Of a stretch of 64,000 bases of DNA, positions 1 to 64,000 are shown piece after piece. Origin of the DNA: an uncultured Paenibacillaceae bacterium (GTDB lineage Bacteria > Bacillota > Bacilli > Paenibacillales > K13); assembly GCA_913056365.1 (NCBI GenBank), contig CAJXLT010000002.1, forward strand, positions 372,001 to 436,000, written 5' to 3'. The position numbers and the translations under genes were made by a program. The first letter of the stretch is position 1. Each line of letters opens with the position of its first letter. The notes below the pieces were generated by a model that had not been told where the DNA came from, did not search any database, and was given only the letters and a program-made list of their open reading frames with translations.

Positions 1-1225
1 CGAAAGATGTTGTTGCCAGCTCGACTGGGCCAACCTGTGAAATCTTAAACAATATCCCATTCTCTTCGCCAAGCAGATCAATCCCCGTCTTCTGTCCGAA
101 GCCGAAATCTCTAATGTAATTGAACAACGCCTCCTTGCCAAGCCGTTGTCCCAGAATAACAAATCCAGGGTTACATGAGTTTTGTACCCCTTCCAAGAAC
201 GTTTGACTGCCATGTCCGCCGCCTTTCCAGCAATGCAGATGAGTACCGGCTACTTCGATCTCACCGGAATCGTGGAATCTATCTCGATCGAGATCCACCT
301 TCCCTTCCTCCAGCGCTGCCGCAAGCGTAATGATCTTGAATGTAGAACCAGGCTCATAAGTCATCCATATTGGCAAATTTCTATTGTAAATCTCTGCGGG
401 GTACTCTCGGAAATTCGCCGGATCATAGTCAGGCCGAGAAGCCATCGCTAGGATTTCACCTGTGTTCGGATTCATGGCGATCGCCAGTGCCTGGCTCGCT
501 TGATGCTTGATCATCGCTTGATCCAGTTCACGCTCGATAATAGTCTGTATGTTCTTATCCAATGTCAACTGCAAATTCATACCGTCGCGCGGTTCTGAAT
601 ACCTTTCCGTGCTGCCAGGCATTTCTCTTCCTTTGGCATCTGCAAGGAAGGATACGCTGCCGTTGACACCTTGCAAATAAGGGTCATGACTTAATTCGAT
701 ACCCGTGAGTCCTTGATTGTCTATGCCAGTGAATCCTAGAATATGGGAAGCAAGATTGCCATATGGATAGTGGCGCTTGTTGTCCTCGCCGACGACAATT
801 CCAGGCAGATTCAACGCTTTGACTTGTGCTGCTTTCTCCACAGATATTTTACGCCCGGCAGGTTGAATACGAACGATCAACGCTTTTCTTGTAATCAGTT
901 CAATGAGCTTCTCCTGCGGCATACCCAGCACCTTCCCCACTTCTCTGGCCGTATCCGCTGGATTCCGCACTTGAGCCGGTACTGCCATTACAGTCGGTGA
1001 GCTAATATTGTGAGCCAATCGAATGCCATTACGATCCATAATCTCGCCGCGCTTCGCTGCAAAAGGAATATTGCGCCGCCATGATTCCTCTGCGCGTTCA
1101 GCCAATTGTGATCCCATTACGAGTTGAACATAAGCAAGGCGGATCATTAACGCTGTGAACAGCAGCAACCCGCCAAGCAGCACCAGCAATAAACGCCGCC
1201 TGACTGTAACATTGGATACTTTCAT
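1..1225 (-). CDS. spoVD: Stage V sporulation protein D (class B PBP), 3' end outside window
   Basis: Sporulation-specific peptidoglycan transpeptidase used for spore cortex synthesis. Only the first 408 codons are in the window; the C-terminus lies beyond base 1. The ATG is preceded by a strong GGAGGG site. A transmembrane anchor covers about residues 8-28, a PBP dimerisation region follows, and the transpeptidase domain begins with the STFK active-site tetrad at Ser294 and the SCN motif at 350-352. The KTG motif would be beyond the edge. It directly follows the pbpB paralogue on the same strand, as in B. subtilis, which is why I call it SpoVD rather than a second PBP2B. Confidence 0.93.
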   Translation of the reverse strand, partial: MKVSNVTVRRRLLLVLLGGLLLFTALMIRLAYVQLVMGSQLAERAEESWRRNIPFAAKRGEIMDRNGIRLAHNISSPTVMAVPAQVRNPADTAREVGKVLGMPQEKLIELITRKALIVRIQPAGRKISVEKAAQVKALNLPGIVVGEDNKRHYPYGNLASHILGFTGIDNQGLTGIELSHDPYLQGVNGSVSFLADAKGREMPGSTERYSEPRDGMNLQLTLDKNIQTIIERELDQAMIKHQASQALAIAMNPNTGEILAMASRPDYDPANFREYPAEIYNRNLPIWMTYEPGSTFKIITLAAALEEGKVDLDRDRFHDSGEIEVAGTHLHCWKGGGHGSQTFLEGVQNSCNPGFVILGQRLGKEALFNYIRDFGFGQKTGIDLLGEENGILFKISQVGPVELATTSF

Positions 1226-1253
1226 TACCGCCCTCCTAATCCGCATGATAGAC

Positions 1254-1282
1254 GTACAATGCTAGTTCGTCGTTTCATATCA
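1254..1282 (-). promoter_or_regulatory. Candidate sigma-E-like promoter for spoVD
   Basis: On the minus strand TGATATGA (-35 side, 1275-1282) and CATTGTAC (-10 side, 1254-1261) are 13 bases apart in the pbpB-spoVD gap. The -35 side resembles the ATATT core of mother-cell sigma-E promoters; the -10 side matches only half of CATACAAT. B. subtilis spoVD is transcribed by sigma-E, so placement is sensible, but the match is weak. Confidence 0.3.
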
Positions 1283-1315
1283 TGCATATTCGAGGGGCCG
1301 GACACTTAGAACAAG

Positions 1316-3580
1316 CTATGCACCTGGAACCGGCGCCATATCAGGCAGTTCTCCCCATTCTTCCTCACTTCCTCCGTTCTCCTCTTCATCTAGTTGGTCC
1401 CCGAGGTCTTCCTCCTCAGTCTGACCCTCCTCAGCTGACTGACCAGGGGCTTGAAGCTTCAGATGCACCATTCGTTCGCCATTCTGATTCGTCACGGATT
1501 GACTGACTACGTAGCCTTGTCCTTCAATCTCTGCATGATATTCCAATAATGCGGCTGTCTGCAGGGCATCCCGCAATGACTTCCCAGTTAAATCGGGCAA
1601 ATGCGTATCCTGAGGCTCGGAGGTCAGAAGCAGAATGGACTCCCCTGGAATTGCTGCATCACCTGCTTTGGGGAACTGCCTAAGCACAGTGTCGCCTGTG
1701 CCTATCCATTCAACCTCCATAGATTGGCGCAGCAGCTCATTCTCCGCTGCCAGTCTCGTATAACTGACGACATCCGGCACAGTTGTGTCTACGTCGGCAA
1801 GGGTAATCTTCTCAGTCGGCTCCTTGGCTGCAACACCCAAATAACGCAAGCTCTTAGCCATAATTTCCTTGAACAGCGGCGCAACTACGCCACTGCCTTC
1901 GCTATAATCTGCAACCTTCGGCTCGTCTACAATGACGATAAGTGCAATCTTCGGATCTTCCACAGGCCCGAATCCGGCAAAAGAGACGACATACTGATTA
2001 TTCTCTGAATATTTCCCATCAATAACCTTTTGTGCTGTTCCTGTTTTGCCTGCAATTCGGAAACCCTCAATATATGCTCTGCGCCCTGTTCCTATCTCCT
2101 GATCGGAGATGACACTTTCCAAGTACTCCGCCACCTGTGCAGCAGTTTCTGGTTGCAGCACTTGCCGAACTACTTCCGGTTCTGTGCGAGACAGCACTTC
2201 GTTCGTCTCAGGCTCCAGCACTTCATTCACAAGATGGGGCTTCATCAGCTTACCGCCATTGGCAATCGCAGAGATGGCCGCTACTTGCTGCATGGCTGTC
2301 ACGGAAACACGCCCTTGTCCGAACGTTGCGGTCGCAACCTCTGACGGGATATTGCCGCGAATACTGATCTGACCTGCTTGTTCTCCGGGCAGCTCGATTC
2401 CGGTTTGGTCACCAAATCCGAAATCGTGAATATACTGATTCAGCTTCTCATAGCCGAGTTGCTCATAGCCCAGCTTAACGAAGGCTACGTTACTTGAACG
2501 CTTCAAGCCTTCCATATACGTAATCTCATCCCAACCGCTCCAGTTGTGATCGTGAATCGTCGCCCCAGGCACACGAATCGATCCTGACTCAAAAGTGGCA
2601 TTCGGATTAAATATTCCTTCTTCTACAGCAGCGGAAAGGGTGACAATCTTAAAGGTCGATCCCGGCTCATAAATACCAGATACTGCTGTGTTGAAGAAGT
2701 CGCTCTGACTATCAAACTCCCAATATGTATTCGGATTGAAGGTTGGCATATTAGCCATGCCAAGCACATCCATCGTCATCGGATCTACTGCTATGGCGGT
2801 GATTGCCTCCGGCTGATATTGCTCCCACGTAGCCTGCATTGCTTGTTCCATATACACTTGAATATTCTCATCGATCGTCAACCGCAATGACTTGCCGTCA
2901 ATCGCAGGCTCATATAACACCTTCGAATTCGGCAATTCATACCCTAACCGATCTCGATCATAGCGAATCATACCGGGAACACCGTTAAGGATTGCATCGT
3001 ACTCATATTCCAGCCCTGATATAGCAACACCGTCCTTGCGCCAATACCCGATAACATGCGCTGCAAGCTCATCTGCCGGATAGTAGCGCTTCTGTTCCTC
3101 TATGAGATAAACTCCCTCCAGCTCTTTCTCCTTAATCCCTTCGCGAATGATATCAGCAGTATCTCCGTCAATCTTCCAGCCTTCGCTGCGAATCTCTCTC
3201 TGCTTGTAATATTCGCCTTCACCATTCTTCTCTGTAACTTTCTCCATCAACTTCAGCCGGCCGCTCGGATTATCCAGACCTAATGCCGGTGCCAGTACAT
3301 TGACAACGGCATCTTCCATATCCAATTGATGGACAAGCGCTGGATTCACAGCAACTGTATACGCGGGCCCATCCTGTGCGAGCACCTTGCCGTTACGATC
3401 CATAATAGCTCCTCGTTGCGGGTTCAATTCACGTGAGCTTGACCACACATCCTTGGCTCCATCAAGCAGTACGGTAGCTTCTACCACTTGCAAGTAATAC
3501 ATTCGGAACATCAAGGCAACAAAAAGGAGGGTGAATCCCCCTCCTATTAACAAGGAGCGCAGTGCAACTTTCTTCTTCAT
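1316..3580 (-). CDS. pbpB: Division transpeptidase PBP2B with PASTA domains
   Basis: Class B penicillin-binding protein that cross-links septal peptidoglycan in the divisome (FtsI/PBP2B role). The start chosen is ATG at 3580, giving MKKKVALR, because AGGTGGGAG sits just upstream; a GTG four codons earlier overlaps that site. About 754 residues: membrane anchor at roughly 9-27, dimerisation domain, transpeptidase domain with STFK (Ser308), SSN (362-364) and KTG (512-514), then two PASTA repeats from about 600 to 715, and a strongly acidic tail rich in Glu and Asp. It lies 15 bases after ftsL and before spoVD in the classical mraZ-rsmH-ftsL-pbpB-spoVD order. The acidic extension is the only unusual element. 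Confidence 0.95.
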   Translation of the reverse strand: MKKKVALRSLLIGGGFTLLFVALMFRMYYLQVVEATVLLDGAKDVWSSSRELNPQRGAIMDRNGKVLAQDGPAYTVAVNPALVHQLDMEDAVVNVLAPALGLDNPSGRLKLMEKVTEKNGEGEYYKQREIRSEGWKIDGDTADIIREGIKEKELEGVYLIEEQKRYYPADELAAHVIGYWRKDGVAISGLEYEYDAILNGVPGMIRYDRDRLGYELPNSKVLYEPAIDGKSLRLTIDENIQVYMEQAMQATWEQYQPEAITAIAVDPMTMDVLGMANMPTFNPNTYWEFDSQSDFFNTAVSGIYEPGSTFKIVTLSAAVEEGIFNPNATFESGSIRVPGATIHDHNWSGWDEITYMEGLKRSSNVAFVKLGYEQLGYEKLNQYIHDFGFGDQTGIELPGEQAGQISIRGNIPSEVATATFGQGRVSVTAMQQVAAISAIANGGKLMKPHLVNEVLEPETNEVLSRTEPEVVRQVLQPETAAQVAEYLESVISDQEIGTGRRAYIEGFRIAGKTGTAQKVIDGKYSENNQYVVSFAGFGPVEDPKIALIVIVDEPKVADYSEGSGVVAPLFKEIMAKSLRYLGVAAKEPTEKITLADVDTTVPDVVSYTRLAAENELLRQSMEVEWIGTGDTVLRQFPKAGDAAIPGESILLLTSEPQDTHLPDLTGKSLRDALQTAALLEYHAEIEGQGYVVSQSVTNQNGERMVHLKLQAPGQSAEEGQTEEEDLGDQLDEEENGGSEEEWGELPDMAPVPGA

Positions 3581-3595
3581 GCCGTCTCCCACCTA

Positions 3596-4009
3596 TTATT
3601 GATTTGCAGCTACATTAGCCTTATTCGATGCATAGTAACTATGCTCTGCCGAAACCTGTTCAATGCTGTCTTCACTTGACGGAATCAGACCCATCATTCT
3701 CCCTTGCTCGATCAACCGCTTCGGTTCCTGCAGCTTGCGGCTTTCGACCTTCAGGATGCTGTTCTCCTTCTCCAGCTGTTCAATTTCATACTCAATCTGC
3801 TGCATCTTTGTGTTCACTTCATAGATCTGCGCATACTTCCACAGTACCGTTCCTGCAACTGTCATACACAGCATAATCGTAAATAAATATAGTAGCTTCT
3901 CTCCAGCCGGCAAGGGCACCTTGCGGCTAACAACTTCTCTAGTTTCTTTGTAGCGTGACTTCTGTTCTTTTTTCTCTTTAAACGCTAAGTTCCCATGCAT
4001 ATAAGCCAC
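3596..4009 (-). CDS. ftsL: Cell division protein FtsL
   Basis: Small bitopic divisome protein that forms a complex with DivIC/FtsB and DivIB/FtsQ and helps activate septal synthesis. The 137 residues comprise a basic cytoplasmic N-terminus, one transmembrane segment at about 39-58 and an extracellular coiled coil rich in Glu, Lys and Leu at about 65-110. The sequence is poorly conserved in this family, so the assignment rests on size, architecture and position between rsmH and pbpB. GTG at 4009 is preferred to the ATG three codons later because a GGAGAGGGG site lies nine bases upstream of the GTG. Confidence 0.9.
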   Translation of the reverse strand: MAYMHGNLAFKEKKEQKSRYKETREVVSRKVPLPAGEKLLYLFTIMLCMTVAGTVLWKYAQIYEVNTKMQQIEYEIEQLEKENSILKVESRKLQEPKRLIEQGRMMGLIPSSEDSIEQVSAEHSYYASNKANVAANQ

Positions 4010-4054
4010 TTGCCAAAACCCCTCTCCCGAGTAAAATACCCAATACCGCTAGAT

Positions 4055-5005
4055 TCATAACTTCTCGGCTGCACGCAGCTTCGCTGATCTCGCGCGCGGA
4101 TTCTCTTCCAATTCCCGTTCCCCTGCTGTCCACGGCTTCCGATTGACCAGCTTCAGGATGCTGTTCTGCTGACATACACAGACAGGGAAATCCGGCGGAC
4201 ATGTACAAGATTCAACAAATTTCGCGAACATATGCTTACAAATTCTATCCTCTAATGAATGAAACGTAATAACCGCCACTCTTCCTCCCGTATCGAGACA
4301 AGCAATAGCCTGCTCCAGCGACTGTTCGAATGCTCCTAATTCATCATTGACGGCAATCCGAATCGCCTGGAAGCTTCGCTTGGCCGGATGCGGACCGCTA
4401 CGTCTCGCTGCAGCCGGAATCGCTTGCTTAATAATTTCCGCCAACTGCCCTGTTGAACGAATCGTTCCTTCTGCTCGATCTTGAACGATTCTGCGGGCAA
4501 TCGATTTGGCAAATTTCTCCTCGCCGTACTGCCATAAGATACGGCGAAGCTCTCCCTCCGTCCATTCATTCACAACATCTGCTGCTGTCAATGCTGCGGA
4601 TTGATCCATCCGCATATCGAGCGGCGCGTCATGATTATAGCTGAAACCTCTGTCAGCTTCGTCAAGCTGAGGGGAGGATACGCCCAGATCATACAGAACA
4701 CCATTCACCATCGGAACACCGTTCCGACGGGGCAGCTGCTGATCCTCCAGCACTTGCTGCAATTCTCGAAAGTTACTTCTGACGAGCCTAACACGTTCCT
4801 TATAGGGTGCTAGCCGCTCCTCAGCATGCGCCAATGCTTGCTCGTCTTGATCCAGACATAAGAGCAAACCGTTCGGACCGAGTCGTGACGCTATCTGTTC
4901 ACTATGACCCGCTCCGCCTAATGTACAATCTACATATATGCCGTCCGCTTGAATATCCAAAGCGGTAACGGCTTCCTCCTTCAACACAGTCACATGATGA
5001 AACAC
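4055..5005 (-). CDS. rsmH: 16S rRNA (cytosine(1402)-N4)-methyltransferase
   Basis: SAM-dependent enzyme that methylates N4 of C1402 in the decoding centre of 16S rRNA. The chosen start is GTG at 5005, giving [12 protein letters not shown], which matches the usual family start and has GGAGG seven bases upstream. A longer frame starting at ATG 5029 would put that site inside the gene. The SAM-binding motif GGAGHS is near residue 32, followed by the conserved [10 protein letters not shown] and CxCP/CVCQ cysteine-rich region near the C-terminus. About 316 residues, normal for the family. It follows mraZ closely in the division/cell-wall operon. Confidence 0.95.
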
Positions 5006-5028
5006 TGCTCCGCCTCCCGGTCGTGACA

Positions 5029-5466
5029 TTAGAAGTTAAAATCAAAATCCACCAGCTTCTCGGCAATTTCGTTGAACGAATCCTCCGAGCTTTGCGCATA
5101 CTGCTCCCACATTTCTTTGCTCCAGACCTCCACACGGTTGGAAACACCGATTACAACAGCAGCTGCTTCCAGCTTGGCGTGCTCGCGCAAATTACCGGGT
5201 ATATTTACCCTTCCCTGCTTGTCTAGTTCACATTCGGTCGCACCTGAGAAGAAGAAACGGGTGAATGCGCGGGCGTCAGACTTCATGAGCGGGAGTGATT
5301 TCAGCTTTTGTTCAAGTACTTTCCACTCTTCCATCGGGTAGATGAACAAACAGTTGTCCAACCCTCTAGTAATGACGAACGTGGTGCCAAGCGTATCGCG
5401 GAATTTGGCCGGTATGATCATGCGTCCTTTGTCATCCACACTATGCTGGTATTCACCCATGAACAT
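5029..5466 (-). CDS. mraZ: Division/cell-wall operon regulator MraZ
   Basis: AbrB-like DNA-binding protein that binds GTGG-type direct repeats upstream of its own operon and represses division genes. The 145-residue sequence starts [16 protein letters not shown], typical of the family, and carries two MraZ repeats each with a DxxGR-type turn (DDKGR near 11 and DKQGR near 81). A GAGGGG site lies eight bases upstream of the ATG. First gene of the mraZ-rsmH-ftsL-pbpB-spoVD operon. Four to five candidate MraZ boxes lie 70-135 bases upstream, consistent with autoregulation. Confidence 0.96.
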
Positions 5467-5537
5467 CGGCCCGACCCCTCCCCTCGAATTCGCAGTAGGA
5501 ACAGACTATATGGAAGCCACCCACCAATTTGGGTCAT

Positions 5538-5600
5538 CTCCACCCTTTCTCCCCACTTTACACCACTTTCCTCCACATACGCATGACTATTCGCCACCAC
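5538..5600 (-). promoter_or_regulatory. Array of candidate MraZ-binding boxes
   Basis: On the minus strand the hexamers GTGGAG (5571-5576), GTGGTG (5561-5566) and GTGGGG (5551-5556) repeat with an exact 10-base period, one DNA turn. Further copies occur at 5538-5543 (GTGGAG) and 5595-5600 (GTGGTG). Known MraZ operators are direct GTGG/TGGG-type repeats with this period, upstream of mraZ. The 5467-5846 gap otherwise holds the ahcY terminator and an A/T-rich stretch near 5626-5645; I could not place a convincing -35/-10 pair for mraZ. Confidence 0.65.
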
Positions 5601-5696
5601 ATCCTCATTTCCTTCTATTTCGCGAAAAAAAATTTTAAAAATTTCACACCTGATGTCCGGATATTTGTTTCTCACTCACGAGAACGACTGATCTAC

Positions 5697-5745
5697 AAAA
5701 AAAAAGCCGCACCCGCCGTCTATGCAAACTGACAGCAGGTACAGC
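5697..5745 (-). terminator. Intrinsic terminator of bshC-ahcY
   Basis: Minus-strand hairpin with a 15-base-pair stem (5731-5745 pairing with 5706-5720, including G-U pairs) and a 10-base loop, followed by nine Ts (5705-5697). It lies about 100 bases after the ahcY stop codon. Confidence 0.9.
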
Positions 5746-5846
5746 CTTTAATTGTTTGATTGACCCATACTTGTTTCATTCCTGATATGTGGTACATCTC
5801 ACCGTCTGCTGAGTCAAGGACGCAGCTTCATACAGTTGCAATTCGC

Positions 5847-7109
5847 TTAGTGTTCGGTCCAGCTATCCAGATATGAACGCTGTTCTTCCGTAAGTGAATC
5901 GATCGAAATACCAAGCGACTCCAGCTTATAGCGTGCAACTTGCTCATCGACCTCATGCGGCACATCGATCACCTTCGGTCCGAATTCCTTGTACTGATCA
6001 TTGACCGTCTTCAATGCCATCGCCTGCAGCGCGAAAGTCATATCCATAATTTCTGCTGGATGACCGTCACCTGCAGCAAGGTTGACCAGGCGGCCTTCTG
6101 CGAGCAAGTACAGCTTGCGTCCATTCTTCATCGCATACTCTTCTATGTTACGGCGTACGACACGCTTCGATACAGAACGCTCTTCCAGCTCTACCTTGTT
6201 GACTTCAATATCGAAGTGTCCGGCGTTCGACAAGATCGCTCCATCCTTCATGACATCGTAGTGCTCGCCGCGAATGACGTCACGATTGCCGGTTACGGTG
6301 ACGAAATAATCGCCTTCCTTAGCTGCTTCTCTCATTGGCAATACTGTAAATCCATCCATATAGGCTTCTACTGCTTTGATCGCATCCACCTCTGTAACGA
6401 CGACCTGTGCGCCGAGACCTTTCGCTCGCATAGCAACACCTTTGCCGCACCAGCCGTAACCGACTACGACAACTGTTTTGCCTGCCACCACTAGATTCGT
6501 CGTACGGTTAATGCCGTCGAATACGGACTGTCCCGTGCCGTAACGGTTGTCGAACAAATACTTGCACAAGGCATCATTAACCGCAATCATCGGGAATTTC
6601 AATTGACCATCCTTCTCCAGAGCCTTCAGACGAAGAATGCCGGTCGTTGTCTCTTCAGCACCGCCGCGAACTTGAGTTAGCAGATCAGGACGCTCGGCAT
6701 GAAGAATCGTAACCAGATCACCGCCGTCATCAATGATCAAATCCGGCTTCGTCTCCAGTGTCTTGATCATGAATTCCTTGTATTCCTTCGGGTCAGGGTT
6801 ATACTTCGCGAATACAGTAATGCCATCCTCGACAAGCGCGGCGCAAACATCGTCCTGTGTCGACAACGGATTACTTCCGGTAATGGTCACTTCTGCACCG
6901 CCAGCCTGCACGACCTTGGCCAAGTACGCAGTCTTCGCCTCAAGATGAAGCGAGATAGCGACCTTCAAGCCTTGGAACGGCTGCTCCTTCTCGAATTGCT
7001 CGCGAATTTTGTTCAATACCGGCATATGTGCCTGCACCCAATCAATCTTCAAATGTCCTTCTGACGCAAGCTTCATATCGGTTACGATGCTAGTAGATGT
7101 CGTTGACAT
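5847..7109 (-). CDS. ahcY: Adenosylhomocysteinase
   Basis: NAD-dependent enzyme that reversibly cleaves S-adenosylhomocysteine to adenosine and homocysteine, clearing the product inhibitor of SAM methyltransferases. About 420 residues, the short bacterial form. The NAD-binding Rossmann motif [17 protein letters not shown] is near residue 220; the substrate-domain segments DDGGDL, ETTTG and the conserved NRYGTGQS stretch are present. A GAGGAGGG site precedes the ATG. It lies 15 bases after bshC in one transcript that ends at the 5697-5745 hairpin. B. subtilis itself uses the MtnN/LuxS route instead, so possession of this enzyme is a distinguishing trait. Confidence 0.96.
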
Positions 7110-7124
7110 ACATGTACCCTCCTC

Positions 7125-8762
7125 TTATATATACAGCACGTAGTGAGCCCCTGGCTGCATAGGCTGTTCTACTACTTCCTTAATGAATGTGGAACCGAAG
7201 CTATTCAGATAGCCCCACACATTCAACACCCTCTCTTGTCTCTTGCCAAACGGATGAATCTGAGCGGCCATATAATCCCACTGCTCTAGTGACTGCGCAT
7301 GTCTCGCTGCAATCTCCGCATCTGTGCGACGCTCGAGATAATCTACCTGCTCCAGCAGCTTACGCAGATTAGCTTGGCCTAACTGCCGCATTCCTGTGTG
7401 TATACCAGACAACGAATCGAACAGCGGATCGTACAATCGGGCAATGTGCTTCTTCGTATCGGCGAATCGATCAGTCAGCTGAGGCGGCTTCTGGGCTGTT
7501 AACCAAGCCTGCTTCGCTTCCTCGAGCTGCAACATTGCACGGTCGATCGACAAGCCGTACTTGTTCATTAGCTTGGACGTTGCAGTATCGATCACCGTTA
7601 CTTCTGTTCGCGGTACAGCGATAGGCATCCGCATACCGAATACAGCAAACATCTCCTTCAACATGCCCCAATACGAAATTTCCCCAGATCCTAACACAGT
7701 TGCCACAACTGGGAACAAGTACTCCTGCATGACAGGACGAGTCATGACATTATTACTGAATGCGCTAGGATTGTTACCCAGACGATCGAGCATGTCATCG
7801 AGCTTGTAACTTGCGCTCTCTCCCTTGACTTGGAACACACCGTCATGCGCAAGCAGCGGTCTGCGGCCTTGCGCATCCACAGTGAATAGATGGGCCATAG
7901 CGTCATCGAAGACGACCTGCGGCTCATACCCGAGACTCTGTACGGCTAGCTTGCCCTTAACTGCCGCTTGTTGGACAGCATGGCTGGATTCCAGCATAGC
8001 GGCGAACATCGGCTGTTCCAATCGACGTATGCCTGCATCGGCAGCATCCATCACGACTAATCCATACGAGCCGAATAACCAGCCAAGCAAGCTCGCGAAG
8101 CTGTCACTCAACGTATCGGCATGGGCTGCTAATTGTGCTGCCTTGTCCATCAATCGCGGCTTGAATTCCGTATCAGGCAGCAGCAATGACAGTTCATCCA
8201 AGCAATCATGCCACTGCTCAGGCGTAATAGGTGTATCACTTACAGCCGCCTGCATGAAAGCCGCTTCTCTGGATATGGATATCTTCTTAGGGGTGCCATC
8301 CGCTTCTCCAGCCGTCACATACGTATGATTGACCTCGTCGAAATCATGATCCTCACCGGCAATCCAAAATACCGGCACCACATCGCGCCTCAGCTTGGCC
8401 GAGGCTTCCTTCGCTGTACGGATGATCGTTGCAGCCTTGTATATAACAAGCAACGGCCCGCCGAACAAACCGGCTTGCTGGCCGCCGACTACAGCGAATG
8501 CACCGCCTCTTAATCGGTCAATGTGATCTGCAACTTCTGGCGCTGTGTTGCCGACCTTGCGATTGTATACTTGCAGCACGTCTGCCAGCGCTAGCCTGTC
8601 TGCTTTCAGGTGTGAGGTGCTGTCCAACCATGCTGCACGTGACTGCCAATCCTGATCGCGATCGTAACGAAACTCGAAACGCTCCGCGGTATTGTCTGAT
8701 ACATGTATGTAGTCTGCGGATAGAGTCGATGGAACGGGCCATCGAAACATCTCCATTCTCAT
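7125..8762 (-). CDS. bshC: Putative cysteine ligase BshC (bacillithiol biosynthesis)
   Basis: Believed to add cysteine to glucosaminyl-malate in the last step of bacillithiol synthesis. The 545 residues show the family hallmarks: GGQQAGLFGGPLL near residue 93, the VFWIAGEDHDFDEVNH block near 130, and a long C-terminal coiled region. The ATG at 8762 has a GAGG site seven bases upstream. A consensus promoter lies just upstream (8788-8816). The gene is co-transcribed with ahcY, whose product homocysteine can feed cysteine synthesis; that link is inference. In related bacteria bshC also neighbours mraZ and panE. Confidence 0.95.
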   Translation of the reverse strand: MRMEMFRWPVPSTLSADYIHVSDNTAERFEFRYDRDQDWQSRAAWLDSTSHLKADRLALADVLQVYNRKVGNTAPEVADHIDRLRGGAFAVVGGQQAGLFGGPLLVIYKAATIIRTAKEASAKLRRDVVPVFWIAGEDHDFDEVNHTYVTAGEADGTPKKISISREAAFMQAAVSDTPITPEQWHDCLDELSLLLPDTEFKPRLMDKAAQLAAHADTLSDSFASLLGWLFGSYGLVVMDAADAGIRRLEQPMFAAMLESSHAVQQAAVKGKLAVQSLGYEPQVVFDDAMAHLFTVDAQGRRPLLAHDGVFQVKGESASYKLDDMLDRLGNNPSAFSNNVMTRPVMQEYLFPVVATVLGSGEISYWGMLKEMFAVFGMRMPIAVPRTEVTVIDTATSKLMNKYGLSIDRAMLQLEEAKQAWLTAQKPPQLTDRFADTKKHIARLYDPLFDSLSGIHTGMRQLGQANLRKLLEQVDYLERRTDAEIAARHAQSLEQWDYMAAQIHPFGKRQERVLNVWGYLNSFGSTFIKEVVEQPMQPGAHYVLYI

Positions 8763-8787
8763 CGCGATCCCTCACTCTCTCCATTCG

Positions 8788-8816
8788 ATTGTACACATCC
8801 AACAGCCAACCGTCAA
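8788..8816 (-). promoter_or_regulatory. Sigma-A promoter for bshC-ahcY
   Basis: Minus-strand TTGACG (8811-8816) and TACAAT (8788-8793) separated by 17 bases, ending 25 bases before the bshC start codon. Both hexamers match the housekeeping consensus in five of six positions. Confidence 0.8.
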
Positions 8817-8883
8817 AGTCAGTTTCCAGCCATTCATGGCGGAATTACGTGATAGGAAAGTGTCCTCGTTATTCAGCACAACG

Positions 8884-8922
8884 AAAAAGAGCGATTCACC
8901 TGTTTGCAAGCGAACCGTTCTC
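8884..8922 (-). terminator. Probable terminator of panE-DUF3397
   Basis: Minus-strand stem formed by CGGTTCGC and GTGAATCG plus GAG/CTC, with a two-base bulge, followed by TTTTT. It starts about 10 bases after the DUF3397 stop codon. Confidence 0.6.
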
Positions 8923-8932
8923 TACCGTGCAG

Positions 8933-9322
8933 CTATACCATTCGATAAAATTTGACTAACCCTGCAATGAACAAAATTATGTACGAACAGCTCAGAAGGA
9001 CGAATGCCAATCGCCATACGACCCGTATCAGCCGTCTGACGTCTACCTTGCCCTTCAATCTATTCTGCGCATTGCCGATAAGGGCTGCTGTCAATATCAA
9101 GAACAGCAATATCCATGCGAAGCCGTTCACCGTTGAAGCCACGACAATGTCATACATCACAGAAACACAAGCGATTAAGAAGAAAGTCGTAACATCCATG
9201 GCGAACTGAACGGCCAACTTCTGATTACGCTGAATGATTCGATGTATCACATAAAGGAGGAAGAATGTAAAGAACGGAAGGATAGATAAAAAAATATAAA
9301 TGCTACTCAACCATTCGAGCAT
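8933..9322 (-). CDS. DUF3397 family membrane protein
   Basis: Integral membrane protein of unknown function, 129 residues with four hydrophobic segments (about 5-27, 42-64, 68-84 and 105-124) and a short basic loop before the last. Size, topology and position between panE and bshC/mraZ match DUF3397 proteins of Bacillus and Paenibacillus. It lies 26 bases after panE in the same direction and is followed by a likely terminator, so the two probably share a transcript. No catalytic residues are evident. Confidence 0.75.
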   Translation of the reverse strand: MLEWLSSIYIFLSILPFFTFFLLYVIHRIIQRNQKLAVQFAMDVTTFFLIACVSVMYDIVVASTVNGFAWILLFLILTAALIGNAQNRLKGKVDVRRLIRVVWRLAFVLLSCSYIILFIAGLVKFYRMV

Positions 9323-9348
9323 TAGACAGCCACCAGCCTTTCCACCGT

Positions 9349-10296
9349 TCAGCGGGTTGTGTCCCTACTCTCCAGCGCCTTCACCATCCGATACACTGTA
9401 CGGTGTGCCGGCAGATTGAGCTGTCGCTTCTCGGCCTCCCAGAGAAGTGCGCCTGTAATCGCATCGATTTCCGTGGTATGACCTCGACTGATATCTTGGA
9501 GCATAGAGGACCGATTGTCCGCTGTTGCCTTGCATACGTCTATCAGCTTGTCCCATGCGCGCTCGCAATCAATCGGCAGCTGCATGTCTCGTGCTAATAC
9601 ACACGCCTCATCCGATAGCTCGCGCATCATGGCGTAAGCATGTGGATGCTGCAGTAGCTCCCCATTGCGAATATGCAAAATAGCGGTAAGCGGATTGATG
9701 CAGGCATTAACCAGCAATTTATTCCAAATCGCTGTATCGATATCATTCGACACATCATTCTCAAATCCTGCCTTTCTCCACAAAGCTGCTAGTTTTTTTT
9801 CATCATCGTCCATTTCGCTTGGCTCAGCTCTCCCCCATTCCGTACGCCCTTTGCCCGTATGCATAACTGTACAATCAGATATTCGCCATGCAGCCTCTGT
9901 CGATACAGCAGCGTATATCTTCCGCCCTTCTAATATTGTTGAAGCCATCGCTATATGTCCGGTACCGTTCTGGAAGAAGATCCATCTTGCTCTGCTGCCA
10001 TAACGAGCATTCACCTGAAGCAGAAGCTTCTCACTTAGCTGATGCTGCTTCATTGTAAGCAACAGCCAATCTGCATGAAGCTCAGATGACAGAATACTAG
10101 CCTCTTCCATTGATTGTACGGGAACACGGGTATGACTGGGCTGCTTACCTGCTGTCTCGATTGCGATCCCATGTTCTTGAATGGCTGCTGCCTGCTCCTG
10201 TGTCCGGGCAATCAAGTGAACGTTCGCGCCAGCCATATGCAGCTTACCTGCCCATAACATCCCCATAGAACCGGCACCGACAATAATAATACGCAT
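9349..10296 (-). CDS. panE: 2-dehydropantoate 2-reductase
   Basis: NADPH-dependent reduction of ketopantoate to pantoate in pantothenate/coenzyme A synthesis, cytoplasmic. The 315 residues begin with the Rossmann motif GAGSMG (residues 7-12); the C-terminal domain holds the family segment WNKLLVNACINPLTAIL with the conserved Lys and Asn and NGEL further on. A GGGGAG site precedes the ATG. Bacteria of this group can carry several ApbA/PanE paralogues, so the exact substrate could differ, but the sequence fits ketopantoate reductases and its genomic place near bshC and mraZ is usual. Confidence 0.88.
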   Translation of the reverse strand: MRIIIVGAGSMGMLWAGKLHMAGANVHLIARTQEQAAAIQEHGIAIETAGKQPSHTRVPVQSMEEASILSSELHADWLLLTMKQHQLSEKLLLQVNARYGSRARWIFFQNGTGHIAMASTILEGRKIYAAVSTEAAWRISDCTVMHTGKGRTEWGRAEPSEMDDDEKKLAALWRKAGFENDVSNDIDTAIWNKLLVNACINPLTAILHIRNGELLQHPHAYAMMRELSDEACVLARDMQLPIDCERAWDKLIDVCKATADNRSSMLQDISRGHTTEIDAITGALLWEAEKRQLNLPAHRTVYRMVKALESRDTTR

Positions 10297-10399
10297 GTAA
10301 GGTATCTCCCCTTCGTCTTCCGATACATTGCCGTTATTCTATTAACATAGCAAATTTGCGAGGGGAAAGGAACAGAGCACGAACTAATGAGCACTACAC

Positions 10400-10429
10400 G
10401 AAAAAAGACGCCGGTTCACCCGAGCGTCT
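10400..10429 (-). terminator. Terminator of rsfA
   Basis: Minus-strand hairpin with AGACG/CGTCT arms extended by CGG/CCG, followed by TTTTTT (10406-10401), about 12 bases after the rsfA stop codon. Confidence 0.75.
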
Positions 10430-10440
10430 CGTCCGTTTCT

Positions 10441-11052
10441 TCATTCAATTCGTTCCAGATTTCCATTAGCGTCCATCTTGAAGCGCGGCTTCTGCTCTTC
10501 TTGCTCCTCTGTTAAGAAAGCCATCTTGCGTGCGCGCTCCATGATTTGCAGAAGCGCTTTGTAATCTTCATTAAAGGTGCCATTCTCCTTCAAGTGCTCA
10601 TGCTCCTCGCGAAGCATTCTCAATTCTTCTTCCTTGTCTGCTAGCTGCTGCTCCAGTTGCTTCACCTTGCGTTCATTCTCTTGATAGCTTCCCTTCCATT
10701 GCCGCAAAAACCGAATAACTGCATCCATAGATATATGTTCTTCAGCATGCATTCCTGTTCTCGCTGACTCCGGATCCAGACTAGCTCTGGCAAGCTCAGC
10801 ATTACCGGATTGACGCTTTAGTTGACTCCGCTTTTGCCGCTGTGCCTTGGCAATTTGTATCGCGGCTTCATATTTCCTGCGTACGCTCGAGTTCCACCGG
10901 AACCCGCATGCGGCCGCGGTTCGTCCGATCCTTTCGCCTACTTCTTCGAATGCGGAAAGCTGTGTTCCCCCATCGCGAATATGCCGCAAGGTCACCTCCG
11001 CCAATATCAGATCATCATCTGCTGTCCATGCATCTTGTCTAACTGCAGTCAT
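10441..11052 (-). CDS. rsfA: RsfA family prespore transcriptional regulator
   Basis: In B. subtilis RsfA is made in the forespore and tunes sigma-F-dependent genes. The 203-residue protein has an N-terminal Myb/SANT-like DNA-binding region (about 8-65) with the RsfA signature DAWTADDDLILAEVTLRHI and CGFRWNS, a basic linker, and a leucine-zipper-like coiled coil at about 115-165. A GGGAGG site lies upstream of the ATG. It is divergent from the DUF2626 gene. The 300-base gap (11053-11352) holds that gene's promoter and a palindrome TAGATT-N6-AATCTA near 11107-11124; I saw no clear sporulation promoter. Confidence 0.85.
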   Translation of the reverse strand: MTAVRQDAWTADDDLILAEVTLRHIRDGGTQLSAFEEVGERIGRTAAACGFRWNSSVRRKYEAAIQIAKAQRQKRSQLKRQSGNAELARASLDPESARTGMHAEEHISMDAVIRFLRQWKGSYQENERKVKQLEQQLADKEEELRMLREEHEHLKENGTFNEDYKALLQIMERARKMAFLTEEQEEQKPRFKMDANGNLERIE

Positions 11053-11264
11053 ACCTGTAACCTCCCAATCGTAATAAGTAGACCTTGCTTTATCTTTATG
11101 CGCATAGTAGATTTCATAGAATCTATTTTATAGTACATATATAGCCAAAAAATCGGCTGTTCATACCTCAACTCGCACATAAAACGCCGATCATTCGGAA
11201 AAACTAGGAACGGATGAGTCAATCAGACCGTCACAAAAGTTTGCGATTTCGTCATATATGACCG

Positions 11265-11293
11265 TTTACAGTACTGCGTGCAACAGGTATAAT
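11265..11293 (+). promoter_or_regulatory. Sigma-A promoter for the DUF2626 gene
   Basis: TTTACA (11265-11270) and a perfect TATAAT (11288-11293) with 17 bases between, about 60 bases before the start codon. Confidence 0.8.
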
Positions 11294-11352
11294 GTTTCGT
11301 AGTGAATGGATAGAATCGATGATGTTGTGCAGATGAGAGGGGGATTTCACTA

Positions 11353-11592
11353 GTGGCAAGAATGTTTCGCGTTCTCGGCTTTTGGACACTGGTTATCGGC
11401 TTGATGGCGCTGGCTGGTCACATGACATCGATGGCGCTGCTGTTCTTCTTCCAGACGGCTGTTTTCATGTTCCTCGGATACATGAATTTGTCCGAGAAGG
11501 CTTATATGATGATTTTCTGGGGTTATATGGCAGTGTGCTTCATGGGCTTCACGTATTACACGTTCTTCCATATGAAGCCGCTTCTTGCATAA
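11353..11592 (+). CDS. DUF2626 family small membrane protein (YqgY-like)
   Basis: A 79-residue protein of unknown function with three predicted membrane segments (about 7-27, 30-47 and 52-72). The sequence MARMFRVLGFWT and the later LLFFFQTAVFMFLGYMNLSE and FMGFTYYTFFHM strongly resemble YqgY of B. subtilis. The GTG at 11353 is chosen because AGGGGG lies nine bases before it; the ATG three codons later is too far from that site. It is a single-gene unit with its own consensus promoter and a terminator hairpin at 11615. Confidence 0.88.
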   Translation: MARMFRVLGFWTLVIGLMALAGHMTSMALLFFFQTAVFMFLGYMNLSEKAYMMIFWGYMAVCFMGFTYYTFFHMKPLLA

Positions 11593-11614
11593 GGAATAGG
11601 ATTACACACATATG

Positions 11615-11645
11615 GCCTTCCGGCGCTTTGCCGGAAGGCTGTTTT
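11615..11645. terminator. Bidirectional terminator between converging genes
   Basis: A perfect 10-base-pair stem, GCCTTCCGGC (11615-11624) and GCCGGAAGGC (11630-11639), with a 5-base loop and TTTT on the plus side. The minus side has a weaker T run (ATATGTGTG). Confidence 0.75.
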
Positions 11646-11661
11646 CATATGGACTGCTGTT

Positions 11662-12780
11662 TTATTTGACTGCTGTCATAACCTTGAATAGCTCACTCAT
11701 GCCATCGCTTATCAGCAGCTGCCGAATCGAACGGTTGCGACGAGCCGCTTCACTGAACGGATCGATTCCAGCATGAGCCTGCAACTTCTCGAGGATACCG
11801 TTATCGACTAGAAACTGCTTTTGCGTCACTACCTTCACTTGTCTGAGCCCGGCTTCCTCTGCTGCCTCTTGGCACTGATCGAATGGGACGTGACTCGTCA
11901 TATCCTGTTCACCCGGCCATGCGAATGGAAGATCAGCCGCCTGATGCCGCTTGTAACATAAGAATGTCCCGGCCATCCGGTGGGCACTGTACAGCTCATC
12001 ATTCCCATCCCCGTAGTCCAATAGGATCAGCGATCCTGCTGAGAGCGATTGCACAACGCTGTGAATCCAATCGAGCGACTGTTCATGCAGCTCGAACTGC
12101 TGCAATGGCATCCAATTGACACCCCATGTATGCAACCTTTCCAGAATGGCCTCATCCTTGAGCGGCTTCCACTCCCTGTCCAACACCTGATGCTCTTCGT
12201 CCCAGCTTACCCACATTTCCTCATAGCCATGCTCGCCCGCACGCAGACGGCGAACGGGGAAAGCGTCTAATAATTCATTGGCTAATACGATCGTGTACGG
12301 CTTATCGGACTCGCCTAGCCACTCTGCTTCAGTTATCCATGTACAACGGTCCGCGAACGCTTGCAATCGATCCGACTGTTGCGAGCGATGCACAGAGCTT
12401 CGCTCTATAGATATATACCGCAACCGCTTATACACATGAGCATGCGCTGAGCGCAATGCCTCTAACAAGGCTTCGGCCAACCGTCCGTCACCGCCGCCCC
12501 ATTCCGCTATATAGAGCGTTGACGGGCAGCCTGCCTGTTCATCGAGCAATGCGCAATAATTAGCAAGCACCTCACCCATGATCGTACCCAAATGGGCACT
12601 TGTATAGAAATCGCCGGACCTCCCCAATTTTTCACCAGGACGCGTATAATACCCGTAATCTGGATGGTACAAGCATAGCTCCATATATTTATGAAATGGT
12701 ATACTTCCAACAGAACTTTGCCGCATAATCTTACGAATATAATCCAGCATGACTGTACTTTGTTTTCCATCATTGTGCAT
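11662..12780 (-). CDS. MidA/NDUFAF7-type SAM-dependent methyltransferase
   Basis: Member of the Methyltransf_28 family (COG1565), whose mitochondrial relative methylates an arginine of complex I; the bacterial substrate is unknown. The 372 residues include the N-terminal family signature with PFHKYMELCLYHPDYGYYT and GDFYTSAHLG (about 28-65), the SAM-binding EWGGGDGRLAEALL near 90 and LANELLDAFPVRR near 160. An AAGGAG site lies seven bases upstream of the ATG. It converges with the DUF2626 gene and is divergent from a lipoprotein gene. Confidence 0.85.
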   Translation of the reverse strand: MHNDGKQSTVMLDYIRKIMRQSSVGSIPFHKYMELCLYHPDYGYYTRPGEKLGRSGDFYTSAHLGTIMGEVLANYCALLDEQAGCPSTLYIAEWGGGDGRLAEALLEALRSAHAHVYKRLRYISIERSSVHRSQQSDRLQAFADRCTWITEAEWLGESDKPYTIVLANELLDAFPVRRLRAGEHGYEEMWVSWDEEHQVLDREWKPLKDEAILERLHTWGVNWMPLQQFELHEQSLDWIHSVVQSLSAGSLILLDYGDGNDELYSAHRMAGTFLCYKRHQAADLPFAWPGEQDMTSHVPFDQCQEAAEEAGLRQVKVVTQKQFLVDNGILEKLQAHAGIDPFSEAARRNRSIRQLLISDGMSELFKVMTAVK

Positions 12781-12875
12781 GTTCTGTCTCCTTTCCCTTT
12801 TCAGATATAGCCAGTATAATAAGAATGGATTGACTCGTATGAACCAACCAATTGAATGAAGGAGAATTCGCGCTT

Positions 12876-13802
12876 ATGACTATGAAATTCAATGCTCTGC
12901 TGTCCGTCTTCCTGCTCTCGCTCACACTTCTCATCACAGGCTGTACACCGAAGGGAGAACTATTGGCACAAGAGCTGCAAGCTGCATGGTCGAACCAGCA
13001 AGAGATTCATGCCCATCAGATGAGCGGCAATGCTGAATTGCAACTGGACCTCGCCTTATCTGATGCCGAGCAACAGCCGCTGACGAGCGCAATTTTGCAG
13101 TCACTCCTGCACAGCAAGTATGAATGGGAGGGAGCCAGCGATGCAGAAGCAGCTCGCTTCGAAACAGAAATGACGCTTACGCCAGCTGATTCAGACATCT
13201 CCATTCACTTACCGATTCTAATAGAAGAAAGCATGTTGTACTTCCACTTGCCTATGATTAATAAAGCAGATGAATATATGGAAATACCGCTAGGCGAACA
13301 GTTTGTTAATACGGCCGGTCAAGTGCAAGGTATATTCGCGAGCTGGCTGGAAGGGTTCTCCTCCATCGCAGAGCCTGCTTGGCTGACAGAATCTGAAGCA
13401 GACATCCCAGAGCAACGCTCCATTCATATTACGATCAACGAAGAGCGGCTACCTCTATTCATGAATGCCGCTGCAGATCAATGGGAGCAGTTGATCGTAC
13501 AGTTAACGGAGTCTGGATTGGATACAACTACGTTAGACAATGCCGCATTCGGCGAATATTTGCGCCAAGCAGCATTCAGCGAAGAGGGTCATCTCAGCTT
13601 CACGCTGAATGAGAACGACTATATTCAAGATGTCGAGCTCTATTTACCTTTCTTGAGCGATGGCAATAATCAAGAACAGTCGAACGAACAGCTAATCTCT
13701 ATCCATTATACATGGGATCGAATTAACGAGGAAATCAAGTTCAACCAATCTCGTCCAGCTCAGACCAAAACATTGGATACGATCTATCCGCTCATTCATT
13801 AA
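12876..13802 (+). CDS. Lipoprotein of unknown function
   Basis: The predicted product (308 residues) has a signal peptide ending in the lipobox LITGC, so Cys23 would be lipidated and the protein anchored outside the membrane. The ATG at 12876 is favoured because GAAGGAG lies 11 bases upstream; an upstream in-frame TTG has no site. The mature region is acidic, with beta-strand-like stretches and no recognised catalytic motif; its pattern loosely suggests the LolA/LppX-like lipoprotein fold, which is inference. A perfect TATAAT lies at 12815-12820 with a poor -35. The downstream gene in the same direction also encodes an exported protein. Confidence 0.7.
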   Translation: MTMKFNALLSVFLLSLTLLITGCTPKGELLAQELQAAWSNQQEIHAHQMSGNAELQLDLALSDAEQQPLTSAILQSLLHSKYEWEGASDAEAARFETEMTLTPADSDISIHLPILIEESMLYFHLPMINKADEYMEIPLGEQFVNTAGQVQGIFASWLEGFSSIAEPAWLTESEADIPEQRSIHITINEERLPLFMNAAADQWEQLIVQLTESGLDTTTLDNAAFGEYLRQAAFSEEGHLSFTLNENDYIQDVELYLPFLSDGNNQEQSNEQLISIHYTWDRINEEIKFNQSRPAQTKTLDTIYPLIH

Positions 13803-13876
13803 CATCTCCTATTCCAAAAAATCATTCATCAAAATCCCGCTCTTATGATACGCTGTAATATAAGGAGGGGGGACAA

Positions 13877-14980
13877 TTGGCGGTACAACGTATGTCCAAG
13901 CCTGTCTTATGGCTCACCGCAGCAGCTATCCTTACGACGCTTATCTGTTCGCAGCCTGCCGATGCCGACCCATCCGTCGATGAGCTTCAGCAGATGCTGG
14001 AGAAAGGACTGTCCATTCATGAACTAGATCGGGAATTGGCCCGGTTAGAGAGGAAGCAGTTGACTACAAGCCAGCTCTTGGAAGAGACACAAGCGCGCAT
14101 CCGTGTTCAGGAGGAAGTCGTCGCAGCCGTCCGCGAACAATCCGGTGATGTGCTGCGTGCTTATTATAGGGGGGAACGGGATTCTATTGTCATGCTAGTC
14201 TTCTCCGCTGACTCCTTCCAGGAGCTGCTCTTGATATGGGACTTCGCAGATGCTATCTTCCAAAGCGATCGCAGGAAATTAACCAATCACCAGCAGGAGT
14301 TAGCTCTGTTGAATGAAGAGCGTAAGAAACTGCAACAGACCGAACGGGAATTGGAAGGCTTACGCCACGCCTTTATGCAGCAGCGTCAGCGAGCAGTAGT
14401 GCTGCAAGCCGAACTGGATGAGCAATTAGCGGAACAAGAGGAAGCACAAGCTGTATTAGCTCAAATTGAATCATTGACTGAGGAATGGGATCACATCGGA
14501 CTGCCGATGTTCAACCGATACATGCGCACGCTGGCCGATGCCATGGAGACATTGCCAAGCTTCATCCAAGAGCATTCGGATCATCTGAGCCGAGGAAGTG
14601 GAAGCACTGTTTCCTTTTCTATGACGGACGACGAATTGAACCGCTTCCTGCAGGATTTCGATCCGATATTCCGCAACTTATACTTCTCATTCGAAAAAGA
14701 CGAACTTCAGGCATTCGGCTCAGAAGATGACACGATGATTAGCATGAGCGGGACATATGTCGTGAAGGATGAACCGGAGAATCACATTCGATTCATACTG
14801 GAACAATTGACTTATAACGGCTTCCAATTACCGGATACTACTGCGAATGATCTGGCTGAACGATACAGGCTTGGCTTCTATCCGCAGCAGTTAATGGATA
14901 GTGTACAGATTACAGATGTGCAGATTGAACCAGGCAAGCTGACGATTGACATGCAGATTAATGTCAGCTTGTGGTTCTGA
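13877..14980 (+). CDS. Exported coiled-coil protein of unknown function
   Basis: About 367 residues with a signal peptide (about 1-30, cleavage likely near ADA-DP), a long charged coiled coil (about 35-210) like the N-terminal regulatory coils of CwlO/PcsB-type wall hydrolases, and a globular C-terminal part (about 240-367). No NlpC/P60, CHAP or peptidase motif is present, so it is not a hydrolase itself. TTG at 13877 is chosen because GGAGG lies eight bases upstream; the next ATG is five codons later. It ends six bases before a converging gene. The C-terminal segment FNGFxLPDTT-like pattern was not assigned to a family. Confidence 0.7.
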   Translation: MAVQRMSKPVLWLTAAAILTTLICSQPADADPSVDELQQMLEKGLSIHELDRELARLERKQLTTSQLLEETQARIRVQEEVVAAVREQSGDVLRAYYRGERDSIVMLVFSADSFQELLLIWDFADAIFQSDRRKLTNHQQELALLNEERKKLQQTERELEGLRHAFMQQRQRAVVLQAELDEQLAEQEEAQAVLAQIESLTEEWDHIGLPMFNRYMRTLADAMETLPSFIQEHSDHLSRGSGSTVSFSMTDDELNRFLQDFDPIFRNLYFSFEKDELQAFGSEDDTMISMSGTYVVKDEPENHIRFILEQLTYNGFQLPDTTANDLAERYRLGFYPQQLMDSVQITDVQIEPGKLTIDMQINVSLWF

Positions 14981-14986
14981 GTCGGC

Positions 14987-16312
14987 TCAAGTTTCGGACT
15001 CGCTTAGGGTGAACGAACGCTGTATGGCCTCGACGGCATCTGCTAAGGCGTCAAGTTCCGTATTCTCACTTCCATGAAGCAGCTCAAGCTCACGGATAAC
15101 TGCAGTTAACTGTTGGTGAAACGACGGCGAGGAATGATACGGTTCCAACTGCTTCATTGCGGCCGAGATAATGGAAGGCGACACTGGGGAGACACTGTTA
15201 TACAAGGCGGAGGCGCTGCTAGCAACTGGCACGCCTCCGCCTTGTTCCATAACCGAAAGTTGAAACGATGCGTCGTTAATCTCTTGAATCCATTCGAACG
15301 CTTCGCGCTCATACGCGGTCTTAGAAGCAACAGCAAAGCTTCTGCCCGGTTGCCAAGTGCCGGACCAACCATCCTGGGATTCCGGCAGAACATGAACGTG
15401 TAAGCCCGCATGACCATTCATTCGTTGCAACGCGGACAGTGGCACAACAGCCAGCAACGCTTCTCCATCGACGATTTGCTCAAGCACTTGTTCATGCGAT
15501 TCGGAAACTAGGCGAACCGGCAAGCTGTCTCCGCTAATCAGCTGCTGCTCCTGCAAGTCTGCAAGCAGCTCCGCATCTGCTTCAGCATCAACCTCGACTG
15601 CCGAACGCACTTGCCTGAGTATAGGAACCCCTATAGCTGCCAGCATCGCTGGATCTTGCTTAGTAAGCAAGATCCACTCCCCACCTTCAGGCTGCTCTAC
15701 ACGTTCACGACGCTCAACGAGCACAGATGCCCATTCACCATACGTGGCAGGTGTGTCCCGCTCATTGCTTCCCACAACAATGTCCGACCGGTAGACGAGA
15801 ACATAGGGATCAATGTCCATAGGTATCCCCCAGGATGAACCGTTCCATTGCACCTGCGCATCGACAGCCGTCGACACAGGTTCAGGTCTGTCATCTATTA
15901 TTGTTTGATTCTCTGTCCTCACTAAATAGCCCCTTGCAGCAAATTCAATCAGCGCGGTATTCTGGAGCAGCAGAACATCTGGTACAAGCCCTGTTCTTGC
16001 GCGCTCTCTCAACTCTATTGATGCTGTTGAAGGTTCTAACCGTTCAAGCGTGTATACATGCTGAGGACGTGTATCGGCGTAGGCTTGATGCTTCTTCTTC
16101 AACACTTCGAACTCTTCTTCATGCATCGCCGCAGCAATATGCAGTTCAGCATTGCGCACTTCCACAGGCGGTCCGCTAAGGGAAGTCACTTCACCACTTA
16201 CCTTATCATCCATCGGCATCTCATATTCAACACCTTTGAAGAACACGCCGGATACCGTAATAAGCATGACACCTAACAGTAGCATGAACGAGACACTCTT
16301 ACCTTTATTCAT
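14987..16312 (-). CDS. Extracellular solute-binding protein-like, orphan
   Basis: A 441-residue protein resembling family 1 (sugar-type) solute-binding proteins: an alternating fold, the segment WNGSSWGIPMDIDPYVLVYR near 155, and C-terminal helices typical of these proteins. It has an N-terminal hydrophobic segment (about 7-26) but no lipobox cysteine, so it is either membrane-tethered or secreted. No permease or ATPase gene is nearby, so a role as a sensor or accessory binding protein is as likely as transport. It is divergent from the 16411 gene. Confidence 0.65.
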   Translation of the reverse strand: MNKGKSVSFMLLLGVMLITVSGVFFKGVEYEMPMDDKVSGEVTSLSGPPVEVRNAELHIAAAMHEEEFEVLKKKHQAYADTRPQHVYTLERLEPSTASIELRERARTGLVPDVLLLQNTALIEFAARGYLVRTENQTIIDDRPEPVSTAVDAQVQWNGSSWGIPMDIDPYVLVYRSDIVVGSNERDTPATYGEWASVLVERRERVEQPEGGEWILLTKQDPAMLAAIGVPILRQVRSAVEVDAEADAELLADLQEQQLISGDSLPVRLVSESHEQVLEQIVDGEALLAVVPLSALQRMNGHAGLHVHVLPESQDGWSGTWQPGRSFAVASKTAYEREAFEWIQEINDASFQLSVMEQGGGVPVASSASALYNSVSPVSPSIISAAMKQLEPYHSSPSFHQQLTAVIRELELLHGSENTELDALADAVEAIQRSFTLSESET

Positions 16313-16341
16313 GAAGGAATCGCCTCCTTCTCCATCATAGC

Positions 16342-16366
16342 AAAACAGCTTGTTTTATTCTATAAT
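16342..16366. promoter_or_regulatory. Palindrome and -10 box in a divergent gap
   Basis: The inverted repeat AAAACA-GCT-TGTTTT (16342-16356) lies immediately before a perfect plus-strand TATAAT (16361-16366), where a -35 element would be expected but is poor. On the minus strand a TATGAT lies on the other side of the palindrome. The arrangement suggests an operator shared by the two divergent genes. Confidence 0.35.
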
Positions 16367-16410
16367 GACGGTAGAAATATTGAATGGACACAGGGGGAGG
16401 AGAGGTTACA

Positions 16411-16902
16411 ATGGAGCTTGCAAGCTATGTGCGTCCAGCCGTTTCGATTGATGTACAGGAGGGCAAACGGCCCGGCTATTATGCTCAGTTCGTCAAGGAG
16501 CTGGCTAGTAATGCCAGATTGTACGATCGGGACAAAGATCTATTGATTGCGGAGAATCTAGATCAGCTGCAAGACATCCGTCAAGTCGTGGAACGGTATC
16601 ATTTCCCTTATGAACCTATGCAGCTCTTGGAGCTGCCAGAGAACAGTGATCTCGGGCGTTACTTAGATGACTATGGTTTCACTGCACGTTCGGATCGCAC
16701 CTATATGTACGCAGATCAAATCTACGCCTTCCGACTCTTCGGAGGCGACGTGAAGCAAGCTGAACTGCAGGTCGATGAATATATGTTAGCAGCCATCGAA
16801 CGGGAAGCGTCATCACCGACTTGGATTGTGCCAGCTGAACATTGCGAGCTAATGCAAGGCATCTCTCGAGCATATGGCTGCTCACTAGTCGCAGCGCTAT
16901 AA
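16411..16902 (+). CDS. Hypothetical cytoplasmic protein
   Basis: I do not recognise this 163-residue protein. It has no signal peptide or membrane segment and is mixed alpha/beta with many acidic residues; the repeated Tyr/Asp-rich stretch YLDDYGFTARSDRTYMYADQ is its most distinctive part. The start at 16411 is chosen because a long purine-rich site GGGGGAGGAGAGG ends five bases before it, while the in-frame ATG at 16384 has none. It is a single gene between a divergent binding-protein gene and the converging ylaK. Confidence 0.6.
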   Translation: MELASYVRPAVSIDVQEGKRPGYYAQFVKELASNARLYDRDKDLLIAENLDQLQDIRQVVERYHFPYEPMQLLELPENSDLGRYLDDYGFTARSDRTYMYADQIYAFRLFGGDVKQAELQVDEYMLAAIEREASSPTWIVPAEHCELMQGISRAYGCSLVAAL

Positions 16903-16921
16903 AGAGGAAACGAGCACAGGT

Positions 16922-16959
16922 GATCAGGTCAACCTGATCTCATTCAGATTGACCTGATC
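16922..16959. repeat. Interlocking inverted repeats between converging genes
   Basis: GATCAGGTCAA (16922-16932) pairs with TTGACCTGATC (16949-16959), an 11-base-pair stem. In addition GATCAGGT-CA-ACCTGATC (16922-16939) is by itself an 8-base-pair palindrome, so two alternative hairpins are possible. Neither strand has a T run after it, so it is not a standard intrinsic terminator. Confidence 0.7.
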
Positions 16960-16973
16960 CACATCGTACTCCC

Positions 16974-18305
16974 TTACAATAAGTCAGCAGCTAACTGAGC
17001 TAGATGAGACCGCTCCCCTTTCTCCAAAGTAACATGTCCGCTGATTCGCTCCCCTTTGAAGCGCTCCACGGTGTGCGTCAAGCCATTGCTAGCTGAATCC
17101 AAATACGGATGATCGATCTGCTCCGGATCGCCTAGAAGGACGATCTTACTGCCCTCGCCTACACGAGATACGATCGTTTTGACTTCATGTTTTGTTAAAT
17201 TTTGCGCCTCATCAATAATAATAAATTGTCCTGGAATTGAACGGCCGCGTATATACGTAAGCGCCTCTACTTGTATGCTTCCGAGTCCTGCCAGAATCTT
17301 ATCGATATCCCCAGATTTCTTCGTATCGAAGAGAAATTCCAGATTATCATAGATCGGCTGCATCCACGGGCGCAGCTTCTCGTCCTTCTCGCCTGGCAAA
17401 TACCCTATATCTTTGCCCATTGGCACAACAGGACGGGCAATGAGCAGCTTCTTATACTTATGCTCATCCTCGACTTTCATTAAGCCTGCTGCCAGCGTAA
17501 GCAAGGTCTTACCGGTTCCTGCCTTCCCGGTCAAAGTGACTAGAGATATATCATCATTCAAGAGCATCTCCAACGCCATGCGTTGCTGCGCATTACGAGC
17601 GCCGATTCCCCATACTTGCTCATTGCTCAAGTGGAGAGGTTCCAATACATTACCATCTGCCGACACCTTGAGCAGAGCAGATTTATTCGTTCCCATCTCA
17701 TCCTTCAATATGACGAATTCATGCGGATTGAGTGTATAACTGACCTGAAGATTGTTCACAGAAAGGCTGCGAAATGAGTAAAAATCGTCGATCACCGAAG
17801 GATGAACCTTCAATGTGGTGTAGCCAGCATACAGCTCAGAATGGTTGACGATCCGATCTGACATATAATCCTGAGCGGTAAGTCCAAGCACATCAGCCTT
17901 GATCCGTACTAAGGTGTCCTTGCTGACAAGTACAACCGGCTTCGGCTCCTGCTTCTCCATCTCCTCCACATGATAATTGAGAGCTACAGCCAGTATGCGG
18001 TTATCATTCGTACTCTCGGCGAACGTATCTTGCATACGCATAAAACTGCGGTGATTTAATTCAACCTTAACCATACCCCCGCTGTCTAAGGCAACACCGT
18101 CATGCAGTCGTCCCTTCGACCGGAAGCTGTCCATCAAGCGCGAGACGTAGCGCGCATTGCGACCTAGCTCATCTGCGTTCCTCTTCTTATTGTCGATTTC
18201 CTCCAACACCACTGCAGGTATGATGACCTCATTATCTTCGAAGGCAAATAGTGCAATCGGATCATGCAGAAGCACATTCGTGTCCAGAACAAATATTTTT
18301 TTCAT
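16974..18305 (-). CDS. ylaK: PIN-PhoH protein (YlaK)
   Basis: Fusion of a PIN ribonuclease domain (about 1-135, with LDTNVLLHDP and further acidic residues) to a PhoH ATPase/helicase-like domain (about 235-443, Walker A GKAGTGKT, Walker B FIIIDEAQN). Related PhoH2 proteins unwind and cut RNA. The start is ATG at 18305 (MKKIFVLDTN), supported by GGAGGG nine bases upstream; the frame is open further upstream but lacks a site. About 443 residues, the usual length. It is divergent from ylaJ, the same arrangement as in B. subtilis. Confidence 0.93.
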   Translation of the reverse strand: MKKIFVLDTNVLLHDPIALFAFEDNEVIIPAVVLEEIDNKKRNADELGRNARYVSRLMDSFRSKGRLHDGVALDSGGMVKVELNHRSFMRMQDTFAESTNDNRILAVALNYHVEEMEKQEPKPVVLVSKDTLVRIKADVLGLTAQDYMSDRIVNHSELYAGYTTLKVHPSVIDDFYSFRSLSVNNLQVSYTLNPHEFVILKDEMGTNKSALLKVSADGNVLEPLHLSNEQVWGIGARNAQQRMALEMLLNDDISLVTLTGKAGTGKTLLTLAAGLMKVEDEHKYKKLLIARPVVPMGKDIGYLPGEKDEKLRPWMQPIYDNLEFLFDTKKSGDIDKILAGLGSIQVEALTYIRGRSIPGQFIIIDEAQNLTKHEVKTIVSRVGEGSKIVLLGDPEQIDHPYLDSASNGLTHTVERFKGERISGHVTLEKGERSHLAQLAADLL

Positions 18306-18403
18306 GTTTAGTCCCTCCGTTGGCGTTTGGTGGAAAGATACATGGTTTAGCCCTTTACAGGCAACAATAAATCTAATCAACCGGGAAAGAAAGGACGATG
18401 CAT

Positions 18404-18949
18404 ATGACGAAAATGTTGTTGGCTCTCCTGCTAGTCATGTTGTTCGTATCTGGATGCGGACAAAACCGCGATCATGCAGGGTCCCCTTCTCCACAGCAAA
18501 CGAATCATGAGATTAAAGTCCGGCAAAGCGTGCCGGAAAAACCGGAAATTCACAATCCTGAGCAAGTAGCAAATCGGCTCGAGCAGCTTGCGGAATCTAT
18601 ACCGCGGGTTCAATCGGCAAATTGTGTCGTATTCGGCGATACAGCTATCGTCGGTATCAATGTGCAAGGAAATTTGGACCGTTCCATGGTTGGCACAATC
18701 AAATATTCTGTAGCTGAAGCGCTTCGCAAAGACCCGCACGGCGCACACGCCATCGTGACTGCAGATATGGATATTGCTTCCCGCCTTCAGGAAATCGGAC
18801 AAGACATCCGCAAAGGGCATCCCGTGTCAGGCTTCGCCGAAGAATTGTCGGATATTATCGGTCGTGTCATGCCGCAGCTTCCGAAGGATGTACAGCCGCA
18901 GCATCACGCTCCGGCAGAAACGGAAGATCGCAGACAACTTCGGCAATAG
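18404..18949 (+). CDS. ylaJ: YhcN/YlaJ family sporulation lipoprotein
   Basis: Spore-associated lipoprotein family implicated in germination. About 181 residues: signal peptide with lipobox FVSGC (Cys about 18), a polar linker, then the conserved YhcN/YlaJ domain (about 55-165) with VQSANCVVFGDTAIVGINV and RVMPQLP near its end. The ATG at 18404 is chosen because AAAGGA lies eight bases upstream; the ATG two codons earlier is too close. It shares a terminator with the converging ylaL. Confidence 0.88.
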   Translation: MTKMLLALLLVMLFVSGCGQNRDHAGSPSPQQTNHEIKVRQSVPEKPEIHNPEQVANRLEQLAESIPRVQSANCVVFGDTAIVGINVQGNLDRSMVGTIKYSVAEALRKDPHGAHAIVTADMDIASRLQEIGQDIRKGHPVSGFAEELSDIIGRVMPQLPKDVQPQHHAPAETEDRRQLRQ

Positions 18950-18962
18950 AATGTGTATAACG

Positions 18963-18997
18963 AAAAAAGCCCAGGCGATAGTAGCCTAGGCTTTTTT
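18963..18997. terminator. Bidirectional terminator between ylaJ and ylaL
   Basis: Stem GCCCAGGC/GCCTAGGC (one mismatch) with a 7-base loop, flanked by AAAAAA on the left and TTTTTT on the right, so it can stop transcription from both sides. The right T run overlaps the 3' end of ylaL. Confidence 0.85.
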
Positions 18998-19438
18998 CAT
19001 AGCGGTGAATACCTGATTGTCCAGCTTTTCCGCCGCGCGTTTATCATACGTTTTCTCATATTCTGGTTCTGTTGAAATACGTGCGCCATAGAACATGCCG
19101 TCACGAACTGCTTCAATCGTGACATCGAAGCAGGTGAGCTTGAACGGCACCTCGTCAAGGGCATCCGTCACTATGGCTGCCTTGCCTTGCACGATATTGA
19201 CTGTGTTCGAGGCGAAGATCGTCAAGCTAACCGCAGCTTCCTGCTTCATATTCTCGATTAAGCGTGACCGCTGATCCAATGCAAATCGGATTGTCTCGGG
19301 AGTCTTCGCATAAATCCACGAGATTGCACTGCTTGTCGGCGCTCCCGACTCCGCGTCAATCGTATGCAGTAACGTCAGCTTTTCATGCTGCAGCTGGGTG
19401 AATAATGCTTCATTCAGAGTCGTTGCGACTTCTGCCAT
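18986..19438 (-). CDS. ylaL: Pyridoxamine 5'-phosphate oxidase-like protein YlaL
   Basis: Split-barrel flavin-binding-like protein of about 150 residues related to pyridoxamine phosphate oxidases; function unknown. Visible features are the ISWIYA motif near 36, RSRLIENM near 57 and the family tail with MFYGARISTEPEYEKTYDKRAAEKLD. The start is ATG at 19438 because AGGAGG lies 10 bases upstream; the frame extends 14 codons further up but without support. It lies next to ylaJ-ylaK, as in B. subtilis. Confidence 0.85.
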   Translation of the reverse strand: MAEVATTLNEALFTQLQHEKLTLLHTIDAESGAPTSSAISWIYAKTPETIRFALDQRSRLIENMKQEAAVSLTIFASNTVNIVQGKAAIVTDALDEVPFKLTCFDVTIEAVRDGMFYGARISTEPEYEKTYDKRAAEKLDNQVFTAMKKA

Positions 19439-19500
19439 CCAATCACTTCCTCCTTTACAGCATGTGTCGGATAGACACATCCTCTACAGAGATTTCCTTC

Positions 19501-19520
19501 CTATGCTAAGTATAGCATAG
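19501..19520. promoter_or_regulatory. Perfect palindrome upstream of ylaL
   Basis: CTATGCTA-AGTA-TAGCATAG is an 8-base inverted repeat with a 4-base centre. On the minus strand the centre forms TATACT, a good -10 hexamer for ylaL about 60 bases downstream, though the -35 is poor. No T run follows, so an operator is more likely than a terminator. Confidence 0.35.
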
Positions 19521-19558
19521 CTCATCCCGCGCTTCCAGCCGGCACGTACCCTTCCTAT

Positions 19559-20599
19559 TTACGACGCTCCATCCGATTCTTGCGGCTCTGAACTTGCCGG
19601 TAATAGATCAAGCTCAGCCTGCAACCGGTTCACTGCAGCCTCGAAGCCTTCCTCGTCCAAATAAATGTATGGACTTTGCCAGACGCCTTCAAGCGGGATA
19701 TAATTTATCTTATCGTTCGAGATGCCCGCATATGTCTTTATTAAGCTTTTGATCTGCGACTCTGGAATATCCGTCTGGACATGGTCTGCAATTGCATCTA
19801 ACACACCACCGCCACGTAATACGATCGTTGGAGATTTCACCTTTTCGACGATTTTCGAGATGACCTGCTGTTGCCGCTCATTTCGCTCGAAATCACTCGA
19901 AGGATCCGTCCCGCAATTCGACGTGCGATAACGAACGAAGTCGAGTGCATCCTCGCCGTTCAGGTGCTGGGGACCCGCCTCCAAATTAATAAATGTGCCG
20001 TCCGCTTCGTCTTTGTAGCACATATCCTTATCCACGTCAATTTCTAGTCCGCCAAGCGCATCAATGATCTCTTCGAAAGTTTTGAAGTCAATGACAGAAA
20101 CATAATCAATCGGGATGCTCAGCATCTCACCGAAAATATTCTTCACTTCTGTTAATACCGTATCCTTATTATCATGGTATGCAGCAGAATAAAAGCCGTT
20201 CGCCTTGCGCGGTCTCCAACCTGTCGGGTCCATATATGTATCTCTTGGGACAGAAGCTATCGTTGCAGTCTTTCGCTCAGGGTTTAGGGCAAATACCATA
20301 ATCACATCGGTGTTCATCAAGCCGAGACCTTCGCGTCTGTCCATTCCGAGCAACATGATCGTTAACGGCTTCTGCGAAGCCAGCTCTTCCTTCGGAACCT
20401 CAATGTCTGGACCAACGGATATATCAGATACTACCTCTTCGAACTTGAGATAATAGTAGCCGACAAGTACACCGCCGGCCAATAGCAAGAACAACAGCAA
20501 GCCCACAATTCCTTTACGGATCGAAGTGCCCTTCTTCCGCGGCTTCTTCGTCTGCTTACCTTTCGTACGGGGCGGCAACGGATTCTCAAGATTACTCAT
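19559..20599 (-). CDS. LytR-CpsA-Psr family cell-wall polymer ligase
   Basis: LCP proteins transfer teichoic acids or other undecaprenyl-linked polymers onto peptidoglycan. The 346 residues have a basic cytoplasmic tail, one membrane segment at about 30-50 and the extracellular LCP domain (about 80-290) with LLGMDRR, MNTDVIMV, SVPRDTY, the HLNGEDALDFVRYR region and arginines that bind pyrophosphate lipids. A GGAG site lies 10 bases before the ATG. B. subtilis has three paralogues (TagT/U/V) and the sequence alone does not say which polymer is handled. Confidence 0.9.
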   Translation of the reverse strand: MSNLENPLPPRTKGKQTKKPRKKGTSIRKGIVGLLLFLLLAGGVLVGYYYLKFEEVVSDISVGPDIEVPKEELASQKPLTIMLLGMDRREGLGLMNTDVIMVFALNPERKTATIASVPRDTYMDPTGWRPRKANGFYSAAYHDNKDTVLTEVKNIFGEMLSIPIDYVSVIDFKTFEEIIDALGGLEIDVDKDMCYKDEADGTFINLEAGPQHLNGEDALDFVRYRTSNCGTDPSSDFERNERQQQVISKIVEKVKSPTIVLRGGGVLDAIADHVQTDIPESQIKSLIKTYAGISNDKINYIPLEGVWQSPYIYLDEEGFEAAVNRLQAELDLLPASSEPQESDGAS

Positions 20600-20634
20600 C
20601 CGGCTTCAACTCCACATTTATTTAAATTGTCCGC

Positions 20635-20913
20635 CTATTGATTATACTTGGGCTCGGCCATAATTTCTTCCAACAGCTTCTCCGCCATTTCCCGCGGGAA
20701 GCGCATCGATTGATGACTTCCGGCTTCATCTCGGTAGCTGACCTCTATTAGATCAGCCTCCAGTACAGCAGTTTCAAGCTCTGTCAGCTTATGATCCTCA
20801 CGCAAAATTTCGTCGAAAAATTCAAGTGTTTCGCCAGCAGCCCAGTCATCTGGGCGAGCAGCAGCAACGATACGCATTTGCAACCAATTAAACAGCGCTT
20901 CTTGCAGCTTCAT
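20635..20913 (-). CDS. Small hypothetical cytoplasmic protein
   Basis: A 92-residue acidic protein with no recognised domain, predicted mostly helical with a short strand region (DLIEVSYRDEAG) in the middle. Its ATG overlaps the ylaH stop by four bases (ATGA), so translation is probably coupled to ylaH, which supports it being real. It sits between ylaH and the LCP gene, a place with no counterpart that I know in B. subtilis. Confidence 0.7.
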   Translation of the reverse strand: MKLQEALFNWLQMRIVAAARPDDWAAGETLEFFDEILREDHKLTELETAVLEADLIEVSYRDEAGSHQSMRFPREMAEKLLEEIMAEPKYNQ

Positions 20914-21290
20914 GCGTCCTTCTCCTTGCCCGCATCTGACTGGTTACGCCGCGCTTCCACCCAATATCTTACACGAACAGTGAACATGAGCAAAACGGCG
21001 ACTGCCAAGCTGTACACGATCGGCAAGCCCGCATCGACCTGGAAGATTAGCAGCAGGAAAGCGCCTGCCAGCATAATCGCATACACGATCAAGTCTTTCA
21101 AGATCGGCAGCTTCCGCACGCGAAACACTTTGTTATAAATGTAAGTCAAGAATAGGAAAATCAATATCCAAGTGAACCAGTTCGGCAGCGCGATTCCCAA
21201 GAATTCTTCCTTGTCTGTCAAGAAAGCGCCCCAGTCAAACGCAGGGATTTCAACTTCTTCCGCCGTGTTCGGCGGCACACTTGCCCACAT
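20910..21290 (-). CDS. ylaH: YlaH-like membrane protein
   Basis: About 126 residues with three membrane segments (roughly 37-53, 67-83 and 89-107) and a basic C-terminal tail. It matches the YlaH family in size and in the segments FTWILIFLFLTYIYNKVFRVRKLPILK and position next to typA. The start is ATG at 21290 because AAAGGAG lies 10 bases upstream; an in-frame GTG further up overlaps that site. Function unknown. Confidence 0.8.
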   Translation of the reverse strand: MWASVPPNTAEEVEIPAFDWGAFLTDKEEFLGIALPNWFTWILIFLFLTYIYNKVFRVRKLPILKDLIVYAIMLAGAFLLLIFQVDAGLPIVYSLAVAVLLMFTVRVRYWVEARRNQSDAGKEKDA

Positions 21291-21338
21291 GCTGATCGTT
21301 CTCCTTTCTTCCACGGTCCAATCAGACTGGCGCTTAAT

Positions 21339-23180
21339 TTATACGCCAGACTTTGATAATTTTCTATGCTTCTCTGCTCGTTCGCGTTCATTCTTGTTCA
21401 GAATTTTCTTCCGCAGACGAATTGACTTCGGTGTAATCTCGCAATATTCATCATCATTCAGATACTCAAGAGCCTCCTCTAGGGAGAGGATACGCGGTGT
21501 CTTCATCTTGACCGTCTCTTCCTTCGTAGCAGAGCGAACATTCGTCAATTGCTTCTCCTTGCAGATGTTCACGATAATATCATTGTCACGATTGTGTTCA
21601 CCGACAATCATGCCTTCATACACTTCGGTTCCCGGCTGCACGAACAAGATGCCGCGGTCTTCGACGCTCATCATGCCGTATTGTGTGGAAGAACCGGTTT
21701 CGTTGGAGACTAGGACACCCTCGTGTCTACCGCCTACACCTTGTCCGAAATAAGGCGCATACTTATCGAATGCATGGTTCATAATGCCGTAGCCTCTTGT
21801 CATCGTCAAGAATGCAGTACGGTACCCGATTAATCCGCGGGCTGGAATCAAGAATTCCAAGCGAACTTGGCCGTTCCCATTATTGATCATATTAACCATT
21901 TCCGCCTTGCGCGTACCTAAGCTCTCCATAACTGCACCCATGCTCTCTTCTGGGACGTCAATTAACAGCCGCTCAAGCGGCTCGGAACGAACGCCATCGA
22001 TCTCTTTAATAATGACTTCCGGCTTGGATACTTGCAGCTCGTAGCCTTCTCTACGCATATTCTCGATCAATATGCCTAGGTGAAGCTCTCCCCGGCCTGA
22101 CACGATAAATACATCTGGACTGTCTGTCGCATCCACCCGTAAGCTTACATCCGTCTCCAGTTCCTTGTATAATCTCTCTTGCAGCTTGCGCGACGTCACC
22201 CATTTGCCCTCACGGCCTGCAAACGGGCTGTTGTTCACCGCGAATGTCATCTGCATAGTCGGTTCATCAATCTTCAGCACTTCGAGCGCCTCTGGATGCT
22301 GCGGGTCAGCGATTGTTTCCCCTATATTGATTTCTCTAATGCCTGCAATCGCGATGATATCCCCTGCTCCGGCTGCTTCTGTTTCGATCCGCTTCAACCC
22401 TTGGAAGCCGAACAACTTCTCTACGCGAGCCTGCTTGATCTTACCTTCCCGATTCATGACTGCTACACTCTGCCCTTGACGAATCGTCCCGCGATTCACA
22501 CGACCGACTGCGATACGGCCCAAATATTCATTGTAATCCAACAAGGTTACTTGAAATTGCAAGGGCTCATTCGGATTCTCTGTTGGTGCTGGAATGTGCG
22601 CAACGATCTTGTCGAACAATGGCTCCATCGTTGTCTGCAAATTTGTTGGCTCCAGACCGCTTGTCCCTTGCAAGGCAGAGGCGTAGACGACTGGGAATTC
22701 CAGCTGATCGTCGTTCGCTTCCAGCTCTATGAAGAGCTCAAGCACTTCATCAATGACTTCCTCTGGTCTTGCGTTCGGACGATCGATCTTGTTGACGACG
22801 ACAATCGGCGTCAAGTTCTGCTCCAGCGCTTTGCGCAGAACAAATTTCGTCTGCGGCATACAACCCTCGAATGCATCTACGACAAGCAGGACGCCGTCTA
22901 CCATCTTCATAATACGTTCAACCTCGCCGCCGAAATCAGCATGCCCTGGCGTGTCTACAATATTAATCAGATGATCTTTATAGGATATTGCGGTGTTTTT
23001 GGCTAGAATGGTAATGCCTCGTTCGCGTTCCAAATCGTTAGAGTCCATGGCGCGTTCTTGCACCGCCTCATTCTCTCTGAATTGGCCAGACTGCTGAAGG
23101 AGACGGTCGACTAAAGTAGTTTTGCCATGATCTACGTGCGCGATGATGGCGATATTGCGAATTTGTTCCCGATTATGCAT
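21339..23180 (-). CDS. typA: Ribosome-binding GTPase TypA/BipA
   Basis: Translational GTPase related to EF-G that binds 70S ribosomes and aids assembly and stress or cold growth. The 613 residues hold G1 AHVDHGKT (14-21), G2 RGIT, G3 DTPGHADF near 76, G4 NKID near 130, then beta-barrel, two EF-G-like domains and the BipA C-terminal domain with [18 protein letters not shown] and KKILN. The ribosome site is weak: AAAGGA lies about 15 bases upstream of the ATG. It is followed by ylaH, the order ylaG-ylaH of B. subtilis. Confidence 0.96.
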
Positions 23181-23221
23181 GTGTATTTATACAATCCTTT
23201 CATATAGCTTGCTTGTGTCCA

Positions 23222-23255
23222 TAAAAGAAGCGTCGGAACCGATGCGCCGACGCTT
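23222..23255 (-). terminator. Terminator upstream of typA
   Basis: Minus-strand stem AAGCGTCGG/CCGACGCTT (nine base pairs, 23247-23255 with 23228-23236) followed by CTTTTAT. It ends the 23321-23800 gene before typA. Confidence 0.75.
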
Positions 23256-23320
23256 GACAATTCACCCTTCATTATACGATGCAGTTATGTGAATTGCAAC
23301 TGTACTTTCCTTGCGTTGCC

Positions 23321-23800
23321 TTAATACTTCGGACGTCTGAGCATCAAGGCAGCTCCAGCTACGATGAGTGCGATCGCCAAGAAGTAAATACCAGGTGTGA
23401 ACAAAATGGTGAAGCTGAAGAACACGATGGACAATACTCCCAAAATCATTGCCGCCGTCAACACACCCTTCGGATGGTCATGATCAAACAAGTAATATTC
23501 ATATAAGCCTAATGCTACTGCTAATGGAAATCCAGGCCACATCCAAGCCATATGATCCCAGCCAAATACATTGCAAATAAAGAAAATAATCGATACGCTG
23601 ATCAGAATACCACCGGGTATCAACACACCAGACGGCATGATTCTAGCGAAGTAGAAATAGTGAAACAGCAAACCGGGCGCTAACACGAACAAGGGCCAGA
23701 ACATTCCGGCAGCGAATGAGAACACACCGGTCTTCCCTAACAAAATAACGATTCCAAGCAGGATTATTAGCATGCCTGCCGAGTATTGACGATTTCGCAT
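23321..23800 (-). CDS. Hypothetical multi-pass membrane protein
   Basis: A 159-residue hydrophobic protein with about six short membrane segments. It starts MRNRQYSAGMLIILLGIVILLGKTG, a pattern seen in the membrane-spanning part of LiaF-type and related small proteins, and has paired glycines in GVLIPGGILI. The GAGGAGG site seven bases before the ATG is strong. No catalytic residues or known partner were seen; the gene is monocistronic, ending at the hairpin at 23222. Confidence 0.7.
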   Translation of the reverse strand: MRNRQYSAGMLIILLGIVILLGKTGVFSFAAGMFWPLFVLAPGLLFHYFYFARIMPSGVLIPGGILISVSIIFFICNVFGWDHMAWMWPGFPLAVALGLYEYYLFDHDHPKGVLTAAMILGVLSIVFFSFTILFTPGIYFLAIALIVAGAALMLRRPKY

Positions 23801-23873
23801 AGGACATCCTCCTCAGCCTTCTTCCTTCCAGTGTAATAGAAAACTGCGAGGAATGCCAGATGCGTATACAAAA

Positions 23874-24530
23874 TTACAATTTATTTCGTCTTTTGTGCCA
23901 CCATCCTACGCCAAGCGCAAACCCTGCGAACAATGCCGGTATGAGCCACAGGGAAGCGGTGTGGAACTGCAGCAAATGCGGTTGCACGATCGGATCTTCC
24001 ACCAGCATCTCTCCAGCTGTGTAGCCGAGAATGGCCGCGCCTAGCACGATCAGTATTGGATAGCGGTTCATCCAGCGCATGATCAAGGAGCTTCCCCAAA
24101 TAATGAGCGGTATACTCATGCCGATACCCGCAATGAGCAGCGGAATATTTCCCTTCGCTATTGCCGCAATCGCCAGCACGTTATCCAAGCTCATAATCAA
24201 ATCAGCCATCATAATGGTCCATATAGCCCCGCGCAATGAACCTGCCTGTCGAACGGCGGACACGCCATGATGGTCGATCAGCAGCTTAACTGCAATATAG
24301 AGCAGAAGCAGGGAACCTACTGCACGAATGAGCGGAATATCTAGAATGATGACTGCGCCTGCAGTTAATAACAAGCGAAGCACTACGGCTCCCCCAGCCC
24401 CCCACCAGACTGCCTTGGTCCTATGCTCAGGCGGCAGATGTTGGCATGCCATCGCGATGACGACTGCATTATCCCCGCTAAGCACCATATTGATCAGCAT
24501 CATCTCGGTCAACAGCACTAGCTCCTCCAA
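23874..24530 (-). CDS. TerC family membrane protein (putative Mn2+ exporter)
   Basis: TerC proteins of the YjbE/YkoY group export manganese or load it onto secreted enzymes. The 218 residues show the two family repeats with LSGDNAVVIAMA (near 18) and MSLDNVLAIAAIAKGN (near 112), each giving the key Asp-Asn pair, and about seven membrane segments. The start is TTG at 24530, giving the same distance to the GDN motif as in the neighbouring paralogue; GTG at 24518 with its own GGAGG is an alternative. It is divergent from the second terC and no riboswitch is seen on this side. Confidence 0.88.
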   Translation of the reverse strand: MEELVLLTEMMLINMVLSGDNAVVIAMACQHLPPEHRTKAVWWGAGGAVVLRLLLTAGAVIILDIPLIRAVGSLLLLYIAVKLLIDHHGVSAVRQAGSLRGAIWTIMMADLIMSLDNVLAIAAIAKGNIPLLIAGIGMSIPLIIWGSSLIMRWMNRYPILIVLGAAILGYTAGEMLVEDPIVQPHLLQFHTASLWLIPALFAGFALGVGWWHKRRNKL

Positions 24531-24636
24531 TTTGTTGGACCACCTCCCTTGTACTGCTATATGTCCAAACAGTAGCGGTTATGAATGTTGTCCATGACAA
24601 ATCAAAAGCTGGCGAACTGCAGTCTAAGACATCAAC

Positions 24637-24666
24637 TTGACGTCTGCTTGTCCACATGCATATAAT
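24637..24666 (+). promoter_or_regulatory. Sigma-A promoter of the manganese riboswitch
   Basis: TTGACG (24637-24642) and TATAAT (24661-24666) with 18 bases between, about 30 bases before the riboswitch core. Confidence 0.75.
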
Positions 24667-24689
24667 AATTATTATACATAGGCTGGTAA

Positions 24690-24824
24690 TCAGTTCCCAA
24701 AGGGGAGTAGCGTCAGCAGCAAAGTCGTCATTACGGGTATATGCCCCGGCTTTGCTGGCAGCATGCTCATTCATGTTGCTCGCAAGACCTTTGCCATCGA
24801 TTTTCCGTGGTGAAGGTCTTTTTT
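24690..24824 (+). promoter_or_regulatory. yybP-ykoY manganese riboswitch with terminator
   Basis: The conserved core elements are all present in order: AAAGGGGAGTAGC at 24699-24711, the distal loop segment GCTGGCAGC near 24744, and GCAAGACCTTTGCC at 24782-24795. The last element can also pair with AAGGTCT at 24813-24819 to make a hairpin followed by TTTTTT, the expression platform. Members bind Mn2+, which stops the terminator from forming and turns on the downstream exporter. Here the downstream gene is a TerC protein, the classical target. Confidence 0.92.
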
Positions 24825-24868
24825 ATGTGCGGAAAAGGAGCCTAAATCTATGATGGAGGCTAATTAAC

Positions 24869-25555
24869 ATGTGGGAATTCCTTAGTGCATTGGCGATTAT
24901 TATCTTCATTGACCTGATTTTGGCTGGAGACAATGCAATCGTCATTGCGATGGCTGCACGCAACTTGCCAAAGAACAAGCAAAAGGTCGTTATCTTGTGG
25001 GGAACGTTCGGAGCGATTGCGATACGTGCTGCCGCTACCATTCTGATGGTCAGCTTGTTGAATTTGCCTTGGCTCATGCTTACAGGCGGTCTCTTGCTTA
25101 TCTGGATTGCATTCAAGCTGCTTGTGGGAGAAGATGAACATGAGGTGAAGGCGCAAAATAATGTGTTCGCCGCTATTCGAACCATTATAATCGCTGATGC
25201 GGTAATGGGGATTGACAACGTTATCGCTGTTGCAGGCGCAGCAGAAGGGGAGCACCAATACGTACTTGTCGTAATCGGCCTCCTCATCAGCGTTCCGATT
25301 ATTATTTGGGGGAGCACGTTATTCGTTAAGCTAATAAACAAACACCCTTGGGTGCTATATATTGGCGGCGGCGTGCTAGCTTACACAGCTGCGAAGATGA
25401 TTACTGGCGAACGCAAGCTTGCGGGCGTATTCGACAGCAGCTGGATGAAGTACGGATTCGATGCTCTCATTATTCTAGGCGTTATTATCGTTGGCTACAT
25501 GGTGAAATCCCGCCGTGCAGCCCGCAAAGCAGCTGCGGAAGCTGCTTCGGAATAA
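24869..25555 (+). CDS. TerC family membrane protein behind Mn riboswitch
   Basis: Predicted manganese efflux protein of the YceF/YkoY type, 228 residues with about seven membrane segments. The two repeats carry LAGDNAIVIAMAARNLP (about 18-34) and VMGIDNVIAVAGAAEG (about 110-125), with conserved Asp-Asn pairs for metal transport, and a basic, alanine-rich cytoplasmic tail. GGAGG lies nine bases before the ATG. Expression should rise with Mn2+ through the riboswitch at 24690-24824. A diverged paralogue lies on the opposite strand. Confidence 0.9.
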   Translation: MWEFLSALAIIIFIDLILAGDNAIVIAMAARNLPKNKQKVVILWGTFGAIAIRAAATILMVSLLNLPWLMLTGGLLLIWIAFKLLVGEDEHEVKAQNNVFAAIRTIIIADAVMGIDNVIAVAGAAEGEHQYVLVVIGLLISVPIIIWGSTLFVKLINKHPWVLYIGGGVLAYTAAKMITGERKLAGVFDSSWMKYGFDALIILGVIIVGYMVKSRRAARKAAAEAASE

Positions 25556-25574
25556 CTAGCATGCTTCCGCTAAA

Positions 25575-26783
25575 TTAGAATAAGTGCTCCAGTTCTTCTA
25601 GCTTCTGTTCTTCAGATCGGATCGTGAGCCGTTCGGTCGATTCCACGGCTTGATCCATGTAATCTTCGAGCCAATCCATCGATCGCTCAAGCTGGCGAAT
25701 GATCTTCATGTTCGGGTTCGTGCTCGGGGATTTCGGAACAAACACCGTGCAGCAGTCTTCATACGGGAGAATGGAAGTCTCATAAGTCCCGATCTGTTCC
25801 GAGATACGAATAATCTCTTCCTTCTCCATCATGATAAGCGGGCGAAGGATCGGCAATGTCGTAACCTGTTCGATAGCATATAGACTCGACAATGTTTGGC
25901 TAGCCACTTGCCCCAAATTCTCACCCGTAATGATCGCTTTGGCGTCACGCGCATGCGCCAGCTTCTCGGTAATGCGGAACATCACTCGCCGCATTAATGT
26001 AATCAGCAAATTTTCATTGCTTTCTTGCTTCAAGCGCACTTGAATGTCCGTAAACGGCACTAGATGGATCGTGATATCATCCACATATTGGGTAAGTGTT
26101 CGAGCCAAGTCGATGACCTTCTGCTTGGCTCGCTCACTTGTATATGGATAGCTGTAAAAATGCACAGCTTCTACCTTAAGCCCCCGTTTCATGGCGAGCC
26201 AGCCGGCTACAGGGCTGTCTATCCCGCCTGACAGCATTAGCATGCTCTTGCCGCTTGAACCTGCCGGGAAGCCCTTGAGCCCCTGTTCGATCTGCGCGTA
26301 CACGAATACGCCTTCAGGTCGGATTTCCACCCATAGCTGAACCTCCGGCTCCCTGACATTCACTTTCAATCCAGGCATATTTTTCAGCACATAACCACCG
26401 ACCAAGTGATTCATCTTCTGTGAATCATGAGGATACGATTTGTCCGCTCGCCGTGCTGAAACTTTGAACGTCTTCGGTTCGGGGTCGTACTGCTGCATCA
26501 CAGCCAAGGCTGCTTCGCGTATGGAATCCAATTCCTGACTCGTGCGCAGCACAGGACTGAATGAATAAATACCGAACACCCGCTTCAATGCAGCTGCTAC
26601 ACTGTCATATTGTTCTCCGTTCAGCGCGATCAGCGCACGACCGAATGTATGCTCAATTTCCGTATTCGGAAATGGCGCCAGCTTCCGCTTCATGTCCCGG
26701 ATCAATTGTTGTTCAAATTTCGTTCGGTTCCTGCCCTTTAAGGTAACTTCTCCGAATCGTACTAGAATAAATTGCGGTGTCAT
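25575..26783 (-). CDS. thiI: tRNA 4-thiouridine synthase ThiI
   Basis: Uses ATP and persulfide sulfur to convert U8 of tRNA to 4-thiouridine; it may also serve thiazole synthesis. The 402 residues comprise the N-terminal ferredoxin-like and THUMP domains (about 1-165) and a PP-loop ATPase domain with SGGIDSP near 183. The E. coli-type C-terminal rhodanese domain is absent, as usual in Firmicutes. Its ATG overlaps the stop of the desulfurase gene by four bases, so the two are translationally coupled, matching the NifZ-ThiI partnership of B. subtilis. Confidence 0.95.
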   Translation of the reverse strand: MTPQFILVRFGEVTLKGRNRTKFEQQLIRDMKRKLAPFPNTEIEHTFGRALIALNGEQYDSVAAALKRVFGIYSFSPVLRTSQELDSIREAALAVMQQYDPEPKTFKVSARRADKSYPHDSQKMNHLVGGYVLKNMPGLKVNVREPEVQLWVEIRPEGVFVYAQIEQGLKGFPAGSSGKSMLMLSGGIDSPVAGWLAMKRGLKVEAVHFYSYPYTSERAKQKVIDLARTLTQYVDDITIHLVPFTDIQVRLKQESNENLLITLMRRVMFRITEKLAHARDAKAIITGENLGQVASQTLSSLYAIEQVTTLPILRPLIMMEKEEIIRISEQIGTYETSILPYEDCCTVFVPKSPSTNPNMKIIRQLERSMDWLEDYMDQAVESTERLTIRSEEQKLEELEHLF

Positions 26784-27937
26784 CTGATCGCTCCCCCTGT
26801 CTGCAGCCCTTCATAGATCGTTCCGCATGAATGAGCCAGCGCTCGTACGTCCTCTAGTGTGTGCTCTGGCGACAGACTAATTCGAATAGCTGAACTTGCC
26901 AGTTGTTCATTGACGCCCATAGCCTTCAGAATGCGACTCGCCTTGGCATCACGGGACGAACAAGCCGATTGTGTAGACACATAGTACCCTTCCTGCTCTA
27001 ACGCATGGAGCATAACTTCAGATTTCACGCCTGGAAATGAAACATTCACAATATGCGGAGCTCCGGATTCCAACGATTCCGGACTATTCAGCACACAGCT
27101 GGGAATGTGTAGAAGCTCGCGAATGAGTTCTTCCTTCACCTCTTGCATATGTCGGACAGTCCCAGACATACTTTCCATATTTAGTCGTATGGCTTTCGCT
27201 GTACCTACAATGAGCGGCACATTCTCCGTACCTGGGCGAAGCCCGTTCTCCTGAGCGCCACCGCCCATTAGCGGCTGAAGAACTAGTCCTTCTCTCACGT
27301 AGAGCAAGCCAATCCCCTTAGGTCCGCGCAATTTATGCGCAGATAGCGTCGCCATATCCACGCCCCACTTGTGCGGATAGAATGGTACTTTGCCTATTCC
27401 TTGCACAGCATCTACGTGAAACGCAGTTTTCGGCAAAGCTTGCAGCTGTTTCCCGATTTGTTCAACAGGCTGAATGGCGCCTGTTTCATTATTGACATGC
27501 ATCACACTGACCAATATCGTATCGTCCCGAACGGCTGCCATAACCGCATCTGCGCTGACGATCCCGTTCTTATCCGGTTGGATATAGGTTACCTCATACC
27601 CTTCTTGCTCCAATTGCCGGCACGCTTCATAGACAGATGCATGCTCAATAGCCGTTGTGACCAGATGCCTACCGCGATCTCGCAATGAACGGCTTATCCC
27701 CTTCAGCGCCAAATTATTGCTTTCCGTTCCGCCGGATGTAAATAGGATCGAAGCTTCCGGCACGCCGAGTGATTGGCCGATGACTTGACGCGAACGGGTT
27801 ACCAGCTGTTCAGCTTGCATGCCTAGTCGGTGAAGCGAAGACGGATTGCCAATATGTTGAAGCATCACCTCTCCAATCGCTTTCACCACTTCTGGATATG
27901 GCGGTGTTGTGGCACTGTGGTCAAAGTATCCCTTCAC
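26780..27937 (-). CDS. Cysteine desulfurase (NifZ-like sulfur donor for ThiI)
   Basis: PLP-dependent enzyme that removes sulfur from cysteine as an enzyme-bound persulfide. The 385 residues start with DHSATTPPYPEV and show NPSSLH near 33, FTSGGTESNN near 68, the PLP lysine in SAHKLRGPKG near 203 and the persulfide loop cysteine in STQSACSS near 323. The GTG start has AAGGGAG ten bases upstream and a consensus promoter precedes it. Coupling to thiI marks it as the dedicated ThiI sulfur donor rather than a SufS-type enzyme. Confidence 0.93.
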   Translation of the reverse strand: MKGYFDHSATTPPYPEVVKAIGEVMLQHIGNPSSLHRLGMQAEQLVTRSRQVIGQSLGVPEASILFTSGGTESNNLALKGISRSLRDRGRHLVTTAIEHASVYEACRQLEQEGYEVTYIQPDKNGIVSADAVMAAVRDDTILVSVMHVNNETGAIQPVEQIGKQLQALPKTAFHVDAVQGIGKVPFYPHKWGVDMATLSAHKLRGPKGIGLLYVREGLVLQPLMGGGAQENGLRPGTENVPLIVGTAKAIRLNMESMSGTVRHMQEVKEELIRELLHIPSCVLNSPESLESGAPHIVNVSFPGVKSEVMLHALEQEGYYVSTQSACSSRDAKASRILKAMGVNEQLASSAIRISLSPEHTLEDVRALAHSCGTIYEGLQTGGAIR

Positions 27938-27975
27938 GTATAGTCGACTCCCTTGTCGGTTTAGAATCTCTCACG

Positions 27976-28004
27976 ATTGTACAATGTTTTCCCTAACGTG
28001 ACAA
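27976..28004 (-). promoter_or_regulatory. Sigma-A promoter of the desulfurase-thiI operon
   Basis: Minus-strand TTGTCA (27999-28004) and TACAAT (27976-27981) with exactly 17 bases between, about 40 bases before the GTG start. Confidence 0.8.
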
Positions 28005-28005
28005 T

Positions 28006-28055
28006 AAAACGAAAAGGACTTTCCGCTGAACCATTCGGTTCATATGGGAAAGTCC
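28006..28055 (-). terminator. Terminator of the 28073 gene
   Basis: Minus-strand outer stem GGACTTTCC/GGAAAGTCC (nine base pairs) enclosing an inner GAACC/GGTTC stem, followed by TTTTCGTTTT. It ends the upstream gene just before the next promoter. Confidence 0.85.
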
Positions 28056-28072
28056 CCTCGATAGGTGTAGCG

Positions 28073-28615
28073 CTATGCGTAAAGCGGAACCAAAATAAAG
28101 TAAGAAACGAGCGAGATCAGACCGATCACGATGGACCATACGCCTAGTGCGCGGCTTCCTCTCGTCCATGCTATCGCACCGACGACCGCTGCTGCCGGTC
28201 CTAACCACTGCGGCAGTAAGAACAAGGAGGCGATAGCCAGAATCAGTGCAGCCCATCCCATACCTACCCCTTGCGACTGCTCGGATTGTTCATTGGCGGC
28301 AGTTCGGCCGGATTCCGGACGCTCTTCCTCGGGATTGACGAGGCCGCGTTGGGCAGGTGCTACTTCTGCTGCATATTCCTCATCTTCTGATTGATCCAAG
28401 CCAAGCCTTGCGCTGCCTGCAGGATTGAGCGCTTCCTCCGTATCCACCTTAGCATCACGAATAGGTGAGAATTCCTCCTCGTATTCGCCATCCAAATCCT
28501 CAGCGAATTCATTCGTGTACCGTTCGTTGTCAGATACTGCATTCACCGATCCGTCGAATGCATTCGTTCTCGGTTCGAATAATTGTTGCTCGACCTCATC
28601 CTTGTTTCGGTCCAT
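28073..28615 (-). CDS. Membrane protein with long acidic N-terminus (DUF4190-like)
   Basis: The 180-residue protein has a hydrophilic, Glu/Asp-rich and probably disordered cytoplasmic region (1-115) followed by two to three membrane segments (about 118-140, 144-155 and 159-178). The membrane part, with GWAALILAIASLFLLP and RALGVWSIVIGLISLV, resembles DUF4190 domains. GGAGG lies eight bases before the ATG. Function unknown; it lies 25 bases after the DUF1540 gene and may be co-transcribed with it. Confidence 0.7.
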   Translation of the reverse strand: MDRNKDEVEQQLFEPRTNAFDGSVNAVSDNERYTNEFAEDLDGEYEEEFSPIRDAKVDTEEALNPAGSARLGLDQSEDEEYAAEVAPAQRGLVNPEEERPESGRTAANEQSEQSQGVGMGWAALILAIASLFLLPQWLGPAAAVVGAIAWTRGSRALGVWSIVIGLISLVSYFILVPLYA

Positions 28616-28640
28616 CTGTCAGACCTCCTTCATGAGCTGT

Positions 28641-28853
28641 CTAGCTGCGCTTTAATTCAAATGTGTGACAGCATGTCGCAGAGCTTTTGCTCGCTTTGTC
28701 TTGATGCTCCGTATCATAAGATTCACCAGCGAATTCCGCATTGAATTGCGCACCAGCATGTTGATCGATATCGATCATAATGGCATTCGCTTTGCAATTG
28801 TTCCCTTCACTCCAATAGGTGCAATTTGCTACACTGCACTTGACTTCTGGCAT
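28641..28853 (-). CDS. DUF1540 small cysteine-rich protein
   Basis: A 70-residue protein with the DUF1540 pattern VKCSVANCTYWSEGNNCKANAI at the N-terminus and a second pair of cysteines near the C-terminus (SATCCHTF). The spacing of cysteines and histidine suggests metal binding. In Bacillus such genes are often expressed late in sporulation. Function unknown. Confidence 0.82.
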   Translation of the reverse strand: MPEVKCSVANCTYWSEGNNCKANAIMIDIDQHAGAQFNAEFAGESYDTEHQDKASKSSATCCHTFELKRS

Positions 28854-28936
28854 TGCTCATCACCCCCACTAACAGCTTCCCCTCCCGCCGTCGCCGTTAT
28901 TCGATCATACCCGCTTCGGGAGAAGTTAGGAATACG

Positions 28937-28968
28937 TAAAAACCGCTACGCACAAAGCATAGCGGTTT
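28937..28968 (-). terminator. Terminator of ypuI-like gene
   Basis: Minus-strand stem AAACCGCTATGC/TGCGTAGCGGTTT with a short TTTG loop followed by TTTTTACG, starting 13 bases after the stop codon of the 28981 gene. Confidence 0.85.
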
Positions 28969-28980
28969 GGCTGGTAATAT

Positions 28981-29481
28981 TCAGATACGTTCACCCTGCA
29001 TCCGTTTTTGTGTAATATAATCGGTCTCATAGTATGTCAGCTCCTCGCGGAGCTCCTCGAAGATCTTCGATAGATCCAGTGTAATATCGCGCACAGAACG
29101 AATCGGCTTCTTCCGGAAGCGAATGGCGTCTTGGCCTGTGTACGCATAGCGCCCATCCTCTGAGTAGCATTCATTCTTCGGATAGAAAAAGTGGTTCACA
29201 CAGTTGTGGTACACATCATAAAGTACTTTCTCCGCATACTCGACGTTAAAGTTTGGCCTGCGCAAGCTAATTCCCAGCTTCTCATACGATACTTCTGAGA
29301 ATACGAGCAGATGCCTCATATCAGCGAGGAAGCCTCGGTAAAATTCATCCATCGCCTCATCCTGCTCCCCGTTAAGTTCCGCAATCGAGTGATGGTTCAA
29401 GAAAATCTCCAGCTTCGCAATCGCTTCCTTCAGCTTTGTTCTAGTTGATTCGCACAAGTTCTTCACATCGTGGATTGCCAC
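28981..29481 (-). CDS. DUF3907 family protein (YpuI-like)
   Basis: A 166-residue cytoplasmic, largely helical protein matching YpuI of B. subtilis in size and in stretches such as HDVKNLCESTRTKLKEAI and NHFFYPKNECYSEDGRYAYTGQ. The start is GTG at 29481, seven bases after GAGGAGG; an ATG overlapping it is out of frame. No function is known. It is monocistronic, with its own terminator, and divergent from the subtilase gene. Confidence 0.85.
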   Translation of the reverse strand: MAIHDVKNLCESTRTKLKEAIAKLEIFLNHHSIAELNGEQDEAMDEFYRGFLADMRHLLVFSEVSYEKLGISLRRPNFNVEYAEKVLYDVYHNCVNHFFYPKNECYSEDGRYAYTGQDAIRFRKKPIRSVRDITLDLSKIFEELREELTYYETDYITQKRMQGERI

Positions 29482-29669
29482 ATTATGACCTCCTCATTCT
29501 AAGACAAACATTGCCATTCGCTGTTCCAGCAAAAAGCATGTTCTCCATATGGACATCCTAGACTAGATCGTAACATAAAAACCCTCAAAACGTAACTATG
29601 TTCCAAAGAATAAATCAGCTTGCTCCTCCCCATGCTACAACTATTCTACAACGAACGGAGGAGAAGTAT

Positions 29670-31559
29670 ATGCTGCGGAGAATTACCGCTGTTCTAATCA
29701 TTGCCGCTGGTTTGTGGATCATTATGCCCGGTGATGATGATCATACGCCAGAGCCCGCGCAACCTGAAGCCCATCATGAATTAGAATGGAAGCAGCAGCT
29801 CATGCGTCAGGATATCGCCAACACGAATATATTGTGCCGAACGCAGTGTGAGCATGATCTTCATATGCTTGCATCCAGTAAGCAACTGCACGCTTCTCGC
29901 TTACAGACATTTATGTCCGATCATCCTCACATTGTTCAGTTACAAGTACTGGATCGAACTGGGATCAGCAAGCGCCATGGGATAGAGCTGCCTACAACCG
30001 GGCAAGCTCCCGCGTCTCGCTATATGCAACAGGCGAAGCGGCATGTGCAGAACGGACGTAACTATGCATCGCCTACCTTTGACATTGACGATTCCCCATA
30101 TTTCATCTTGGCTGTACCTGCTTCTTCTAGTTCGAGCGAGGAACGTATTGGTACATCTCGCGCAGCACCTTCTCCAGACGATCCTCGTGAGCGTGCAAGC
30201 CGTTCCCAACAAGAACCTATAGCGCTTATTGCTGTAGTCAAACAGCTGCTGCTGAAGGAGGTTGAAGTTCATCAAAGGAAAAACTTGCGCATCGTGCCTT
30301 ATCCGAGCGACAAGCGGTTCAAAGTAGAATCTGTAGATTTCGACAGCGGACAGGATGTCAAAGTCGATCATCCAGAGGAGAATGAAGGAACGAGTCATTA
30401 TTATGTCGATCAAGTTGTCGTTCGGTTCGCTGAACCGCTAACCAACAGCGATGTCGATCTGCTTAACCAAGAGCTGGATCTTGCTTCAATCGAACAGCTA
30501 GGTTATGCCTATGTACTACAATCTAGAAGCTTCCATACCCAAGATATGATGCGATATCTGGAACAGTGGAACCCGGTTTATATCGAGCCGCATTACTTGT
30601 ACTTGACGAATGAGCAAGAACGAATGGACATGTACAGCGACGCCGCGCCGAACGATGCATTATTCGACCAGTATCAGTGGAATCTCCCCAACATTGCAAC
30701 ATTGCAGGGATGGCGGTATTCCAAAGGCAGTGAAGCCGTACCTATTGCGGTCATTGATACAGGCATCGATCTGACTCATTCTGACCTAGCAGGCAAATTA
30801 TTGCCTGGCGTTAATCTTGTAGACGAACAGGCGCAACCGAATGATGATGTCGGACATGGCACCCATGTAGCTGGAATAATCTCTGCACTGACCGACAATA
30901 TGGAAGGAATTGCAGGGATGAGCTGGTACAACAAAATTATGCCGGTAAAGGTACTCGACGCATCTGGTGCGGGAAGCACCTATGATGTAGCCAGAGGGAT
31001 AATATGGGCAACAGATCAAGGGGCGAAGATTATCAATATGAGTCTCGGCAACTATGCTGATGCTGAATTTCTGCATGATGCAGTACGTTACGCCTATGAT
31101 CGAGATGTCGTGCTGATCGCGGCGACGGGGAATGACAATACCGAACAGCCTGGTTATCCGGCTGCATACCCTGAGGTATTCGCTGTGTCCGCCACCAATC
31201 CGTACAACGAACGCGCCATCTTTTCAAATTTCGGAAACTATGTGGATGTTGTAGCGCCTGGAGAGAATATTGCAAGCACCTATATGCAAAATCAGTACGC
31301 GTCGCTGTCCGGAACCTCGATGGCTAGTCCGCATGTAGCTGCATTGGCCGCGTTGATTCGTTCTGTCAATCCGCTCCTCACTAACGAGCAAGTGATGAAT
31401 CTTATGCGGGAGACAGCGGTGGATTTAGGCATCGAAGGCAAGGACAAAGACTACGGGCACGGACTAATTGACGTCAATCGCGCATTGGAACGGGCCGCAC
31501 AAGCCAAATCGAGCATTCTGTACTGGTCTAAGTGGCTTGGAGAGGCATCGTCATCATAG
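29670..31559 (+). CDS. Exported S8 (subtilisin-like) serine peptidase
   Basis: Predicted extracellular or membrane-tethered subtilase of 629 residues. Start at 29670 follows GGAGGAG; the open frame extends 24 codons upstream without support. Layout: N-terminal hydrophobic segment (about 4-22); a helical region and a compact alpha/beta region (about 50-160) that looks like an extracellular sensor; a fervidolysin-like propeptide (about 235-325); catalytic domain (about 345-610) with Asp in VIDTGIDLTHSDL, His in GHGTHVAG and Ser in GTSMASPHVA, plus an oxyanion-hole Asn. The first 160 residues are not typical of secreted subtilases. Confidence 0.88.
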   Translation: MLRRITAVLIIAAGLWIIMPGDDDHTPEPAQPEAHHELEWKQQLMRQDIANTNILCRTQCEHDLHMLASSKQLHASRLQTFMSDHPHIVQLQVLDRTGISKRHGIELPTTGQAPASRYMQQAKRHVQNGRNYASPTFDIDDSPYFILAVPASSSSSEERIGTSRAAPSPDDPRERASRSQQEPIALIAVVKQLLLKEVEVHQRKNLRIVPYPSDKRFKVESVDFDSGQDVKVDHPEENEGTSHYYVDQVVVRFAEPLTNSDVDLLNQELDLASIEQLGYAYVLQSRSFHTQDMMRYLEQWNPVYIEPHYLYLTNEQERMDMYSDAAPNDALFDQYQWNLPNIATLQGWRYSKGSEAVPIAVIDTGIDLTHSDLAGKLLPGVNLVDEQAQPNDDVGHGTHVAGIISALTDNMEGIAGMSWYNKIMPVKVLDASGAGSTYDVARGIIWATDQGAKIINMSLGNYADAEFLHDAVRYAYDRDVVLIAATGNDNTEQPGYPAAYPEVFAVSATNPYNERAIFSNFGNYVDVVAPGENIASTYMQNQYASLSGTSMASPHVAALAALIRSVNPLLTNEQVMNLMRETAVDLGIEGKDKDYGHGLIDVNRALERAAQAKSSILYWSKWLGEASSS

Positions 31560-32525
31560 TTCGGACATTAACTCCGTGACGAGCTCCAGCTGCATGCCCT
31601 TCAATTTGTTCAATTGGCTGCTTACACGACTCAGCAGTTGTTCATTCTGTCTTACATGATACTTAATAAGATAATTCCGAATGATTAGCGACTGCTGAGT
31701 TGCTTGCTGCGCTTGATCCAGCAAGCGCTCGCTGATAACCTTCTGTTGTTCGAGCACCTGCACCCTTCGTTCCATAATGAGAGCGTGCTCCCACACAATA
31801 TGGGTGTTCTTACGTAGCAGGAAGGAGGTGAACCGGTGATACGGTTGCGCCGTCATCTCCTCAACCTTGTCTGCTAACACGTCATATATGTCTGAACCTG
31901 CAACACGTGAAGAAGCTTCCCTGCTGCCTTGACGAAACTCCACAAGCTGCTGACGAATGGCCGACACGTCTAACGCGCAACTCGCTGATTCATCGTATCG
32001 CATGAAGCGAATCAGCCGATTGGGCAAGGACTGTTCTTCAATCGTGTGAAAGGCGTCCCGCATCTCATCGAATGTCACTTCCACATCAATGAAACGAAAC
32101 CCTTCATCGAAGCTCTTCGTATAGAACTTCTCCGATTGCTGGTCGAATCCGTATACAAACACAGGATGAGGATGATAAGTTTGTCCATACCATATGTTAT
32201 GCGGGATATGGAATTTGTTCACGAACAAGATTAAGTAATGCCCTGCTTGTACATGTTGGGTAAGAAAAGGTACAATCTCCTTCACAGCTGACCGATCTTC
32301 AGCCCACCGTTCCAGAAAAGGCTTGTAGTATTCATTCTCAATGGACAATGGAAACTCTGCAAAATTGAATGAATCGAACTGATCTCGAGATTGGAAATGC
32401 AAGTTCACAAAATGACTGACTAGCCAGGGCATCCAATTGGGATGGCACCCTATAATGGAAAGCGGAACACCGTAATTCATGCGACCAGAGATCATCGGCA
32501 CTGTAACTGGCAATATCCTTCTCAT
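31554..32525 (-). CDS. Hypothetical protein with BtrH/C39-like features
   Basis: A 323-residue cytoplasmic protein. The N-terminal 190 residues have the flavour of the BtrH N-terminal/C39-like papain fold: a Cys in IIGCHPNWM near 26, then HPVFVYGFDQQSEKFYTKSF near 135, a His followed by a GxD-type strand as in that group. The C-terminal part is helical, ending in a coiled coil rich in Gln and Leu. BtrH-like proteins act in antibiotic maturation, but no biosynthesis genes are nearby. The ATG at 32525 has AGGGGG six bases upstream. Its 3' end overlaps the subtilase stop by six bases. Family membership is tentative. Confidence 0.6.
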   Translation of the reverse strand: MRRILPVTVPMISGRMNYGVPLSIIGCHPNWMPWLVSHFVNLHFQSRDQFDSFNFAEFPLSIENEYYKPFLERWAEDRSAVKEIVPFLTQHVQAGHYLILFVNKFHIPHNIWYGQTYHPHPVFVYGFDQQSEKFYTKSFDEGFRFIDVEVTFDEMRDAFHTIEEQSLPNRLIRFMRYDESASCALDVSAIRQQLVEFRQGSREASSRVAGSDIYDVLADKVEEMTAQPYHRFTSFLLRKNTHIVWEHALIMERRVQVLEQQKVISERLLDQAQQATQQSLIIRNYLIKYHVRQNEQLLSRVSSQLNKLKGMQLELVTELMSEL

Positions 32526-32671
32526 CACAATCCCCCTATATGGCAAGGTTTCAAAAAACAGCGTAGCATGCAGCTTCGCAAGTGGGAAGTGTCAACACAC
32601 CCAAAGCTTGTCCCCAATAGTCATAATAATAAGGAATAATGGCCAAGAATACGAAAAAAGACTCCTAAAAT

Positions 32672-32721
32672 GAAAAACAGCTGCTGATACAACGCACAAA
32701 AATGCGCCAATCAACAGCTGT
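32672..32721 (-). terminator. Terminator of RNase P RNA
   Basis: Minus-strand 12-base-pair stem (32710-32721 with 32677-32688, one G-U pair) with a small inner CGCA/TGCG stem, followed by TTTTT. It lies 17 bases beyond the mature RNA end. The rest of 32526-32671 holds nothing I can identify. Confidence 0.85.
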
Positions 32722-32737
32722 CGGTCATGTGAAGTTA

Positions 32738-33136
32738 GAGAAGTTTGCCGTAAGCCGGGTTCTGTACTTCCAGTGGTATAACGGGAACTACCCTCCCACC
32801 ATTGAAGCGACAATCATCTATCTAGGCCATCCATTACTGAACGGCTCAAGCGACCAACCCGAACGCCCCCGGGCAAGGGTTGATGCGTTCCATTAGGTCT
32901 TGCTCCAGATGGGGTTTACCAGGAAATATGTCACCAATATTTCCTCGTGGTCTCTTACACCACGGTTCCACCCTTGCCTGTGCGATAGACATAAGTCTCG
33001 CCATCGGCGGTCCATTTCTGTGGCACTATCCTTCAACTCGCGCTGACTGGACGTTATCCAGCATCCTGCCCTATGGAGCCCGGACTTTCCTCTCGCAGCG
33101 CGGGTGCGCTGCCAGCGATTGTCTGTCAAACTTCTC
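32738..33136 (-). ncRNA. rnpB: RNase P RNA, type B
   Basis: Catalytic RNA of ribonuclease P, which removes 5' leaders of pre-tRNAs. The minus strand carries GAGGAAAGTCCGGGCTC near the 5' end, the ACAGAAATGGACCGCC block, a purine-rich GGTAAACCCCATC region and ACAGAACCCGGCTTACGGC at the 3' end. The ends pair as GAGAAGTTTG/CAAACTTCTC (P1). At about 399 bases with this P1 it fits the Bacillus-type (B) class. A consensus promoter lies immediately upstream. Confidence 0.95.
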
Positions 33137-33149
33137 ATGTGCAACCTAT

Positions 33150-33178
33150 AGTATAGCTTCCATACAATCAAATGACAA
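33150..33178 (-). promoter_or_regulatory. rnpB: Sigma-A promoter of rnpB
   Basis: Minus-strand TTGTCA (33173-33178) and TATACT (33150-33155) with 17 bases between, placing the start about seven bases before the P1 stem. Confidence 0.85.
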
Positions 33179-33235
33179 CTCCAATCTCATGGAAGAACAA
33201 GCAGACATTAGCGTATGCCTTCAAGCAGCGCTTCG

Positions 33236-34351
33236 TTAACCGAGCTTAAATACTTCTGTATCGATCCGGGAAGGAACCATTACTGTTGAGTAGCCCATCT
33301 GACGAAGCTGGCTGCCCAATCTGTCTGCAACGCCGTGCTTCATTATCTTCTCAATATTATGACCGGCATCAATGACACACAAGCCTGCCGCAAGAGCATC
33401 GTGGGCCGCATGATAATCGACATCTCCTGTTATCATGACATCTGCTCCTGCAAATTTCGCCTGTGCCAAATAACGACCGCCCGCACCGCCCAATACAGCA
33501 ACCTTACTCACCTGCTGCCGTTCGTCGCCTACGAAACGAACATAAGGTACTTGGCATGCCTGCTTCACATCCTCAACCAGTTCCCGAAGCGTACAAGGTT
33601 GCTCACGCTTGCCAATACGACCAAGCCCGTATGCATGTCCATCAAGCTCCAACGGTAACAGATCGTAGGCAGGCTCCTCATACGGATGCGCTGACCTCAA
33701 AACTTGCAGCACCTTACGTTCCAATGAAGCCGGAACGATCGTTTCAATCCGCTTCTCTGTCACATGCTCGCGTTGTCCGCTGCGACCGATATAAGGCTGC
33801 GAGCCCTCTTGCGGTGTGAACGTGCCTGTTCCTGCCAATTGGAAGCTGCATTCCTTATAATGACCGACTTGACCTGCGCCAGCTTGGAACAACGCCTCGC
33901 TAACAGGCTCCGCATGACTGTCCGGTACATAGACGACGAGCTTCCGGTACGGCTCGCGCATAGTCTCTGACAAAATTCGACGGTCTTGCAAACCTAACGC
34001 GTCAGCCAGCATATCGTTCACACCGCCTTCGGCAATATCCAAATTCGTATGTGCGATGTAGACAGCAATATCATGCTTGATCAGCTTCTCCAGCAGCTTG
34101 CCGCCAGGCAAATCCGTGCGCAGTGCTTTCAGCGGCCGGTAAATCACTGCATGATGAGCAATAATTAAGCCTGCTTGTTCAGCTATCGCCTCATCGACTA
34201 CTTCCTCGGTCACATCAAGGGCGACTAATACCTTCTTCAATTTCTTATTCAATGTACCTACCTGCAAGCCGATGCGATCATCCGGTACAGCAAGACGCTT
34301 CGGCGCCCATTGCTCCATCTGTTGAATGACCGTCTGGCCGTTTGCTAACAT
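33236..34351 (-). CDS. yqfO: Nif3-like dinuclear metal centre protein (YqfO)
   Basis: Nif3/YqfO family protein of 371 residues forming a toroidal hexamer; activity uncertain (GTP cyclohydrolase I type 2 has been proposed). Likely metal ligands are AHHAVI near 64, HTNLDIAEGGVND near 101 and GHNIE near 330. A NIF3 insertion domain of the PII-like fold (about 130-235, with the HPYEEPAYDL motif) is present. Its start overlaps trmK by seven bases, matching the trmK-yqfO pair downstream of sigA in B. subtilis. Confidence 0.93.
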   Translation of the reverse strand: MLANGQTVIQQMEQWAPKRLAVPDDRIGLQVGTLNKKLKKVLVALDVTEEVVDEAIAEQAGLIIAHHAVIYRPLKALRTDLPGGKLLEKLIKHDIAVYIAHTNLDIAEGGVNDMLADALGLQDRRILSETMREPYRKLVVYVPDSHAEPVSEALFQAGAGQVGHYKECSFQLAGTGTFTPQEGSQPYIGRSGQREHVTEKRIETIVPASLERKVLQVLRSAHPYEEPAYDLLPLELDGHAYGLGRIGKREQPCTLRELVEDVKQACQVPYVRFVGDERQQVSKVAVLGGAGGRYLAQAKFAGADVMITGDVDYHAAHDALAAGLCVIDAGHNIEKIMKHGVADRLGSQLRQMGYSTVMVPSRIDTEVFKLG

Positions 34352-35085
34352 GATAAAGCCTCCTCTAGCTCATTAATCTCCTGTTGCAGCTTCTGCATTC
34401 TCGCTTGTGCCTCCGGTGAACTCGCTTGTGCTATTTGCTTGACGATCGACTTCCGCTTAGCTAGCTCACTCCGCCACTTCGCCAAGTATATGTCAGAGCT
34501 TTCCTGTATTAAATATGGGCCTAATCGGAATAAAACTGCTGTAGACAGGCTTCGGCCCGCGATCGTTCGTTGTTCATACAAGACCCGATTCTTCTCCTCA
34601 GCGTTATCTACACGGTCGGCAATTAATATTTCGTAGGTCAAGCCATCTTCCTCAACAATGCGCTCCGCTGACAAGAACCAGCCATTGTCCGCTAACCAGT
34701 AACGAACCGAATCTTCCCCAACATTCGGCTGTAACACTAAGCGCTTCACCCCAGACAACTGTTCGCGGCCAGCTTCCAGTATATCTCGAATAAGGCTGCC
34801 GCCCATTCCTGCTATCGTGACGGTATCTGCTTCATAAGGAGCTATCACCTGCAGACCGTTACCTGACCGTACATCGATACAGCTTGCAAGTCCCGCGCTC
34901 TCAACCTGCCGCTTAGCAGCCCGCAGTGGACCAGCATTCACTTCGCCAGCTACAACCTTCACAGCTATTCCTGATTGGACCAAATAAACAGGCAGCAGCG
35001 CGTGATCGCTGCCAATGTCCGCAACTCGCGAGCCTGACTCAATGTGCTCGGCAATTGTCGTTAATCGCTTCGATATTTTAATCAT
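34345..35085 (-). CDS. trmK: tRNA (adenine(22)-N1)-methyltransferase TrmK
   Basis: SAM-dependent enzyme making m1A at position 22 of tRNAs. About 246 residues: the Rossmann core with VADIGSDHALLPVYLV near 20, AGEVNAGPL near 47 and TIAGMGGSLIRDIL near 91, and a C-terminal helical hairpin for tRNA binding. The ATG at 35085 overlaps the stop of the preceding gene (ATGA) and gives the typical MIKISKRL start; an in-frame GTG at 35106 preceded by GGAG is a possible alternative. Confidence 0.92.
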   Translation of the reverse strand: MIKISKRLTTIAEHIESGSRVADIGSDHALLPVYLVQSGIAVKVVAGEVNAGPLRAAKRQVESAGLASCIDVRSGNGLQVIAPYEADTVTIAGMGGSLIRDILEAGREQLSGVKRLVLQPNVGEDSVRYWLADNGWFLSAERIVEEDGLTYEILIADRVDNAEEKNRVLYEQRTIAGRSLSTAVLFRLGPYLIQESSDIYLAKWRSELAKRKSIVKQIAQASSPEAQARMQKLQQEINELEEALSC

Positions 35086-35915
35086 GCTGCAACCCACTTT
35101 ATCCACATTTTTCTCCAAGCAAATAATATCATCCCCGTAAGCAAGCCCTTCGCTGTCAAGGAAAGCAGTGCCACTCCGTCTCGCTTACTCGCATCTGCTA
35201 ATAACTGAAATTCAGGTGCAAACCATACGAATAAACCGAGCAACAAAAACACAGTGCCCGCCGATTGGAAACGCTTAGTGAACAGCCAGCCCAGTAATAG
35301 CAACAAGCCAGATATCGGTATCCATGCAAGCTGACTGCTGAACCAAGAGAGCTCCTCCAACGTGCGAGACAGGGTCCATCCGTAAAATACCATAATCGAT
35401 GCCCAACCGCAAAATTGCAGCACCGCCTGACGAAGCGCCCATCCCACAAGCAACCATACAATAGCCGTGCATAACAGATAGCTGGCCAATGCTGCTGCGG
35501 AATCAGCTTCATGCAATCGAAGCAAATACACCCCCGCGAACAACAGCAGCAATGAGCCTGCTGCGGCTATGATGACTGAAACCGTTCTACGCTTGCCATT
35601 CAGAACTGCTGCAACGATGTACAGGAATAGGATAATGATGGCGGACAACCCTATTTGCATTGGAACAGGAAAAGAATTAAAATAAATGACAAGGAATGCT
35701 AAGCCACCCAGCAGCAAGCTGCATCCGAGCCACAGCCATACGCTGGAATTGACAACCGCTTCTGCAGATGCAGACTGCCCTTGCTTGCGATCGACTTGAA
35801 CGGTTTCATCTGCATACAAATTCAACAGAAAATCGCAATATTGCTCCGGCAGAAGCTTACTTCGTCGCCAATATTCGATTTCTCGCACAATAAGGGTTCT
35901 ACGTGCAGGTTCCAT
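35082..35915 (-). CDS. DUF2157-like multi-pass membrane protein
   Basis: A 277-residue protein with a charged N-terminal helix region of about 50 residues (REIEYWRRSKLLPEQYCDFLLNLY) and eight to nine membrane segments. N-terminal pattern and topology resemble DUF2157 proteins. Start ATG at 35915 follows AGGTGAGG; an in-frame GTG three codons earlier overlaps it. It lies between sigA's terminator and trmK, and its stop overlaps the trmK start. Function unknown. Confidence 0.7.
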   Translation of the reverse strand: MEPARRTLIVREIEYWRRSKLLPEQYCDFLLNLYADETVQVDRKQGQSASAEAVVNSSVWLWLGCSLLLGGLAFLVIYFNSFPVPMQIGLSAIIILFLYIVAAVLNGKRRTVSVIIAAAGSLLLLFAGVYLLRLHEADSAAALASYLLCTAIVWLLVGWALRQAVLQFCGWASIMVFYGWTLSRTLEELSWFSSQLAWIPISGLLLLLGWLFTKRFQSAGTVFLLLGLFVWFAPEFQLLADASKRDGVALLSLTAKGLLTGMILFAWRKMWIKWVAA

Positions 35916-35948
35916 AGGGATCACCTCACCTATTGAGTTGCTTAGAGG

Positions 35949-35985
35949 AAAAAAAAGACCTTACTGCAAAAAATACAGAAAGGTC
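35949..35985 (-). terminator. Terminator of dnaG-sigA operon
   Basis: Minus-strand stem GACCTT/AAGGTC extended by CTG/CAG, followed by eight Ts, 24 bases after the sigA stop codon. Confidence 0.85.
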
Positions 35986-36008
35986 GTGTGAAACAATCAG
36001 GATCATGC

Positions 36009-37130
36009 TTATTCCAAGAAATCCTTAAGACGCTTGCTGCGGCTTGGATGACGCAATTTGCGCAATGCTTTGGCTTCAATCTGACGAATTCGCTCTCTCG
36101 TAACACCGAACACCTTGCCTACTTCCTCCAATGTACGCGTACGGCCGTCATCCAATCCGAAGCGTAAGCGCAGTACATTCTCTTCTCGCTCTGTCAGTGT
36201 ATCAAGCACATCTTCAAGCTGTTCCTTCAACAGCTCATAAGCAGCTGCATCCGAAGGGGCTAAAGCCTCTTGATCTTCAATGAAATCGCCTAAATGAGAA
36301 TCATCCTCTTCGCCAATCGGTGTTTCCAGCGACACGGGCTCTTGCGCGATCTTCATAATTTCACGAACCTTATCCACACTCAATTCCATTTCCTTCGCAA
36401 TTTCTTCCGGTGCAGGCTCGCGTCCCAGCTCTTGCAGCAGCTGTCTGGATACACGTATTAATTTATTAATCGTTTCGACCATATGCACAGGAATCCGAAT
36501 CGTTCTTGCCTGATCCGCAATAGCACGGGTAATCGCCTGACGAATCCACCATGTTGCGTACGTGCTGAACTTAAATCCCTTCGTATGGTCGAACTTCTCC
36601 ACCGCTTTGATCAAGCCCATGTTACCTTCTTGAATGAGATCGAGGAACAGCATGCCTCTACCGACATATCGCTTGGCAATGCTCACAACAAGACGCAGGT
36701 TCGCTTCTGCTAACCGGCGCTTCGCTTCTTCGTCGCCTTCTTCGATACGTTTCGATAAATTCACTTCTTCCTCTGCAGAGAGCAGCGGCACTCGACCGAT
36801 TTCCTTCAAGTACATCCGTACCGGATCGTTAATCTTAATACCGGGGGGCAGTGCCAAATCATCCTCGATGCTGAAATCCTCCGGATCCTGTTCATCAGGG
36901 TTGAGAACTAACTCCTCCTCTGTCTCATTCACTACCTCAATTCCCATTTCGGATAAGCTCTCAAAAAACTCATCCATCTGCTCCGCATCTTGGTCAAAAG
37001 ATCCGAGTTTCTCCATGATCTCTTTGTAAGTCAACGACGAGCGCTTCTTGCCCATCTCGATTAATTGATCTTTGGCTTGCTCCAGTGTAAGCTCCTCTGT
37101 CTCTAAACCAGTATGTTGATCATTCACCAT
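36009..37130 (-). CDS. sigA: Primary RNA polymerase sigma factor SigA (RpoD)
   Basis: Housekeeping sigma-70 factor. The 373 residues show the short region 1.1 of Firmicutes, region 1.2 ([17 protein letters not shown] near 104), region 2 with the -10-binding [16 protein letters not shown] and [19 protein letters not shown], region 3 and region 4 ([20 protein letters not shown]) for -35 recognition. GGGAGGAGGGAG precedes the ATG. It follows dnaG, forming the yqxD-dnaG-sigA macromolecular synthesis operon. Confidence 0.97.
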
Positions 37131-37174
37131 TCGCGGGCTCCCTCCTCCCTGTATCCTCTGGCGTCATATCTATA

Positions 37175-39001
37175 TCAAGTGGATTTCAGCTGATTCTTCA
37201 GCGCGATGACCTCTGCGCCAAGCCGCATGGCGTCTTCCAGATTTCCAGATCGTTCTGCCTGAACCATCTCTCTCTTCTTCTTCTCCAATTCCTTTAACGT
37301 CGGGGCTTTTCGAATTTCATGTATGTAATCATTCAGCAGTGCAGAATGATTCTCATCCGAAACAGCCTTCATGGAGATAGCGGTCGCCACATTTTCCAAT
37401 TCCGGATTATCCAGCGATGCCAAGTAGCGGCTGAAATCCGGCTCGTCATGCTCAGCGAAGTAGGCATACAAATATGCAGCTAATGCTGCATGCCGCTCCA
37501 CATTGAATGCGTCACCTATATGCTCCTGCACATAGAGCGTTACATCTTTGCTGTTCATCATGAGCGCTAACAGATGGCGCTCCGCGTTCATATAAGCAGG
37601 TAAAAGCGCAGGGGCTCTATCTGGAGCTGCCCTGTCATTCCATACATTATTCCACGAATTGTCGTTCTTATCCCCTATTCGCTTCTTTTTTTCTAATTCC
37701 TGCCTGACTTCGTTACTTTCTTGTTTCAATGTTTCGAACGATACGTCAAATTCATTCGCAAGGTCCTTGAGCAGCAACTCTCGTTCGATCGGAGATGTCA
37801 GCCGCGCTATAAGTTTGGAAGCTTCACGCAAATACGCTGACTTTCCTTCCTCCGTCTGCAGTTTATAGTTGCGCCGGCTATGGTGGAGCCGGAATGAAAC
37901 AGGAGCAACAGCCGCTTCTACAATCCCTCGCACGAACGCTTCATTGCCATAGCTCTTCATATAATCATCGGGATCCTGGCCTTGCGGCAGCATAGCGACC
38001 TTAGCTCGAATACCGGCCCTTGCAAGCAATGGCAGGCATTTCAACGCAGCGTTCTGTCCTGCATCATCACCATCATAGCAGATGATCACTTCATCGCATA
38101 TCCGCTTGAGTATAGCCACATGTTCTTCTGTTAAGGCCGTTCCCATCGTGGCAATGCCATTGTGCACACCTGCCTCCCAAGCTTTGATCACATCGGCGTA
38201 TCCTTCGAACAGAACAGCTGACTTGCGCCGACGAATTTCGGTCTTCGCTTGATGCAAGTTGTACAGAAGCTTGCTCTTGGCGAAGATCGGTGTCTCTGGC
38301 GTATTCAAGTATTTGGGCTGGCTGCCGTCGATCGTCCTTCCTGAGAAAGCGCATATACGCCCCCTCGCATCGTGAATCGGAAACATGATACGATCCCGGA
38401 ACAAATCAGCGACACCATAATCCCCTATGCGAGCCAGTCCGCCTCGTTCCAATTGTTCAACTGCAAATTGCTTCTTCTCCAGAAACTCTGCAAGTGAGCT
38501 TCGCATTGCTGGTGCATAGCCGAGCTGGAACGTCTCCGCAAGCTTGTCCGTGAATCCACGATCACGCAAGTACACTGCAGCTTGTTGACCGTGATCTGTA
38601 TTCATAAGAATATGATGATACCACTTAGCAGCCCATTCATGAGCTGTACGCAAAGCATTACGTTCCTTCTGTTCCTCCGTCTCCACTGCGGGCGCATCAG
38701 ACCAAGTATAAGGAAGCTGCACTTCCTCTGCGATCTGTCTCACAGCCTCAGGAAAGGACAAGCTGTCCAGCTCCATTACAAACTTGATGGCATTGCCGCC
38801 AACACCGCAGCCAAAACAATGGAAAATTTGCTTGTCCGGGGAAACTGTAAATGAAGGCGACTTCTCCGAATGAAAGGGACACAAGCCTTTATAATTCTTC
38901 CCTTGCTTGGTCAGATGAACGGTCCTGCCTACTAGCTCTACAATATCGTACGCCTTCAGCGCGGCTTGAATGACTTCTTCCGGTATGTTACCGTTACTCA
39001 T
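37175..39001 (-). CDS. dnaG: DNA primase
   Basis: Makes RNA primers for replication. The 608 residues comprise the zinc-binding domain (CPFHSEKSP at about 41 with CFGC near 61), the RNA polymerase basic domain, TOPRIM core (FEGYADVIKAWEAG, CYDGDDAGQ, DPDDY) at about 260-345 and a C-terminal DnaB-helicase-binding domain (about 440-608). The start overlaps the end of yqxD by eight bases. Gene order yqxD-dnaG-sigA is that of Bacillus. Confidence 0.97.
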   Translation of the reverse strand: MSNGNIPEEVIQAALKAYDIVELVGRTVHLTKQGKNYKGLCPFHSEKSPSFTVSPDKQIFHCFGCGVGGNAIKFVMELDSLSFPEAVRQIAEEVQLPYTWSDAPAVETEEQKERNALRTAHEWAAKWYHHILMNTDHGQQAAVYLRDRGFTDKLAETFQLGYAPAMRSSLAEFLEKKQFAVEQLERGGLARIGDYGVADLFRDRIMFPIHDARGRICAFSGRTIDGSQPKYLNTPETPIFAKSKLLYNLHQAKTEIRRRKSAVLFEGYADVIKAWEAGVHNGIATMGTALTEEHVAILKRICDEVIICYDGDDAGQNAALKCLPLLARAGIRAKVAMLPQGQDPDDYMKSYGNEAFVRGIVEAAVAPVSFRLHHSRRNYKLQTEEGKSAYLREASKLIARLTSPIERELLLKDLANEFDVSFETLKQESNEVRQELEKKKRIGDKNDNSWNNVWNDRAAPDRAPALLPAYMNAERHLLALMMNSKDVTLYVQEHIGDAFNVERHAALAAYLYAYFAEHDEPDFSRYLASLDNPELENVATAISMKAVSDENHSALLNDYIHEIRKAPTLKELEKKKREMVQAERSGNLEDAMRLGAEVIALKNQLKST

Positions 39002-39509
39002 CTATACCACCTTCATCCGAGTAAACACGTATATTTATTCGATAACTTGCTTCTGTTTCCTGCTGCTCAGTCAAAACTTTTGTCAATGTATGTTGAAAAT
39101 TGGTGCGATCCAATTTCGACATTGCCTTGGGACCCTTCGTCCGGCCTCCGCCGCGGCGTTTCCTGGCATGCGCATGCCTTGCCGCAAGCAAGTAATCCAT
39201 CTGGTCTTCCTGGAGGATTTGTCCCCGGTTAGATAGAACAATCGCTTGTTTGGCCATCGCCAACGCACTAAGACCCAAATCCTGCGTGACGAGAATATCG
39301 CCGGCCTTCAGATGGTTAGCGATATACATATCTACGGATTGATCTGATGGGTCAAGCTGAATCGCGCGAACACCTTCCTCTATCCAGCGTTCCAGAGAAT
39401 GAGCGATGGATGCTGTGAAGATCACTTCAACCTTGAACAGCTTTGCCGCATCGACTATCTCTTGCTTAACTGGACAAGCGTCTGCATCTACCCAAATACG
39501 TTTGGACAC
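38994..39509 (-). CDS. yqxD: UPF0178 family protein YqxD/YaiI
   Basis: About 171 residues with a PIN-like fold; possibly a nuclease, function unproven. The start is GTG at 39509 giving MSKRIWVDADACPVK, the characteristic family start; GAGAGGT lies six bases upstream, while ATG 39527 has no site. Other family segments are HSLERW, DQSVDMYIANHLKAGDILVTQD and the C-terminal KRRGGGRTKGPKAMS. Upstream of dnaG, as in Bacillus. Confidence 0.9.
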   Translation of the reverse strand: MSKRIWVDADACPVKQEIVDAAKLFKVEVIFTASIAHSLERWIEEGVRAIQLDPSDQSVDMYIANHLKAGDILVTQDLGLSALAMAKQAIVLSNRGQILQEDQMDYLLAARHAHARKRRGGGRTKGPKAMSKLDRTNFQHTLTKVLTEQQETEASYRINIRVYSDEGGIDE

Positions 39510-39533
39510 CGCTCTACCTCTCTTCATCGCCGG

Positions 39534-40349
39534 TTAACGGCTATCTTCCAGCGATTCAAGAATCATGCTGGCAGTTTCTTCGACCGCTTTATTAGATACA
39601 TCTATGACCGTACAGCCCAGTTTCTCAAACACACGCCGCGAATATTCGAGCTCCAGCTTTATTCGTTCGGTCCTGGCATACTGTGCATCGTCAGCTAATC
39701 CCAGATGACGCAAGCGCTCTCTGCGAATCGAGTTCAGCTTGTCCGGATCGATCGTTAATCCAATGATACGCTTCTTCGAAATGCTAAACAACTGTTCGGG
39801 CAAGGCTACTTCTGGGACGAGCGGCGCATTAGCTACCTTGTACTTCTTGTGAGCCAGGTACATCGTGAGAGGTGTCTTCGATGTCCGAGATACACCGACT
39901 AATACTAGATCGGCAAGCAGGATGCCGTTCGGATCACGGCCGTCATCGTATTTAACGGCAAACTCAACGGCCTCTACCTTCTTGAAGTAATCCTCGTCCA
40001 ATCGGTGTATCACACCTGGCACATGCTTCGATTCTCGTCCAAGCTGCTGTTCCATACCAGTGACGACAGGACCCAGAATGTCTACGAACGGAATGCTCCG
40101 TTCCATACACCGCGCAATCAGATGATCGCGAAGCTCCGGTATGACAAGGGTAAATACGACAATACCCGGCTGCTCACGCACGTGTGCCAATTGAACATCA
40201 ATCACTTCTGTGCTATCCACGAACGGAATGCGGCGAATTTCTGTGTCCAATGGGTGAAATTGTGCAGCAGCAGCCTTCACTACCGCTTCCCCTGTATCAC
40301 CTGCTGCATCTGAGATCACATACACGACTGACTTGCAGGCGTCCGGCAT
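39534..40349 (-). CDS. ppsR: Pyruvate,phosphate dikinase/PEP synthase regulatory protein
   Basis: DUF299 bifunctional kinase/pyrophosphorylase that controls pyruvate phosphate dikinase (or PEP synthase) by ADP-dependent threonine phosphorylation and Pi-dependent removal. The 271 residues carry the N-terminal SDAAGDTGEAVV motif and the P-loop GVSRTSKTP near 152, plus the IGLTIDPDKL segment. The start directly abuts the glyS stop codon. B. subtilis has the same gene (yqfL) near glyS. Confidence 0.92.
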   Translation of the reverse strand: MPDACKSVVYVISDAAGDTGEAVVKAAAAQFHPLDTEIRRIPFVDSTEVIDVQLAHVREQPGIVVFTLVIPELRDHLIARCMERSIPFVDILGPVVTGMEQQLGRESKHVPGVIHRLDEDYFKKVEAVEFAVKYDDGRDPNGILLADLVLVGVSRTSKTPLTMYLAHKKYKVANAPLVPEVALPEQLFSISKKRIIGLTIDPDKLNSIRRERLRHLGLADDAQYARTERIKLELEYSRRVFEKLGCTVIDVSNKAVEETASMILESLEDSR

Positions 40350-42425
40350 TCACCAGACCACCTTGGTGAAGTCGGCATAGCGAAGCAGGTCACTGGCAAT
40401 CGCTCGCAGAAAGCCAAGTCTGCTGTTGCGCAACTGCTCGTCTTCCACCATCACCATCACTGCATCGAAGTAACGATTAATCGGTTCACTGAGGATGCAT
40501 AACTGTGCCAGTGCTTCCTTGCAATCGCCCGCACTTAACGCTTCGTTCAGCTTGCTCCGTGATTGCTGCCATGCTTGCAGCAGCTCCTCCTCTACTGTTT
40601 CAACAAATAGAGCAGAATCGAAACGTTCTGATTCGGATTTAGCAGCTAAATTGAGCACCCGAACGAATGAGTCCAGCACAATCTTATTCGCTGTATCCCC
40701 GATAAATAACTGCAGTGCTTCCGCTTTCCCGATCGTGACATGAACCAAGTCCAGACCGCTTCCCATCACAGCGTCAGCCACATCGTAACGCGTGCTCTCG
40801 GACAATACATGCTTCACACGCAGCTTGAAGAAATCCAGCAGATCTGTACGCAATTCCGCTTCATCACGCTGTAACCTTCCTGATCGATATACAGCGATCG
40901 CTGCTTCTAACATTTCGGCTAGCGATAGCGGGAGCTTATGCGCAAGCAAGGTTTGCACGATGCCAGAAGCATTACGGCGCAATGCATACGGATCCTGTGA
41001 ACCAGTCGGAATAATATGAATGGAGAAGCATCCGACTAATGTATCCAGCTTATCCGCAAGTCCAACAATTGCGCCTATAAGCGAAGCAGGCGCATCATCA
41101 CCGGCATAGCGCGGCTGGTAATGCTCGTTCACAGCAGCAGCCACTTGCTCGCGTTCGCCAGCTATGCGGGCGTAGTCTTCGCCCATAACGCCTTGCAGTT
41201 CAGGAAATTCATACACCATCTGCGTAACGAGATCAAATTTGCAAATCTCCGCAGCACGCTTCACATCGGCACATGTCTTCTCGTCGACATGAAGCTTATT
41301 TGCAAGGCCGCTTGCGATCGCCGTTACGCGGCGCACTTTGTCGCCAACCGTGCCAAGCTCCTCGTGATAGACAATCTTCTCCAAGCGCTGGAGTGCATCC
41401 GAAATATCCAGCTTCTGATCTTCCTGATAGAAAAACTTCGCATCGGATAAGCGAGCCCTGAGCACCTTCTCATTGCCCTTGGCTACCTGCTCCAGCGAGA
41501 CGCTGTCGCCATTGCGCACTGTTACGAAGTGAGGCAGAAGCTTGCCCGCCTTATCCATAACAGGGAAATAGCGCTGATGCTCACGCATGGACGTAATCAG
41601 CACTTCATGCGGGATGTTCAAGAAGGAATCATCATAGGAGCCGCTTAGTACTGTCGGCCATTCAACTAGAAACAGCACCTCCTCCAGAAGATCATCCTGA
41701 ACCGGAATGTTCCAAGCCCGCTCCTCTGCCAGCAGATTCAGCTGGTCGAGGATCGCTTGCTTGCGCTCGTCTATGTCAACCATGACATAGTGGCTGCGCA
41801 ATTGCTCCGCATACTCCGAAGCAGAGGCTAGTTCAACTTCCCCGCTGCTTAAGGTACGATGACCCATCGTCAACCTTCCGCTCGTGACTCCAGCAATTTG
41901 CAGCGGTACGACATTCGTTCCGTATAATACGGTTAACCAGCGGATTGGTCGCACATATTTCAGCTCACGTGCGCCCCAACGCATGTTCTTAGGGAAGGTC
42001 ATAGAAGTAACGACCGAGGTTATGGCATCCGGCAAAAGTTCGGAAGTTGCCGCGCCAACGCTTTCCTTAAGCGTATATACGTATTCTACTCCGTTTAATT
42101 CCTTCATGTACAGCTGATCAGGACGAACGCCTTGCCCTCTGGCAAAACCAAGCGCGGCCTTCGACCAAGCTCCTTGATCGTCTAATGCAATTTTCTTAGA
42201 CGGTCCCTTCACCTCTTCGCTCAGATCCTGCTGTTTATCCGCTACATCTGTTATTAGCAGCGCTAGTCTGCGTGGAGTAGCATAGCTCGTTAAGGAGCCA
42301 TATGCGATTCGCGATTGCTGCAGCCAGCTTGCGAACTTGTCTTGAAATTGATCTGCCGCACCGCGAATAAATCTCGCGGGCATTTCCTCCATACCGACCT
42401 CAATCAGTAGTTGTGTACCGCTCAA
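40350..42425 (-). CDS. glyS: Glycine-tRNA ligase beta subunit
   Basis: Beta chain of the tetrameric bacterial glycyl-tRNA synthetase; it holds tRNA-binding elements and helps form the active enzyme. The 691 residues include the N-terminal family start [15 protein letters not shown], the HD-like core ([29 protein letters not shown]) and a C-terminal anticodon-binding DALR-like domain. The start is TTG at 42425, nine bases after GGAGG and overlapping the glyQ stop by TTGA. Regulated with glyQ through the T-box. Confidence 0.97.
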
Positions 42426-43327
42426 GCTTGTTCACCTCCTTGTACCGCACGCGCATCTGACTTAATCAGCGGGAAGCCAAGCTTCTCCCTCTCCTCCAGA
42501 TAAGCTGCAGCTACATTTCGCGCCAAATTACGAACCCGTCCTATATACCCCGTCCGTTCAGTCACACTGATCGCGCCTCTAGCGTCCAGTAAGTTGAACG
42601 CATGTGAGCATTTCAATATATAATCATAAGCAGGGAACACGAGATTATGCTCCATCGCCCGCTTCGCCTCGCGCTCATACATGCCGAACAAGGAGAAGAG
42701 CATGTCTACATCTGACACTTCAAACGTATACTTGGAATGCTCATATTCCGGCTGAAGGAACACATCGCCGTACGTAACCCCCTCCACCCATTCCAGGTCG
42801 AACACATTCTCTTTGTCTTGAATATAAGAGGCAAGCCGCTCCAATCCATACGTAATCTCAACCGCAACTGGCTGCGCATCAATGCCGCCTACTTGCTGAA
42901 AGTACGTAAACTGCGTAATTTCCATGCCGTCCAGCCACACTTCCCAGCCGAGCCCCCATGCGCCAAGCGTCGGCGCTTCCCAGTTATCTTCCACGAAGCG
43001 AATATCGTGGTGCCGCGGATCAATGCCAAGTTGCTTGAGACTCTCTAAGTATAACTCCTGGATGTTATCAGGCGAAGGCTTCATAATAACCTGATATTGG
43101 TGATGCTGATATAGACGGTTTGGGTTTTCGCCGTATCGTCCATCAGCAGGTCTCCGTGAGGGCTCGACATATGCCACATTCCAAGGCTCAGGTCCGATAC
43201 TGCGCAGGAACGTCATCGGATTCATCGTCCCCGCCCCTTTCTCGACATCGTAAGGCTGCATAACGATGCAGTTCTGCTCCGCCCAAAAGCGGTGGAGTGT
43301 CAAGATCATCCGTTGAACATTCATCAT
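42422..43327 (-). CDS. glyQ: Glycine-tRNA ligase alpha subunit
   Basis: Catalytic class II subunit that activates glycine. Start ATG at 43327 ([15 protein letters not shown]) follows AAGGGG; the frame continues 38 codons upstream into the T-box leader but that part is RNA regulatory sequence. About 301 residues, standard. Visible motifs are [34 protein letters not shown], the class II motif 2 region and EGVTYGDV. First gene of glyQ-glyS. Confidence 0.96.
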
Positions 43328-43351
43328 CCTATCCCCTTCTTTCGAATATGC

Positions 43352-43587
43352 AAAAAAACTCCCGTCCTTATATCCGTCAAGACGGACATAGGGACGAGAG
43401 AATCTCCCGCGGTTCCACCCTACTTGGCGATGCGCAAGCACACGAATCGCCCACTCTCATTAAGGAAGCTCTGGAGCGCCTGTTCTCCGAATTGACTGAC
43501 CGGGCTAGCACCATCCCCGATTCGCTTAGCAGCCATGCCTCCGGATACTTTTCTCCTTCATCGATTCCGATTCATTCGTTTACAGTA
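43352..43587 (-). promoter_or_regulatory. T-box leader (glycine) of glyQS
   Basis: The minus strand has the T-box antiterminator sequence GGTGGAACCGCGG (43407-43419) followed by a terminator: a stem of about 20 base pairs (43361-43378 with 43383-43400) and seven Ts. Stem I bears GGATGGTG and AGCCCGG. Candidate specifier GGC triplets lie at 43537-43539 and 43532-43534; I could not decide between them. Uncharged tRNA-Gly is expected to stabilise the antiterminator and turn on glyQS. Confidence 0.93.
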
Positions 43588-43593
43588 AGTATG

Positions 43594-43622
43594 ATTATAC
43601 CAAATCGATCATTCACCGTCAA
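43594..43622 (-). promoter_or_regulatory. Sigma-A promoter of the T-box leader
   Basis: Minus-strand TTGACG (43617-43622) and TATAAT (43594-43599) separated by 17 bases, seven bases before the leader start. Confidence 0.88.
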
Positions 43623-43639
43623 AGTGATTGTTCGGGGTG

Positions 43640-44386
43640 TTAAAATCCATGCTTCTCCATCTGATCGAGAAAGCTTCGCGACTTGAAGCGGATACCGATA
43701 TGCGTATCGATAAAACTGCGCAACGTCTGCTTCATCTCGACCATAACTTCCTCTGATACATTCGTCTTGCCGAGCCTTCCCGCATCCATCCGTTGCAGCA
43801 CATACAACAGTTTCATTGTCTTAGCGCGCAATGCTAACGCATCTGGATAGGTGCGGTTGCATGACCGGCACAGCACTCCGCCAGCTGCGGCGCTGAATGC
43901 TTGCAGCTCAGCTTGTGTTCCACAGGACATGCAGCTGTCCAATCCAGGTGAATAGCCGCCGAGCTGCATAATCTTCAGCTCATACAGATGCGTGACAATT
44001 TGCGGGTGCTTGCCTTCTTCCAATGCGTCATAGCAAGCGATCAGCTGCTCGAACAAGTAAGCTGACGTATCTTGCTCCTCCAACACCCGGTCTGTCAGTT
44101 CGGCCATATAAGCCGCATAGGCTGACAGCTCTAGCTGCTCACGAAGCACGCGGTACGTCTTGACCAACTCTCCTTGATTCAACGTTCCCATCTGCCCGGA
44201 TTTGAAGTAATGAAAATCAGCGTATGTAAACATTTGCGAAACCGCCGCATTGCGGCTCTTCGTCTTCTTGGCTCCGCGAGACATGATGCTGACCTTCCCG
44301 AGTGTTCGCGTTAAGACGGTTAGAATTTTATTACCTTCCCCGTAATCTGTCGTCCGTATGACGACGCCTTCCGCTTGATATAGCAC
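43640..44386 (-). CDS. recO: DNA repair protein RecO
   Basis: Recombination mediator that helps load RecA on SSB-coated single-stranded DNA. The start is GTG at 44386 (MLYQAEGVVIRTTDYGEGNKIL) because GGAGG lies nine bases upstream; the open frame runs further but covers yqzL in another frame. About 248 residues: N-terminal OB fold (1-80), helical domain and a zinc-finger-like CMSCG...CRSC (about 153-177). It lies downstream of yqzL and upstream of glyQS. Confidence 0.95.
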   Translation of the reverse strand: MLYQAEGVVIRTTDYGEGNKILTVLTRTLGKVSIMSRGAKKTKSRNAAVSQMFTYADFHYFKSGQMGTLNQGELVKTYRVLREQLELSAYAAYMAELTDRVLEEQDTSAYLFEQLIACYDALEEGKHPQIVTHLYELKIMQLGGYSPGLDSCMSCGTQAELQAFSAAAGGVLCRSCNRTYPDALALRAKTMKLLYVLQRMDAGRLGKTNVSEEVMVEMKQTLRSFIDTHIGIRFKSRSFLDQMEKHGF

Positions 44387-44417
44387 CGGGTCTCCCCTCC
44401 CGCAAGCATAATCGCGC

Positions 44418-44555
44418 TTAATCTTCCCAATCGCTAGCGGCATCTGCAGCTTCTTCCAGTTCCTCTTCTGTACCTGTCTCGTGTAAATCCTTGAACAGCA
44501 AGTACGCATCCACATTTCCTGTCATGGTGAAAACCTGCCAAGTGAAATCCCGCAT
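44418..44555 (-). CDS. yqzL: YqzL family small protein
   Basis: A 45-residue protein, MRDFTWQVFTMTGN... with the family pattern TGNVDAYLLFKDL, then a Glu/Asp-rich tail ending SDWED. It is a close match to the small YqzL protein found between era and recO in Bacillus. AGGA lies nine bases before the ATG. Function unknown. It shares its frame-shifted DNA with no other gene; recO starts 31 bases further on. Confidence 0.85.
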   Translation of the reverse strand: MRDFTWQVFTMTGNVDAYLLFKDLHETGTEEELEEAADAASDWED

Positions 44556-44687
44556 TGATCATCATCCTTTCCGGAGAAATGTTCGCGCATTTCCCTTATA
44601 GGATGATCCGGTCTTTGCAAAGTATCCGATGCAATTAGTGGCACGTATAAAACATAGAGCTACACGTCTATTGCCTCATGCAGCCTG

Positions 44688-45587
44688 TCACTCCAGTGTA
44701 AAACCCAATTCGTTCAACACATTGTCACGATTGCGCCAGTCCTTCTTCACCTTAACCCACAACTCAAGGAAAATCTTAGAACCAAGCAGCCGCTCCATAT
44801 CTTCGCGCGCTTGCCTGCCGATTTCCTTCAACAGTGCGCCTTGCTTGCCAATAATAATGCCTTTCTGCGAATCGCGTTCCACCATAATGACGGCGCCAAT
44901 GGATACGACACCGTTATGCTGACGTTCCATGCTTTCAATATAGACGGCAATGGAATGCGGTATCTCCTCACGAGTTTTATGCAGAATCTTCTCCCGAATC
45001 ATCTCTGCGCATACGAATTGCTCCGGATGGTCCGTAATCTGATCCGAAGGATAATACTGCGGTCCTTCCGGCAATACTTGTTGAATCAACGCAAGCAATG
45101 TGCGGACATTATTGCCGTGCAGCGCAGAGATCGGCACAACTTCCCTGAACGGGTGCAGATCCTTATAAGTTTGAATAAGCGGCAGCAGATCTTCAGGGTG
45201 AACGAGATCAATTTTGTTAATGACAAGAAAAACAGGTGTCCGTATACCAGACAATCGCTCAATAATGTAACGGTCTCCTGCCCCGATTCCTGCTGCAGCA
45301 TCGATGACGAACAATACCGCGTCTACCTCTTGCAGCGCATTCTCTGCACTCATCATCATTCGTTGTCCGAGCTTGGATTTCGGCTTATGGATGCCAGGGG
45401 TATCGAGAAATACGATCTGGGACTCCTCTGTCGAGTACACGCCCTGAATCTTGTTGCGCGTAGTTTGAGGCTTATCCGACATAATCGCAATTTTCTGCCC
45501 GATCACTTCATTCATAAATGTCGATTTGCCAACATTCGGTCTTCCAATAATCGTGACGAAGCCTGACTTGAAAGCTTGGTCGGTCAT
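44688..45587 (-). CDS. era: Ribosome-biogenesis GTPase Era
   Basis: Essential GTPase that binds 16S rRNA and supports 30S assembly. About 299 residues: G1 GRPNVGKS, G2 with QTTRNKI, G3 [11 protein letters not shown]4 NKID and the C-terminal KH domain (about 200-299, with [23 protein letters not shown]). ATG at 45587 follows GGAGG and overlaps the cdd stop codon (ATGA); the frame continues 37 codons upstream without support. Confidence 0.97.
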
Positions 45588-46006
45588 AGCTGTTCCTCCT
45601 TCGTCAATCTGAATGCACCAGGCAGCAGATCGCTGACGGTTGTCAGCCGCTGCTTGCCGCTTGCATTCCCTAATATAACCGGCATATCCGGGGGACATAG
45701 TTCAGCCATTACCTGGCGGCATGTCCCGCAAGGTGTAATAGGCTCCTCGGTGTCTCCCATGACGGCAATCGCTTGGAAATGACCAGCCTTCACACCGTCA
45801 GCAATTGCACGAAATAGAGCGGTACGCTCCGCGCAATTGGTTGGACCGTAAGCGCTGTTCTCCACATTGCAGCCGTAATGTATATGACCATGCTGATCCA
45901 GAAGCGCCGCTCCCACCCAAAAGTTCGAATAAGGCGCATAAGCGCGCTTACCCGCTTCCCGTGCGTGCTGCAGCAGTTCTTCTGCCCTTCCTTCACCAGC
46001 ATTCAT
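45584..46006 (-). CDS. cdd: Cytidine deaminase, internal in-frame start
   Basis: Zinc enzyme converting cytidine/deoxycytidine to uridine in pyrimidine salvage. The 140 residues equal a normal tetrameric CDA and contain [19 protein letters not shown] (catalytic Glu, first Cys ligand) and [10 protein letters not shown] (two further Cys ligands). The ATG at 46006 has AGGAAGGGG about eight bases upstream, just as an independent gene would. It overlaps era by four bases at its end. Confidence 0.88.
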
Positions 46007-46519
46007 CTTATATTCCCCTTCCTGTTGTTTCCTAGTATATCCTGTCTGGTAGGCTTGAGCAAACCTCACATAAATCACTGCGCCTATGAGTAACACGAGA
46101 ACTCCGAGTAACGCAGCTTGACTGGCAATTGTCCCACTCATGTAGGCGTCATCCATTATTCGATCAAGCAATACAGACCCAAATACAATGATACACACGG
46201 CAACGGCAAATACCGCAGCCGCTAGAACAGCTGCAGCAGCTGTATCCTTGGCTGCTTTCGCCAATGGGTGCCGCTTCGGCATAGACAGATCGACTAACTT
46301 CTCCGTTGCTGTATTCCATAGCTCCGCCGCTATCGTCATCACAATGGCCAGCAGCACCCAGAGCGACTCGAGCGGACCGATTCCAAGTACAAGCGAAAAA
46401 ACGACGGCCGCAATGGCCGCCGCAAAGTGAAAACGCATGTTGCGTTGTGTGGACAGGGCATAAGCTACGCCATGGAAAGCCCACCGAAAGCTGCGGGCAA
46501 AAGACTTGATCGTATTCAA
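45584..46519 (-). CDS. dgkA: Undecaprenol/diacylglycerol kinase joined to cytidine deaminase
   Basis: One open frame of 311 residues without a stop. Residues 1-121 are a DgkA/UndK lipid kinase with three membrane helices, [14 protein letters not shown] and HPLAKAAKD. Residues about 131-153 form an extra membrane helix, then a short basic-to-acidic linker; residues 172-311 are a complete cytidine deaminase. The start is TTG at 46519, overlapping the ybeY stop (TTGA). B. subtilis has the same two genes separately in this place. An in-frame ATG at 46006 has its own site, so the deaminase can also be made alone. Whether the long product is made is unknown. Confidence 0.85.
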
Positions 46520-47037
46520 CGCACTAGCCCCGCTAGCTGCAAAATACGTTCCTGCTTATCGAACATTCGCTTCTCTTCTTGTGCATCGCCGTGATCATAA
46601 CCGAGCAAATGCAGCATGCCGTGAACGAACAAAAATCCTAATTCGCGCTCTAACGAATGTCCGTATTCCTCACTTTGCTCCAACGCCTTCGGAACAGAGA
46701 TCAAGATGTCGCCTAACAGCTCCCCGTCGTCATCGCTTGCATCGTGAATCGGATCAGCTTGTTCGACAGGTTCCAGTTCGTCATAGTTAATAGACAGGTC
46801 ATCCTCTGTCATCTCGGTCATGGCAAAGGACAACACATCTGTCGGACGGTCGATCCCGCGGTATTCCCGATTCAGCTCTTGGATGGCGGTATTGTCTACT
46901 AAGGTTAGCGACACAATGCCCGTATCCAGTTCTTCCTCACTAGCCGTACTCTGCAGCAGCTTGTCCAACAGCTGCCCCAGCTCACTCGGCAAGGAAACTT
47001 GCTCCTGTTCATTGGTCCAGTCTAGCTTCACATTCAT
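46516..47037 (-). CDS. ybeY: Endoribonuclease YbeY
   Basis: Zinc-dependent endoribonuclease acting in 16S rRNA 3'-end maturation and ribosome quality control. The 173 residues carry the UPF0054 features NREYRGIDRPTDVLSFAM near 55 and the metal motif HGMLHLLGYDHG near 136. An acidic insertion (about 85-105) is present. Translation is coupled to pgpH (4-base gap) and to dgkA (TTGA). Confidence 0.95.
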   Translation of the reverse strand: MNVKLDWTNEQEQVSLPSELGQLLDKLLQSTASEEELDTGIVSLTLVDNTAIQELNREYRGIDRPTDVLSFAMTEMTEDDLSINYDELEPVEQADPIHDASDDDGELLGDILISVPKALEQSEEYGHSLERELGFLFVHGMLHLLGYDHGDAQEEKRMFDKQERILQLAGLVR

Positions 47038-47040
47038 TCC

Positions 47041-49248
47041 TCATTCGCCTACTTTGCTTGGTTTGGGCAGCTCCGGATACTCGATCCTTGAATGGAAGAT
47101 CCCCAGTAATGATTCTTTCAAACTCCGGCCTACCGTATGCAGTTCCTTCATCGTCAAATCACATTCATTGAATTGATCATCCTCAAGCCTGTCCTTAATT
47201 ATCTTATCGACCATCACATCAATTTGCTCAATAGTCGGATTACGCAAGGAGCGCACCGCAGCTTCGACACAGTCCGCAAGGCCGACTACAGCAGCTTCCT
47301 TCGTCTGTGCCTTCGGTCCAGGATAGCGGTAATCAGCTTCCTTCACATCCTCGCCGTCTGCACCTTCCTGCTCTGCCTGCTTAACAGCTTTGTGATAGAA
47401 GTATTTCAACAATGTCGTACCATGATGCTGTTCAGCAATGTCTTGAAGCTGCTTCGGCATCTTATACTCCTTCAGCATCTCCACCCCATCGCGCGCATGC
47501 GCATGAATGATCGAGGCGCTGAGCGCCGGCTCCATATGATCATGCGGATTTTCCCGATTGCCTTGATTTTCGATAAAATAGCTCGGCCGCTTCGTCTTGC
47601 CTACATCATGGTAGAACGACCCTACCCGACAGAGCAGCCCATTCGCACCGATCGATTCAGCTGCTGCTTCCGACAGATTCCCCACCATGACACTGTGATG
47701 GTACGATCCAGGCGTCTCTGTGAGCAGCTTGCGCAGCAACGGGTGATTCGGACTGGATAGCTCCACGAGCTTCAAGGATGATAATATTCCGAAGGACACT
47801 TCAAAGAACGGTAAAAGGCCAATAACGAGAACAGCCGTCACCAATCCGCTCAATAATGCGAATATCAGAGAAGATACCACATATTCATTCTGCCCAGAGA
47901 GCAAAGTAATAGAAGATAGTGAGAAGACAGAGAACAGAGAAACAAGCAAGCCTGCCCGCAATATCGTAGAACGCTGACTCGCTTTGTGTATCGCGAATAC
48001 CGACACAAAGCAGACCGTGAGCGACACGAAGCCAAACTGGTAATCGAACAGCAGCTGACCCGGTTGTGTATTGAAGATTAGGCTAGCCATGATGCTAAAC
48101 AAAACAGAGGATAAAAAAGCAAGTGAATCGTCTAGTAAAATAGCAATAAGCATACTGCCTAGAGCAACAGGTGCTAAATAACCGATATACGGATATTCCA
48201 TACCTTGTCCGATCGAGACGATCTTCATCAAGAGTACATTAATGACATAGATGAGTGCCAGCATAAGCAGCTGAGCATTGTTATGACGAATCGGAAGCTG
48301 GCTGCGACGCACAAACAAATAAATCACTAAAATAACCAAGGAAATTAGCGCAAACAAACCGAGCTCTGGCCAATAGCTGACGCGATCCTTCAACAATTCC
48401 ATCTGGGCAAGCTTGTTATATGCCTCTTCCGTTATTGTTTCGTTCTCCTTCACGATTACGTCGCCGACATGAATGAAGATCGGTTCTACAGCAGTGCGCG
48501 CTTCTTCGCGGGCTTTCAATGTAGCTGCTTCATCATAAAATTGATTGGGCAGCACAGCGAATCTTATAATTTCCTGAACTAGCTCTCTTGCATTCGCACT
48601 TGTCAGGGATGAAGCGTTGACCATTTCCGGCACTTTGCCTCTTGCCGCAGACACATCCTTCAACCTGTCGATCGTCAATCTGGATACGATATCTCTCGAT
48701 ACACTTCGCATTTCCTGAATCGAATTTAGGGACAGACGAGGAAATTTGAAATAAATTTCCTCGGGAATGCGATACTTTTGCTCGGCAAGTCGTTGCTTCA
48801 CTTCGTTCACAAGAGCTTCATTCGTGCCAGCCTTATCGATCAGCCTGTCCAGTGTAGCTGCATACATTTGTTCGAAATAGCCTTTATAAATATCAACTTT
48901 CTCGCTGGTACTGAACTGTTCGTCCCCGTTGATCTGCTCCAGCTTCCCCAATATGGTATCCACCAATTCGAAACTTTCTGGACTAAGCGTAGTATAGACA
49001 TCCTCTACTTGGCGCACGGCTACATCCTGCGCTCTCTCAGTCGCAGCTTCGTCTGGTAATTCCTTCGTAGCGAGAATCGTGCGGTCACTGACCGCACCTG
49101 CTTCTATGTCATACGTCTCAACAATAATGTTGCCGACCAGTGTTACATACAAAAAAATACCGAGCAAAAAAAACAGTAGAAAGCGCACAGTGCCGCTGTT
49201 TTTCCAACCGGAATATTTCCATTTCCACTGCCATAATTTGCGGGCCAT
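47041..49248 (-). CDS. pgpH: 7TM-HD phosphodiesterase PgpH (c-di-AMP)
   Basis: Membrane phosphodiesterase family that hydrolyses cyclic di-AMP. The 735 residues have a TM helix (about 21-40), an extracellular 7TMR-HDED domain (40-285), seven TM helices (about 290-490) and a cytoplasmic HD domain (about 520-700) with HHSVMVGNLSEAA, FYHDVGKTKRPSYFIENQ and HARDGVEML. Part of the yqfC-yqfD-phoH-pgpH-ybeY-dgkA-cdd-era run, as in B. subtilis (yqfF). Confidence 0.95.
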   Translation of the reverse strand: MARKLWQWKWKYSGWKNSGTVRFLLFFLLGIFLYVTLVGNIIVETYDIEAGAVSDRTILATKELPDEAATERAQDVAVRQVEDVYTTLSPESFELVDTILGKLEQINGDEQFSTSEKVDIYKGYFEQMYAATLDRLIDKAGTNEALVNEVKQRLAEQKYRIPEEIYFKFPRLSLNSIQEMRSVSRDIVSRLTIDRLKDVSAARGKVPEMVNASSLTSANARELVQEIIRFAVLPNQFYDEAATLKAREEARTAVEPIFIHVGDVIVKENETITEEAYNKLAQMELLKDRVSYWPELGLFALISLVILVIYLFVRRSQLPIRHNNAQLLMLALIYVINVLLMKIVSIGQGMEYPYIGYLAPVALGSMLIAILLDDSLAFLSSVLFSIMASLIFNTQPGQLLFDYQFGFVSLTVCFVSVFAIHKASQRSTILRAGLLVSLFSVFSLSSITLLSGQNEYVVSSLIFALLSGLVTAVLVIGLLPFFEVSFGILSSLKLVELSSPNHPLLRKLLTETPGSYHHSVMVGNLSEAAAESIGANGLLCRVGSFYHDVGKTKRPSYFIENQGNRENPHDHMEPALSASIIHAHARDGVEMLKEYKMPKQLQDIAEQHHGTTLLKYFYHKAVKQAEQEGADGEDVKEADYRYPGPKAQTKEAAVVGLADCVEAAVRSLRNPTIEQIDVMVDKIIKDRLEDDQFNECDLTMKELHTVGRSLKESLLGIFHSRIEYPELPKPSKVGE

Positions 49249-49266
49249 ATGCGGTCAGTCCTCTCT

Positions 49267-50238
49267 CTACCCTTTATTTAGCGTAGATTCGTTGTAGGCC
49301 ACGATAATTTTCTGAACGAGCGAATGGCGTACAACGTCTTGTTCCGAGAATGCGATGAAGCCGATTTCGTCCACCGATCGCAGAATACGTTCAGCTTCGA
49401 TGAGTCCGGACGTTTTGCCGCGAGGCAGATCGATCTGCGTCACATCACCGGTTATAACCATCTTCGAGCCGAATCCAAGACGGGTCAGGAACATCTTCAT
49501 CTGCTCCGGTGTCGTATTCTGTGCTTCGTCCAAGATGATAAAGGAATCATCTAACGTTCTGCCGCGCATATAAGCTAGCGGTGCCACTTCAATTAGTCCG
49601 CGCTCCATCGATTTCGCCACTTGCTCCGTTCCTAGCATGTCATACAAGGCATCATACAACGGACGCAAATAAGGATCGACCTTCTCCTGCAGGTCACCGG
49701 GCAGAAATCCGAGACTTTCCCCTGCTTCCACCGCAGGACGAGTGAGAACGATACGCCGAACCTTCCCTTCCTTCAACGCAGCCACCGCCATAACAACAGC
49801 TAAGTACGTCTTCCCTGTACCAGCCGGTCCGATACCGAATACGATATCCTTCTTGCGGATCGTGGTCACATAGTGGTTCTGTCCGATCGTCTTCGGTCTA
49901 ATGACCTTGCCCTTCTGCGTTGTTGCTATATCGCCCTTGAACAGGTCTAGCAATTCATCAGCATGACCTGATTTCGCCAACTCCACAGCATATTGAATAT
50001 CGCGCTCCGACAGCTCGTACCCCATACGAACAAGCTCCAATAGTACTTGAAACAACTGTTTCAATTGTGCCGTCTCTGCTTCGGTTCCTTGAATGACAAT
50101 TTCCGCATCCCGTGTTACTACCTTGGCCTTGAACTGCTGCAGAATTAGATTGAGCAGCTTATCCTGCGGGCCAAACAATGCCATACCTTCTGCTGTGTTC
50201 TGAAGTGGAATTTTGACTAGATCTGTTTGTTCGATCAA
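49267..50238 (-). CDS. phoH: PhoH family ATPase
   Basis: Cytoplasmic NTPase with a PhoH domain, in many bacteria linked to RNA metabolism with YbeY. The 323 residues have an N-terminal KH-like region (about 20-90), Walker A GPAGTGKT near 140 and Walker B FIILDEAQN near 238, plus the arginine finger region. TTG at 50238 follows AAGGAG. Located between yqfD and pgpH. It differs from the PIN-PhoH protein at 16974, which is a separate branch. Confidence 0.95.
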   Translation of the reverse strand: MIEQTDLVKIPLQNTAEGMALFGPQDKLLNLILQQFKAKVVTRDAEIVIQGTEAETAQLKQLFQVLLELVRMGYELSERDIQYAVELAKSGHADELLDLFKGDIATTQKGKVIRPKTIGQNHYVTTIRKKDIVFGIGPAGTGKTYLAVVMAVAALKEGKVRRIVLTRPAVEAGESLGFLPGDLQEKVDPYLRPLYDALYDMLGTEQVAKSMERGLIEVAPLAYMRGRTLDDSFIILDEAQNTTPEQMKMFLTRLGFGSKMVITGDVTQIDLPRGKTSGLIEAERILRSVDEIGFIAFSEQDVVRHSLVQKIIVAYNESTLNKG

Positions 50239-50244
50239 ATGGCC

Positions 50245-51429
50245 TCATTCTCCTTGCACAATAACTTGTTCTCCCGAAATGGTTTGGTTCACTTCAAAAT
50301 GTGCTTTCATATAAACTTTACCATTCTCGGTGCGTTCATGCAAAACATTTTGCTCTTGAATGTCTGCATTCTCGCCAGCTTTCAACAATAAATCTGCACG
50401 CGCTTGCTGCAGCGCGATTTGTTTGGCTTCTTCCACAGATAACAGTGCTTCCTCCTCTTGAACCTCCAATACCTTCTCTTCCATCCAGCCTATCGGAAGT
50501 TTGAATTTACGCCAGCTCCATTTATACACCTCTTGAATCAGATCTTGCTCAGGAAACGTTGTCTCACCGTAACCTTTCACCTTCAAAGCGCGACCGCCGA
50601 ACAAGATATACTTCCGATTTGTGCTGGAGCCAGTATAGACGCGATGCTTCTGTTTCAATGGGATAGCCAACTCATATTCATACCACACTAATCCTTCTAC
50701 ACGCCCGTCTGCAACAACGATTTCCGAATGCTCCTCATCGCCAAGAATGCCAGATATTAATAGATCTCCTTTGCGAACCCTGTCATGAACCCGAACCTTA
50801 GGGAGACCGCGAACCGCATGAATATTCGTAATGACCGCATCATGCGTGGCAATGACATGACGCGGGCTCTTCAGCTTCTGTTCCTCTGGAATCGTCGATT
50901 CCACAATGTGAATCCGAACCGTCGTCCCCTTCAGCTCTACCCCTATCCAAGACGCTTCCGGCAAATCTCGAGAGAGCTGATAGGCGATTTCATCAGGTTC
51001 AGGAAGGCGCAGCTTCCACTGCAGCGGATACACACCGGCAGCATGTGCCGCTTGGATGACCTTATCCGTACTTAGTTCCTGGTTACCGCTCACGTCCACA
51101 CGCCATACTAAACTAGACAGCACGTACAATCCGAGCACAAAAAAAATGACGCCGCTAATAAACACCTTCCTTGATGATAGGCGCTCTAACTCGAACGGAA
51201 CACCGTGACGTTCTGTCACATGCACCCTACAGCCTGTCTGCTTAAGGAGCGGACGAAGCTTGTAGAAATGGGATAGCCGTATGTACAACATCAATTCATC
51301 TTCTTCCCGTTCCATCTGCCAAAACCGCATACGCGCCTGTAGCATCCTGTTGATCAATGCTTCAACATGATCACCTCGTATTGCAATTTGTATGTAACCC
51401 AACCACCATTCCAGCGATCCGGTGCGCAT
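50245..51429 (-). CDS. yqfD: Sporulation protein YqfD
   Basis: Membrane protein of the sigma-E regulon needed for efficient sporulation in B. subtilis. The 394 residues have a cytoplasmic N-terminal domain (1-90), one membrane segment (about 92-110) and a large outer part with a FtsQ-like POTRA region (GNQELSTDKVIQAAHAAGVYPLQWK) and beta-rich C-terminus. AGGGGG lies eight bases before the ATG. Follows yqfC with a 25-base gap. Confidence 0.95.
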   Translation of the reverse strand: MRTGSLEWWLGYIQIAIRGDHVEALINRMLQARMRFWQMEREEDELMLYIRLSHFYKLRPLLKQTGCRVHVTERHGVPFELERLSSRKVFISGVIFFVLGLYVLSSLVWRVDVSGNQELSTDKVIQAAHAAGVYPLQWKLRLPEPDEIAYQLSRDLPEASWIGVELKGTTVRIHIVESTIPEEQKLKSPRHVIATHDAVITNIHAVRGLPKVRVHDRVRKGDLLISGILGDEEHSEIVVADGRVEGLVWYEYELAIPLKQKHRVYTGSSTNRKYILFGGRALKVKGYGETTFPEQDLIQEVYKWSWRKFKLPIGWMEEKVLEVQEEEALLSVEEAKQIALQQARADLLLKAGENADIQEQNVLHERTENGKVYMKAHFEVNQTISGEQVIVQGE

Positions 51430-51454
51430 CGTATCAGCCCCCTACTTTCATGCA

Positions 51455-51736
51455 TTATTCTGGCAAATAGCGAATGTCTTGGATGGTCCCTTCAATGAGC
51501 ACTTCTTCTGGCAATATGGTACGTATAACAAGCTGTTCACCTGTCACCTCCATATTGCCTACACTTAATTGCAAGCGAAGCTGTGAGGAAGAGAAATGCA
51601 GCACACCTCGATGATTTTCAATATATAGTTGCATATTGCCTACCATAGTCACACGCGGGAGGTCAAAGATAACATCCTGAGGCAAATCGAGAACACTAGC
51701 GGTGAATCGTCGCAATCTCCGTTGTAAACGGTGCAT
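51455..51736 (-). CDS. yqfC: Sporulation protein YqfC
   Basis: A 93-residue soluble protein; the pattern DLPQDVIFDLPRVTMVGNMQLYIENHRGV is typical of the YqfC/YabP family. In B. subtilis it is in the sigma-E regulon with yqfD. AGGAGGG lies upstream of the ATG, and a good sigma-E-type promoter lies about 40 bases further up (51773-51801). Confidence 0.93.
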   Translation of the reverse strand: MHRLQRRLRRFTASVLDLPQDVIFDLPRVTMVGNMQLYIENHRGVLHFSSSQLRLQLSVGNMEVTGEQLVIRTILPEEVLIEGTIQDIRYLPE

Positions 51737-51772
51737 TCAGCGTGCTCCCTCCTGTCTGACATCGCTTCTATC

Positions 51773-51801
51773 ACCTTATGCGGAGCTGAGGGCAAATATG
51801 A
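51773..51801 (-). promoter_or_regulatory. Candidate sigma-E promoter of yqfC-yqfD
   Basis: Minus-strand TCATATTT (51794-51801) and CATAAGGT (51773-51780) with 13 bases between. They fit the sigma-E pattern of ATATT at -35 and CATA---T at -10. Placement and the known sigma-E control of yqfCD agree. Confidence 0.6.
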
Positions 51802-51872
51802 GGAAAAGGACATAGCCGCAACACGCCTTTCGCGCATCAATGACTACGTCCTTGAGGCCATTTGTATTGACA

Positions 51873-51915
51873 ACAAAAAAACTGTCCAGCAATCGAGAAT
51901 CCGACTGCTGAACAG
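51873..51915 (-). terminator. Terminator of the 51942 binding-protein gene
   Basis: Minus-strand stem CTGTTCAGCA/TGCTGGACAG (10 base pairs, one G-U) with a 14-base loop followed by TTTTTTT. It ends the sugar-uptake island before yqfC. Confidence 0.85.
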
Positions 51916-51941
51916 CTTAGTGTTACATGAAATTAGATCAA

Positions 51942-53522
51942 TTACTGATTAGCCTTAAAATCGTCAAACTGGCTTTGCTTCTCAGCAATAATATCGCTCA
52001 ATCCAGCTGCTTCAAGCTTCTCAATGTAGTCCGGCAGCACTTCATCCGGATTCACTGAGCCAGTATCCAATTGCGGATCATATTCCTTACGTACGTTGAC
52101 GATCTGCGCAACTTGCGTCTTCACTGGCTCCGCGTCGAATGTAAAGCCAAGACCAGGGGAAACAGTGCCGCTAGCATTGAATTCTTTATACTGTTCCCAC
52201 TTCTGTGGATCTTCTGTTTCCCACAGGTTGTTCAGGAACATGCTTCCAAGCATCCAAGCAGATCCTAATGCATAATCTGCAGTTTTCTCTGTAGGTGCCA
52301 TCATATTGTCACCATTCAGCGTATAGTGCTCACCTTCGATACCGAAGTTCAGCAGGTTGTTCAAGTACTTATCCGTATGCAACAAGTTGATGAACATCAA
52401 AGCGCGTTCTGGATTTTCGGAAGTTCTCGAAATCGCAAGCATCGAACCGGCTGTTTCGGAAGTCGCGATCGTTGCTCCTGTTACCTCAATTTGCTCCAGC
52501 TTACCTACCAGACCAGTTGCGCTCTCCGTTTCAGTATCCTTACCCGGCTTCAGAGAGGAAGGAATCATGAACACATTACCAGCTTTCATTGCGTCCTGAG
52601 CAGACAATGTAGTAGTCGTTGCATCCTGATTGATATAACCAGCTTGGAAATATTCATGCGCCAGTTGCAGGTTTTCCAAATAGCGATCAATTTCGTGACG
52701 CGGACGGACAGTCAAGCCTTCCGGATCGTCCTTCAGCAATACACCTGGGATATTCGCATCGCCAAGATAATCGAATTCAGCTAAATAGTGAACGTTGAAA
52801 TTCTCGCCATCGCGGAAGAACAACGGAATCATCTCTGGCTTCGCTTCCTTCACTTGCTGGAGAATCGGTCCCAAGTCAGCATTGGACTTGATAGAAGCCA
52901 TGTCCAATCCGAGCTCTTCGGCAATGTCAGTCCGGTAGATGTAACCAGCAGATGCTGCCAATTCCTTGTTTGCCGGAATACCGTAGTTCGTGCCGTTAAT
53001 CTTAGAGCCTGAGATGAAAGCAGGATCTAATGAATTAACGATGGATTGACCAGCTTCCGTATTCGCTAGCAAGTCGTCCAACTCAAGAAATGCGCCCTTA
53101 GAAACATTCACTGCATAGTTGCTCCATTGAGCTGTGAAATAGATGTCCATTGGCTCTTGAGAGGCGATCATCAGATTCACTTTCTCGTCCCATTGACCCC
53201 ATTCAATCGGTTGAATGTCAATTGTTGCGTTGATTTTCTCTTGCAAATACTCATTGATCTTCGCCATTACTGCGTCATGATCCTTCTGCTTCGTAGCTGG
53301 GAAGACCATCTGCAATTCGTAAGGCTCCAATTCCGGTGCTTCGCTGCTCTCTTCACCTGACCCATTGTTCCCGGATTCAGCAGCATTGTTCGAACCGTTG
53401 TTCGTACCACTGTTCGTGCCGCTGTTCCCTCCGTTATTGTTGCCGCCGCATGCCGCTAATATTAGTGACATTGTGAATACGAGCACCAGCAGCATCAACA
53501 TGCTTTTCTTGGTATTCTTCAT
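51942..53522 (-). CDS. Family 1 solute-binding lipoprotein, copy 1
   Basis: Extracellular carbohydrate-type ABC substrate-binding lipoprotein of the Paenibacillus/Bacillus LipO/YtcQ type with a DUF3502-like C-terminal region. About 526 residues: signal peptide with lipobox ILAAC (Cys about 26), low-complexity Gly/Asn/Ser linker (about 28-55) and the binding domain with PIEWGQWDEKVNLMIAS and PMDIYFTAQWSNYAV. ATG 53522 is chosen since the TTG four codons earlier overlaps the GGAGG site. First of three colinear copies; it has a possible own promoter at 53667-53696. Confidence 0.88.
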   Translation of the reverse strand: MKNTKKSMLMLLVLVFTMSLILAACGGNNNGGNSGTNSGTNNGSNNAAESGNNGSGEESSEAPELEPYELQMVFPATKQKDHDAVMAKINEYLQEKINATIDIQPIEWGQWDEKVNLMIASQEPMDIYFTAQWSNYAVNVSKGAFLELDDLLANTEAGQSIVNSLDPAFISGSKINGTNYGIPANKELAASAGYIYRTDIAEELGLDMASIKSNADLGPILQQVKEAKPEMIPLFFRDGENFNVHYLAEFDYLGDANIPGVLLKDDPEGLTVRPRHEIDRYLENLQLAHEYFQAGYINQDATTTTLSAQDAMKAGNVFMIPSSLKPGKDTETESATGLVGKLEQIEVTGATIATSETAGSMLAISRTSENPERALMFINLLHTDKYLNNLLNFGIEGEHYTLNGDNMMAPTEKTADYALGSAWMLGSMFLNNLWETEDPQKWEQYKEFNASGTVSPGLGFTFDAEPVKTQVAQIVNVRKEYDPQLDTGSVNPDEVLPDYIEKLEAAGLSDIIAEKQSQFDDFKANQ

Positions 53523-53666
53523 TGTCTTCTTCAACCTCCCCTAAATTGTAAACCTGAATATCTAATCCGTGTACTTGCACTTCTAATGTCATTCCTCTAT
53601 TTGTATGCGCTTTCCGCTCGGATTACTGCTTTATCATATACTTGAATCTTTTATTTAGCTATCTCG

Positions 53667-53696
53667 ATTATCGCTCATTTATCTCATTTGTGACAA
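53667..53696 (-). promoter_or_regulatory. Possible promoter of binding-protein copy 1
   Basis: Minus-strand TTGTCA (53691-53696) and GATAAT (53667-53672) with an 18-base spacer, about 145 bases upstream of the start. The preceding 53697-53777 segment, between copies 1 and 2, has no convincing terminator. Confidence 0.4.
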
Positions 53697-53777
53697 TTTT
53701 CATATTTATGAGAAAAGTATGGGAGTTTAGCTTGCATGGGATGGCTCCCCTACATGTCCCAATGATGCGGTTTTGAT

Positions 53778-55349
53778 TTACTTATTCGCTAAGAATTCGT
53801 CGAATTGACTCTGCTTCTCTGCAATTACTTCTTCAATTCCAGCAGCCTTCAGCTTATCGATGTAATCTGGAAGCACCTCATCTGGATCGACAGAGCCCGT
53901 ATCGAGCGCCGCATCATATTCCTTGCGTACGTTAACTAGTGTTGCTACCTGCGTCTTGACTGGCTCAGCATCGAATGTAAAGCCAAGTCCGGGAGAAGGT
54001 ACACCTTCGGAGTTAAACTGTTCAAATTTCTCCCATTTCTGCGGGTCTTCAGAGTCCCACACATAGTTCAGGAATTGGTTGCCGAGCATCCATGCTGAAC
54101 CTAGCGCATAGTTTGCTTGATTATCAGTAGGTGAAATAACCTCACCGTTACGGGAGTAGTGCACATCTTCAATACCAAAGTTGATTAAGTTATTCAAGTA
54201 TTTGTCCGTGTGAAGCAAGTGAATGAACATCATCGCACGTTCCGGATTTTCCGAAGTCGTAGAGATGGCCAGCATGGAACCTGCTGTCTCAGATGTTGCA
54301 ATTGTCTTCTCAGTCAGCTCGATCTGCTTCAGCTTGCCTACGAGACCTGCTGCACTCGCAACCTCAGCATCTTTACCCGGCTTCAATGAAGCTGTTGTCA
54401 TGAAAACATTTCCGGCTTTCAGCGCATCTTGTGCAGACAGTGTGGTGGTCGTTGCATCCTGATTAATATACCCGGCCTGGAAGTATTCACGGGCAAGATT
54501 CAGGTTATCCGTATAACGTTCCAATTCATAGCGAGGCTTCACTGTGGTGTCTTCTTGATCCTTCAAGATGACGCCAGGAACGTTAGCGTCGCCGAGGAAA
54601 TCATATTGGGCGAAATAATGAACATTGAAATTCTCCCCTTCACGGAAGAACAATGGAATCATCTCAGGCTTCGCTTCCTTGACTTGCTTCAGGATCGGGC
54701 CGAGATCTTCAGCTGATTGAATGGAATCCATATCAAGACCCAATTCCTCCGCAATATCCGTTCTGTATATAACCCCTGCGGATGCAGCAAGCTCCTTGTT
54801 CGTCGGAATGCCATAATTCTTGCCGTCAATCTTAGAGCCTTCGAGGAATGCAGGGTCAAGACTGTCAGTAATCTCTTGTCCTGCATCTGTATTCGCCAAC
54901 AGCTCGCCCAGATCCATGAATGCACCCTTAGACACATTCACCGCATAGTTGCTCCATTGTGCAGTAAAGTAAATATCCATCGGTTCACGGGAAGCGATCA
55001 TCAGATTGACCTTCTCATCCCACTGTCCCCATTCGATCGGCTGAATATCGATCGTCGCATTGATCTTCTCTGTCAAGTAAGCATTGATTTCAGCTACAAC
55101 TGCGTCATGATCCTTCTGCTTCGTAGCTGGGAACGCGAACTTCAGCTCATACGGCTCCAAATCATTAGCTGCCGGTTCTCCAGCTGTCTCGTCACTTCCA
55201 TTGCCATTGTTGCTGTTACTCTCAGCATTCGCCTCAGTATTCCCTCCGCTGCTCGCTGGTTCATTGTTGCCGCCACATGCAGCAAGCACCAATGACATCG
55301 TGAAGACCAAGACCAACAGCATCAACATGCTCTTTCTCGTCGACTTCAT
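53778..55349 (-). CDS. Family 1 solute-binding lipoprotein, copy 2
   Basis: Paralogue of the flanking binding proteins, 523 residues with lipobox VLAAC, an Asn/Gly/Ser linker of its own length and composition, and a binding domain colinear with copy 1, with long identical blocks such as NATIDIQPIEWGQWDEKVNL. GGGGAGG lies 12 bases before the ATG. The 333-base gap to copy 3 holds a terminator, a cre-like site and a 10-base palindrome. Substrate not inferable from sequence. Confidence 0.88.
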   Translation of the reverse strand: MKSTRKSMLMLLVLVFTMSLVLAACGGNNEPASSGGNTEANAESNSNNGNGSDETAGEPAANDLEPYELKFAFPATKQKDHDAVVAEINAYLTEKINATIDIQPIEWGQWDEKVNLMIASREPMDIYFTAQWSNYAVNVSKGAFMDLGELLANTDAGQEITDSLDPAFLEGSKIDGKNYGIPTNKELAASAGVIYRTDIAEELGLDMDSIQSAEDLGPILKQVKEAKPEMIPLFFREGENFNVHYFAQYDFLGDANVPGVILKDQEDTTVKPRYELERYTDNLNLAREYFQAGYINQDATTTTLSAQDALKAGNVFMTTASLKPGKDAEVASAAGLVGKLKQIELTEKTIATSETAGSMLAISTTSENPERAMMFIHLLHTDKYLNNLINFGIEDVHYSRNGEVISPTDNQANYALGSAWMLGNQFLNYVWDSEDPQKWEKFEQFNSEGVPSPGLGFTFDAEPVKTQVATLVNVRKEYDAALDTGSVDPDEVLPDYIDKLKAAGIEEVIAEKQSQFDEFLANK

Positions 55350-55444
55350 GTGATAAAGTAACCTCCCCTAGTTTTTTGTATATGCTAATCCGGCATTCGG
55401 CCGGGAATAGCTGCAAAGTTTTCAGACAGCACAAGAAAATCGTG

Positions 55445-55454
55445 AACGCGCGTT
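55445..55454. promoter_or_regulatory. Ten-base perfect palindrome upstream of copy 2
   Basis: AACGCGCGTT, about 95 bases upstream of the copy 2 start codon, downstream of a -10-like TATACA on the minus strand. GC-rich palindromes are uncommon in this A/T-rich gap, so an operator is possible. Confidence 0.25.
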
Positions 55455-55513
55455 AAAAGTGATTTGTATAAGGCTTGGCTTGATGCATTGTGGTGATGTG
55501 AGGATTGCAAGAT

Positions 55514-55527
55514 AGAAAACGATTTCC
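55514..55527. promoter_or_regulatory. Candidate CcpA (cre) site
   Basis: AGAAAACGATTTCC matches the catabolite-responsive element pattern TGWAANCGNTNWCA in 12 of 14 positions with the central CG and GAAA/TTTC symmetry. It lies 165 bases upstream of copy 2. Catabolite control would suit a sugar-binding gene. Confidence 0.35.
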
Positions 55528-55634
55528 ATTCCTATATCTTCTATTTTATTCACTTCTCTATATATCATCTATCACAATCATGAGCGAGGTGACACTTTTA
55601 TGACTTTTGTATCACTTTTTTGATAATTACTAAT

Positions 55635-55675
55635 TAAAAAAAAGACAGTATCCAAAAATAACTCGGATACTGTCT
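55635..55675 (-). terminator. Terminator of binding-protein copy 3
   Basis: Minus-strand perfect 11-base-pair stem AGACAGTATCC/GGATACTGTCT followed by eight Ts, seven bases after the stop codon of copy 3. Confidence 0.93.
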
Positions 55676-55682
55676 CGGTTAC

Positions 55683-57230
55683 TTACTTGTTAGCCAAAAA
55701 TTCGTCGAACTGGCTTTGTTTCTCTGCAATGATCTCGTCAAGACCGGAAGCTTTCAGCTTCTCGATGTAATCCGGCAACACTTCATCCGGATCTACAGAG
55801 CCTGTATCTAATGCAGGATCATATTCCTTACGCACGTTAACCGCAGCAGCTACTTGTGTTTTCACTGGTTCAGCATCGAACGTAAAGCCAAGTCCAGGCG
55901 ATACTTTCGCACCTTCATTGAACTCCTTGAACTGCTCCCACTTTTGCGGATCTTCCGTGTCCCATACATAGTTCAGGAACTGATTGCCGAACATCCAAGC
56001 TCCGCCTGGAGAATATGCGCTCGTCGTTTCAGTCGGCGAGATGATGTTGCCTTCACGTGTGAAGTGATCGTCCTCAATACCGAAGTTGAACAGATTGTTC
56101 AAATATGGATCGGTATGCAGCAGATTGATAAACATCATCGCACGTTCTGGGTCTTCAGAAGTCGTGGAGATTGCCAGCATAGAACCGGCTGTCTCAGAAG
56201 TTGCAATTGTGCGTTCCGTAATCGCGATCTGCGCAAGCTTGCCAGTCAAATTCGTGACAGCAGCCATTTCTTCCGCTTTGCCTGGCTTCAATGGTTGAAC
56301 TGTCATAAAGACGTTACCAGCTTTCATTGCATCTTGCGTTGACAGCGTAGTTGTCGTTGCATCTTGATTAATCAATCCATCGACATATAGCTCACGAGCG
56401 ATTTGCAGATTTTCCTTGTAACGGTCAAATTCAAACCGCGGCTTCACTGTAGCATCGTCCTGATCCTTCAAGACAACGCCTGGAATGTTAGCGTCACCCA
56501 AGAAGTCAAACTGTGCGTAATAGTGAACGTTGAACGTTTCGCCATCGCGCATGAACAATGGAATCATTTCTGGCTTCGCTTTTTTGACTGCCTGCAAGAT
56601 CGGTTTCAAATCAGCAGCAGATTGGATCGTAGACATATCGAGCCCGAGCTCTTCAGCAATATCAGTACGGTATATGAATCCGCCTTGTCCGGCAATTTCC
56701 TTGTTCGTCGGAACACCGTAGTTCTTACCGTTAATCTTGGAACCTTCCAAGTAAGCAGGGTCCAGTGTTTCCACGATTGCTTGGCCTGCCTCTGTTTCAA
56801 GCAGCTCGGCAAGGTCGAGGAATGCGCCTTTGGATACGTTTACGGCGTAGCCGGACCACTGAGCTGTAAAGTAAATATCCATCGGCTCTCGGGAAGCGAT
56901 CATCAAGTTAACCTTCTGATCCCACTGTCCCCATTCGATCGGTTGCAACTCCAATGTTGCGTTGATCTTTTCCGTCAAATACTTATTGACTTCCGCCATA
57001 ACTTTGTCATGGTCTTGTTGCTTCGTGCCTGGATATGCCATCTTCAGTACGTACGGTTCCAGACTTGATCCAGCCGCTCCTTCACTGGATTCATTGCTTC
57101 CACCTGCATTCTCAGAGCCTGTGTTGCTGTTAGTATTACCGCTGTTGTTGCCGCCACAAGCCGCGAGGACTAGTGACATAGCGAAGACAAGAGCCAGCAT
57201 GAGCATCATGCTTTTCTTAGTTGTCTTCAT
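55683..57230 (-). CDS. Family 1 solute-binding lipoprotein, copy 3
   Basis: Paralogue nearest the permease genes and so likely the original partner; 515 residues with lipobox VLAAC, a Gly/Asn/Ser linker and a binding domain colinear with copies 1 and 2 but less similar (e.g. NATLELQPIEWGQWDQKVNL). GGGAGG lies seven bases before the ATG. A stem-loop (57266-57300) lies between it and the permease, which may favour higher expression of the binding protein. It ends at a strong terminator. Confidence 0.9.
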   Translation of the reverse strand: MKTTKKSMMLMLALVFAMSLVLAACGGNNSGNTNSNTGSENAGGSNESSEGAAGSSLEPYVLKMAYPGTKQQDHDKVMAEVNKYLTEKINATLELQPIEWGQWDQKVNLMIASREPMDIYFTAQWSGYAVNVSKGAFLDLAELLETEAGQAIVETLDPAYLEGSKINGKNYGVPTNKEIAGQGGFIYRTDIAEELGLDMSTIQSAADLKPILQAVKKAKPEMIPLFMRDGETFNVHYYAQFDFLGDANIPGVVLKDQDDATVKPRFEFDRYKENLQIARELYVDGLINQDATTTTLSTQDAMKAGNVFMTVQPLKPGKAEEMAAVTNLTGKLAQIAITERTIATSETAGSMLAISTTSEDPERAMMFINLLHTDPYLNNLFNFGIEDDHFTREGNIISPTETTSAYSPGGAWMFGNQFLNYVWDTEDPQKWEQFKEFNEGAKVSPGLGFTFDAEPVKTQVAAAVNVRKEYDPALDTGSVDPDEVLPDYIEKLKASGLDEIIAEKQSQFDEFLANK

Positions 57231-57265
57231 GGTGTTCCCTCCCTTTGATGTATGTCTGTATATTT

Positions 57266-57300
57266 GCTAACCGGCTGTCTGTATATGTGCCGGATATAGC
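57266..57300 (-). promoter_or_regulatory. Intercistronic stem-loop between permease and binding protein
   Basis: GCTA-ACCGGC at 57266-57275 pairs with GCCGG-ATATAGC at 57289-57300, with about 13 bases in the loop and no T run. Hairpins at such sites often protect the upstream mRNA or attenuate, giving unequal amounts of permease and binding protein. Confidence 0.45.
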
Positions 57301-57338
57301 CAGTATGATTAGATACACCCATGAAGCTTGCGATGTAA

Positions 57339-58301
57339 TTAGCCCTTAACTGCACCTACAGTCAAGCCTTGAATGAAGAACCGCTGGAAGAACGGATAGG
57401 CGAAAATAATCGGCCCAACACCGACGACAGCCATAGCCATCCGAACGGTCTCTGTCGGGAATGACAGAATGCCGCCGCCTGCAGCAATACCAGCAGCTGC
57501 TTGCGTATTCGTCGACAAGAATTGAATATTCAACATAGTCTTATACATCAAGAACTGAACAGATACGTTCGTATCCTTCGTAATATAAAGCAAGCTCATG
57601 AACCAGTCGTTCCAATATACGAGTGTCTGGAATAGAGCAACAGTCGCCAGCACCGGCATCGATAGCGGCAACACAATCGAGCCGAAGATCCGGAATTCGC
57701 TAGCTCCGTCAATCTTGGCCGCCTCCAGCAAGGCTACCGGTATTGTCGTCTTGAAGAAGGTACGAATAATCAACACCCAGAACGCACCGACCAAGTACGG
57801 CATGATCAACGCCCACAGACTGTTCTTCAGATCAAGCGTCTGCGTATACACCAGATAAAATGGTACAAGACCGCCGTTGAACAGTAACGTGAAGAAGCAG
57901 AAGAACGAGAAGAAGTTCTTGTGCGGGAAATCATCCCGAGATATTGGATACGCATAGAGCGACATCAAGATAACACTCAAAATTGTGCCGACTACGGTAA
58001 CAAATATAGAAACGCCGTATGCGTTCACGATAGGTGTCCAATCTTCAAACAGAAAACGGTACGCGTCAAGACTGAACGTCTGTGGAATAAATTTGTAGCC
58101 ATCGACTACCACATCTCTTTCATTAGAGAAAGAGACAGCTATAACAAGAAACAGCGGCAACACGCAGGCTGCAGTGTAAAGCCAGAAAAATACATTGATT
58201 AAAAAGTTTGCCTTTTTCCCGATTTCATTCGGATTGCGCTCACGCTTTGCTTTTTTCAGCGGATCCACTCCAAGAGTGGGATTCGTAGCAGAACTGCTCA
58301 T
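57339..58301 (-). CDS. Carbohydrate ABC transporter permease, LplC-type
   Basis: Inner subunit of a CUT1-type ABC importer, 320 residues with six membrane helices and the cytoplasmic EAA loop (LLEAAKIDGASEFRIF near 208) that contacts the ATPase. A long soluble N-terminal extension (about 1-28) precedes the first helix. GGGAGGGG lies before the ATG. It follows the LplB-type permease by 17 bases. No ATPase gene is present; CUT1 systems in these bacteria commonly share MsmX/MsmK-type ATPases. Confidence 0.93.
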   Translation of the reverse strand: MSSSATNPTLGVDPLKKAKRERNPNEIGKKANFLINVFFWLYTAACVLPLFLVIAVSFSNERDVVVDGYKFIPQTFSLDAYRFLFEDWTPIVNAYGVSIFVTVVGTILSVILMSLYAYPISRDDFPHKNFFSFFCFFTLLFNGGLVPFYLVYTQTLDLKNSLWALIMPYLVGAFWVLIIRTFFKTTIPVALLEAAKIDGASEFRIFGSIVLPLSMPVLATVALFQTLVYWNDWFMSLLYITKDTNVSVQFLMYKTMLNIQFLSTNTQAAAGIAAGGGILSFPTETVRMAMAVVGVGPIIFAYPFFQRFFIQGLTVGAVKG

Positions 58302-58317
58302 ATGTTACCCCTCCCTT

Positions 58318-59283
58318 CTAGAAAATTGCATTATCCGGGCTAATTTTACGAATGACCAAGTTAGACACGAGTACGAGGATAAATCCGACAATGGACTGAT
58401 ACAGACCGGCTGCGGAGGACATCCCGATGTCACCCATCGCCAAGAACGTCTGGTATACGTAAGTCTCAATAACTAGTGTCGTATCGTACAATGCGCCTTG
58501 GTTCCTTGTAAACTGGAAGAACAGACCGAAGTCCGCATAAAAAATTCGACCAATCTGCAAGATCGTCATGACTACAATTACCGGTGTCAGAAGCGGTACC
58601 GTAATCTTCATAGTTTGCTGCCACTTGCTCGCGCCGTCGATCAATGCCGCTTCATAGTATTCCTTATCGAAGCCGACTATCGCAGCGAGATAAATAACGA
58701 CAAAGTAACCGATGTTCTTCCATGTGTTGACAACTGGCAAAATATATGGCCAATAATCAGGTTCAAAGTACCAGTTGATCTTCTCAATGCCAAGCATTGG
58801 AAGAATCGTGGAGTTGATAAAGCCGTTCTCCCCTTGCAGGAAAGCCATGCCGAGATAGGCTACGACAACGAAGGAGAGGAAATACGGGAGAAACATCGCG
58901 CTCTGGTGAAATTTCGCCCAACCCTTATTGCGCATCTCGTGGAACATGATCGCCAATCCAATCGCGATCCCCAAATTCAGAATAATAAACACAACATTAT
59001 AGGCAATTGTATTCCTCGTAATCTGCCATGCGGTATCGGTTGAGAACAAATACTTGAAGTTATCTAACCCGATCCATGGGCTCCCCCATATCCCGTCAGC
59101 GTAGTTGACGTTCTTAAAGGCGATAATAACGCCAAACATTGGCAAATAATTGTGCAAGATTAGCACAATGCTCGCAGGCAGCAACATTACGTAGAAAATC
59201 CAATACTTGCGGACAGTGCGGAAAAAAGGGATGGTACGTCTTTTCCCCGGCTGCAATGCAGCAGTCGCATCTTGTGTTGCCAT
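58318..59283 (-). CDS. ABC transporter permease, LplB/YteP-type
   Basis: Partner permease of 321 residues with six membrane helices, the EAA motif EYYEAALIDGASKWQQ near 210 and a basic N-terminal tail of about 20 residues. The start is ATG at 59283 because AAGGGGTGA lies just before it; the frame runs 15 codons further without support. The 136-base gap upstream has the inverted repeat TTGTG-GACATGT-CACAA (59369-59385 region), a possible response-regulator site. Confidence 0.93.
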   Translation of the reverse strand: MATQDATAALQPGKRRTIPFFRTVRKYWIFYVMLLPASIVLILHNYLPMFGVIIAFKNVNYADGIWGSPWIGLDNFKYLFSTDTAWQITRNTIAYNVVFIILNLGIAIGLAIMFHEMRNKGWAKFHQSAMFLPYFLSFVVVAYLGMAFLQGENGFINSTILPMLGIEKINWYFEPDYWPYILPVVNTWKNIGYFVVIYLAAIVGFDKEYYEAALIDGASKWQQTMKITVPLLTPVIVVMTILQIGRIFYADFGLFFQFTRNQGALYDTTLVIETYVYQTFLAMGDIGMSSAAGLYQSIVGFILVLVSNLVIRKISPDNAIF

Positions 59284-59416
59284 GCTGTCACCCCTTTCAT
59301 AATATCGACGATTTACTTTATTCATCATAATTTTTTCTCATCCATCCTGCTACATACCAAGGTGACCACTTCGACACTATTGTGACATGTCCACAAAAAA
59401 TACTGTTGCAAATGCT

Positions 59417-59450
59417 AAAAAGGAATCCGCCTGTTATTCGGCGAATTCCT
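59417..59450 (-). terminator. Terminator overlapping the response-regulator stop
   Basis: Minus-strand stem AGGAATTCGCC (59440-59450) with GGCGGATTCCT (59421-59431), loop containing the response-regulator stop codon, followed by TTTT. It separates the two-component genes from the transporter genes. Confidence 0.7.
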
Positions 59451-61047
59451 GGAATCTCTTGCGGTATTCTTGCGGTGTGATACCGGTTATCTTCTTGAAC
59501 AACTTGGCGAAGTGGGAGAAATGCGAATAGCCAACCGCTTCTGCTACGGAGCTGATCTTGTCATTCGATTCTGCAAGCAGCTGCTTGGCTTGCTCCATCC
59601 GGACGGTCTGAATATATTCAGATAACGAGACGCCGGTCTCCTTCTTGAATAACCGTGATACGTAGGCAGGATTGAGGTATACGAGCGCAGCCAGCTCCTC
59701 CCGATGCAATTCTTCGTTCAGATGAGTCTGGATATAATGTTGGATCTTGGCAATGACTGCTGACACGTCCTTCAGCTTGGAGCCGGTCGTCTCGATGACA
59801 GCAGTCACTATACGAGTCGCCCAATTGCGCAAATGATAATAGCTGCGTGTTACCGAATTCATATCCAGCATCTCAGGAGAGGTGAAGATCTCATTCACCG
59901 ACAGACCTTTCTTATGCGCGAATAAGTAAATCATGTTCATGAAGCCAAAATAAAACGCTGCAAGCGACTCCTGTCCGACCTCTTCCTTCTGCATGCTATC
60001 AAGCTTTTCTTCAATACGGGACAACAGCTCATCCTTCTTGCCTGCTTCGAATAACACTAACCAATCAGCGAATGACGGAGGAGGTTGCAAACCGTCGGCC
60101 GTTTCTTTCACTTGCTCCTGCAAGAACACCTCGTTCATCACTTTCAAGTTGCTCCGTTCCATATCCAACAAGTTACTTAAGGATGATTGCAGCTCGTTAA
60201 TGCCAGCCTCCTCCCCGACATAGCAAGAGACTGAGCAATAGAAGTAACGATTGCAAGCCTTCACATATTCCCGACAACGTTCTGTTACAATACTGCGCTC
60301 CAACCGTTCACCAGGAGCCAAATAAATAAGCCCAAGATTATAATCGCCCCGATCCTGGATAACTGCACCTGGTCCTTCCTGTAATATAATTTCCGTAGCC
60401 GCCTTCCTCAGTGCGTATTCCATAATTTCTTCATCTCTTGTGGATAGCTCTTCCTTCCATTCCTCCACACTGATGAGGATCGGCAGTAAATTACCGTCCA
60501 TAGACAGCGGAATTTCATACATATCTAACGCGGTTTGCAGCCGCTGACCGTGAAGCGCTGTTCGTCCAGCCAGCACATCCTGCCAAAATCGTTCAACAAG
60601 CGCTGGAAGCTGCTGTGTCCATTGCTGATAATACATCTTGTACGTTTCATGAAAGTCCAGCATCTCGCGTTCCTCACGGATCAATTCCAATGCTTTGCGC
60701 ACTGTTTCCTTAAGCTGATTGTGATCAACCGGCTTCAACACATAATCGAAGCTGCCTAAATGAATCGCTCGCTGCGCATAGGAGAAATTAGCATGACCTG
60801 TTAGGAATATCGTCTCTGTGTTCGGCGAATGGACTTGCAGCCATTCCAGAAGCTCCAATCCGTTTTCCCCGGGCATTTCGATATCGGAGATTAGCACATC
60901 GACCCGTTCAGAGCGCAAAATCTCCTTCGCCTCATCTACATCCATCGCTTCCATCACCGATTCGATTTGCAGATCGCTCCAGTCTATTCCCTGTGTAATT
61001 CCTTTAATTGCGAATAGTTCATCGTCCACTACCAAGAGCCTGTACAT
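59434..61047 (-). CDS. AraC-type response regulator (YesN-like)
   Basis: Two-component transcription factor of 537 residues: receiver domain (1-125) with Asp8, Asp9, phospho-acceptor Asp55 and LKP-motif lysine; a middle region (about 130-410) of the YesN type; and an AraC/XylS double helix-turn-helix (about 430-535, with AYVSRLFKKETGVSLSEYI and FAKLFKKITGITPQEYRKRF). GAGG lies upstream of the ATG. It overlaps the kinase gene by 29 bases. Expected to activate the adjacent sugar-uptake genes; the sugar is unknown. Confidence 0.93.
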   Translation of the reverse strand: MYRLLVVDDELFAIKGITQGIDWSDLQIESVMEAMDVDEAKEILRSERVDVLISDIEMPGENGLELLEWLQVHSPNTETIFLTGHANFSYAQRAIHLGSFDYVLKPVDHNQLKETVRKALELIREEREMLDFHETYKMYYQQWTQQLPALVERFWQDVLAGRTALHGQRLQTALDMYEIPLSMDGNLLPILISVEEWKEELSTRDEEIMEYALRKAATEIILQEGPGAVIQDRGDYNLGLIYLAPGERLERSIVTERCREYVKACNRYFYCSVSCYVGEEAGINELQSSLSNLLDMERSNLKVMNEVFLQEQVKETADGLQPPPSFADWLVLFEAGKKDELLSRIEEKLDSMQKEEVGQESLAAFYFGFMNMIYLFAHKKGLSVNEIFTSPEMLDMNSVTRSYYHLRNWATRIVTAVIETTGSKLKDVSAVIAKIQHYIQTHLNEELHREELAALVYLNPAYVSRLFKKETGVSLSEYIQTVRMEQAKQLLAESNDKISSVAEAVGYSHFSHFAKLFKKITGITPQEYRKRFQEFAE

Positions 61048-62785
61048 CGGCCTTCACCTCACTTCTTTCAGTTAACAATGGGATGCGTATCGTAACGATT
61101 GCTCCATGCGGTTCAGCATTGGCGAAGGATATCTGGACCTCATCCCCCATATCCATCCGCAGCCTTCTCCATACGTTCCAGATACCAACATGCTCATCAC
61201 TATTGCTTTCAACGTACTCCTTGGCGTTCAGACGTGCCATCAGCTCATCCGCAAATCCTTTCCCATTATCTTGGATCGTTACTTTCATAACATGATCTGA
61301 ATCGGCCTCGTCTTGCGTTGCTTGCACATGAATGACGAACGGCTCCCGCCGATTTTGGAATCCGTGAATAATTGAATTCTCGACGAAAGGCTGTACAATC
61401 AATGGCGGAATTAATACGCCTTGAAGTTCCTTAGATATTTCCAAGTTGTATAACAACAGATCCGGATAACGAAGATGTTGGATTTCCAAGTAATTTTTAA
61501 TGTGCTGCAATTCTTCTTCCAGTGTCACTTTCGTACGATTCGTTCGAATAATAAAGCGGAAGTAGTCTGCAAGATGCAGCGACATTTTTTGCACAGACTT
61601 GAAATCCTTCAGCGCAGCCAGGTTGTATATAATGTTTAAGGTATTCATGTAAAAATGGGGATTAATCTGAACCTGAAGATGCTTGAATTCCGCATCCTGC
61701 ACCTTCAGCTTCTCTTCATATACATTGATCTTCAGATGCTCTATCTCGCGTGCCATCTCGTTAAATGTCGTATTCAGAAAGCGAAATTCACCTGTCCCTC
61801 CTTCATGCAGGCGCACATCCAGCCGCCCTTGACCGATCCGCCGCATACCGCGCACGAGCTCGAACAGCGGCTTAATTAACGTTCGCTGCAGGAAGACAAA
61901 GTACAATACGAGAATGATCACAACGACTAGCGGAATCATATAAATAAATTGTTGGAAATACGGTAAATTTCGTAAAATACTTTTCTCGGCTACAATAATG
62001 GCATACTTAATATTTGCCATCAAGGACTGTTCTTCCACAATCAAATAATCACTGCCATTGTCGCGATCTGTAACTATACGGTAATCTTTATTAGCTTCCC
62101 CTTCCTTGACGTCCATCATCGAGTAGCGGTCCGCTGAGCTTCCGATTCCGCCGATAGATTGATCTCCAGACAGCAGCATCACTCCGCCGTCTTCCCCAAG
62201 CTCCCAATTGCTAATCGGTTCCATTAAATTCTCTACACTAATCCACGAACCAATAAAAACGTTCGCATTCACGGCAATCATTTTGTACATCGCATAGCCA
62301 TCCGCAGTCTCTACAACCCGCCACTCCTTATCCGGCGGCTCCTCTGCGGACGTAAGCAGCGTGTCAATATTATCATATATAACTTCTCGTTCTTGATATG
62401 TATTCTTCTGCGTAGATAAGATTAGATCATTGTTCTTGCGCAAGTAGACGAATATCGAATCCACCATCTCGTAATACCCAATCGTAATATTCAGTTTATT
62501 AATAATTCGCAACTTGGTCAGCATATATTCATTGCTGTCCGACACATACGCATTAATAATACTGACATCCTGATCATTAAGCATGCCATATAAGAACAAG
62601 TTCGTCTGATATAGAACATTGTCCGTATTCTTCGTATAGAGATCCAGCAAATTGCTATGATTCTTAGAAATTTGATCGCGCACGATATTGATCGCGTAAT
62701 AATTACTGTAATACAAAAAAATCGCTAATGGGATGGTGACCAATAAAAAACCAGCTAAAATTCTGAGTTTCACGGATTGCAGCAT
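61019..62785 (-). CDS. Sensor histidine kinase (YesM-like)
   Basis: Membrane histidine kinase of 588 residues. The start ATG at 62785 follows AAGGGGA; the frame extends 33 codons upstream. Layout: TM1 (about 10-28), extracellular dCache-like sensor (30-280), TM2 (about 284-306), HAMP (about 308-360), His_kinase domain with the phospho-histidine in INPHFYMNTL near 382, and a HATPase with NGKGF near 520. This class pairs with AraC-type YesN regulators and often controls sugar uptake or degradation operons. Confidence 0.93.
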   Translation of the reverse strand: MLQSVKLRILAGFLLVTIPLAIFLYYSNYYAINIVRDQISKNHSNLLDLYTKNTDNVLYQTNLFLYGMLNDQDVSIINAYVSDSNEYMLTKLRIINKLNITIGYYEMVDSIFVYLRKNNDLILSTQKNTYQEREVIYDNIDTLLTSAEEPPDKEWRVVETADGYAMYKMIAVNANVFIGSWISVENLMEPISNWELGEDGGVMLLSGDQSIGGIGSSADRYSMMDVKEGEANKDYRIVTDRDNGSDYLIVEEQSLMANIKYAIIVAEKSILRNLPYFQQFIYMIPLVVVIILVLYFVFLQRTLIKPLFELVRGMRRIGQGRLDVRLHEGGTGEFRFLNTTFNEMAREIEHLKINVYEEKLKVQDAEFKHLQVQINPHFYMNTLNIIYNLAALKDFKSVQKMSLHLADYFRFIIRTNRTKVTLEEELQHIKNYLEIQHLRYPDLLLYNLEISKELQGVLIPPLIVQPFVENSIIHGFQNRREPFVIHVQATQDEADSDHVMKVTIQDNGKGFADELMARLNAKEYVESNSDEHVGIWNVWRRLRMDMGDEVQISFANAEPHGAIVTIRIPLLTERSEVKADVQALGSGR

Positions 62786-62821
62786 GTAGGTTCCCCTTTG
62801 GTTCGAATAGGCGCTACTCCT

Positions 62822-62850
62822 ATTGTAATAAGCAGATTTGGGCTTGGCAA
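62822..62850 (-). promoter_or_regulatory. Sigma-A-like promoter of the two-component operon
   Basis: Minus-strand TTGCCA (62845-62850) and TACAAT (62822-62827) with 17 bases between, about 35 bases before the kinase start. Confidence 0.7.
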
Positions 62851-62882
62851 CCTTTGCTTCACAATGATCCGTACGAATAAAC

Positions 62883-62933
62883 AAAAAAAGAAGATGGCAT
62901 AACCGACTTGAAGCCGGTTCCGACCATCTTCTT
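62883..62933 (-). terminator. Terminator of the floA operon
   Basis: Minus-strand stem AAGAAGATGG/CCATCTTCTT (10 base pairs) with an inner CGG/CCG stem, followed by TTTTTTT, just after the stop codon of the 62939 gene. Confidence 0.88.
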
Positions 62934-62938
62934 TCATG

Positions 62939-63361
62939 CTATCTTCTGTACGGTCTCTTCGCTCGCGGCGGTCCGAACACTTCGGACCACATCATTCCAA
63001 GCCTAGCATCATCTGCCGATGGACGATGTTCAGCCGTTATTCGGACTGGACTCGCGGATTCCGGACGTATCCGGTACGGACGAAGCGGCTTCGAATCCGG
63101 TACTGGTTGTGTTGCGCCTTCTGATTCATAAGCTTGAAGTGCCTCCATATATTTATTCTCAGGTTCCACATCGTAGGCTTCTGTCTCCCAATGATCCAGC
63201 TCTCTCGACGGCTGCGGCTCTTCATTCGTGAATGTCGGCATGCCTGATCCTTGCCTCCGAGGACGTACCGGTTCCGCTTCCTTGCGCTTTCGAAACAAAG
63301 CGCTGATCAAGCCAATCACAATTAACAAGATTAGCGGATTGCCGAATAGTACATCAAGCAT
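62939..63361 (-). CDS. Membrane-anchored hypothetical protein downstream of floA
   Basis: A 140-residue protein with one N-terminal membrane helix (about 5-24), a short positive segment (RKRKE) and a long polar, proline-rich, probably disordered tail rich in Glu, Pro and Arg. No family recognised. It starts two bases after the floA stop with AAAGGA upstream, so it is co-translated with floA. It occupies the place of yqfB in B. subtilis but shows no resemblance that I can see. Confidence 0.7.
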   Translation of the reverse strand: MLDVLFGNPLILLIVIGLISALFRKRKEAEPVRPRRQGSGMPTFTNEEPQPSRELDHWETEAYDVEPENKYMEALQAYESEGATQPVPDSKPLRPYRIRPESASPVRITAEHRPSADDARLGMMWSEVFGPPRAKRPYRR

Positions 63362-63363
63362 AC

Positions 63364-64000
63364 TTATTCATCCTTTTCTTGATCGCGGCCGAAGGATGAT
63401 CTCATCTGTGTATCAGCATCAATATTTTTGAAGTTCATGTAATCCATAACACCAAGCTTGCCGCTACGCAACGCTTCGGCCATAGCTTGCGGTACTTGCG
63501 ATTCAGCCTCTACAACCTTCGCTCTCATCTCAACGACGCGCGCGGACATTTCCTGCTCCTGCGCCACAGCCATCGCTCTGCGCTCTTCGGCCTTCGCCTG
63601 TGCGATTTGCTTGTCTGCTTCCGCCTGATCGGTTTGGAGCGTTGCCCCGATGTTCCGACCGACATCGATGTCAGCAATATCTATGGATAAGATTTCGAAT
63701 GCGGTTCCCGCATCAAGCCCTTTCTCCAACACGGTGCGTGAAATCGTATCTGGATTTTCCAACGTTTCCTTATGGCTTCCGGCCGAACCTACTGTCGTGA
63801 CGATCCCTTCCCCTACGCGGGCAATAATCGTCTCTTCACCGGCACCCCCGACCAAGCGGTCGATATTAGCACGAACCGTAACACGCGCCCGCACCTTCAC
63901 CTCAATGCCGTCCTTGGCAACCGCTGCTACAATCGGCGTCTCGATGACTTTCGGATTGACACTCATCTGCACAGCTTGCAGCACGTCTCTCCCCGCGAGA
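63364..64000 (-). CDS. floA: Flotillin-like protein FloA, 5' end outside window
   Basis: Membrane scaffold protein of functional membrane microdomains. Only the C-terminal 212 residues are in the window, beginning LAGRDV and with [17 protein letters not shown] and the repeated SPFH/flotillin segments, the Ala/Glu-rich coiled region ([21 protein letters not shown]) and ending GRDQEKDE. The sequence follows the B. subtilis FloA (YqfA) C-terminal half closely. The reading frame is open to base 64000, so the 5' end lies outside. Confidence 0.95.

Follow-up and report, generated by a model that had tools for sequence, protein, structure and literature searches.

An in-frame dgkA-cdd fusion with a retained internal cdd start in the ybeY-era region of an uncultured Paenibacillaceae bacterium

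In the 64,000-nucleotide stretch of an uncultured Paenibacillaceae genome analysed here (assembly GCA_913056365.1, contig CAJXLT010000002.1, positions 372,001 to 436,000; hereafter the window), the genes for the lipid kinase DgkA and the cytidine deaminase Cdd, which we take to be separate genes in Bacillus subtilis, lie in one uninterrupted reading frame. Undecaprenol kinase is the activity expected of DgkA in Gram-positive bacteria. The locus raises the question of whether a genuine DgkA-Cdd protein is encoded and whether the cell can still make Cdd on its own. The gene order around the fusion is ybeY, dgkA-cdd, era, and the four-base overlaps TTGA and ATGA that join these genes (Table 1) may couple their translation throughout. 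The era operon of Staphylococcus aureus contains the same genes in the same order, ybeZ-ybeY-dgkA-cdd-era-recO (PMC6738653). A review of Era describes as enigmatic the persistent nearness of cdd, dagK, pdxJ and acpS to era and ybeY, and its open questions include what the constant linkage of era to recO and cdd means (PMC10582724).

The first-pass annotation, made from the window alone, had placed dgkA and cdd in a single stop-free frame, and this is borne out: one 311-codon ORF carries a DAGK_prokar domain and a full TIGR01354 deaminase. In Pfam, the N-terminal part matched DAGK_prokar (PF01219) over positions 2-102 of a 102-position profile (E 3e-30, 104.5 bits against a cut-off of 22.3) and residues 179-279 matched dCMP_cyt_deam_1 (E 1e-17), while in NCBIfam residues 181-306 matched the tetrameric cytidine deaminase family TIGR01354 with 142.4 bits against a cut-off of 113.65. 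The conserved ExxNTxxE motif of DgkA is present in all seven fusions described below, as ELWNTATE in the window protein; CAE and PCGxC, the zinc-site motifs of cytidine deaminases, occur in its second half. The predicted masses of the long DgkA-Cdd protein and of free Cdd, 33.6 and 15.1 kDa, agree with the sizes of about 34 and 15 kDa that had been anticipated.

Table 1. Features of the dgkA-cdd locus, with positions in the window
Feature	Coordinates	Strand	Basis and details
ybeY stop / dgkA-cdd start overlap, TTGA	46516..46519	-	ORF listing, DNA
dgkA-cdd fusion ORF	45584..46519	-	311 codons, TTG start; ORF listing, Pfam domains, full length in sister species
DgkA (DAGK_prokar) domain, residues 13-113	46181..46483	-	Pfam; ELWNTATE motif; matches E. 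coli DgkA structures
Fourth hydrophobic segment, residues ~131-149	46073..46129	-	Kyte-Doolittle 19-residue mean 2.48
Linker, residues 150-171	46007..46072	-	Three K/R among the 20 residues that follow the fourth segment; low pLDDT
AGGAAGGGG, internal Shine-Dalgarno site of the old cdd start	46015..46023	-	Rank 1 of 22 in-frame starts, -12.0 kcal/mol
Free Cdd frame from internal ATG (residue 172)	45584..46006	-	140 aa, 15.1 kDa predicted; ATG and Shine-Dalgarno site kept in sister species
Cytidine deaminase domain, residues ~179-305	45605..45985	-	Pfam, NCBIfam; CAE and PCGTCRQ zinc-site motifs
Fusion stop / era start overlap, ATGA	45584..45587	-	ORF listing, DNA

An AlphaFold2 model of the fusion (55 rows) had a mean pLDDT of 80 and a pTM of 0.49, with most of the deaminase domain scoring over 90 and stretches of the later DgkA helices at 57-72. 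The modelled deaminase domain matched B. subtilis Cdd (1jtk) with a TMt of 0.91 and 51% identity; the best 50 of 409 matches in the structure comparison were deaminases only, and the DgkA half was assigned by sequence. Residues 36-169 also scored 27.2 against the Pfam cut-off of 26.7 for PMP22_Claudin, a result that is probably fortuitous and reflects a four-helix membrane pattern. The whole genome contains one DAGK match and four matches to the deaminase superfamily PF00383, namely the fusion, TadA, RibD and a ComEB-like gene whose best model is ComEB, with a score under its cut-off. The fusion therefore carries the sole DgkA found and the sole Cdd among the four, and both functions look single-copy in this genome.

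In G001, the sole other genome of the genus and family compared, the frame is likewise full length and free of stops, at 83% identity. Between the two species, dN/dS is 0.03 in the DgkA part (residues 1-116), 0.056 in Cdd and 0.25 in the joining stretch (residues 117-178), values that are rough since dS is near saturation (1.5 overall). The joining stretch also differs by an in-frame indel of three residues. The pattern is suggestive of translation and of moderate constraint across the joining stretch.

To survey the distribution of the fusion, the fused protein or a profile of six fusions served as the query in 1276 genome searches altogether, over overlapping sets: 392 genomes of the order (20 of them searched again), 398 of the phylum and 348 of the class, together with, for G603, 72 genomes of its class and 14 of its order and, for G997, 11 of its family and 15 of its order. 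The order, phylum and class searches listed the best matches, among which a full-length fusion should come at the top, although a fusion whose linker differs strongly could have been broken into two matches and overlooked. Among the matches listed, both halves occurred without a stop in seven genomes: this one (G000), G001, G603, G788, G790, G739 and G997. The fusion is thus found in both genomes of this genus, in four of the five genomes of family f117 (G603, G788, G790 and G739, with identities to G603 as low as 53%; the match in G789, the fifth, extends to a contig end) and in one of the 11 genomes of family f166, G997, the assembly of which is listed with 8% contamination. The first-pass annotation had made its claim depend on whether close relatives carry a stop at this place. 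Within the genus they do not, the frame being open in both genomes, but beyond this pair a DNA-level reading found no fusion in any of 113 genomes of the order: 108 have separate neighbouring genes, and five have a closed Cdd frame of 135-169 codons beside which no dgkA was found. Among the genomes of the order read in this way, the fusion is thus specific to the lineage of the window pair.

All loci together yielded, after filtering, 219 distinct neighbouring dgkA/cdd pairs, seven of them fused, a ratio that is not a frequency because loci were picked for high score or a large open frame. Left out were duplicates, loci lacking either gene, loci with DAGK at or below 50 bits or on the other strand, and loci whose two domains lay over 700 bases apart. 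The unfused neighbours share the same relative frame in 101 of 192 cases, a figure given no weight because the loci were picked partly for same-frame matches. Large open-frame values suggested further fusions; those inspected were separate genes with a stop between them, the value apparently spanning stops. Matches over both halves in Salinicoccus, Jeotgalicoccus and Staphylococcus canis also came from separate genes, and in the last of these (L048) a stop lies between dgkA and cdd, whereas the window has one frame with an internal start.

A FastTree phylogeny built from the DAGK and Cdd domains at 213 distinct loci placed the fusions in three separate clades, the window pair (support 1.0), the four f117 genomes (0.846) and G997, so the seven fusions represent only three independent cases. 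The window pair falls in a clade with 40 short-tailed DgkA proteins (support 0.91), and its smallest distances are to long-tailed ones. G997 sits within nested clades of unfused relatives (supports 0.79-0.98). The tree label 'tm4' was assigned from tail length alone, and the hydropathy of the G997 family was checked afterwards: among its ten unfused genomes, DgkA has one extra hydrophobic segment in seven, a short tail in two and a long tail in one. G938, which is related to G997 at 71% identity, has its dgkA stop immediately ahead of a cdd ATG in the same frame, so that losing this single stop would fuse the genes and leave the internal start untouched. The last dgkA codons of G938 and of the G997 relatives contain a purine-rich stretch.

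The strength of Shine-Dalgarno sites was taken as the energy of the duplex with the anti-Shine-Dalgarno sequence and was calculated for every in-frame ATG, GTG and TTG of each fusion protein (22-36 starts). In all seven fusions the old cdd start has the strongest site (-11.7 to -13.1 kcal/mol), and it keeps the first rank over whole stop-to-stop frames. The top-ranked start lies 4-29 residues before the start of the Cdd profile; its codon is ATG in the window (46004-46006) and GTG in G788, G739 and G790. The search for internal starts covered a span from 45 residues before the start of the Cdd profile to 3 residues after it, set once the first sequences had been seen; the ranking is independent of that span, as it covers all in-frame starts of the protein. 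Among 943 internal in-frame starts of the 51 other ORFs in the window, none reached -11.7 and six reached -10, a control that applies to the window genome, the background of the f117 fusions being stronger (next-best starts -9.9 to -11.1). The best site near the 5' end of window ORFs has a median of -11.5, a best-of-several figure that is somewhat flattering to real starts. In the window pair the site is retained though the residues that it encodes differ (QQEGEYK / DQKGESN).

A start codon with a Shine-Dalgarno site above background is thus nested in frame within the longer gene, and the earlier suggestion of a retained ribosome site before the deaminase ATG extends to all seven fusions. The open frame, its domains and conservation, its three separate clades and the internal site can all be read directly from the sequences. 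A real in-frame fusion with a retained internal ribosome site leads us to expect both a tethered and a free deaminase. The latter is a predicted internal product of 140 residues, Cdd being typically a free, tetramer-forming protein of about 130 residues. Its start would probably be overlooked by annotation in these genomes.

The position of the deaminase relative to the membrane depends on what follows the DgkA helices. E. coli DgkA has three membrane helices, the third of which starts at the cytoplasm with Arg92 at its cytoplasmic end (PMC6408475). Accordingly, the C-terminus of DgkA should face outwards, and a deaminase attached there would sit outside the cell. The window protein does not end soon after the third helix in the manner of E. 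coli DgkA; a fourth hydrophobic segment and the soluble domain come after it. An early end is typical of DgkA and not defining: among 212 unfused pairs, DgkA lacks an extra segment in 123, carries a single one in a short tail in 13 and bears a long tail of at least 90 residues in 76. Seven of the 13 short one-segment tails fall in the family of G997, and the 13 are clustered in few lineages and hence are not 13 independent cases. DgkA tails of at least 90 residues are common in this order and in other classes, often with two to four hydrophobic segments; that of L224 matches PAP2, and that of L173 matches no Pfam family.

The hydropathy of the fourth segment exceeds the threshold of 1.6 in five of the seven fusions (2.48 in the window, 2.5 in the sister species, 3.16 in G997, 1.94 in G790 and 1.76 in G603) and is weak in two of the four f117 fusions, G788 and G739 (0.94 and 1.05). 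AlphaFold2 models a helix over residues 130-170 at moderate to low confidence, with residues 160-174 below a pLDDT of 50. By the helix-count rule, such an extra helix would keep Cdd cytoplasmic, for which hydropathy and model are suggestive but not proof. Derivation from the long DgkA type by deletion was considered as one candidate origin of this helix. A profile built from 74 long tails gave E-values of 0.36 for the window tail and 1.3 for the sister, with 0.88 for the best shuffled control; the G997 tail gave 0.021 and several unfused relatives 0.03-0.14.

We propose that dgkA and cdd, neighbours in a ybeY-dgkA-cdd-era operon, merged in frame while the old ribosome site and start of cdd stayed in place, and that the resulting gene probably has two products, a membrane-tethered DgkA-Cdd and a free Cdd. 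Ribosomes starting at the dgkA TTG would translate the whole frame into a membrane protein with the three DgkA helices, the fourth helix, the linker and a cytoplasmic Cdd. Other ribosomes would be recruited to the internal AGGAAGGGG...ATG and produce free Cdd, which could assemble into the normal tetramer by itself or together with tethered subunits. The fusion would be tolerated because the extra helix brings the C-terminus to the cytoplasmic side. The existence of both products, their places in the cell and their activity are what we infer from these features. Several observations count against this explanation: the weak fourth segment in G788 and G739, the clustering of the 13 one-segment tails, the roughness of the dN/dS values and the reduction of the seven fusions to three independent cases. 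The long tails of unfused pairs often contain several hydrophobic segments and may end on either side of the membrane. DgkA is a trimer (PMC6408475) and Cdd, by the family name of TIGR01354, is a tetramer, so that a pure fusion would have a symmetry clash.

The two products could also have arisen with no gain from joining them. The frame may be open simply from lack of selection for a stop, the fusion protein being a tolerated by-product, the working Cdd coming from the internal start and the tethering doing nothing; this account shares the two products with our proposal, differs on their meaning, and has in our judgement an even chance of being correct. Retention of the internal start in all seven fusions is what it would predict if free Cdd does the work. 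G997, the only fused member among the 11 of its family, and G938, with its in-frame stop before the ATG, indicate that the event can be recent and simple, and the linker varies in both length and sequence. Set against it are the persistence of the fusion in four of five f117 genomes, at identities down to 53% to G603, and in both species of this genus, as well as the dN/dS of 0.25 in the joining stretch, though the fourth-helix part of that stretch could be constrained for DgkA alone. Its retention in f117 suggests that the fusion has, at the least, long done no damage there. Tethering has no proven benefit, and tolerated loss of the stop accounts for the data as well as the proposal does, and better in the case of G997.

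Selection for a deaminase held at the membrane beside DgkA, where it might catch cytidine arriving through nucleoside transporters or fix the ratio of the two enzymes, appears unlikely. The three separate clades, the retention across the divergent family f117 and the fourth hydrophobic segment in five of seven fusions, which would put Cdd inside the cell, are in its favour. Fusions are nevertheless few (seven genomes), preservation of the internal start implies a need for the free form as well, and we know of no metabolic link between the activities of DgkA and Cdd. The review cited above likewise terms enigmatic the constant proximity of cdd and dagK to era and ybeY (PMC10582724). A bolder version, which we regard as rather improbable, holds that this is a repeatedly evolved two-product gene in which only a four-helix DgkA can absorb cdd, the internal start sets the ratio of tethered to free enzyme, and mixed tetramers anchor pyrimidine salvage to DgkA trimers. 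If true, this reading of helix count and set ratio would directly show that a functional link underlies the unexplained conservation of dgkA and cdd beside ybeY and era.

It is quite improbable that the internal site is a fossil and that the long protein, made alone, supplies all Cdd activity. Translation from dgkA crosses the site, and a translating ribosome could conceivably mask it; the site, however, is as strong as those of window gene starts (median best -11.5) and is kept in all seven fusions, four of them across a divergent family. Finally, a sequencing or assembly error that removed a stop or shifted the frame, which the 113 unfused genomes of the order might suggest and which the first-pass annotation had listed among possible refutations, is hardly credible, since the sister species has the same open frame at 83% identity with many synonymous differences.

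Fusion of operon neighbours has precedents. YbeY-Era fusions, already known (PMC10582724, PMC6738653), likewise join operon neighbours in some Clostridia, Selenomonadales and Thermoleophilum album; YbeY and Era both act in ribosome assembly and are reported to be linked physically and genetically (PMC10582724), unlike DgkA and Cdd. In the DAGK-PAP2 proteins (G627, L224), as in the window, a DgkA upstream of cdd has a C-terminal membrane extension, but there the added part is a PAP2-type membrane domain, whereas in the window it is a soluble nucleoside enzyme. Nested in-frame starts that yield two products from one gene are described for archaeal Cas11b (PMC11899642). Unlike Cas11b as described there, the nested product here is a complete enzyme that relatives encode in a gene of its own, and the longer product is predicted to be a membrane protein. 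No report of a DgkA-Cdd fusion was found in the literature searched. Operon-neighbour fusion and nested starts are thus known kinds of arrangement, and the DgkA-Cdd pair appears to be new.

Fused neighbouring genes are often taken as a sign that their proteins work together. A dgkA-cdd fusion found in three clades with a kept internal start offers a concrete gene with which to test the association of cdd and dagK with era and ybeY. The arrangement in G938 also illustrates how two operon neighbours can fuse with the second protein retained, the loss of one stop codon being enough. In L103 (~2217-3470), from an actinobacterial metagenome-assembled genome, the Cdd-bearing frame opens within dgkA but in a different phase, and the match to Cdd begins just behind the dgkA stop.
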